A stretch of 28,257 nt of DNA. Origin: a virus. The stretch's first letter is position 1, and the number at the start of each line of letters is the position of its first letter. The notes beneath the pieces were generated by a model. It was not told the origin of the DNA, ran no database searches, and worked only from the letters and a program-made list of their open reading frames with translations. The translations under genes and the position numbers were made by a program. The stretch is taken from the IMG/VR virus record IMGVR_UViG_3300034418_012348, positions 1-28,257 of that record. One strand, 5' to 3'. Below, piece after piece: positions 1-28,257 of the stretch.

Positions 1-25
1 TAGTCATTATCAAAATCCCTGACAC
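1..25 (+). repeat. Direct repeat, copy 1 (partial module boundary)
   Basis: These 25 bases are identical to 856-880. They encode the VIIKIPDT segment of the tail-fibre-like protein. The window edge falls in or at this repeat, so its left boundary is unknown. Confidence 0.9.
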
Positions 26-995
26 ATACTCTGCCGTATTCTCAAGCAATGTTGCTACTCGGTCTTATTCTGTTTCTGGCTATAACATCTATGAGGTACA
101 ACAGACAACGACAACCAATGAAACCGTAACCTTCTACGACAATGCTTTCTTGGCTGAGTACCTCGTTGTTGGCGGCGGGGGCGGCGGGGGCGGTGGGACT
201 TTTTACGGATGTGGAGGTGGTGGCGCAGGAGGCTTTTTGACTTCTGATAATACTGTTGCAATGGCAGTTGCTACAGGTCAAGCCTATCCCGTTATTGTTG
301 GAGCAGGTGGGGCTGGAGCGCCTGCGAATACGCCTACAAACCCCGGTTCTGATAGCGTTTTTGCTTCTATTATTGCTAGTGGTGGAGGTGCTGGAGCCGT
401 TGGTAATGGTAATACTGGAGGCTCTGGATCAGGAGGCGGTACTCTAGTTAATCCTATCGCCGCAGCAGGAACAGGAAATACTCCATTTAGAAGTCCATCA
501 CAAGGTAACAATGGCGGCACAGGAATTTACACTACGGCTGGTGGAGGCGGTGGTGGTGCTGGTGCTGCTGGTACTAATGCGGCACCCAATGTCGGAGGAA
601 ACGGCGGGAATGGTGCATCATCAAGCATTACAGGTTCTCCAGTCACTTATGCTGGAGGAGGTGGTGGTGGTGTGACAGCAGGAGTTGATGGAGGAACCCT
701 TGGTCAAGGAGGTAGCGGAGGCGGGGGACTTGGCGGCAGGCAATCTGGTTCGGCCAGTAATGAAAACGGCTCTCCTGGTTCAGCCAATCTTGGTGGTGGC
801 GGTGGGTCTTCAGGAGGCTTTAATACAAATTCTGGGGGAAGTGGAGGCTCTGGCGTAGTCATTATCAAAATCCCTGACACCAAGACTGCTACATTTACTG
901 GTGGCGTGACCCAGTCCTCTACAACATCAGGCGGGTATAAGATTTACACAGTAACGGCTACTTCTACAACTAACGAAACGGTGACATTCTCTTGA
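1..995 (+). CDS. Glycine-rich repeat tail-fibre-like protein (5' partial)
   Basis: Open from the first base (codons in frame from position 3) to TGA at 993-995, so the true start lies upstream; an in-frame TTG at 150 is internal. The visible part has a short beta-rich segment ending in ETVTF, then about 220 residues dominated by Gly, Ser, Ala and Asn (starting AEYLVVGGGG), then VVIIKIPDT and a second beta-rich segment again ending in ETVTF. The VVIIKIPDT and ETVTF segments recur with a period of exactly 855 bases (285 codons), so the protein is built of at least two tandem modules. Gly-rich regions of this style are typical of phage tail fibres and receptor-binding or adhesin-like proteins, where they are thought to form polyglycine II-type bundles. 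The product probably sits at the virion surface; receptor and copy number are unknown. Confidence 0.8.
   Translation, partial: VIIKIPDTYSAVFSSNVATRSYSVSGYNIYEVQQTTTTNETVTFYDNAFLAEYLVVGGGGGGGGGTFYGCGGGGAGGFLTSDNTVAMAVATGQAYPVIVGAGGAGAPANTPTNPGSDSVFASIIASGGGAGAVGNGNTGGSGSGGGTLVNPIAAAGTGNTPFRSPSQGNNGGTGIYTTAGGGGGGAGAAGTNAAPNVGGNGGNGASSSITGSPVTYAGGGGGGVTAGVDGGTLGQGGSGGGGLGGRQSGSASNENGSPGSANLGGGGGSSGGFNTNSGGSGGSGVVIIKIPDTKTATFTGGVTQSSTTSGGYKIYTVTATSTTNETVTFS
856..880 (+). repeat. Direct repeat, copy 2
   Basis: Identical over 25 bases to 1-25, at a distance of 855 bases, which keeps reading frame. Similarity resumes after a diverged stretch: bases around 111-135 match 966-990 at the same offset, encoding TTNETVTF in both. 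This marks a tandem module in the tail-fibre-like gene. Confidence 0.9.
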
Positions 996-1621
996 AAAAT
1001 ACTGCTGAAGTAATACCCATGCACTCTGCCCCTGAAGAACGGCAGACACCTAACCCTGCTTGGGCTTTTAACCTCGACCCCGTTCACTCGTGGGCCTACT
1101 GGGAGAAAGCGTTTACCAAGGAGGAGTGTGAGCGCATCATCGAGATCGGCAACGACAGGACTCAGCGTCAAGCCAAGACTCGTGGTGAAGAAGCACAGAA
1201 GGTGCGGAAGTCTGAGATTGCATGGCTCTACCCAAGTGATGATCTTGACTGGGCGTATAGGCGTTTGACCGACATCATCATGGATCTGAACGAGCGATTT
1301 TTTAAGTTTGATCTGTTTGGTGCTACCGAGGGATTTCAGTTCACCAAGTACTCAGCACCCGGTGGCAAGTATGGTCGGCACATTGACTCAGCCCCAGGCA
1401 CTCTGATTCGCAAACTGTCTTTCACCCTGCAACTTTCGGAGCCTGAAGATTACAAAGGCGGTGACTTGTGTTTGTATCTGGGTGACAAGGCTGAAGTGAT
1501 GAAGAAGGATCAGGGCTTTGTTGCTCTGTTCCCCAGTTATGTTTTGCATGAGGTTAAGCCTGTTACTGAAGGCACCCGTTATTCGTTAGTAAGCTGGATC
1601 ACCGGCAAACCGTTTAAGTAA
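992..1621 (+). CDS. 2-oxoglutarate/Fe(II)-dependent oxygenase
   Basis: A 209-residue protein matching the prolyl-4-hydroxylase/PKHD-type 2OG-Fe(II) dioxygenase fold. The metal ligands are visible: H130-x-D132 in GRHIDSAPG and distal H186 in YVLHEVKP, with R196 ten residues on as the expected 2-oxoglutarate-binding residue. Such enzymes couple 2-oxoglutarate decarboxylation to hydroxylation; the substrate here is unknown. The start chosen is TTG at 992, which overlaps the fibre stop in a 4-base TTGA, a junction type used elsewhere in this phage; neither it nor the in-frame ATG at 1019 has a good ribosome site. The position directly after a fibre gene is typical of phage homologues and suggests, but does not prove, a role in modifying a virion or host-surface component. 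Family confidence is high. Confidence 0.88.
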   Translation: MKNTAEVIPMHSAPEERQTPNPAWAFNLDPVHSWAYWEKAFTKEECERIIEIGNDRTQRQAKTRGEEAQKVRKSEIAWLYPSDDLDWAYRRLTDIIMDLNERFFKFDLFGATEGFQFTKYSAPGGKYGRHIDSAPGTLIRKLSFTLQLSEPEDYKGGDLCLYLGDKAEVMKKDQGFVALFPSYVLHEVKPVTEGTRYSLVSWITGKPFK

Positions 1622-1632
1622 GGAGAATCAAC

Positions 1633-2037
1633 TTGGCACACTTCGCTCGTATTAAAAATGGAATCGTAGACTTCGTCACCGTCGGTCGTGATGACGACGA
1701 GAACCGTGAGGACGAATTAGCGCATGACGGTTGGATATACAAGCGCACATCTTATAACACCCGGGGTGGCGTTCATTACGGTGCTGACGGTCAACCTTCA
1801 GCAGACCAAAGCAAAGCCTTCCGCAAGAATTACGCAGGTCTAGGGTATACCTATGACGCAGACCGAGATGCTTTTATTCCACCAAAGCCATTTGCTTCTT
1901 GGGTTCTAAACGAAGATTCATGCCTTTGGGATGCCCCAGTAGCCATGCCTGCTGATGCTGGTACAGGCGAACCACCCAAGCGTTACCAGTGGGATGAAGC
2001 AACTACCTCGTGGGTTGAGGCTGAGCAAGGTGCTTAG
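1633..2037 (+). CDS. Conserved phage protein of unknown function, next to tail genes
   Basis: A 134-residue protein that starts at TTG 1633, set by an AGGAG at 1621-1625 with seven bases of spacing. It resembles a conserved phage protein often found beside tail or oxygenase genes: an N-terminal beta segment (AHFARIKNGIVDFVTV), then SYNTRGGVHYG around 36-46, KAFRKNYAGLGYTYD around 57-71, DAFIPPKPFASWVLNED and a Trp-rich C-terminus (YQWDEATTSWVE). No catalytic motif, signal peptide or membrane segment is seen. Function is not known; a tail-associated or chaperone-like role for fibre assembly is only a guess from position. It ends one base into the next gene's GTG. Confidence 0.75.
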   Translation: MAHFARIKNGIVDFVTVGRDDDENREDELAHDGWIYKRTSYNTRGGVHYGADGQPSADQSKAFRKNYAGLGYTYDADRDAFIPPKPFASWVLNEDSCLWDAPVAMPADAGTGEPPKRYQWDEATTSWVEAEQGA

Positions 2038-2531
2038 TGGATCCAATTACTGCATTAGCAACCATCTCAGCAGTATGGGGTGGTATCAAGAAAGCGGTCG
2101 CTGTCGGTCGTGAGGTTCAGGACGTATGGAGTCAGTTGTCAAAGTGGGCGCAAGCCGCTGATGTACTAGAGCAGGTATCGGACAAGCCTAAGAAACCGCC
2201 GTTATTTAAGAAGCTCGACTTCAGTAACGACACCAAGCAAGCCTTTGATGCCTACGCTGCCAAGGTCAAGATGCGGGAGATGGAAGCTGAGATCCGGCAC
2301 GAGTTTTTGTACGGCGGTCTGTGCCACTTGGGTATGGACGGATTGCGGGAGTTTTATAGCATCCGACGCAGGATTCGTGAGCAGCGGATCAAGGCCATTC
2401 AAGACCAGCTTATACGCCGACGGGCCTTCTTTGAGGCTTGCTTTACAGGCGGGTTGATTCTTGCTGGCTCGGCTGGGGTGATCTCGATTCTGTGGATGGC
2501 GGTTGAACTTATTAGCATGGGGGCAAAGTAA
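2037..2531 (+). CDS. Tail-anchored membrane protein, lysis cassette
   Basis: A 164-residue protein starting at GTG 2037, which shares its first base with the upstream TAG. The N-terminal 130 residues are soluble, helical and charged (a likely coiled coil around 75-130, with RRRIREQRIKAIQDQLIRRR just before the membrane). One hydrophobic helix follows at about 136-158 (GGLILAGSAGVISILWMAVEL). The basic patch before the helix predicts that the N-terminus stays in the cytoplasm. The gene immediately precedes the holin and overlaps it by one base, so a lysis or envelope role is likely. Similar proteins sit next to holins in other aquatic phages, but I know of no assigned function. The topology is opposite to a classical inner-membrane spanin, which is anchored at its N-terminus. 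Confidence 0.7.
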   Translation: MDPITALATISAVWGGIKKAVAVGREVQDVWSQLSKWAQAADVLEQVSDKPKKPPLFKKLDFSNDTKQAFDAYAAKVKMREMEAEIRHEFLYGGLCHLGMDGLREFYSIRRRIREQRIKAIQDQLIRRRAFFEACFTGGLILAGSAGVISILWMAVELISMGAK

Positions 2532-2926
2532 TGTTGCTAGAACTTATAAATCCAGTTACAGCCTTACTTGATAAATTTATCCCTGATGCCAATGAGAAGC
2601 AGAAATTGGCGCATGAAATTGCGACTTTGGCACAGAAACAAGCGCATGAAAATGCGATGGCGCAGATCGAAGTCAATAAGGTTGAAGCTGCAAGCAATTC
2701 TATTTTCAAGGGCGGCTGGCGCCCCTTCATTGGCTGGGTGTGTGGTGTTGCTTTCGCCTACCATTTTGTTATCCAACCGTTGCTTATTTTTGTTATGACC
2801 TACGCCGGGCACCCCATCCCATCGCTGCCTGAGTTTGATATGGCTTCGTTGATGACGGTTCTTGGTGGCCTGCTCGGTCTTGGTGGGTTACGTACTTTCG
2901 AGAAATACAAAGGGGTGACAAAGTGA
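2531..2926 (+). CDS. 3-TM family phage holin
   Basis: A 131-residue protein with the hallmarks of the 3TM holin family also found in gene transfer agents: an N-terminal helix (1-50) ending before GGWRPFIGWV (62-71), a long hydrophobic span at about 65-91, and a second at about 106-121 ending in GLGGLRTFEK. Holins oligomerise in the inner membrane at a set time and let the peptidoglycan-degrading enzyme out. ATG 2531 overlaps the previous stop by one base, and the gene's own TGA overlaps the GTG of the peptidase gene in a GTGA junction, so the three lysis genes are likely translated as a coupled unit. Confidence 0.85.
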   Translation: MLLELINPVTALLDKFIPDANEKQKLAHEIATLAQKQAHENAMAQIEVNKVEAASNSIFKGGWRPFIGWVCGVAFAYHFVIQPLLIFVMTYAGHPIPSLPEFDMASLMTVLGGLLGLGGLRTFEKYKGVTK

Positions 2927-3387
2927 ACCTCACTCAGAATTTTACTCTGCATGAAATGACCAAATCCGAGACGGCTTTGCGCTTTGGTATGGACAACACC
3001 CCAAAAAGTTCTGAAATTAACAACATGCGGGTGCTTTGCGAAGAAGTTCTCCAAAAAGTCCGTGACTACTACGGTATGGGGGTCAAGGTGAACTCGGGAT
3101 TTAGGCATCCTCTGGTTAATTCAAAGGTGGGTGGATCTCCAACATCAGACCATTGCAAGGGGTTTGCCGCCGACATCGAGATTCCTGGGGTAGCTAATGC
3201 TGAGGTTGCCCAGTGGATCAAGGATAATTTACAATTTAGGCAGCTCATCCTGGAGTTTTATACCCCTGGGGTGCCGGACAGTGGCTGGGTTCATGTCAGT
3301 TATGATCCGAACGACCTTAAGAATCAGGTGTTAACGGCAACCAAAAAAGGCGGGAAAACCGTCTACTTACCAGGACTCGTAGCATAA
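2923..3387 (+). CDS. Peptidase M15 family endolysin
   Basis: A 154-residue protein of the M15 zinc peptidase family (D-Ala-D-Ala carboxypeptidase / L-Ala-D-Glu endopeptidase type). Visible motifs are SGFRHP (58-63), H77 with D84 in SDHCKGFAADIE, and H124 in GWVHVSY, giving the expected H-D-H zinc site. It presumably cleaves peptidoglycan peptide cross-links and acts as the endolysin with the holin just upstream. No signal peptide is seen, consistent with holin-dependent release. The GTG start at 2923 overlaps the holin TGA by four bases. The single catalytic domain with no separate wall-binding domain is usual for phages of Gram-negative hosts. Confidence 0.88.
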   Translation: MNLTQNFTLHEMTKSETALRFGMDNTPKSSEINNMRVLCEEVLQKVRDYYGMGVKVNSGFRHPLVNSKVGGSPTSDHCKGFAADIEIPGVANAEVAQWIKDNLQFRQLILEFYTPGVPDSGWVHVSYDPNDLKNQVLTATKKGGKTVYLPGLVA

Positions 3388-5256
3388 ATGGCATACGCCC
3401 GACTGGCCTTTAGGCCCGGAATCGACAAGCAAAACACCGAATACGGCGCTGAAGGCGGCTGGATCGATAGCGACTACGTTCGATTCCGTTACGGGCTGCC
3501 TGAAAAGATCGGCGGGTGGACCCAGTTCGGTGACACAAAAACCTACCTTGTTGGCCTTGCAAGCCGTATCTATGCCTGGAATGACTTAAATTCCGCCCCT
3601 TACGTAGTGCTTGGCACCACACGCAAGCTTTATGTGGCTTACGGTGGTGGCTGGTACGACATTACCCCGATACGAGAAACGACCGATCCAGGCGACATTA
3701 CGTTTGCGGCCACGGACGGGTCTTCCGATGTTGTTGTGACACAGGCCTCGGACCACGGAGCATCGCTGGGCGACTTTGTGACCTTCACAGACGCGGCTTC
3801 TTTGGGCGGTTTGGTGACGTCCGACGTGCTCAACCAAGAGTATGAAATTCAAGAAATATTAAGCGCAACGACTTACCGTATTACGGTCCCCGTAACGGCG
3901 AATGCATCTGATGTTGGCAATGGTGGTGGTTCTACGGTCGCCGCTTACCAGATCACTGTAGGTACAGACATAAGCTACTTTGACTATGGCTGGGGTGTTG
4001 GAACGTGGGGCTTGTCCACCTGGGGCACTGCGCGTCCAGGTTCTGCTGCAAACGTGCTGACCTCAAGGGTTTGGCAGTTTGACAACTTCGGTGAGGACCT
4101 TGTCTGTCAGCTAGTCGGGGGCGCTATTTATCTTTGGGACACGAGCGCAGGCGTCAATCAACGGGCTCAGGCCATTGCTGGTGCGCCAACAAAGAGTGGT
4201 TTTGCACTGGTTTCAACCCCTGACAGGCACTTGGTTTGCCTGGGAACAGAAACAACGGTGGGTAATCCTGCGACTCAGGATCCAATGTTTGTTCGATTCT
4301 CGAACCAAGAAGACCTTAACACCTTCACCGAAACGGCCACGAACACAGCCGGCGGTCAGCGCCTGACGGACGGAAGCAAGATTGTCTCGGCCATCCGGTC
4401 ACGGGGTCAGATTTTGATCTTCACGGACACGTCAATCCACGGTATGCAGTATGTTGGCCCTCCGTACACGTTTGGCTTCCAGCAGCTCGGTGTGAACTGC
4501 GGATGTATCAGCCCCCATGCGGCGGCAGACGTCAACGGACTGGCTTTTTGGATGGGCACAAACGCCTTTTATCTCTTTGACGGCACAGTCAAAAAGCTTC
4601 CCTGTACGGTCCAGGATTACGTCTTTAAGGACATCAACCTCGTCCAGGGATCCAAGTGTCATGTTGGCGTTAATTCCCAGTTTAATGAGGTAACCTGGTG
4701 GTATTGCTCGTTCACAAGCGATTATGTGGATCGTTTTGTGAGCTACAACTACCTTGAAAACGTCTGGTCCGTGGGCAGTTTAGCTCGAACCTCGTGGGCG
4801 GATGTGGGAACGTTCTCCAAGCCGCTTGCAGTGCAATATCTGCCAAACAGCACAGAGGCAACGATTTCGACGATCCAGGGTCTTACGGCTGGCCGTTGTA
4901 CGGTGTACAACCAAGAAGACGGCATGAATGCTGAAGATCAGGCGATCACGGCTTACATCCAATCGGGTTATTTTGATATCGCCGAGGGCGATAACATGCT
5001 GTTAATGAAGCGGTTTATTCCTGATTTCAAAGAGCAGGAGGGTAATTTGACCGTTCGCCTGCTCCTACGTGCTTACCCACAGGCTACGGCAAGCCCAAGC
5101 TCTCTGGATCCGTATGTCATTACACCGACCACGCAGAAGGTGGATACGAGGGCCAGGGGCCGTCAGATCAGCTTGAAGATTGAGAGTGACGAGGTGGATA
5201 CAAAGTGGCGTTATGGCACGTTGCGGGTGGATGTCCAGCCTGACGGGTTGCGATGA
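3388..5256 (+). CDS. Virion structural protein, probable tail/stabilisation protein
   Basis: A 622-residue protein starting at ATG 3388, directly after the peptidase stop. The N-terminus ([38 protein letters not shown], 7-44) and a beta module at about 102-194 ([11 protein letters not shown]...VLNQEYEI...YQITVGTDI) are recurrent in structural proteins of uncultured aquatic podoviruses. The rest is beta-rich with many Trp/Tyr and repeated blades such as [25 protein letters not shown] and [14 protein letters not shown], suggestive of a propeller. It may play the part of a P22 gp10-like packaged-DNA stabilisation or tail hub protein, but that is inference from size, fold style and location. No enzymatic motif is seen. 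Confidence 0.72.
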
Positions 5257-6212
5257 GCAAGATTACCAATGTTCGACTGCCTAATGCGGTTTCTGGAACT
5301 TATGATCCGCAGCAGGTTAATCAGCTCATTCGTTCGCTTGAACAGGTTATTTTGCAGCTCAACAGCACATATACGTCCATTCCTGATCAAAACCAGTCGG
5401 CGACGGCGGCGTGGTTCGGGGGCGGTGGAGGTGCGGCCGGGGGTGGTTTTGCTGGTTTTGTGAGGGGTTTTCAGCCAAGCACGGGGATAATGTTGCCTTA
5501 CGCCATGCTGATGTCGGATCAAGACCAGCTCAACATCGGCGCAACTTCTGAAAACATTGTGACCTTTGACACGCCTATTCTTGAATACGGAATCAAGGTC
5601 CAAGACCATACGGCGGTGTTTACCGGAACGATTGACAACGGCACACCCCCTGGGGCCGGGACGGTTTTGACCGTGTCAGCCGTGACGTCTGGAACAATCT
5701 TAACGGGCATGAAGATTGCCGGTACAGGCGTGACTGCTGGAACGCAGATCACGGCCCAGGTGAGTGGCACAACGGGCGGGGTCGGTGTATACACAGTAGA
5801 TACATCGCAAGAAGTAGGAAGTATCACGATCACCGGAACACGGGCCTCGAAGATTCAGTTTGACTTTTCTGGTCAGTATTTGGTCACCATGCGGTTTCAG
5901 ATCTCCAACCAAGACAACACTACTGGAGAATTCGAGATTTGGGCCAAAAACAGCGGCGTCAACTACCCATTGAGCAACACTAGAACGGATCTTTTGGCTA
6001 GGAAAAGCGCCACCCTCTGGTCGCATGTGGTCCCCACCATTACCGGCATTTTTACGGTCAACGACCCCACCACGGAGTACCTTGAAATGGCCTGGTGGTC
6101 TGACCTGACGGGGGCTTTTTTGGAGTACTACCCCGCTAACACTACCCCGACACGACCCGCTATCCCCTCCGTCATCCTGACGGCAGCGTTTATTTCTGCG
6201 GAGATGTACTGA
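5253..6212 (+). CDS. Virion structural protein with inserted beta-repeat module
   Basis: A 319-residue protein; ATG 5253 overlaps the upstream stop by four bases (ATGA). Order: helical N-terminus (1-40), Gly-rich linker (GGGGGAAGGG, 56-65), then a beta-sandwich-like domain from about 90 to the end. Between two expected strands (YGIKVQD at 112-118 and [20 protein letters not shown] at 198-217) lies a separate Gly/Thr-rich module at about 123-195 ([35 protein letters not shown]). This module is common and mobile in phage structural proteins. The product is probably a tail or virion-surface component. Exact location in the particle is unknown. Confidence 0.7.
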
Positions 6213-6541
6213 TGGCAAACAAATATTTTCGCCAATATCACGCAACGGTAGCAGCCACGCCGCATACCTTGTACACGGTGCCTGCAGCCAACTCGGCCAT
6301 CCTTAACTCCTTACGGGTGACCAATGCCAATTCCACGGATGCCACCCTCACTGTGACTGTCTACCCTTTGGGGGGAACCGGGTACAAGCTTCTGCGAGAC
6401 ATGTTCTTGCCAATCAACGGGACAATGGACGTATTTAGTGGAATCCCCTTGGTTTTGGAGGCCACAGACGAGCTAAAGGTAGAAGCCTCCGAAGACGACG
6501 TGGTCTTTTATTTATCGTATCTCGAAGTAGACAGGAACTAG
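6212..6541 (+). CDS. Small virion-associated protein
   Basis: A 109-residue beta-rich protein with ATG 6212 sharing one base with the previous TGA. It carries HTLYTVPAANSAILNSLRVTNANSTDATLTV (18-48) and GTMDVFSGIPLVLEATDELKVEAS (70-93), patterns typical of small phage structural beta-sandwich proteins that bind or decorate the tail or head. No enzymatic residue or membrane segment. The preceding gene's C-terminal domain and this protein may form one assembly, since they are translationally coupled. Function is inferred only from fold style and context. Confidence 0.65.
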   Translation: MANKYFRQYHATVAATPHTLYTVPAANSAILNSLRVTNANSTDATLTVTVYPLGGTGYKLLRDMFLPINGTMDVFSGIPLVLEATDELKVEASEDDVVFYLSYLEVDRN

Positions 6542-6628
6542 TGAAAAAGGCGATAATTTGGGCTAAATCCGCGTCCTTTCCCGGCGCGCGCCCAACGAGG
6601 CCTGTATATTAATTTGGAAAGGACACCC
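6542..6628 (+). other. Intergenic gap with GC-rich palindrome between structural genes
   Basis: An 87-base gap, the longest in the late region. It contains TTGGGC (6558-6563) complementary to GCCCAA (6590-6595), enclosing a perfect 10-base palindrome GGCGCGCGCC (6583-6592), but no following T tract, so it is not a standard intrinsic terminator. TATATT at 6605-6610 could be a -10 box but no -35 lies at the right distance. GGAAAGGA (6616-6623) is the ribosome site of the next gene. Confidence 0.4.
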
Positions 6629-8827
6629 ATGGACGGTGCAGGCATCATGAACCTGCCTACAGAGGTAGGCGGCTCAAACAATCAGAACGGACTCGATTCT
6701 TTTGCTCCCTTGATCGCAGCGCAACAAACCGCTCGCGACATGGGCTACCCTCGCTTTACCCGCGAGTTGCTTGCAGCCGGCTCCGAAATGGACCCTGCCG
6801 AGGTCCAAGAATTCTTACAAACCATCCGTGATGCAGGCTTGACGCCTGAAGACGTTGCGCTCATGCGCCGTGTGGTTGAAGCTGTATTTAACGACCCAAA
6901 CAACTACCCCGAGGTCCGTCAGCGCCTGCTTTCTGAAGGTGTACCTGAGGACTTACTCCCCGAGACATTCGATCTGGAGTTCTTCACTGCCCTGCGTATG
7001 GCGGTGGAAGAAGCAGAAAACCTCGCTCGTGAACCACGGCCCACGGAGCAGGGGATGCCGATGGAGGGCGCTCCTGTCGAGATGGCCGACGGTGGGATTG
7101 TTGGATTGCCACAGCTCAAGCCTGTTGCCCGTGCCATGGCCTCGATGGGCCGACAGGGCGACACAATGCTTGCTCACATCACGCCGCAAGAGGCGATGAT
7201 GCTCAAGCGCATGGGCGGATCAGGATCGATCAACCCCTACACCGGGCTGCCTGAGTTCTTCTTGGGCAAGATTGTTAAAGGTATTGGAAAAGCCATTAAG
7301 GGTGTTGCCAAAGGAATTAAGAAGTTTGCAAAGAGCACGGTTGGACGTGCTGTTATGGCCATTGCGCTGGGCGCATTTCTTGGACCTGCAGCCGCAGGTT
7401 TTTTGGGGAATGCAGGTTTTGCTTTTGCAACAAGTCAAGTAGGTGGTGCAGTTGTTGCGGGTGCAATTGGCGGGTTTGGATCAAGTATTCTTGCTGGTGA
7501 CGGCTTGAAAAACGCACTTCGCAGTGGCCTGACAGGCGCTGTCTTAGCCGGTGGAATTACTGGAATCACAGGGGGGAGCGCAGCTTTCGCTGCTCGCCCT
7601 GAAATCGCCTCCGCTTATCAGCAACAAGGCTTTTTAGGAACAGTCAGGCAGACAGCAGCAAACTACTTTAGCGCACCTGTTGACACAGCAAAGCAGATGT
7701 ACGGCACGGGGCCAAAAGCTGAGGTTGCAACTCCACAAAACCCTTTGGCAGGCATGGAACAAACAACTGTTCCGGGAACCATTTCACCTGTTGAAGTAAC
7801 CCCTGTTGGCACTTCAAACATTGGTCAAGCCCCGCTTGCGGGTACAGAAGGCTTTACCACGCCAAGCGCTCCTCCGGTGGCAGGAACGCCACCCACCACA
7901 CCCCAAGGGAACGTGTTGTCTGTTGGCCAGGGCGGCGGACTTCAATATGGAGCAGCACCTGGGCCTGGCGGAGAGATGTTCACAGTGGATGCTCAAGGCA
8001 ACCTTCAATATGGTAGGGTGCCCACGCCAAGCGCTCCTCCTGTATCTTCAGCCTATCCATCAGAAGCCCTTCGTGGATCGGCTACTCTTACAAGTCCGAC
8101 CCCAACAGCTCAACCGTTTACTTACTCGGGTGATGAACTTGTCTCTAGCGCATATCAGCAGCCTGCCGCGGCAGCAGGACAGGTGCAAGCGCCACAATAT
8201 ATCCAAGATGCGGTGGCAAGGATGGAGGCCGTTCAATCAGGGAAACTTCCTGCGGCAGTGTCTTCAGGTACGTCTCCTGCAGCTACTGGACCAACAATGT
8301 TTGAACGTGCAACGGCTTTCTACGACGATCCGTCGCTTAAGAGCTTTGGAAACATTTTTTACGATGCCTCTGCGAAGAGCACGCTTGGAAGAATTTCCCC
8401 AGCGCTTTACACTGCAGGACTCGGTTATTTAGCCACTGGAAAGCCGTTTGAGGCTCCTGGCCAGCAACCTGGAGAAAGCCCGGAGGCGTACAAAGCCCGT
8501 ATAGATGCTGAGCTGGCTCAATTTCGCCAAGATCGACCAGAGTTTTATGGTTCGTTTCTTCCAACTCCTCCTCGAACATATAACGCTGCCAAAGGTTCAG
8601 GCCCACAAGGCGTGGAAGATTTCCCACGCAAGAACGGCCATATCTCTGGACCAGGAACGGGAACGTCTGACGACATTCCTGCCATGCTTTCTGATGGGGA
8701 ATTTGTTTTCACGGCTCAGGCCGTTCGTAACATGGGCGGCGGAAGCCGTCGTAAAGGTGCTGCCAAGATGTACAGGCTCATGAAGATGCTTGAAGGCGGT
8801 CCCGTTGGCAAAACTGCAAAGGCATAA
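6629..8827 (+). CDS. Large internal virion / ejection-type protein
   Basis: A 732-residue protein. ATG 6629 is chosen over an in-frame TTG at 6614 because GGAAAGGA (6616-6623) sits five bases before the ATG. Segments: helical N-terminus; MADGGIVGLPQ (152-162) and DTMLAHITPQEA (178-189), motifs common in phage tape-measure or internal proteins; a Lys-rich amphipathic stretch (213-236, repeated KGIGKAIKGVAKGIKKFAK pattern); an Ala/Gly hydrophobic region (241-312) that could enter a membrane; a long Pro/Gln/Ala-rich low-complexity middle; and a conserved end with GPGTGTSDDIPAMLSDGEFVF (674-694) then a basic helix. This fits a protein packed in the head or tail and delivered with DNA. Exact role unproven. 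Confidence 0.72.
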   Translation: MDGAGIMNLPTEVGGSNNQNGLDSFAPLIAAQQTARDMGYPRFTRELLAAGSEMDPAEVQEFLQTIRDAGLTPEDVALMRRVVEAVFNDPNNYPEVRQRLLSEGVPEDLLPETFDLEFFTALRMAVEEAENLAREPRPTEQGMPMEGAPVEMADGGIVGLPQLKPVARAMASMGRQGDTMLAHITPQEAMMLKRMGGSGSINPYTGLPEFFLGKIVKGIGKAIKGVAKGIKKFAKSTVGRAVMAIALGAFLGPAAAGFLGNAGFAFATSQVGGAVVAGAIGGFGSSILAGDGLKNALRSGLTGAVLAGGITGITGGSAAFAARPEIASAYQQQGFLGTVRQTAANYFSAPVDTAKQMYGTGPKAEVATPQNPLAGMEQTTVPGTISPVEVTPVGTSNIGQAPLAGTEGFTTPSAPPVAGTPPTTPQGNVLSVGQGGGLQYGAAPGPGGEMFTVDAQGNLQYGRVPTPSAPPVSSAYPSEALRGSATLTSPTPTAQPFTYSGDELVSSAYQQPAAAAGQVQAPQYIQDAVARMEAVQSGKLPAAVSSGTSPAATGPTMFERATAFYDDPSLKSFGNIFYDASAKSTLGRISPALYTAGLGYLATGKPFEAPGQQPGESPEAYKARIDAELAQFRQDRPEFYGSFLPTPPRTYNAAKGSGPQGVEDFPRKNGHISGPGTGTSDDIPAMLSDGEFVFTAQAVRNMGGGSRRKGAAKMYRLMKMLEGGPVGKTAKA
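7857..7875 (+). repeat. Direct repeat, copy 1, in low-complexity linker
   Basis: Nineteen bases starting CCACGCCAAGCGCTC are identical to 8022-8040, 165 bases (55 codons) away and in frame. Both encode TPSAPPV, and each copy lies near an LQYG segment, indicating a local duplication inside the linker of the large internal protein. Confidence 0.8.
8022..8040 (+). repeat. Direct repeat, copy 2, in low-complexity linker
   Basis: Second copy of the 19-base repeat at 7857-7875, encoding PTPSAPPV. The spacing is a multiple of three, so deletion between the copies would remove 55 residues without breaking the frame. Confidence 0.8.
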
Positions 8828-8830
8828 ACC

Positions 8831-9829
8831 ATGGCTGTCGAAACCTCTACACAAATAGTCCGAGAAGATCCACGCCTTGAGGAGATCAAGCTTCAACTCC
8901 TTGGCGAGGCTGCTAGGCTTGCTTATCGCCCAGAGTTTGGTGAAACACTGCCCACGTACCAGATCGCAGGATTTTCCCCTGCTCAGCAAGCTGCGCTTCA
9001 GGCCGGCATGCAACAAGGCATTGGCAGTTACCTTCCTTACATTGAGGCCGCCAACGTTTCCTTAGGGGGTGGTTACGGTGCAACCGGTCAGGGAATTGGG
9101 GCCCTTGGCACAGCTCAAATCGCGGGTGCTGGTGCAGCAGGTGCTTATGATCCTCGCGCTGCAGCGGCCTTCATGAACCCTTATCAGCAGGCTGTTACTG
9201 AGCAAACGCTTCGTGATATTCGCAGGCAGGCTGACATTGCTGGTCAGGGTCAAGCTGCCCAGGCTGTTCGTACGGGTGCTTTTGGTGGTACTCGTGAAGG
9301 TGTTCAACGTGCGGAGATGGAGCGAAATGTCCAAGACCTTATGGCGCAACAGATTGCTCAGAGTTATGCACAAAATTATGCTCAGGCTCAACAAGCGGCA
9401 ATGACCGCAGACGAAGCAGCACGACAGCGCCAGTTAGGGATTGGTCAGCTCTTCGGTCAGATCGGTCAGACCTATGGTGGCCTTGGAAGCCAGCTCGGCC
9501 AGCTTGGTGTGCAACAGGCTTCTCTCGGACAAACCGCCCAACAAATGCAACAGGGCGATATCAGCTTCTTGTACGGCCTTGGTCAATCGCAACAAGCGCT
9601 TCAACAGCAAGCTTTGGACGCACAACGTGCCTCGGAGATGCAGCGACTTTATGCGCCGTATCAGCAGGCAGCCTTCTTGTCCGACATCTACAAAGGCGCA
9701 CCTTCGACACAGATGGCAACGACATCAGCATCGGTACCTCAGGCAAGTCCTTTCCAACAAATTGCAGGTGTGGGTCTTGGCGTTCTTTCAACGGCCGCGG
9801 CAGCAAAAGGACTCGGCGGGATATTTTAA
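8831..9829 (+). CDS. Internal virion protein, Gln/Ala-rich
   Basis: A 332-residue protein starting at ATG 8831, three bases after the previous stop. It is very rich in Gln and Ala and almost wholly helical. The core FMNPYQQAVTEQTLRDIRRQADI (114-136), the segment TGAFGGTREGVQRAEMERNVQDL (147-169) and the Gln-rich helix to about 290 match a family of putative internal or ejection proteins seen in many podovirus-like metagenomic phages. A short Gly/Ala hydrophobic tail (GVGLGVLSTAAAAKGLGGIF) ends it, which could insert in a membrane. By order in the cluster it may correspond to a T7 gp14-like small ejection protein, but no homology to T7 is visible. Confidence 0.68.
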   Translation: MAVETSTQIVREDPRLEEIKLQLLGEAARLAYRPEFGETLPTYQIAGFSPAQQAALQAGMQQGIGSYLPYIEAANVSLGGGYGATGQGIGALGTAQIAGAGAAGAYDPRAAAAFMNPYQQAVTEQTLRDIRRQADIAGQGQAAQAVRTGAFGGTREGVQRAEMERNVQDLMAQQIAQSYAQNYAQAQQAAMTADEAARQRQLGIGQLFGQIGQTYGGLGSQLGQLGVQQASLGQTAQQMQQGDISFLYGLGQSQQALQQQALDAQRASEMQRLYAPYQQAAFLSDIYKGAPSTQMATTSASVPQASPFQQIAGVGLGVLSTAAAAKGLGGIF

Positions 9830-9838
9830 GAGGCAGAT

Positions 9839-11635
9839 ATGGCTAAAAAAGACAAAGAAATTGAGTTGGAAGAAATGCCCGTTGATAACGTCGGCATCAT
9901 GCAGGGTTTCCTGGAGATGCTTGGCGAAGACGACGATGATTACAAAGAAGACGATGACGAGATGGAAGCAGGTGCGATCCTTGGACGCACACCTGATTCG
10001 CCTGAAATCTTAATGAACAATCTTCGTGGTGACATGCGTTCATTAGACGCTCGCAGGGATGAGCTTGCTGACCTGGTCGGCTACGCCGCCGCTGCCGAAA
10101 CCCCTGAGCCTGTCCTTGCCATGCTCCAGCCCGTGCTTGCACAACAAGGCATTGCTGCGATGATGCCACCTGCTCCAATGCCACCCGGTGGTATCTCGCC
10201 TGTTGGCGCACCGATGATGCCCAATGTACCAAACCAGCCTTCTCCAATGATGCAGCCCTCTGAGCCGATGCCTGCTGGTGGAATTGGCGACATGGCACCT
10301 CCTGTGCAGATGGCAAAAGGTGGGATTGTTCAACATTTTCAAAAAGGGTCCGATGAGGGCGCCGTGACCCCAGCTGCAGATGCGTCCTCAGGTATACCCG
10401 GAACACCTCAACAGGTTGCTCTTTCTAGGGCACTTGTTTCTTCTCGGCTTGCTCCTCAAACGATAAAACCATTTGACCTTGAAGCAGAAACAGCCAGACA
10501 GCAGCAAATTTATGAAAAAGCCATCGGGGCGAATGACTCAAAAGAGCTTGCTCGTACACAAATGCTTTTAGACCTTGCCGGTCGTGGCTTTGGTTATGCA
10601 GCTAACGTTGATGAGCAGGGAAGACCTTTGCGTGGTAGTGCTCTTTCAAGATTTGCTCAAGCAACACGGACCTTGCCACAGACGGTTGGTCAATTTATTT
10701 CACAACAGGCGAAACAAGACCAATCTATTAGACTTGCAGCATTGCAGGCAGCTCAAAAAGTTCAAGAGCGTGATATTGCAACACAAACAGCAGCTCGTAA
10801 GGAACAGTTTGACGCCGCGATTGAGATACTGAAGCAAGATGCCAAACAAAAAGGAAACAAAATTTTGACGACAGAGGAGGCGATGAGCCAGGGGCTCCCA
10901 ACTTCTACCGTTGTCAATGGTCAACAGTTCCCGTTTGTTTATCAACAGGAAATCGTAAACGGCGTTCCTGGGAAGATAAATGTTATTCTTAAACCGCCTC
11001 AGATCACAAGTATCAGTCTTGGAGATAAAGCAGAAGCTGCATATGGAACAGATGTTGGTAAGTTAGCTGCTGAGCGCGACACTAAGCTATACCAATCTGC
11101 AGAAAACGCCCCACAAAATATTTCCAAGATTAATGACCTTATTAAGCTTGTCAAAGACCCAGATTCCCAGGTTGGCTTCTTGAGTTCCGTTGAAACAGCT
11201 ATTTCAAAAGTCAAAGACAAGCTTCTCAATAAGTATGGTGAGGCAAATAAAGTCACAAACAGTGAGCTCATTGATACGATGCTTGGCAGTGAGGTATTTA
11301 CAATGCTGCCAGCACTTGGCATTGGCGCTCGTGGTATGGATACTCCTGCTGAACGTACGTTCTTGCTTGAAGTCATGACTGGTAAGCGAAGCATGACTCG
11401 TGAGACGTTACTCGAAATGGCTAACTACCGCAGGAAGCGAGAAGTATACAACCTCAACAAGTACAACAACCGAGTGGATACAGGTGATCTTGATGCCTTC
11501 TTCAAATACGGAAAACTTAAGAAAAAGACCTTTGAGATGCCCACACTTGAGTCTATAGAACTTCCTCCAGCACTCAGGGGGCCTGATCCAAGAAACGACG
11601 CTGATGTTGAGGCAGCCTTGAGTGGAGGAAGATAA
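9839..11635 (+). CDS. Internal virion protein with acidic head and MAKGGIV motif
   Basis: A 598-residue protein; ATG 9839 follows AGAGGCAG as a weak ribosome site. The N-terminus is acidic (GEDDDDYKEDDDEMEAG, 29-45), followed by SPEILMNNLRGDMRSLDARRDELADLVG (54-81), a Pro/Met-rich linker (109-157) and MAKGGIVQHFQKG (158-170), which echoes MADGGIV in the protein encoded at 6629. The C-terminal two thirds are helical, with a conserved-looking block LIDTMLGSEVFTMLPALGIGARGMDTPAERTFL. It likely belongs to the set of head-internal or ejection proteins. No enzyme motif is seen. Ends immediately before the next ATG. Confidence 0.66.
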   Translation: MAKKDKEIELEEMPVDNVGIMQGFLEMLGEDDDDYKEDDDEMEAGAILGRTPDSPEILMNNLRGDMRSLDARRDELADLVGYAAAAETPEPVLAMLQPVLAQQGIAAMMPPAPMPPGGISPVGAPMMPNVPNQPSPMMQPSEPMPAGGIGDMAPPVQMAKGGIVQHFQKGSDEGAVTPAADASSGIPGTPQQVALSRALVSSRLAPQTIKPFDLEAETARQQQIYEKAIGANDSKELARTQMLLDLAGRGFGYAANVDEQGRPLRGSALSRFAQATRTLPQTVGQFISQQAKQDQSIRLAALQAAQKVQERDIATQTAARKEQFDAAIEILKQDAKQKGNKILTTEEAMSQGLPTSTVVNGQQFPFVYQQEIVNGVPGKINVILKPPQITSISLGDKAEAAYGTDVGKLAAERDTKLYQSAENAPQNISKINDLIKLVKDPDSQVGFLSSVETAISKVKDKLLNKYGEANKVTNSELIDTMLGSEVFTMLPALGIGARGMDTPAERTFLLEVMTGKRSMTRETLLEMANYRRKREVYNLNKYNNRVDTGDLDAFFKYGKLKKKTFEMPTLESIELPPALRGPDPRNDADVEAALSGGR

Positions 11636-14131
11636 ATGGCACGCACGGCTGCAGACTATAAGGACTGGCTTGACAAAAACCAGAATCAAAAAGGCAGTGA
11701 GCTTTTTAATAAGATAGAAAGAGCTTATACGCTCCAGTCACGAGAAGAGCAGGTAGCCCCTGATCTAGGCTTTTTTGGCAATATCCGTGAAGCTATTACA
11801 GGTGAGCAGCGCGCCACACTCGAGACAGAAACGCTACCGGAGTGGACGGGAATGCCTGAACTTAATCAGCTTTCCATGGCAAGTGCAAAGACAGGCCTTG
11901 GCACGTTACTGTCAAATCCTAAAGAAACTGTTCAAATTATTCAGGCAAACTTCCCTGGCGTTAAAGCACGCACGGACGAAAAGGGTAACTTCATATTAAA
12001 GTCGTCGATTGATGACAAGGAATACGCTATCCCGCCGGGTTTTAGCCTTGGCGATATTGGACGAGCTGCAGGGGCATTGGCTGCGTTTACCCCGGCTGGC
12101 CGGGCAGCAACCATCCCAGGCATGATCGGCGCTGCAGGGGCCACGCAACTTGGTATTGAGGCCACACAGCGACTTACCGGTGGCGACATAGATCCTGCGG
12201 AAGTTGCACTTGCTGCGGGTACAGCACCTGTTCTTCCTGTTGCTTCTGCGGCAGCTAAAGCAGTTGCACCAAAGGCAAAGGACCTTCTGAATAAACTCTT
12301 AGGTAAGCCGACTACCGCGAGCGGTAATCCGCCAATGAAAGAAGGTCTTTCTGCGGAAGAGCTCGCTGCAGCAGCTAGAAAAGCTTCTGCTGGAGGAGTA
12401 AGTACTGAAAGAAATATTAGAGTATTGACTGAAGAAGCTGCACCTGACGCAGCAACTTTGGCTGCGGCAGATCGCTTGGGCATATCACAACACTTGCAGC
12501 CTGATCATCTTACGACTAGTCAAGCATATCGAGAGCTTGCACAGGCCATTAAATCCGTTCCAGGATCGCAAGCTCGAGCCCTTGAAATACAAGGCTTGAA
12601 CGAGGTTGGTCAACGTGCTGCAACCATGGTGGATGAGCTCGGCGGAAGCTTTGATCTGTCTGCTTTGAATTCAGCAGCAAAGAACAGGCTCGAGGCGATC
12701 ACAACAAAACTCGAATCGCTTTCTAATAAGTTTTATGGAAAGGTCCGTGAACAGATGCCGGCCGGCGTAACAACGATGCCTGACCGTGTTCTTTCGTTCT
12801 TGGAAGCAAGGGCTGTTGAGCTGGGCGGGGAGAAGTTCTTGTCGCCCATGGAAAAAACAATCCTAAAACGGCTTCGCCCAACCACTCAAAAAGTGACCGT
12901 TAACGGCAAAACTTTTGATGAGGACATTTTCCCCACCTATGCTCTTCTGGACGATACCCGTAAGCTTGTTGGCAACGCAGCTCGACAGCAGGGCCTTTTT
13001 AAGGATGCTGACACGGGCTTAGCAAAGCTTTTGTATGGCCTTATTGAAGAGGATCAGCTAACAGTGGCCGCGGCCAATGGCGTTGATGGCGTATTAAAAG
13101 CAGCACAAAAAGCCGTGAAGCTTCGCAAAGGTTTGGAAGACGACATGATGTCGCTTTTTGGCAAGCAGCTTGACTCGAGTTTTGTCGGTCCTTTGACCAC
13201 TGGCGTTAAAGCTTTGCAGACTGGCGACGTTTCAAAGATGAAAAAGCTTTTGGATGCGTTGCCAAAGAGCATGCGTCCCAAAGCCATGGCCTCCGGGCTT
13301 ACAGTTGCTTTTGGTCGAGCAAATCAAAACGGTTTGTTAAATTTCAAGACTTATTCGGATTGGTATGAGGGCGTTCTTCGTAACAAGGAAGCTTATAACC
13401 TTGTAATGGGGAATCTTCCCGAAGCAGCTCGACAACAGCTTGGCGACTTGTACAAGGTTTCAAAGGGAATTATGAGCGCACAACGCGAGCAAATTGCCAC
13501 AGGCCGTCTCTTGGCTGTTAAGGATCTAATTAATGGTTCAGATAGCCTTATTGGCAATATCTTCCGAGTAGCCAAGCGCTCCATGGTCGGCATCCCTGTT
13601 GAAGCAGCGACAACCAACATGGGAATGCCTGGCGTGGGCCTTGCCTCCGGTATTACATCGGCGTTAACCAACCGGGCAAAGCCTGACGTGTTGAAGGCTG
13701 CCGATAACCTACTCACTTCGTCCACCTTCATGCAATTTCTGCAAAAGGTCGGTACAGCGGAGCAAGTTGACGCCGCACGTAGGTTGGCTAACTCTACCGT
13801 TTTCCGTCGATTTGCCAAGGAGCTAAAAGGTCCAAGGGACCCTGGGTTTTGGGAACAGTGGATACTCAATAGTGCTCAAACTGGTCGACAGTTCGGCGAA
13901 GCCGTAACCCCGGATGTTGAAGAAAGGCAGTTACCAGGTCCACAGTCTCGAGCACTCCCACCAGCACCACCCACGCGAGGTGTCCCAGGGCTCACGGACC
14001 AAGCACCAATGGCAGCGGGGCCTCAGGCTCCCGCAGGTGATCCTGGCCAGAGCAGGCAGATGTTGGCGTCGCTATTTCCGTTTGATCCAACTCTGCAAAT
14101 GGGTGGTCAGACGCCTCCGCCAGCAGCGTAG
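11636..14131 (+). CDS. Largest internal virion / ejection-type protein
   Basis: An 831-residue protein with ATG 11636 directly after the previous TAA. The N-terminus (to about 130) is soluble; 135-210 is Ala/Gly-rich and hydrophobic (GRAAGALAAFTPAGRAATIPGMIGAAGATQLGIEATQRL and AEVALAAGTAPVLPVASAAAKAV), a region that could form membrane-active helices; the remainder is long and helical with a Pro/Gln-rich tail ending PPPAA. Being last and largest in the structural run, it has the place of T7 gp16 or P22 gp16, but I see no transglycosylase catalytic motif. Its last 25 bases overlap the 3' end of the opposite-strand nuclease gene. Confidence 0.66.
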   Translation: MARTAADYKDWLDKNQNQKGSELFNKIERAYTLQSREEQVAPDLGFFGNIREAITGEQRATLETETLPEWTGMPELNQLSMASAKTGLGTLLSNPKETVQIIQANFPGVKARTDEKGNFILKSSIDDKEYAIPPGFSLGDIGRAAGALAAFTPAGRAATIPGMIGAAGATQLGIEATQRLTGGDIDPAEVALAAGTAPVLPVASAAAKAVAPKAKDLLNKLLGKPTTASGNPPMKEGLSAEELAAAARKASAGGVSTERNIRVLTEEAAPDAATLAAADRLGISQHLQPDHLTTSQAYRELAQAIKSVPGSQARALEIQGLNEVGQRAATMVDELGGSFDLSALNSAAKNRLEAITTKLESLSNKFYGKVREQMPAGVTTMPDRVLSFLEARAVELGGEKFLSPMEKTILKRLRPTTQKVTVNGKTFDEDIFPTYALLDDTRKLVGNAARQQGLFKDADTGLAKLLYGLIEEDQLTVAAANGVDGVLKAAQKAVKLRKGLEDDMMSLFGKQLDSSFVGPLTTGVKALQTGDVSKMKKLLDALPKSMRPKAMASGLTVAFGRANQNGLLNFKTYSDWYEGVLRNKEAYNLVMGNLPEAARQQLGDLYKVSKGIMSAQREQIATGRLLAVKDLINGSDSLIGNIFRVAKRSMVGIPVEAATTNMGMPGVGLASGITSALTNRAKPDVLKAADNLLTSSTFMQFLQKVGTAEQVDAARRLANSTVFRRFAKELKGPRDPGFWEQWILNSAQTGRQFGEAVTPDVEERQLPGPQSRALPPAPPTRGVPGLTDQAPMAAGPQAPAGDPGQSRQMLASLFPFDPTLQMGGQTPPPAA

Positions 14132-14793
14132 TACTGCTCGACCCGCTGCATCCATTCTTCTTTATAGCGCTTGAATTCACTACCGGTAGTGGTGAATTCC
14201 TGCGTGCTTCCGTCCTGAACAGCTACTAAAACCGCCCCAAAATCGATTGACGTTCCATGCACGATGTCATGGGCCATGGCATACGCTGCAAGCTGGTGGA
14301 AGTAGTCCTGGATCCATTTGACCTGCTTTGGTTTGACTGATTGCTTAAAGTCAACAATCGCCGGTTGACCACGGTAAACCCCAACAAAATCGGTCGTGCC
14401 TGCGTACTTGCCTGGGTAATAAAGCGTGACTTCTGATCCCCAAACCTCGTTAACCTCACATAAATAAGTGTTTACGAGCCTGTAACCCATCTCATAACCC
14501 TTCGTCTGGAGCCAAGTTGTGGGTCTGGGAAGATCCCTGGCCGCGAATAACCGCTCAATGACGTTGTGCATGTGCGTACCCACCGTGGCCGCTTCGTTTT
14601 TAATGCGCTCCGCGTTTTCTTTTCCAACCCTCTCGGCCCACGCATCAAGAGCAGCCTTGTCCTTTGTGGCGGACAGAATATGCGTCACGCTGGGCAGTTT
14701 TTGATTTCCGTAACGCCTACCTATCTCAGGGTCGTCCACCCGCTCGAGGGTTTCGTAAACAAACTTCTTCCTGGTTGGGATCAGATCAATCAT
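14107..14793 (-). CDS. PD-(D/E)XK superfamily nuclease (RecB/Cas4-like)
   Basis: A 228-residue protein on the minus strand. Motifs of the RecB/Cas4-type PD-(D/E)XK fold are visible: LPSVTHIL (33-40), GTHMHNVIE (72-80), E121 in SEVTLYY, D135 in AGTTDFVG, the D148-x-K150 pair in AIVDFKQS, and Q167-x3-Y171 in FHQLAAYA. It is expected to cut DNA, probably as an exonuclease in recombination, end processing or host DNA degradation. There is no cysteine cluster for an iron-sulfur centre. Its ATG overlaps the end of the helicase gene by eight bases (ATGATTGA), so the two are likely co-translated and may work together on DNA ends. Its stop lies inside the opposing late gene. Confidence 0.85.
   Translation of the reverse strand: MIDLIPTRKKFVYETLERVDDPEIGRRYGNQKLPSVTHILSATKDKAALDAWAERVGKENAERIKNEAATVGTHMHNVIERLFAARDLPRPTTWLQTKGYEMGYRLVNTYLCEVNEVWGSEVTLYYPGKYAGTTDFVGVYRGQPAIVDFKQSVKPKQVKWIQDYFHQLAAYAMAHDIVHGTSIDFGAVLVAVQDGSTQEFTTTGSEFKRYKEEWMQRVEQYYAAGGGV
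14173..14199. other. Hairpin-forming inverted repeat just past the late-gene stop
   Basis: GAATTCAC (14173-14180) and GTGAATTC (14192-14199) are exact reverse complements, and the centre holds the 14-base palindrome CACTACCGGTAGTG (14178-14191). The late transcript, 42 bases after its stop codon, could fold a roughly 10-pair stem with a small bulge. No T tract follows, so a classical intrinsic terminator is unlikely. It lies within the 3' part of the nuclease gene and encodes EFTTTGSEF there. Confidence 0.55.
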
Positions 14794-16246
14794 TTTTTAT
14801 CCAGTCTCTGGGGTCTTCTTGAAGGATGGTGTTAGCAATATCCATTTTGCTCACCAGGGCGTCGACGATCTTTTCGTCCACGGTTTTGGGTGTAAATAGG
14901 TCAATATATGTCATTTTTCTGGTTTGGCCATATCGGTCGATTCGTGCTTCGGATTGCAGCCGGATCTCCAGGTCATAACCGTTGGCGTAATAAATCATGG
15001 TATTGGCCGCGGTAAGTGTTAGGCCATAGCCCCCTGTTCGTGGCTGTCCAACAAAGAACCGCAGCTCACTGTTTGGATCTTGGAAACGCTCGACGATGTC
15101 GGACCGCTCTTCAGCGGCCGTATCACCAAAGTAAGTGGCCACCGAGTTCATGCCGTATTCCTTCTGCAAGGCAAGCTTGATCTCTTCGATGTTATGCCTA
15201 AAATGTGCCCAGATGATGACCTTGTCATCGGCCTCTTCAATGGCTGCCAAAAGCTCGTTCATGCGGTTGTTTTTTAGAGCAACCACTTCGCCTGTGTCCA
15301 GCGTGATGTGGCCACAAACAATCTGCTGCAGGCGCATGATCTGGGTTAAAGCATTCGTGGTGGACGTCATGCCCTTCTCAAAGGTGGCAAGCGCCATGAG
15401 CACCATCTGATCGTAGGCCTTCTTCTGTTCAGTAGTAAGTTCTACCTCACGTTTTAAGAAGGTCTTTTCTGGCAAATCAAAGCACTCGTCTTTCCGGACC
15501 CGGAAGGCAAATCGAGAAAGTTTCTCGTGGAGCTCATCAAGCCGGCGGTAGCCCACCACCTGCTTAAAGCTGTGAGTGCCAACATTGCGCTCGACCGTCA
15601 CAGCGTATCTGGCCAGAAAAGAGTAGTAACTGGGTACATTCAAACAGTTGGGAGACAGGAACTCGCACTGCGAGAATAGGTCCATCGGCGCCTTAGTCAC
15701 AGGCGAGCCGGTAGCAATACGTCGGTACTTCGCAAGCTTTCCCGCTTTAATCGTATTCTTGGTGCGCTTGGCCGTGTGCCCTTTGATCGTCGTGCTTTCA
15801 TCAACAGCAAAGAAAGCATTGTGAGAGTTTAAGAAGCGCTGAGCAAAGACGGTCCCCTTTTCCGTGCTGAAGGCTTCGATGTTCATGACCAGGATCTTTA
15901 GGTCTTCAGTGATCTCGAACAACGAATCAAGGGCCACGGCCTCCGCCCTTTTTGGCGACGGGTTCCAGATGGCCATGCGATATACGACATGGTCGGGAAT
16001 GTGTTTTGGTATTTCAAGCTTGAACCAGTTACGGTACACACCCTTTGGCGCAACAATTAATGCCGCATTAATGTGCCCCTGGTCGTAAAGCATCGCGATG
16101 TTGTTGATCAACATAAAGCTTTTGCCTGTACCAGTATCGGCAAACAGCGCACAAACAGGCTCTTTCCAGAAGCGCTGCAGGTAAGCCTGCTGATGCAAAA
16201 AAGGTTTATTCTTAAAAGGGTATGTGCCTAAGTACTTGTCTTCCAT
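14786..16246 (-). CDS. SNF2-like superfamily 2 helicase
   Basis: A 486-residue minus-strand protein with both RecA-like lobes of a SNF2-type SF2 ATPase: HQQ around 18-20, Walker A DTGTGKS (37-43), motif Ia LIVAPKG, Walker B DEST (149-152), motif III ATGSP (178-182), and in the second lobe TGGYGLTL (404-411) and motif VI QSEARIDRYGQ (431-441). Such phage enzymes translocate on double-stranded DNA or unwind or remodel it; the exact role is not known. AGAAAGGAAGAGC precedes the ATG on this strand, giving an AAGGA ribosome site. It is the first gene of a two-gene minus unit ending with the nuclease, and is divergent from the replication genes across an 80-base gap. Confidence 0.9.
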   Translation of the reverse strand: MEDKYLGTYPFKNKPFLHQQAYLQRFWKEPVCALFADTGTGKSFMLINNIAMLYDQGHINAALIVAPKGVYRNWFKLEIPKHIPDHVVYRMAIWNPSPKRAEAVALDSLFEITEDLKILVMNIEAFSTEKGTVFAQRFLNSHNAFFAVDESTTIKGHTAKRTKNTIKAGKLAKYRRIATGSPVTKAPMDLFSQCEFLSPNCLNVPSYYSFLARYAVTVERNVGTHSFKQVVGYRRLDELHEKLSRFAFRVRKDECFDLPEKTFLKREVELTTEQKKAYDQMVLMALATFEKGMTSTTNALTQIMRLQQIVCGHITLDTGEVVALKNNRMNELLAAIEEADDKVIIWAHFRHNIEEIKLALQKEYGMNSVATYFGDTAAEERSDIVERFQDPNSELRFFVGQPRTGGYGLTLTAANTMIYYANGYDLEIRLQSEARIDRYGQTRKMTYIDLFTPKTVDEKIVDALVSKMDIANTILQEDPRDWIKND

Positions 16247-16326
16247 GCTCTTCCTTTCTGGTGGACTTGCGTCCGAACTAGCGCTTAGTGTAACCTATGT
16301 CGTCATCTCTCAGAAAGGAGAAAGTT
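16247..16326. promoter_or_regulatory. Divergent intergenic region with candidate promoter and dyad
   Basis: This 80-base gap must serve the minus helicase/nuclease unit and the plus replication genes. On the plus strand TTGCGT (16267-16272) and TAACCT (16291-16296) are 18 bases apart, a poor sigma-70 match. Between them is an ACTA-N5-TAGT dyad (16277-16289). No convincing minus-strand promoter is seen. AGAAAGGAG (16312-16320) is the ribosome site for the next gene. Confidence 0.4.
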
Positions 16327-16671
16327 TTGTCAAAGGTATTTGTGGTCTCAGAGACCACGCAACACAACATTACTCCCGCCATGCAATACGGGGAAATCGT
16401 CACCATCCTTCCGCCTAACGCGCAGATTTTGTTTTCGGTAGCGCCTGCTGTGGCGCGGATCCAGCGCAAGCTCGAGAAGTTTTCAGACGACGATTATCTT
16501 GTCTTGATTGGCGATCCTTCTGCGATTGGTATAGTATGCTCAGCAGCAGCCGCTAAAAACAATGGTCGTTTTAAGCTGCTCAAGTGGGACAGGCGCGAAA
16601 AGCTTTACGTGCCCATCCAGGTTGATTTGTTCAAGAAAGGAGAATCGAATGACAATTACGAATTTGTTTGA
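16327..16671 (+). CDS. Conserved phage protein of unknown function, head of replication operon
   Basis: A 114-residue protein. TTG 16327 is chosen because AGAAAGGAG (16312-16320) lies six bases before it; an in-frame ATG at 16297 has no ribosome site and would put this sequence inside the gene. The product (SKVFVVSETTQHNITPAMQYGEIVTILPP..., FSDDDYLVLIGDPSAIGIVCSAAA, KLLKWDRREKLYVPIQVDL) matches a small protein often found at the start of replication clusters in podovirus-like environmental phages. The GDPSAIG segment (54-60 region) and the alternation of strands and helices suggest a compact alpha/beta fold, but no catalytic site is evident. The gene overlaps the next by 23 bases. Function unknown. 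Confidence 0.72.
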   Translation: MSKVFVVSETTQHNITPAMQYGEIVTILPPNAQILFSVAPAVARIQRKLEKFSDDDYLVLIGDPSAIGIVCSAAAAKNNGRFKLLKWDRREKLYVPIQVDLFKKGESNDNYEFV

Positions 16672-17200
16672 AGAAGACGCCGAAGCGTTAAAGGTTAAGG
16701 ACACGGACCTCGAAGGGCTTGCTGCACTTGCCCGGAGAGCGAAGGAACTTGCTGCAGAGATCGAGGACCTCGAATCAGTAGCAAAGGAGCGAAGCGAGCA
16801 GTACCGCAAGCTCACAGAAGAATCGATCCCTGAAGCCATGGCAGGCCTTGGCATGAAGTCATTCAAGCTTGCTGACGGATCTTCAATCGAAGTCAAACCG
16901 TTTTACAGCGCGAGCATTAGTGCCGCACGCAAGGCTGAGGCCTTCCAGTGGCTGCGCGAGAATGGCTTTGACGACATCATCAAAAATACCGTGAGCGTGC
17001 GTTTTGGCCGCGGTGAAGACGAGCTCTGTGTTCGTCTGCTGGATCTCCTCGGTACGCAAGGCTTTCCTGCTGAGCAAGCCGAGAAGGTGGAGCCCATGAC
17101 CTTGAAAGCATGGGTGAAAGAACAGGTCGAGCGTGGAAACGCTTTCCCTGCGGAGCTCTTTGGCGCCTTCATTGGCCAAAAAGCAACCATTAAATCTTGA
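16649..17200 (+). CDS. Conserved phage coiled-coil protein, replication module
   Basis: A 183-residue protein starting at ATG 16649 after AGAAAGGAGAA (16634-16644). The first 60 residues form a charged coiled coil (LARRAKELAAEIEDLESVAKERSEQYRKL), then a small conserved domain: IPEAMAGLGMKSFKLADGSSIEVKP (60-84), AFQWLRENGFDDIIKNTVSVRFGRGED (98-124), and MTLKAWVKEQVERGNAFPAELFGAFIGQKATIK (150-182). This layout is familiar from uncultured phages, always upstream of the SSB-like gene. It may bind DNA or the replication machinery; I cannot assign an activity. The gene ends 17 bases before the next ATG. Confidence 0.7.
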   Translation: MTITNLFEEDAEALKVKDTDLEGLAALARRAKELAAEIEDLESVAKERSEQYRKLTEESIPEAMAGLGMKSFKLADGSSIEVKPFYSASISAARKAEAFQWLRENGFDDIIKNTVSVRFGRGEDELCVRLLDLLGTQGFPAEQAEKVEPMTLKAWVKEQVERGNAFPAELFGAFIGQKATIKS

Positions 17201-17217
17201 TCAAAGGAAAACGAAAA

Positions 17218-17982
17218 ATGGCAAAGACAGACGTAGCAGTAAAACAAGAAGGTGCGCTCGCCTTGGTATCAACGTTTGAAGAGGACGCGCTTGCTGGTTT
17301 CGGTGAGATGAATCAGGAAGACTATGCGCTTCCGTTCCTTCGCTTGTTAACCAACACCTCGCCAGAGGTGGGCAGCATCGAAGGTGCAGTGCCCGGAATG
17401 ATTTACAACACAGTCACCAATGAGCTGTACGACGGTAAGAAGGGAATTGAAGTCATCCCCTGCGCTTACGTCAGGCAGTACATTGAGTGGGCTCCCCGCG
17501 GTTCAGGCAGCGGCGCTCCGATCCAGATTTACCCGGCGACGAGCGACATCTTGTCAAAAACCCACCGTGAGCCCGGTGACAACAAAGACTATCTCGATAA
17601 CGGCAACTACATCGAGAACACTGCTAATCACTACGTCATGATTATCGGTGATGACGGAGCTCCATCGCCTGCATTGATCTCAATGAAATCTACACAGCTC
17701 AAGAAGTCACGCAAGTGGAATTCAATGGCAATGTCGGTCAAGCTCCAGGGTAAAAACGGGCTGTACACACCTCCAATGTATTCGCAACTTTATCGACTAA
17801 CCACGGCCCAAGAATCAAACGACAAGGGCAAATGGTTTGGTTGGGAGATCGAGCGCATTGGGTCAGTTGATGATTTGAACGTATACCAATCTGCAAAAGC
17901 TTTTGCTGAGAGCATCAACTCCGGTGAAGTCAAGGTCAAGCACCAAGACGAAACCGAAGCTGATCAAAAAGTACCGTTCTAA
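17218..17982 (+). CDS. Probable single-strand DNA-binding protein
   Basis: A 254-residue protein; ATG 17218 is preceded by AAAGGA (17203-17208), better than the in-frame TTG at 17197. It has a beta-rich core with many aromatics (GMIYNTVTNELYDGKKGIEVIPCAYVRQYIEW, 60-91; ISMKSTQLKKSRKWNSM, 155-170) and an acidic, flexible end DETEADQKVPF. The acid-rich tail finishing in a Pro-Phe tip is the hallmark of bacterial SSB, whose tip recruits partner proteins. Its position before primase, helicase and polymerase fits. No closer family was recognised beyond a common uncultured-phage protein, so the SSB role is inference; a different replication accessory protein is possible. Confidence 0.55.
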   Translation: MAKTDVAVKQEGALALVSTFEEDALAGFGEMNQEDYALPFLRLLTNTSPEVGSIEGAVPGMIYNTVTNELYDGKKGIEVIPCAYVRQYIEWAPRGSGSGAPIQIYPATSDILSKTHREPGDNKDYLDNGNYIENTANHYVMIIGDDGAPSPALISMKSTQLKKSRKWNSMAMSVKLQGKNGLYTPPMYSQLYRLTTAQESNDKGKWFGWEIERIGSVDDLNVYQSAKAFAESINSGEVKVKHQDETEADQKVPF

Positions 17983-17987
17983 TCTTG

Positions 17988-18011
17988 GGCCGGGGTAACA
18001 CCCGGCCTTTT
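17988..18011 (+). terminator. Intrinsic terminator after the SSB-like gene
   Basis: GGCCGGG (17988-17994) pairs exactly with CCCGGCC (18001-18007) around a six-base loop and is followed by TTTT (18008-18011). It lies six bases after the stop of the SSB-like gene. The short U run suggests partial termination, which would let SSB be made in excess over primase, helicase and polymerase. Confidence 0.75.
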
Positions 18012-18028
18012 CAACTGAGAAAGAAAGT

Positions 18029-19555
18029 ATGGCCGACATAACTCGGTTCAAGGCGATTTTCTCCGGGCTGGATATCGCTCATGGAACCTACAAAATTGAA
18101 AGGACGAGAGGGGACGGGAAGCAGGATGGCCGCGGCATTGTCATCCGTAAACCGCCAACTGACGACCTTTGGCAGAAGCATTTGGATGGTGTCGAGCCTT
18201 CGCTTGGCATCATCCCTATTCGTGCCGACAACACGTGCATCTGGGGTTGCATTGACATTGATCAGTATCCCCTGGATCACAAAGGCCTGATTGAAAAGAT
18301 TAGAAGCTTGAAGCTCCCGCTCGTCGTTTGCCGAAGCAAAAGCGGTGGTGCTCATGCCTTTTTGTTTACCAAAGAGCCAGTGCCTGCTGGTTCAATGCAG
18401 GACTGCCTTAAGGCCTGCGCGGCATTATTAGGAGAGTCTGGCCGTGAAATATTCCCAAAACAGTCTGAAATTCTTGTCGATAAAGGCGATACCGGCAACT
18501 TTCTTAACCTGCCTTATTTTGCAGGTGGCGACGGGATGCGTTATGCCTTCAACGACGATGGCACAGCGGCGACGCTCGAACAATTCTACGAGCTCTACGA
18601 CCAGTACGTTCAGGATGGCGTTCCTGAGATAACTCCGCCCAAGCAGGCGGACCATCCGATTCCTGACGGGCCACCGTGCCTGCAGGCACTTTGTGCTCAG
18701 GGCTTTCCTGAAGGAACACGGAACAACGGCCTGTTTAACATTGGGATTTATCTTAAGAAGGCGCTGCCCAACGACTGGGACACAAAGCTGATGGAGTACA
18801 ACAATAAGTACTTCCACCCTCCGCTGACCTTAAGCGAGCTGCAGGTAATTGTTAAGCAGCTCACCAAAAAAGATTATCTGTACAAGTGTAAAGACGCACC
18901 GATCAAAAGCTTTTGTAACAGCGGTCTGTGTCGCACACGTAAGCACGGCATCGGCGCAAACGCACCAGATGCACCTCAGCTCGCCTCGTTATCGAAGTAC
19001 AACAGTGAGCCACCTGTTTGGTTTCTGGACGTCAATGGCCGTCGCCTTGAGCTCGACACGGACAGCCTTTACAACCAGACGCATTTCCAAAAGGCCTGCG
19101 TTGAGAAGATCAACATCCTGCCGCCGTCGCTTAGGAAGCAGGACTGGGAATCGATGCTCAATGCGCTGCTGGCTGAGATGGTCCAGACCGAGCAGATCCA
19201 CGAAGCTCCAGAGGACACGAGTATTACTGGCCGGTTTAACGACCTGTTGGAAGAGTTCACAACTCACCTGCAGCAGGCGCTTGATCGAGACGAGATCCTA
19301 ATGGGTCGCCCCTGGACGGATGACGTTGAGGCCAAGACTTACTTTCGATTCAAGGACCTCGAAGGGCACCTGAAACGAAACAACTTTATCGGCATGTCAC
19401 CCGGACGCATGGCACAGCGGGTACGTGATCTAGGCGGTGAACCATGCACCCTGTATTTAAAAGGCCGGCAAACCCGGTGCTGGAGAATACCAAAATTCGA
19501 GAAACAAGACGCACCATTTGAGACACCAGAGCAAGACAAAGTGAGCCCCTTCTAA
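18029..19555 (+). CDS. Archaeo-eukaryotic-type (AEP) primase
   Basis: A 508-residue protein starting at ATG 18029 after GAGAAAGAAAG. The AEP catalytic pattern is visible: D76-x-D78 in GCIDIDQYPLD, RSKSGGAH (102-109), FPKQSE (142-147) and GNFLNLPYF (156-164), the layout of the TOTE-system/primase-polymerase group. Next comes a primase C-terminal helical domain (EGTRNNGLFNIGIYLKK at 228-244 to KKDYLYKC) with a likely zinc site C287, C296, C301, H306. The last 200 residues contain no Walker motif, so there is no fused helicase. It likely makes primers for the phage polymerase. The extreme C-terminus PEQDKVSPF resembles an SSB tip. Separated from the SSB-like gene by a terminator. Confidence 0.8.
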   Translation: MADITRFKAIFSGLDIAHGTYKIERTRGDGKQDGRGIVIRKPPTDDLWQKHLDGVEPSLGIIPIRADNTCIWGCIDIDQYPLDHKGLIEKIRSLKLPLVVCRSKSGGAHAFLFTKEPVPAGSMQDCLKACAALLGESGREIFPKQSEILVDKGDTGNFLNLPYFAGGDGMRYAFNDDGTAATLEQFYELYDQYVQDGVPEITPPKQADHPIPDGPPCLQALCAQGFPEGTRNNGLFNIGIYLKKALPNDWDTKLMEYNNKYFHPPLTLSELQVIVKQLTKKDYLYKCKDAPIKSFCNSGLCRTRKHGIGANAPDAPQLASLSKYNSEPPVWFLDVNGRRLELDTDSLYNQTHFQKACVEKINILPPSLRKQDWESMLNALLAEMVQTEQIHEAPEDTSITGRFNDLLEEFTTHLQQALDRDEILMGRPWTDDVEAKTYFRFKDLEGHLKRNNFIGMSPGRMAQRVRDLGGEPCTLYLKGRQTRCWRIPKFEKQDAPFETPEQDKVSPF

Positions 19556-19570
19556 TGAAAGAGACCAACC

Positions 19571-21073
19571 ATGACCGTAAAGAAGATATTCGGGCCCCCA
19601 GGGACCGGCAAGACCACCTACCTGTTAAACACTGTTGAACAGGAGCTAGACCGAGGCATCATGCCGATGGACATTGGCTACTTTGCATTTACACGTAAGG
19701 CAGCCAACGAAGCAAAAGAGCGAGCAATCGCAAAGTTTCCGCAGCTCAACCCGGAAAAAGATTTTCCCTGGTTCAGGACCCTACACTCTCTGGCTTACAG
19801 ATGCCTGGGCATCACTCAAAAAGACATGATGTCGACCGAGCACTTCGACGAGTTTGCAAAGCTCGCAAGGCTTGACATGAAGGTGGAGGCCACCGACGAA
19901 GAAGAGGGTTTTATTAAGCATGACAACCCGATCCTTAACGAGATCAACCTCGCACGAATCAAAGGCGAAGACCTTCGAGCACACTACAACCGCAGCGACC
20001 TGAAGATCGAGTGGTACCACTTCGAGTTTGTTGAGCGGACCTACAGACAATACAAAGAAACACGTGGGCTTTTTGATTTCACCGACCTGCTTGAAAAGGT
20101 TGTATTAGAAAGCCACCGGCTGCCACAGCTTCAAACGTTGATCATTGACGAGGCACAGGACCTTTCCCGCCTGCAGTGGGACCTGGTCAAAGAGCTTGTA
20201 GCGCGTAGCGCCACAAGCTATATCGCAGGTGATGACGACCAGGCCATTTACAAATGGGCAGGCGCAGATGTCGACACCTTTCTTGATCTCCCTGGGGAAA
20301 CACTTGTTCTTTCACAAAGCTACCGTGTGCCTTCAAAGATCCACGAGCTCGCCGATCAAATCGTCGGTCGCATTCGCAAACGTCAGGACAAGTCTTGGAA
20401 CCCCAGGCAAGAAGAAGGCGCCATCCACTGGCACAACAAGTTTTATGACGTCGATATAGCTAACGGGGAGTGGCTGGTGCTTGCCTCTGCAAATTACCTG
20501 CTTAACCCTTTGCACAACTGGATTAAGTCAGAAGGCGTGCTGTTCGAGCGCCACGGCCATCGGAGCATCCCTGAGTCCGTCATGAGCGCCGTCATAGGGT
20601 GGGAGTCATTGCGCAAGGGTAAAGAAGTCCCTTTCAATGTGGTCTCCCACATCTACCAGTACATGAACTCGAATTATATCAAGCGGGGTTTTAAGAGCCT
20701 AAAAACCGCAGACCCGAGTGATCTGTACACCCTTGACAAATTAAAAAAAGATCACGGCCTTCTAACAGACGCGATATGGCATGAAGTCCTAACAAAGATT
20801 GGTGATGACAAGCGAGATTATTTAATTGCCTTACTTAAACGTGGTGTAAAGCTTTCATCAAAGGCACCTGTTAGACTATCCACGATTCACGGAGCAAAAG
20901 GGGGCGAGGCGGACAACGTTCTCTTCGTGACAGATCTGTCTTCAAAGTTTGCTTCTGAATACGACCGAAACCCTGACGACATGCACAGACTCGCTTACGT
21001 TGCAGTAACGCGAGCAAAAAAATCTTTGCATGTTGTTATGCCCGAATCAAATTGGAAAGGATTCAGGATTTGA
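19571..21073 (+). CDS. UvrD-like superfamily 1 DNA helicase
   Basis: A 500-residue SF1 helicase. Motifs in order: Walker A GPPGTGKTT (8-16), motif Ia FAFTRKAANEA (38-48), TLHSLAYR (70-77), Walker B IIDEAQD (191-197), motif III GDDDQAIYKWAGA (220-232), motif IV QSYR (249-252), motif V STIHGAKGGEADNV (437-450), motif VI YVAVTRAK (476-483). It is shorter than UvrD/Rep (about 700 residues), with reduced insert domains. It probably unwinds duplex DNA 3' to 5' ahead of the polymerase encoded next, since no DnaB-type helicase gene is in the window. ATG 19571 follows a weak GAAAGAGA. Its TGA overlaps the polymerase TTG start by three bases, in a four-base TTGA. Confidence 0.9.
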   Translation: MTVKKIFGPPGTGKTTYLLNTVEQELDRGIMPMDIGYFAFTRKAANEAKERAIAKFPQLNPEKDFPWFRTLHSLAYRCLGITQKDMMSTEHFDEFAKLARLDMKVEATDEEEGFIKHDNPILNEINLARIKGEDLRAHYNRSDLKIEWYHFEFVERTYRQYKETRGLFDFTDLLEKVVLESHRLPQLQTLIIDEAQDLSRLQWDLVKELVARSATSYIAGDDDQAIYKWAGADVDTFLDLPGETLVLSQSYRVPSKIHELADQIVGRIRKRQDKSWNPRQEEGAIHWHNKFYDVDIANGEWLVLASANYLLNPLHNWIKSEGVLFERHGHRSIPESVMSAVIGWESLRKGKEVPFNVVSHIYQYMNSNYIKRGFKSLKTADPSDLYTLDKLKKDHGLLTDAIWHEVLTKIGDDKRDYLIALLKRGVKLSSKAPVRLSTIHGAKGGEADNVLFVTDLSSKFASEYDRNPDDMHRLAYVAVTRAKKSLHVVMPESNWKGFRI

Positions 21074-22932
21074 CGCTGCCAATGTTTACAAGAAAAACCG
21101 AGTGGGTTCCTCCTCACAATTTTCCCGACCTATCACAAGCTGATGAAATTGCAATCGACCTTGAAACCTGTGATCCAAACATGGAAAGAATGGGCCCCGG
21201 CTGGGCTCGCAAAGACGGCTACATCGTTGGCTACGCATTCGCAGTCGACGGTTGGCGCGGTTATTATCCCGTGGCTCACGAAGGCGGTGGCAATATTGAC
21301 CGGCGCATAGTCGAGAACTTTGTCAGAAGGACGCTGGAGCTTCCCAACACGAAGGTGATGCATAACGCTGCCTACGACCTGGGGTGGCTACTGTCATCCG
21401 GATTTAAGGTCAATGGCCGCATCATCGACACCATGTTGGCCGCACCTTTGATCGACGAGAACCGCTTCTCTTATTCCCTTAACGCCCTGGGCTTTGATTA
21501 CCTCAAAGAAGTCAAGTCTGAGCAGGGACTAAAAGAGGCGGCTCACGACTTCAATGTGCACGCCAAGAAGGAGCTCTGGAAGCTGCCGGCCATGTATGTG
21601 GGTGACTACGCCGAGCAGGACGCGGCGCTCACGCTGAAGCTTTGGCAGCACTTCAAGACGGTCTTGCGCAAGGAAGAGGTGGAATCGATCTTTGACCTCG
21701 AAACAGAGCTGCTGCCGATTTTGGTCCATATAACGCTGAAAGGGATCCGTTTTGATTCACATAAAGCTCAAAAACTGATTACTGACATGCAGGATCGAGA
21801 GGAGCAACTGGGCAAAGATATCAAAAAGATATCTGGTCAGAAGGTCGACATCTGGGCTGCTGCAAGTATTGCATCTGCGTTCGATAAGCTTAAGATTGAG
21901 TATCCCAGGACCGAAAAAGGAGCTCCAAGCTTCACCCGAAGCTTTTTGGAAAGCCATGACCACCCCATTTCAAAACTCATTGTGGAATCTCGCGAACTTA
22001 ATAAGACAGCGGGTACATTCCTGGGACCCTATCTCGATCACGGAAGAAGTGATGGACGCATACACCCACACATTAATCAGCTCCGTTCAGATGACGGAGG
22101 TACTGTTACGGGCCGCCTCTCAATGGCAAACCCGAATCTTCAACAAGTACCTGCACGCCATGAAATCATCGGACCTCTCGTAAGGGGTCTGTTCCTACCT
22201 GAAGAGAACGAGCACTGGGCTGCCTGTGACTTCTCTTCCCAAGAGCCTCGGCTGCTGGTGCATTACGCCACCCTGCTCGATTTACCAGGTGCAGAGAAAA
22301 TGGCTCAGGCTTATCGCGACAACCCCGACACCGACTTTCACCAGATGGTGGCCGACATGGCCGGCATTCAACGTAAGCAGGCTAAAACAATTGGCCTTGG
22401 CCTGATGTACGGCATGGGCAAGAATAAGCTTGCCGACCAGCTTGATCTACCGGTAGATGAAGCCAGCGAGCTGATGACGACGTTTCACCAGAAAGTTCCG
22501 TTCCTGAAAGGCACCGTCAATGCTGTTATGAAGCGGATCGAGCACCCCGGATCAGGTGGATCGATCCGTACGTTGCTTGGTAGGAAGTGTCGGTTCCCGC
22601 TTTGGGAACCAACGCAATGGGGCGTAAACAAGGCCCTTCCATATGAACAAGCCGTTATGGAATACGGCCGAGCTATTAAGCGAGCGTTTACTTACAAGGG
22701 CCTTAATCGACTTATCCAGGGATCTGCTGCTGATCAGACAAAGGCCGCTATGGTGGCTCTTCATAAGGCTGGCTTCAATCTTCTGCTCCAGGTTCATGAC
22801 GAAATCGCTGTTTCAGTCTACTCCAAAGCAGATGCGCAAGCCGCGGCCGAAGTCATGAAAAACGCCGTCGAGCTCGAGGTCCCCAGCAAAGTGGATATTG
22901 AGCTTGGCCCAAGCTGGGGAGAGGCAGTATGA
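21070..22932 (+). CDS. polA: Family A DNA polymerase with 3'-5' exonuclease
   Basis: TTG 21070 is chosen: AAAGGA (21056-21061) lies eight bases before it and it forms a TTGA overlap with the helicase stop; an in-frame TTG at 21052 or ATG at 21082 are alternatives. The 620-residue protein has proofreading motifs IDLET (29-33), NAAYDL (99-104) and YAEQD (180-184), then the polymerase: TGRLSMANPNLQQVP (347-361), motif A DFSSQEPR (387-394), motif B RKQAKTIGLGLMYG (435-448) and motif C VHDE (575-578). It lacks a 5'-3' exonuclease domain, as in T7-like enzymes. L443 replaces the Phe/Tyr at E. coli position 762. It is the replicative polymerase, next to primase and SF1 helicase genes. Confidence 0.95.
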   Translation: MTLPMFTRKTEWVPPHNFPDLSQADEIAIDLETCDPNMERMGPGWARKDGYIVGYAFAVDGWRGYYPVAHEGGGNIDRRIVENFVRRTLELPNTKVMHNAAYDLGWLLSSGFKVNGRIIDTMLAAPLIDENRFSYSLNALGFDYLKEVKSEQGLKEAAHDFNVHAKKELWKLPAMYVGDYAEQDAALTLKLWQHFKTVLRKEEVESIFDLETELLPILVHITLKGIRFDSHKAQKLITDMQDREEQLGKDIKKISGQKVDIWAAASIASAFDKLKIEYPRTEKGAPSFTRSFLESHDHPISKLIVESRELNKTAGTFLGPYLDHGRSDGRIHPHINQLRSDDGGTVTGRLSMANPNLQQVPARHEIIGPLVRGLFLPEENEHWAACDFSSQEPRLLVHYATLLDLPGAEKMAQAYRDNPDTDFHQMVADMAGIQRKQAKTIGLGLMYGMGKNKLADQLDLPVDEASELMTTFHQKVPFLKGTVNAVMKRIEHPGSGGSIRTLLGRKCRFPLWEPTQWGVNKALPYEQAVMEYGRAIKRAFTYKGLNRLIQGSAADQTKAAMVALHKAGFNLLLQVHDEIAVSVYSKADAQAAAEVMKNAVELEVPSKVDIELGPSWGEAV

Positions 22933-22985
22933 TGGGGGCAGACGTAGTGGTGTTTTCTCTCCTCCTCCCTGGGTCACAGGGTTAG
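22933..22985 (+). other. Short non-coding tail with minor hairpin
   Basis: After the polymerase stop there is a pyrimidine-rich stretch and a weak hairpin, CCCTG (22967-22971) with CAGGG (22977-22981), just before the strong terminator. No gene is seen. Confidence 0.4.
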
Positions 22986-23009
22986 CCCCGCACATGCGGG
23001 GTTTTTTTT
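22986..23009 (+). terminator. Strong intrinsic terminator after the polymerase gene
   Basis: CCCCGC (22986-22991) pairs with GCGGGG (22996-23001) around ACAT, followed by eight T residues (23002-23009). This is a textbook Rho-independent terminator that ends the replication operon and insulates the downstream early cluster. Confidence 0.92.
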
Positions 23010-23016
23010 CGCCTGC

Positions 23017-23045
23017 TTGCACTACCGGTAGCATGTATGTTAGAT
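23017..23045 (+). promoter_or_regulatory. Candidate sigma-70 promoter of the small-gene cluster
   Basis: TTGCAC (23017-23022) and TTAGAT (23040-23045) are separated by 17 bases, the ideal spacing for a host sigma-70 promoter. It lies directly after a strong terminator and before the first gene of a long same-strand cluster, where a promoter is required. Confidence 0.6.
23022..23031. promoter_or_regulatory. Candidate operator palindrome inside the promoter
   Basis: CTACCGGTAG is a perfect 10-base palindrome that begins at the last base of the -35 element and fills part of the spacer. A protein bound here would block RNA polymerase. The next gene encodes a ribbon-helix-helix protein, a family that binds short palindromic operators and often represses its own gene. 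Confidence 0.45.
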
Positions 23046-23073
23046 TTGAGCTTCATTCAGAAAGGAGATTTAA

Positions 23074-23295
23074 ATGACAGAAAACAGTAGGTCACCAAGT
23101 AAACGATCTAAGAACCCGTGGTTCACGGTAATGGTCCGTTGGGACAACATGCAAAAGCTGAAAGAAATATCAGCGCGTCACTGTGTGCCTATGACCCAAA
23201 CGTTGGCCAGGCTGATAGCCACCGACCATGCACTTGTTTTTCCAGAAAGCAGAAAGGAACCCGATGCCTGTACACACAACGTACATACAACTTGA
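23074..23295 (+). CDS. Ribbon-helix-helix DNA-binding regulator (probable)
   Basis: A 73-residue protein; ATG 23074 has an excellent AGAAAGGAG (23059-23067) six bases upstream. The pattern fits an Arc/CopG ribbon-helix-helix: a basic N-terminal arm (SPSKRSK), a strand WFTVMVRWD (16-24), helix A NMQKLKEISARH (25-36), a turn VPM, and helix B TQTLARLIATDHALVF (41-56). Such proteins dimerise through the strand, which contacts the DNA major groove. It is the first gene after the candidate promoter and palindrome, so it could be an autorepressor or early switch protein. The C-terminal tail is unstructured. The next gene starts inside its end. Confidence 0.6.
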   Translation: MTENSRSPSKRSKNPWFTVMVRWDNMQKLKEISARHCVPMTQTLARLIATDHALVFPESRKEPDACTHNVHTT

Positions 23296-23485
23296 AGTCG
23301 ACATTCACTATGAAATTGAACCGCCTGAGTTTGGGCTTCCTGAGCAAGTGGACATTCAAAGCGTTACAGCGACCGGGAATCACGGATCAGGGCGTAAACA
23401 GAATTTGCTAAAATACATTAACGAGTCGGACATGATTACCATCGAAGACGAAATACAGGAGAAAGAAAATGAGTCACATCAGTAA
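23264..23485 (+). CDS. Small hypothetical phage protein
   Basis: A 73-residue protein starting at ATG 23264, preceded by AGAAAGGAA (23251-23259). It begins MPVHTTYIQLEVDIHYEIEPPEFGLPEQVDIQSVTATGNHG, a beta-rich segment, followed by a short helix LLKYINESD and an acidic end (DEIQEKENESHQ). No known motif; likely soluble. It overlaps the regulator gene by 32 bases in another frame and the following gene by 17 bases. Confidence 0.6.
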   Translation: MPVHTTYIQLEVDIHYEIEPPEFGLPEQVDIQSVTATGNHGSGRKQNLLKYINESDMITIEDEIQEKENESHQ

Positions 23486-23666
23486 AACCCGTGAAGAAGT
23501 TCTTAAGCTTGGCACTGTTAACGATGACGGCACGATCACCTTCGATGCCTTTTTGCTGCAGGATGCCTTGATTGATCTCTATGGCCAGGCTTTCCGCCGC
23601 GGCGTGACGGAGTTCAGTGAGGGTATGGAGCGTGCCTATAAGGAGAAGGCCCATGAAGCTGTCTGA
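23469..23666 (+). CDS. Small hypothetical protein
   Basis: A 65-residue protein; ATG 23469 lies after AGGAGAAAGAAA. Sequence has a short beta hairpin (GTVNDDGTITFDA, 15-27) and a helix LLQDALIDLYGQAFRRGVTEFSEGMERAYKEKAHEAV, with mixed charge. The DDGTITFDAFLLQ style resembles small phage proteins, but no function can be assigned. Followed by a gene that starts inside its last codons. Confidence 0.6.
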   Translation: MSHISKTREEVLKLGTVNDDGTITFDAFLLQDALIDLYGQAFRRGVTEFSEGMERAYKEKAHEAV

Positions 23667-23916
23667 GGCCGGCCACACATCCAACATCGAGTACTGGAAG
23701 GCCGTGGCGCGCAGATACCAAGCACAGCGCGACATGGCCCTTCAGCAGGTGAAGTTTATGCAGGAAAAAATGCTGGCCGAAACCGGCAAGGCATACGATG
23801 GTAAAGACTGGCTACGTGATGTGGCTGCCAGCGGCGCTCGTCGCAACGATCCCATCCACAACTTTTTTCGCAAATTAAGGAGAGCATTCAATGGCTTTAG
23901 ACGTCGACAAGATTGA
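23653..23916 (+). CDS. Small basic hypothetical protein
   Basis: An 87-residue protein; ATG 23653 follows AAGGAGAAGG, so the in-frame start further upstream is not used. It is strongly basic at the C-terminus (FFRKLRRAFNGFRRRQD) and helical in the middle (IEYWKAVARRYQAQRDMALQQVKFMQEKML), which could bind nucleic acid or a membrane surface. It has no recognised family. Its end overlaps the start of the next gene by 26 bases. Confidence 0.58.
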   Translation: MKLSEAGHTSNIEYWKAVARRYQAQRDMALQQVKFMQEKMLAETGKAYDGKDWLRDVAASGARRNDPIHNFFRKLRRAFNGFRRRQD

Positions 23917-24166
23917 TACCAACATCCGCCATGCCATGGGCATTGTGGATCTGCTTATGGACAACATCGGCCACCGCGTAGACAGCAGTCAGGATTCTAT
24001 GGAGTACGCACTGTGGTCCGCAAAGAAACATTTGGAGGAGGCCGTCAATGAAATATCCGGTGATGGAGAAGAGCGAATTGCAAAAATACTTTCCGACTTG
24101 GACGACAGCCCGTTCGAAGATGATGAAGACCTTGATGAAGAATCCAAGGAGGACCCCTTCAAATGA
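23891..24166 (+). CDS. Small acidic hypothetical protein
   Basis: A 91-residue protein; ATG 23891 is preceded by AAGGAGAGC. An N-terminal helical region (DKIDTNIRHAMGIVDLLMDNIGHRV, 5-29) and AKKHLEEAVNEI precede a highly acidic tail (DLDDSPFEDDEDLDEESKEDPFK), which may mimic DNA or bind a basic partner. The acidic tail is the most notable trait; phage DNA-mimic inhibitors have this look, but nothing more supports that. The stop overlaps the next ATG in ATGA. Confidence 0.6.
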   Translation: MALDVDKIDTNIRHAMGIVDLLMDNIGHRVDSSQDSMEYALWSAKKHLEEAVNEISGDGEERIAKILSDLDDSPFEDDEDLDEESKEDPFK

Positions 24167-24468
24167 TCACTGGCCACAGCCTGGCGCAAATCATCAACCA
24201 AGAAAAGATGGATGATGCAGCCGTTGAAAAGCTCGTTAAGAAACCTGATCACTACACAGGTGGTGAGGTGGAATGTCTCCAGGCCATTAAGGCTGCGACA
24301 AAAGGACTGCCCGCTTATGAGGCTATTTGTGTTGGCCACATCATGCGGTACATCTGGCGCTATCGCGTCAAGCATGCAAAGAATCCACTCGTGGATGTTG
24401 GTAAAGCAAGATTTTTTTTTGATGAATTAGAAACCGCAATTAGAGACTCAGAAAGGGAACAATCATGA
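24163..24468 (+). CDS. DUF3310 family protein
   Basis: A 101-residue protein matching the DUF3310 (SaV-like) phage family: PDHYTGGEVECLQAI (28-42), then VGHIMRYIWRYRVK (57-70) and D78 followed by KARFFFDELE (81-90), the pattern of a conserved helical bundle usually found in early or nucleotide-metabolism regions. Function is not settled. AAGGAGG (24146-24152) is its ribosome site and ATG 24163 overlaps the upstream stop in ATGA. The gene contains a run of nine T (24412-24420) encoding FFF, which could be a slippage site, but the frame stays open and consistent. Confidence 0.85.
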   Translation: MITGHSLAQIINQEKMDDAAVEKLVKKPDHYTGGEVECLQAIKAATKGLPAYEAICVGHIMRYIWRYRVKHAKNPLVDVGKARFFFDELETAIRDSEREQS

Positions 24469-24821
24469 CCACAGCACTTGAACAAAAAGCACTTAACAAC
24501 ATCTTCAAAGGCCTGCAGTCCCTTGGCTGCAGCTACGTCATCATTGATAAAGACGGCGCCGACTACACCTATGGCGAGGCCTTCAAGAAGGGACGGAAGA
24601 AAAAAGGCAAGCACCCTCACGGCGCAATCCGCGACCATTACTGGCCGCTGCTCCAGGACCTCGCACCAGGCAACGCCACAGAGATCCCCGCCGGTCAGTT
24701 TTCAATCGACGACATCCAGTCCGGTGTGGCAGCAAAAGCATCCACCACCTGGGGCCCCGGCTCATTCGTCACGAGCCGCAACAAAGAGAAGAACGTTCTC
24801 GAAGTCTTAAGGGTGTTCTAG
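24465..24821 (+). CDS. Conserved hypothetical protein, alpha/beta
   Basis: A 118-residue protein; ATG 24465 forms ATGA with the previous stop. It has helix LEQKALNNIFKGLQSL (5-20), a beta segment SYVIIDKDGADYTYGEAFK, a basic patch GRKKKGKHPHGAIRDHYW (43-60), and a second half PAGQFSIDDIQSGVAAKASTTWGPGSFVTSRNKEKNVLEVLRVF. The IDDIQSGVAAKASTTWG helix followed by a beta hairpin is the type of small DNA-binding domain seen in phage regulators, but the family is not identified. Likely expressed with its neighbours. Confidence 0.6.
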   Translation: MTTALEQKALNNIFKGLQSLGCSYVIIDKDGADYTYGEAFKKGRKKKGKHPHGAIRDHYWPLLQDLAPGNATEIPAGQFSIDDIQSGVAAKASTTWGPGSFVTSRNKEKNVLEVLRVF

Positions 24822-24823
24822 CC

Positions 24824-25123
24824 ATGTTCGAAGTCAAAGAAACCCAAAAGCATGAAGACGGGTCCGCGACGTTCGAGGTCAACGGGAGTGCAGAGGATAT
24901 GCAAAAGCTGTTCGAGGCATTCTTCACCTCTGCGCTCATCAATGGCATTGATTACGCCGTGGAGTACAAGGACAAGTGGGTCGCTAGGCAACATCTCATC
25001 GACGCCGCCCTTGAGCTCGACAAGGCCCTCTGGGCCTGGGAGAACATTGAAGGCGTGAATTGGATCGACATCCAAGAAATCGTTAACAAGTTTCACGACG
25101 CAATAAAGGCAATACAAAAATGA
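24824..25123 (+). CDS. Small hypothetical protein
   Basis: A 99-residue soluble protein starting at ATG 24824, two bases after the previous stop. It opens with a beta hairpin (FEVKETQKHEDGSATFEVNGS), then helix EDMQKLFEAFFTSALINGIDYAV, and a second helical half (RQHLIDAALELDKALWAWENIEGVNWIDIQEIVNKFHDAIKAI). No motif or known family. The ending AAATGA overlaps the next gene's ATG. Confidence 0.6.
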   Translation: MFEVKETQKHEDGSATFEVNGSAEDMQKLFEAFFTSALINGIDYAVEYKDKWVARQHLIDAALELDKALWAWENIEGVNWIDIQEIVNKFHDAIKAIQK

Positions 25124-25326
25124 ACCAACCGGTCACGGTCTTGAGCTTTGCGCGCAAGCACGAAATCACTTTTGAGATGGCACAGGCCAAGCTTGAGGAT
25201 CTGATTGCCAATGGCAAGATGATCAAGGCGAGAATGCCGAACGGCCGTACTTACTACGTGAGCACTGCGCCAGAGATCAAGGCCCACGACCCTTTTAACC
25301 TTTGTAATACAGGAGAAAGCGAATGA
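25120..25326 (+). CDS. Small winged-helix-like DNA-binding protein (probable)
   Basis: A 68-residue protein; ATG 25120 overlaps the previous TGA. A helix-turn-helix-like unit VLSFARKHEITFEMAQAKLEDLIANGKMIKARM (7-39) followed by a beta hairpin GRTYYVST looks like a minimal winged helix (compare typical wing sequences with a conserved aromatic). It ends with KAHDPFNL, shared with the protein encoded at 25972. It probably binds DNA or an RNA polymerase subunit, but this is inferred from fold only. Confidence 0.55.
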   Translation: MNQPVTVLSFARKHEITFEMAQAKLEDLIANGKMIKARMPNGRTYYVSTAPEIKAHDPFNLCNTGESE

Positions 25327-25802
25327 CTACGGTGAAAATACCTGCTAATAAAAAGTGGCTTTGGGAAATATCACCAAACGCTAGATTAAGTGCAAAAGAT
25401 GTTGCTGATCTGTTGGAGTATGAGAGCCCCGGCCAAATCTACTATCTCGTTAGTAGAAATAAATTTCCAAAGCCAATGTCTTCTCCTTTTACTTCAGGCC
25501 AAATAATGATTAGAAGGAAATATTGGTCAGTTGATGACATAAAAAGAGAGGTGATAAAGCGTTTTGCTACCGATGACTTTGTTGACAAGAATGGAACGCT
25601 TAACACAAAAGAAGCAGCAAGGCTGCTTGGGCTTTCCACAGGAACGTTGTACAACGACAGAAGATCTGGTCATTTCGGAATACCTTACGTCCGTGTGGGC
25701 TACAGAACAGTTATTTACCAGAAAAAAGATCTTCTTGAGTGGATAGATAAACACAAAAAAATTGGTGGGAAATCGATTAAAGAGACAGGAGAAAGACTAT
25801 GA
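25323..25802 (+). CDS. Tandem HTH (AlpA/excisionase-like) DNA-binding protein
   Basis: A 159-residue protein with two helix-turn-helix units. The C-terminal one (93-141: LNTKEAARLLGLSTGTLYNDRRSG, then IPYVRVGYRTVIYQKKDLLEWI) matches the HTH_17/excisionase pattern. The N-terminal one (22-78: LSAKDVADLLEYESPGQIYYLVSRNKFPKP, then KYWSVDDIKREV) has the same layout, so the gene seems to be a duplicated domain. Such proteins act as excisionases, AlpA-type regulators or DNA-bending factors. ATG 25323 is in an ATGA junction. The gene is visibly more A+T-rich than its neighbours, which hints at separate origin. Confidence 0.72.
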   Translation: MTTVKIPANKKWLWEISPNARLSAKDVADLLEYESPGQIYYLVSRNKFPKPMSSPFTSGQIMIRRKYWSVDDIKREVIKRFATDDFVDKNGTLNTKEAARLLGLSTGTLYNDRRSGHFGIPYVRVGYRTVIYQKKDLLEWIDKHKKIGGKSIKETGERL

Positions 25803-25975
25803 GCTACGACAGCTTTTTAGATGCAAGCCTCGATGCTTACGACCCAGGGACCATTTACCTGAGTGAGAAGCACGTCCTTGAGATCGCCCATCGTTTTGAT
25901 CTGGGTGAGGAAACAGACGAGATCCTGAGATTTGCCCAGGCCATTCAAAACGCCTTCATGGAGGAAAACGGATGA
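25799..25975 (+). CDS. Small acidic hypothetical protein
   Basis: A 58-residue open frame with a GGAGAAAGACT ribosome site; ATG 25799 and the final TGA each make an ATGA overlap with the neighbouring genes, strong evidence that it is real despite its size. It reads MSYDSFLDASLDAY... and contains a helix EKHVLEIAHRFDLGEETDEILRFAQAIQNAFMEENG, with many Asp and Glu. It lies between two DNA-binding genes and may be an accessory partner, but no function is known. Confidence 0.65.
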   Translation: MSYDSFLDASLDAYDPGTIYLSEKHVLEIAHRFDLGEETDEILRFAQAIQNAFMEENG

Positions 25976-26241
25976 CCACACTGACCGTCGACGACATGTC
26001 CAAGCTTCTTAAGATCAAGAAGCGATCCGCACGAGCCCGTCTGCACGTTCTTACCAAGGCAGGAAAGGCCCGTCCCGTTGACCTCAAAATAGGCCGCAAT
26101 GGCACGGGGAAGTATGAGCTGTACTTTCCCCTGCGCGAGCTGCTCATGTGCCCGTCCGAGGTTCAGCTTGTGGCAAACGGCAAGATTAACTACAAACAAT
26201 TCTGTGCTGACCCGTTCAATCTGGGGAGGGGTGCGAGATGA
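25972..26241 (+). CDS. Helix-turn-helix DNA-binding protein (probable)
   Basis: An 89-residue protein; ATG 25972 is in an ATGA junction. LTVDDMSKLLKIKKRSARARLHVLTKAGKARPVDLKIGRNGTGKYELYFPLREL (4-56) has the layout of an HTH or winged helix: helix, KIKKRSARARLHVL recognition helix, and a beta hairpin wing. The protein ends FCADPFNLGRGAR, sharing DPFNL with the protein encoded at 25120, although the rest differ. Probable DNA or RNA binding; target unknown. Confidence 0.58.
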   Translation: MTTLTVDDMSKLLKIKKRSARARLHVLTKAGKARPVDLKIGRNGTGKYELYFPLRELLMCPSEVQLVANGKINYKQFCADPFNLGRGAR

Positions 26242-26459
26242 ACGTATACAAATTAATCGAAGAACACGGCCTGACTTTGCACGGTGACATTGAATACTTT
26301 GCCGAGTTGGTTAGGGCAGACGAGCGTGAGGCGTGTGCTCAAGCGTGTGAAGACCTCATTGGGACAAGAGCCATGGCTAAGCACTGCGCCGACGCCATAC
26401 GAGCAAGGCAACAAGCGGCATGGGCAGAGAAGCCAAAGATGAAAGAGAAGAACACATGA
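26238..26459 (+). CDS. Small conserved phage protein
   Basis: A 73-residue helical protein of a type widespread in phages, with ADEREACAQACEDL (27-40) as its conserved core, Cys33, Cys37 and Cys50 in the helices, and a basic end. It starts at ATG 26238 in an ATGA junction. The role is unknown; a structural or metal-binding role for the cysteines is possible but they are not in a clear zinc-finger pattern. Confidence 0.65.
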   Translation: MNVYKLIEEHGLTLHGDIEYFAELVRADEREACAQACEDLIGTRAMAKHCADAIRARQQAAWAEKPKMKEKNT

Positions 26460-26638
26460 GCCAGGTCCGCACCCACACCCAGGAAGACATCCAGGCCATC
26501 ACCCGCAAATGGAAAGGCCTGCAGGAAAAAGATATTCACTTTCTCTGGGTCTCCACCGCAGTAAAGAAAATCAACAAAGATCGCTACACCCTTATTGCCA
26601 AGCAAGTCGAAGCATACTTAAAAGAGAGGAACACATGA
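26456..26638 (+). CDS. Small hypothetical protein
   Basis: A 60-residue protein starting at ATG 26456 (ATGA overlap), in preference to an in-frame ATG at 26420. It reads MSQVRTHTQEDIQAITRKWKGLQEKDIHFLWVSTAVKKINKDRYTLIAKQVEAYLKERNT, a basic helical fold. The stretch before its start and that before the next gene share GAACACATGA with a purine-rich leader, so these junctions are nearly identical. Function not known. Confidence 0.6.
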   Translation: MSQVRTHTQEDIQAITRKWKGLQEKDIHFLWVSTAVKKINKDRYTLIAKQVEAYLKERNT

Positions 26639-26886
26639 ACGAAGAAAAGTTTTCAATCTGGGCCCTTGGCTTTGCCATGGGCGTCTTACTTGTCGTCGGT
26701 CTCGACCGCCTGTTCTCTGAGCCCTACACACCACCCGAAACAGAATCCCTCCACGCCGATAAGGTTCTGAGTATTTATCAACGAGGCAAGATCGATGCGC
26801 TCCTGGTGAGCGGCACACGGCCCAACTTCGAGCTCGAACAAGCATGCCTCACCCTCTGGGCCACTAAAGAAGGAGCTACAAAATGA
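26635..26886 (+). CDS. Small membrane-anchored protein
   Basis: An 83-residue protein starting at ATG 26635 in an ATGA overlap, not at the upstream in-frame start. Residues 7-24 (SIWALGFAMGVLLVVGLD) form one transmembrane helix, after an acidic N-terminus (MNEEKF), suggesting an N-out or uncertain topology. The rest (SEPYTPPETESLHADKVLSIYQRGKIDALL...) is soluble. Small membrane proteins in phage early regions can alter superinfection or host envelope processes, but nothing specific is visible. Confidence 0.6.
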   Translation: MNEEKFSIWALGFAMGVLLVVGLDRLFSEPYTPPETESLHADKVLSIYQRGKIDALLVSGTRPNFELEQACLTLWATKEGATK

Positions 26887-27158
26887 AAAAAAGAGCAGCC
26901 ATAACCCTTGAGGAGCATACGCTCTTAGCAATGAGTATTTATCACATCAAGGACAGCATACATGCACTGCACACTTTTCTTTTGGATAAAGAATCTTCCG
27001 GGCCGGAAATAATCCAGCTTAGATCCATGGGAGAAAGGCTAGATTCCCTTAGAAGTAAGCTTGATAGCAAATACCACGCGTTAATTGACGACGAAACCTT
27101 TAAGAAGTTTGGTCATATCTATTACTCAAGAGGAAAGCAAAATGAAACAACACGTTAG
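26883..27158 (+). CDS. Small hypothetical protein, AT-rich
   Basis: A 91-residue helical protein; ATG 26883 overlaps the previous TGA. It begins MKKRAAITLEEHTLLAMSIYHIKDSIHALHTFLLDKE and continues with a second helix SMGERLDSLRSKLDSKYHALI, and looks like a coiled-coil or helical hairpin. Codon use is AT-richer than neighbours. No recognised family. The last codons are overlapped by the next gene. Confidence 0.6.
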   Translation: MKKRAAITLEEHTLLAMSIYHIKDSIHALHTFLLDKESSGPEIIQLRSMGERLDSLRSKLDSKYHALIDDETFKKFGHIYYSRGKQNETTR

Positions 27159-27372
27159 TGGCGTCCCCTATCCCGTCGAGCTTGACGGACCACGGCCCAC
27201 GGACAAGGAACTGCAAGAAGTGGTGCTCGCCGTCATGACGAGCGGCATGGAGCAAAGTGGGGCCAAGTACAATTTGCCTGAGACCATGCTCATGGAATAC
27301 GGAGCACGGTGTTTTGAAAAGGGCTACTTGGCCGCACTGAAAGGCGATGATGATGGCAAAAGTTATTCTTGA
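27142..27372 (+). CDS. Small hypothetical protein
   Basis: A 76-residue protein; ATG 27142 is set by AGAGGAAAG (27129-27137), so the upstream in-frame start is rejected. It has a short N-terminal segment (SGVPYPVELDGPRPTDKELQEVVLAVMTSGMEQSGAKYNLPETMLMEYGARCFEKGYLAALKG) with an acidic end. The charged helices suggest a soluble protein, function unknown. It overlaps the next gene. Confidence 0.6.
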   Translation: MKQHVSGVPYPVELDGPRPTDKELQEVVLAVMTSGMEQSGAKYNLPETMLMEYGARCFEKGYLAALKGDDDGKSYS

Positions 27373-27571
27373 GTTCGACGCATTCGAGGAACAACGCGAA
27401 GCAGCTCACGCGGTCAACGGACTGAAGTACTACTGCGCTTTGTCAGAAATCGAAATACTTTTTCGCAATAAGCTGAAGTACGGACCACTGACCGAGGAGC
27501 AACACGAACTGCTGGAAGACCTTCAGCAAAAGTTTTTTGAAATCACGGAAGGACTTCTTGATGACCGTTAA
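27353..27571 (+). CDS. Small conserved phage protein (ILEFD type)
   Basis: A 72-residue protein. Three ATG codons run together at 27347-27355; AAAGG at 27340-27344 is best spaced (eight bases) for the third, at 27353. MAKVILEFDAFEEQREAAHAVNGLKYYCALSEIEILFRNKLKYG is a pattern seen in many tailed phages (ILEF, then a helical region with NG and a conserved R...K). No activity is known. The C-terminal helix LTEEQHELLEDLQQKFFEITEGLLDDR is acidic. Confidence 0.65.
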   Translation: MAKVILEFDAFEEQREAAHAVNGLKYYCALSEIEILFRNKLKYGPLTEEQHELLEDLQQKFFEITEGLLDDR

Positions 27572-27800
27572 GCTCGCCTCCAAAAAGTACGACCCCCAGG
27601 ACATTGTTCGCATCTGCGAGGGCATCGTCGAACGGGCCGCCAAGGGCAAGACCAAGGCCATTGCCGTCGTCGAGATCACCGACGAGAACAGTGTTCTTTA
27701 CTCATGCGCCCAGGCCATGCGTTGCACACAGCTTGAATTGGCCGGGGCCATCTCCCATTTACAAAGTAAGTTCATCACCACCAATGGAGAATTTGAATGA
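27561..27800 (+). CDS. Small hypothetical protein
   Basis: A 79-residue protein; ATG 27561 has GGAAGGA (27547-27553) upstream, while the earlier in-frame ATG at 27537 does not. It is a mixed alpha/beta sequence with KTKAIAVVEITDENSVLYSCAQAMRCTQLELAGAISHLQSKF; the AIAVVEITD/SVLYS strands resemble a small conserved phage alpha/beta fold. No catalytic residue pattern is evident. Its stop overlaps the next start. Confidence 0.6.
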   Translation: MTVKLASKKYDPQDIVRICEGIVERAAKGKTKAIAVVEITDENSVLYSCAQAMRCTQLELAGAISHLQSKFITTNGEFE

Positions 27801-28156
27801 TGATTGAGTTTATTCAAAAGCAAATCGAAGCGTCCGAGCGTCTCTTTGAAGTCATGCGCAAGGATCACAACGACCGCATGGCCGAGATGGAGCACTGGGC
27901 GCGGACCACGCAGAGCTTGATCGAGAAGCTCCACGAGCGCGACATGACCATCAGCATGCTAAGAACCGGCAAGAACGTACCCGATACGGGTACGAACGTA
28001 CCCACAACCGGTGAGGACGTGAGCTTCGAGAACGCCGAGCGCCGCATGAAGATCATGGAAAAACAAGTCGAGGCCCTGGCTGAACAGGTCAAGCGTCTGA
28101 AGGATGAGAACGAAGCGTTAAGGTTGGACCTGGGGCTCAAGGACCGCGGCCTATGA
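27797..28156 (+). CDS. Coiled-coil hypothetical protein
   Basis: A 119-residue protein; ATG 27797 follows GGAGA and overlaps the previous TGA. Helices at about 5-56 and 76-112 have heptad-like spacing (EFIQKQIEASERLFEVMRKDHNDRMAEMEHWARTTQSLIEKLHERD; MEKQVEALAEQVKRLKDENEALRLDL) joined by a linker NVPDTGTNVPTTGEDV. It is likely an elongated dimer. The linker DNA holds a direct repeat GAACGTACCC (27973-27982 and 27994-28003). Function not known. Confidence 0.65.
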   Translation: MMIEFIQKQIEASERLFEVMRKDHNDRMAEMEHWARTTQSLIEKLHERDMTISMLRTGKNVPDTGTNVPTTGEDVSFENAERRMKIMEKQVEALAEQVKRLKDENEALRLDLGLKDRGL

Positions 28157-28257
28157 GCTATTGCCCCGAGTGTCAACATCCAAAGAGCGAGGTCAAAGAA
28201 ACCCGTCGCTACAGGGACTACGAAAACTGGACCTCACGCACAAGACAGTGTTACAAC
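28153..28257 (+). CDS. Zinc-ribbon protein, 3' partial
   Basis: The first 35 codons of a gene cut by the window end, starting at ATG 28153 (ATGA overlap). It reads MSYCPECQHPKSEVKETRRY...SRTRQCYN: a CPEC pair at Cys4/Cys7 and a third Cys33, with the basic middle and spacing seen in NrdR-type and phage zinc ribbons, where a second CxxC would follow. It is probably a small transcriptional or nucleic-acid-binding zinc-ribbon protein. The missing 3' end decides whether an ATP-cone domain (NrdR) is present. Confidence 0.6.
   Translation, partial: MSYCPECQHPKSEVKETRRYRDYENWTSRTRQCYN

Follow-up and report, generated by a model that had tools for sequence, protein, structure and literature searches.

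Gene order at the locus and among its relatives

The window, by which we mean the whole stretch of 28,257 nucleotides of viral DNA that was analysed, carries a helicase gene and a nuclease gene on its minus strand. The features of the locus are as follows.

11636-14131, plus strand: last late gene, convergent with the nuclease gene; counterpart in DSL-LC04 annotated 'DNA transfer protein'
14107-14131, both strands: convergent overlap (25 nt) of the 3' ends of the nuclease gene and the last late gene, from ORF coordinates
14107-14793, minus strand: PD-(D/E)XK RecB-type exonuclease resembling MGME1, 228 aa, from Pfam, PHROGs, alignments and fold match
14786-14793, minus strand: overlap (8 nt) of helicase stop and nuclease start, from ORF coordinates
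14786-16246, minus strand: SNF2-family (SF2) ATPase/translocase, 486 aa, from Pfam, PHROGs, motif alignment and structure model
16287-16296, read on both strands: putative symmetric -10 element shared by the two operons, AnnnTAnnnT, reading AGGTTACACT on the helicase strand, from the intergenic alignment
16327-16671, plus strand: Pam3 gp32-like gene, opening the replication operon; start inferred
16649-17200, plus strand: Pam3 gp33-like gene (DUF7307); start by homology
17197-17982, plus strand: Pam3 gp34-like gene
18029-19555, plus strand: AEP-type primase
19571-21073, plus strand: UvrD/Rep-type SF1 helicase
21052-22932, plus strand: family A DNA polymerase (PolA) with a 3'-5' exonuclease domain

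An earlier note on this DNA had described the helicase and nuclease genes as overlapping, as the sole minus-strand genes, and as lying between the late and replication modules. Both ORFs were found in this arrangement, with the late gene ending at 14131 on one side and gp32, gp33, gp34, the primase, the UvrD-type helicase and PolA on the other. As far as ORFs show, the pair is alone on its strand: in a scan of minus-strand ORFs of at least 60 aa, and excepting a 77-aa ORF that sits within the nuclease gene, just one other was less than 60% covered by plus-strand ORFs (73 aa, 22813-23034). Intrinsic terminators were not in excess between 13800 and 16700 (four sites, against 3.4 expected).

We compared this arrangement across 80 related viral contigs, which were fetched by the helicase-nuclease pair. 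The nuclease gene follows the helicase gene on the same strand in 79 of them, the 80th contig stopping within the nuclease, and gp32 lies divergently upstream of the helicase in 77 of the 79, the remaining two ending before gp32. The overlap of the two genes, which is 13 nt in 60 of 79 relatives, suggests translational coupling; that between the nuclease and the late gene is 4-55 nt in 55 of the 70 loci where both genes were labelled and on opposite strands. As a control against pair-based fetching, 80 loci each were fetched by the primase and by gp34, the two sets sharing contigs. Among loci with room, the helicase was divergent beside gp32 in 62/62 (primase-fetched) and 68/68 (gp34-fetched), and the nuclease was next to the helicase in 54/54 and 61/61; 18 and 12 loci, respectively, could not be judged, having too little room or no gp32/gp33 label.

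In two deeper clades the helicase is divergent from the replication genes in 67/68 and 72/72 loci with room; this head-to-head layout is usually preserved there, and it is the nuclease that turns up in different positions. In phage ct3Et533, whose replication module is comparable, the nuclease is missing and the helicase lies on the same strand as the replication genes. The earlier note had held that its idea of a unit would fall if related phages kept the two genes always separate and in different contexts; near relatives have them together, and they part in some of the deeper ones.

The same note had proposed that the pair could be a transferable cassette, which would then have been inserted where the late and replication modules adjoin. 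Its orientation, opposite to both flanking modules, is what such an insertion might leave, and 6 of 79 loci have gained an HNH-type ORF at the junction (3 of 6 tested). However, presence is not patchy and the two genes do not transfer jointly: the pair occupies the same site beside gp32 in all the near relatives examined that have room, contigs fetched without it among them, and in other clades the nuclease has changed position independently of the helicase. In addition, helicase distances follow those of uvrD, gp32 and polA (rho 0.54-0.63). Because in deeper clades the nuclease is found in changing positions and the helicase mostly keeps its site by the replication genes, we regard a cassette as extremely improbable.

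Families of the helicase and the nuclease

The helicase matched SNF2-rel_dom (1.5e-21) and Helicase_C (1.1e-9) in Pfam and phrog_62, helicase, in PHROGs (1.9e-115). Its SNF2 N-terminal and Helicase_C domains have intact motifs (GTGK, DE, TGxP and QSExRxxRxGQ), the columns of which are invariant in 21/21 aligned relatives, and its structure model (pLDDT 82) matches the folds of SNF2h, ISW1 and Sulfolobus SWI2/SNF2. Judged by dN/dS in comparisons with four relatives, in which synonymous sites were close to saturation, both the helicase (0.040-0.055) and the nuclease (0.076-0.091) are under purifying selection, at values similar to those of the replication genes.

The earlier note had also raised a role in defence or counter-defence, which we considered together with superinfection exclusion. 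In PADLOC the helicase matched ZorD best (1e-41). In a scan of ten neighbouring proteins, the UvrD-type helicase matched RTasHel (1.6e-28) and GajB (5.7e-24), PolA matched RTasPolA (1.7e-18), and an HTH protein (25323-25802) matched mad1 (3.3e-11); the primase's Pfam match is a TOTE-conflict AEP model. The ZorD match, however, covers the SNF2 core only (profile positions 453-885 of 908), the NCBIfam ZorD model scores 59.6 bits against a cut-off of 1500, and a Cas4 match reaches only 1e-4, so full-length Zorya ZorD is not what the gene encodes. The neighbours matched through helicase, polymerase and HTH domains of a general kind, and the pair is not patchy, being in every examined relative with room, primase- or gp34-fetched loci included. 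A defence role is thus very unlikely.

The nuclease scored just over the Pfam cut-off for PDDEXK_1 (7.9e-5) and matched phrog_298, exonuclease, in PHROGs (1.6e-49). It has the RecB motifs H76 (Ia), D135 (II), D148-x-K150 (III) and Q167-x3-Y171 (IV), and these six residues are invariant in 29/29 aligned sequences. Its nearest solved structure, by sequence and by fold, is human MGME1, at 2.4e-21 by profile and 3e-11 by single sequence; the fold match to the nuclease model (Foldseek 6e-12; TM 0.71 by query, 0.81 by target) is followed by a best non-MGME1 match of 2.3e-5, other structures being orders of magnitude weaker. Half of the MGME1 unwinding pin is retained: W52, invariant in 33/33 aligned sequences, corresponds to the pin residue Trp152, whereas A69 falls at the second pin residue, Phe173, counting along the alignments with His180 as anchor. 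On sequence and model together, the phage nuclease is an MGME1-like PD-(D/E)XK exonuclease. The T7-like cyanophage P-SSP7 gp6 was rejected as its family, gp6 belonging to phrog_107 and not phrog_298.

The two proteins might instead act as a single complex of motor and nuclease, comparable in effect to AddAB/RecBCD, that breaks down host DNA or resects ends. Their genes overlap and are co-conserved in the window clade, and the nuclease has RecB-type motifs, but the motor is SNF2 (SF2) and not of the SF1 type of AddA/RecB, and the nuclease sits elsewhere in other clades. Distance tests started from 82 loci, of which 52 carried all seven genes at sufficient length, and used the 37 left after removal of near-copies; they did not recover joint evolution of helicase and nuclease: raw rho was 0.21 and partial rho -0.09 (P = 0.86). 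Raw values were higher in subsets of 31 loci (0.50, partial -0.02) and 25 loci (0.63, partial 0.25, P = 0.002). For the coupling of translocase to nuclease proposed earlier, raw correlation is seen in the subsets and hardly any over the 37 loci, and we think such a complex unlikely.

In an exploratory comparison, nuclease distances tracked gp33 more than the helicase. Annotators have given gp33 Gam-like names in DSL-LC04 and one Burkholderia phage. Its PHROG match to Gam is weak (0.0039 for the window member; 2/17 members at E of 1 or less) and profile comparison with Mu Gam gave a probability of 0.8%; we do not claim gp33 as a Mu Gam-like end protector.

A candidate bidirectional promoter

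The spacer between the helicase and gp32 was aligned over 63 distinct regions out of 80. The element AnnnTAnnnT, in which a TAnnnT -10 box can be read on both strands, is present in 60 of the 63; columns A86, T90 and A91 are found in 63, A93 in 62 and T95 in 60, and columns 93 and 95 show the highest conservation within the gp32 spacer. By arithmetic from the -10 boxes, transcription is predicted to start at 16280 on the minus strand for the helicase and at 16303 on the plus strand for gp32. These predicted starts are 23 bp apart, where bidirectional promoters are defined by mapped divergent starts at 7-25 bp; in the accessible portion of PMC12825309, 18 bp is the commonest published distance, with 10 and 23 also common. 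An alignment-blind promoter scan, the window excluded, likewise gave 23 bp as the commonest distance (24/64; next commonest, 5/64). In the L094 clade it gave overlapping promoters that are 33 bp apart in 26/37.

Not every result was of this kind. In the window's own helicase/gp32 spacer the consensus promoter scan called no site, and the window 10-mer was not rarer than chance (5 occurrences with up to two mismatches, against 8.06 expected). The helicase-side -35 is poor, reading TTTCTN in most sequences. The 023Pt clade has no common start distance (commonest 9/52, with 23 bp in 3).

The AGTGTACACT-like element could alternatively be a regulator's operator, or the gp32 promoter alone with the helicase starting elsewhere. 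It is palindromic in its commonest form, and the gp32 -10 box by itself accounts for all of the invariant columns 86, 90 and 91. That box does not, however, need columns 93 and 95, which are nonetheless conserved at 98% and 95%; the three sequences that lack T95 each have an alternative TAnnnT within 7 nt, read by eye; and the element's letters vary as -10 boxes do (TACACT, TAGACT, TATACT, TACAAT). We consider either alternative improbable. The helicase and replication operons are probably switched on together from one bidirectional sigma70 promoter. The start of gp32 is then the probable TTG at 16327 following AGAAAGGAG, and not the ATG at 16297, because the latter would precede the predicted transcription start. 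A shared two-way promoter offers a testable reason for the odd orientation of the helicase-nuclease pair; if it is shared, a single site would control the onset of replication and end-processing genes, and polymerases in the two orientations would exclude each other.

Proposed role, origin and comparison with known systems

We favour, at somewhat better than even confidence, the reading that the pair is a leftward early operon which serves the phage in replication and in DNA-end processing and is turned on jointly with the rightward replication operon. One bidirectional sigma70 promoter with overlapping -10 boxes would fire both operons in the window clade, as its conserved sequence implies, and the overlapping genes would keep helicase and nuclease expression together. 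The SNF2 protein, secure as to family, would act as a double-strand DNA translocase; its probable task in replication or recombination is to remodel or clear DNA that is branched or bound by protein. The nuclease would most likely trim what a PolA lacking a 5' nuclease domain leaves behind, namely 5' flaps and single-stranded ends: the Pfam search found no such domain in PolA, and PF02739 was found in 0/4 related complete genomes. The end-processing role suggested earlier is thus supported for the nuclease, by MGME1 homology and replication context. The nuclease is accompanied by a PolA-type 5' nuclease in 5/5 SAR11 genomes, so removing primers cannot be its sole use. Related nucleases adjoin rmuC and exonuclease I in SAR11 chromosomes.

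A broader history can be offered as a tentative and rather doubtful proposal: that the phage, SAR11 and MGME1 exonucleases are one phage-spread family, that SAR11 domesticated a phage copy once, that MGME1 joined the mitochondrial replication machinery from the same pool alongside the T7-like polymerase, helicase and RNA polymerase, and that the phage nuclease works with gp33 and not with its operon partner. In a nuclease tree of 69 chosen rows, including 18 of 68 SAR11 loci, the SAR11 nucleases group as a single clade among those of phages; L136, also a chosen row, yielded no sequence, its nuclease lying beyond that stretch. In the limited collection of literature searched, partial texts included, we found no paper linking MGME1 to a phage origin. 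The question raised is whether SAR11 bacteria and mitochondria acquired this exonuclease from phages.

DSL-LC04 has the same gene order and orientation as the window, with 69% identity in the helicase and 72% in the nuclease; it differs in a 13-nt rather than 8-nt overlap, and its replication proteins are 63-78% identical. In HTVC023P-type pelagiphages (HTVC023P, HTVC027P and 023Pt) an SNF2 helicase likewise lies inverted where the late and replication modules meet, and these phages share the primase-UvrD-PolA order and the nuclease family. Unlike in the window, the nuclease of HTVC023P is convergent with the helicase and outside its operon, and those of HTVC027P and 023Pt are kilobases away; the accessible part of PMC9599517, on these phages, contains no word beginning with 'nuclease' or 'promoter'. 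SNF2, UvrD and Leu762-type PolA are reported to be an abundant combination in virioplankton, and the excerpts available of the two sources (PMC6302109, PMC9069017) describe no inverted placement, such nuclease or promoter; Leu762 is the type of the virioplankton PolA, whereas the window PolA is classed to family A only.

The bidirectional promoters of Escherichia coli and Salmonella, as excerpted from Warman, Grainger and colleagues, have overlapping -10 elements, and 23 bp, the distance predicted here, is among their common start distances; unlike them, the putative phage promoter is known as a conserved sequence between two operons. MGME1 is a mitochondrial exonuclease that acts on both 5' and 3' flaps and has the mitochondrial polymerase as an interaction partner, according to the portions available of PMC9460513 and PMC6237815. 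It and the phage nuclease are alike in their RecB-type motifs (His, D, DxK, QhxxY), whole-domain fold, W152/W52 residue and working alongside a family A DNA polymerase; at sequence and model level they differ in that the phage gene's product is about 25% identical to the human protein and does not keep the second pin residue. This likeness connects numerous uncharacterised exonucleases of aquatic phages with a mitochondrial enzyme that has been studied in depth and makes their substrate preference and mechanism directly testable.

Conservation of the gene pair

The earlier note had described two minus-strand genes, a helicase and a nuclease overlapping by eight bases, and this was right: both ORFs were recovered in the window, a virus record of 28,257 bases, with an 8-nt overlap.

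14107-14793, minus strand, PD-(D/E)XK nuclease (phrog_298), by family match
14786-16246, minus strand, SNF2-family ATPase (the helicase), by family match

The helicase columns GTGK, DE, TGxP and QSExRxxRxGQ were conserved in 21/21 aligned helicases, and residues H76, D135, D148, K150, Q167 and Y171 in 29/29 nucleases. Relative to four close relatives, the helicase had a dN/dS of 0.040-0.055 and the nuclease one of 0.076-0.091, similar to the replication genes open to this comparison (0.039-0.087) and below the two late genes open to it (0.205-0.381), all of these ratios being rough because synonymous sites are near saturation.

We compared 80 viral contigs, found through the helicase, whose helicases were 62-90% identical to that of the window. 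The earlier note's view of the two genes as a unit held among these near relatives, where the nuclease follows the helicase on the same strand in 79 of 80 contigs (the 80th stops inside the helicase), but not in some deeper relatives, where the nuclease is placed differently. The gap between the genes was at most 10 nt in 72/79, with a 13-nt overlap in 60, and 30 nt in one; six (L013, L014, L015, L017, L018 and L021) carried an HNH-type ORF in the junction, which matched phrog_3377 at 3.7e-45 or better in the three tested by profile. By eye, an inverted repeat of the GACATGTG...CACATGTC kind directly follows the helicase stop and precedes the HNH-type ORF in five of these six contigs. Upstream, gp32, a Pam3-like gene of the rightward replication operon, is divergent from the helicase in 77/79, the other two contigs stopping short of it, and a convergent late gene could be labelled downstream in 64/79. 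The gene order of the window recurs in phage DSL-LC04 and in four phage-like contigs that were binned in metagenome-assembled genomes. These four (L299-L302), which belong to the window's phage group, are titled Verrucomicrobia and Armatimonadetes; they are probable binning errors or host hints.

Because the first set was found through the helicase, gene order was re-examined in contigs found through the primase and gp34 (80 each, some shared between these sets and with the first). The helicase was divergent next to gp32 in all loci with room, 62/62 primase-fetched (18 of 80 not judgeable) and 68/68 gp34-fetched (12 of 80 not judgeable), and the nuclease came next after it in 54/54 and 61/61, respectively.

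Gene distances were compared in 37 non-redundant loci holding all genes and in subsets of 31 and 25. Nuclease and helicase distances correlated weakly in the 37 loci (rho 0.21, partial -0.09); in the subsets, raw rho was 0.50 and 0.63, and partial values -0.02 and 0.25. The nuclease was linked most strongly with gp33 (rho 0.66; partial 0.60, P = 0.002, all other genes controlled), and this link held in 31 loci (0.41, P = 0.002) and 25 loci (0.37, P = 0.004); this result is exploratory because thirteen gene pairs were each tested in three sets, with 499 shuffles. The helicase and gp32 lie between the co-varying nuclease (14107-14793) and gp33 (16649-17200), so plain linkage does not explain the link; it could reflect the common history of two genes that have not been exchanged. 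A test of gp33 as Mu Gam gave no support for that identity.

A candidate bidirectional promoter

We aligned 63 distinct helicase-gp32 intergenic regions and read the columns in gapless register, which revealed a symmetric element.

16287-16296, readable on both strands, AnnnTAnnnT element, from the aligned intergenic regions

Read from either strand, AnnnTAnnnT contains TAnnnT; the starts predicted from it are separated by 23 bp, and it is complete in 60/63 regions. Columns A86, T90 and A91 were present in 63/63, A93 in 62/63 and T95 in 60/63. Columns 86, 90 and 91 are accounted for by the gp32 direction alone, whereas 93 and 95 are required by the helicase direction only, and they are the best conserved two of the 17 columns in the gp32 spacer. 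A simple sigma70 scan, to which the alignment was not supplied, also gave 23 bp as the most frequent distance (24/64 distinct regions; next value, 5/64). The same scan found two overlapping promoters 33 bp apart in 26/37 regions of the deeper L094 clade (scores 9-12 of 12) and no clear start distance in the 023Pt clade. Counting against a promoter at this place, a general promoter scan of the window listed none at 16287-16296, and as a string the element is not rare within the window. Published work from the Grainger group gives 18 bp as the commonest start distance, with 10 and 23 bp also common, and emphasises promoter positions -7 and -11 (PMC12825309, PMC10268837).

The ATG of the gp32 ORF, at 16297, is placed upstream of where transcription is predicted to begin; the TTG at 16327, which follows AGAAAGGAG, is more probably the start codon. 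AGAAAG-type (AGAAAGG-type) ribosome sites precede both operons. A 16S tail ending CUCCUUUCU, as is typical of Betaproteobacteria, would pair with them. The sites hint at a possible betaproteobacterial host for the window, whose record carries no host information.

Deeper relatives and chromosomal copies in SAR11

In the L094 clade, the helicase was divergent from the replication genes in 67/68 loci with room, and the nuclease lay on the opposite strand, tail-to-tail with it, in 72/80 contigs, the other eight having at most 416 nt beyond the helicase. HTVC023P has this layout, its nuclease lying at 58741-59409 on the plus strand and its helicase match at 59405-60805 on the minus strand. In the 023Pt clade, the helicase was likewise divergent in 72/72 loci with room, and the nuclease did not adjoin it in 53/53 with downstream room; HTVC027P and 023Pt carry the nuclease on the early-gene strand, near 14.0 and 11.9 kb, respectively. 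In a single contig, L089, the nuclease sits between uvrD and polA; ct3Et533 lacks it and has its helicase on the replication strand. In these layouts, therefore, it is mostly the helicase that stays in place and the nuclease that shifts.

A nuclease-alignment scan of one genome per species found at least 588 relatives, of which 80 were kept. Among these, 68 (L304, L309, L312, L313 and L315-L378) had rmuC, exonuclease I or hisG as neighbours, 54 of them all three; all 68 are titled Pelagibacter, Pelagibacteraceae or Pelagibacterales, on contigs of up to 966 kb. L374 carries hisG, rmuC, the nuclease and exonuclease I in that order. Eight of the remainder carry genes of the window's phage group, and four neither kind. 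The nuclease was present in 19/58 SAR11-order (Pelagibacterales) genomes and in 2/289 of a wider class sample, both Pelagibacterales. Sixty-nine chosen rows were placed in a tree, midpoint-rooted for drawing only, in which the 18 SAR11 rows formed one clade (support 100) nested among phage sequences, and the surrounding group (support 98) also contains two HTVC027P-type phage nucleases. The tree is compatible with one entry from phage into SAR11, without proving its direction. The rmuC and exonuclease I neighbours point to repair or recombination use there; a full 5' nuclease was also present in 5/5 SAR11 genomes tested.

Likely function and comparison with known systems

A profile of 33 nuclease relatives, compared with all PDB sequences, matched human mitochondrial genome maintenance exonuclease 1 (MGME1) at 2.4e-21, followed at 3.3e-4 by an entry named a polysaccharide lyase; the window nuclease alone matched MGME1 at 3e-11. 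The fold of its model (mean pLDDT 94.9) matched MGME1 (6e-12), a putative exonuclease (2.3e-5) and RecE (1.7e-4). According to published work, MGME1 is an exonuclease acting on single strands that can also cut 5' and 3' flaps; it interacts with the polymerase of mitochondria, and flap removal when replication ends has been proposed as a role for it (PMC6237815, PMC9460513).

Only the domains for 3'-5' exonuclease and polymerase were matched in the window PolA; PF02739, a 5' nuclease domain, was found in 0/4 related complete genomes. Judged by that family, such a PolA would need a separate flap nuclease, a need that T7 meets with gp6 (PMC9069017). With the NCBIfam model for aminoadenine-incorporating DpoZ, the polymerase (21052-22932) scored 319.8 bits, under that model's cut-off of 500 but higher than with the PolA models (269.3 bits at best).

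By profile, the best solved relative of the helicase was the Sulfolobus SNF2/Rad54-type enzyme (2.4e-49), and the helicase model, of middling confidence (pLDDT 82, pTM 0.63), matched the folds of SNF2h and ISW1. SNF2 enzymes are translocases whose phage function is described as unknown (PMC9069017). A fork- or branch-remodelling role may be envisaged.

Most likely, the two genes form an early operon for replication and end processing, with one bidirectional promoter serving both it and the replication operon. In the literature searched, as far as its accessible text extends, we met no description of an MGME1-like nuclease together with a symmetric promoter and an inverted placement that is conserved. 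The component families are already known; what may be new is their combination.
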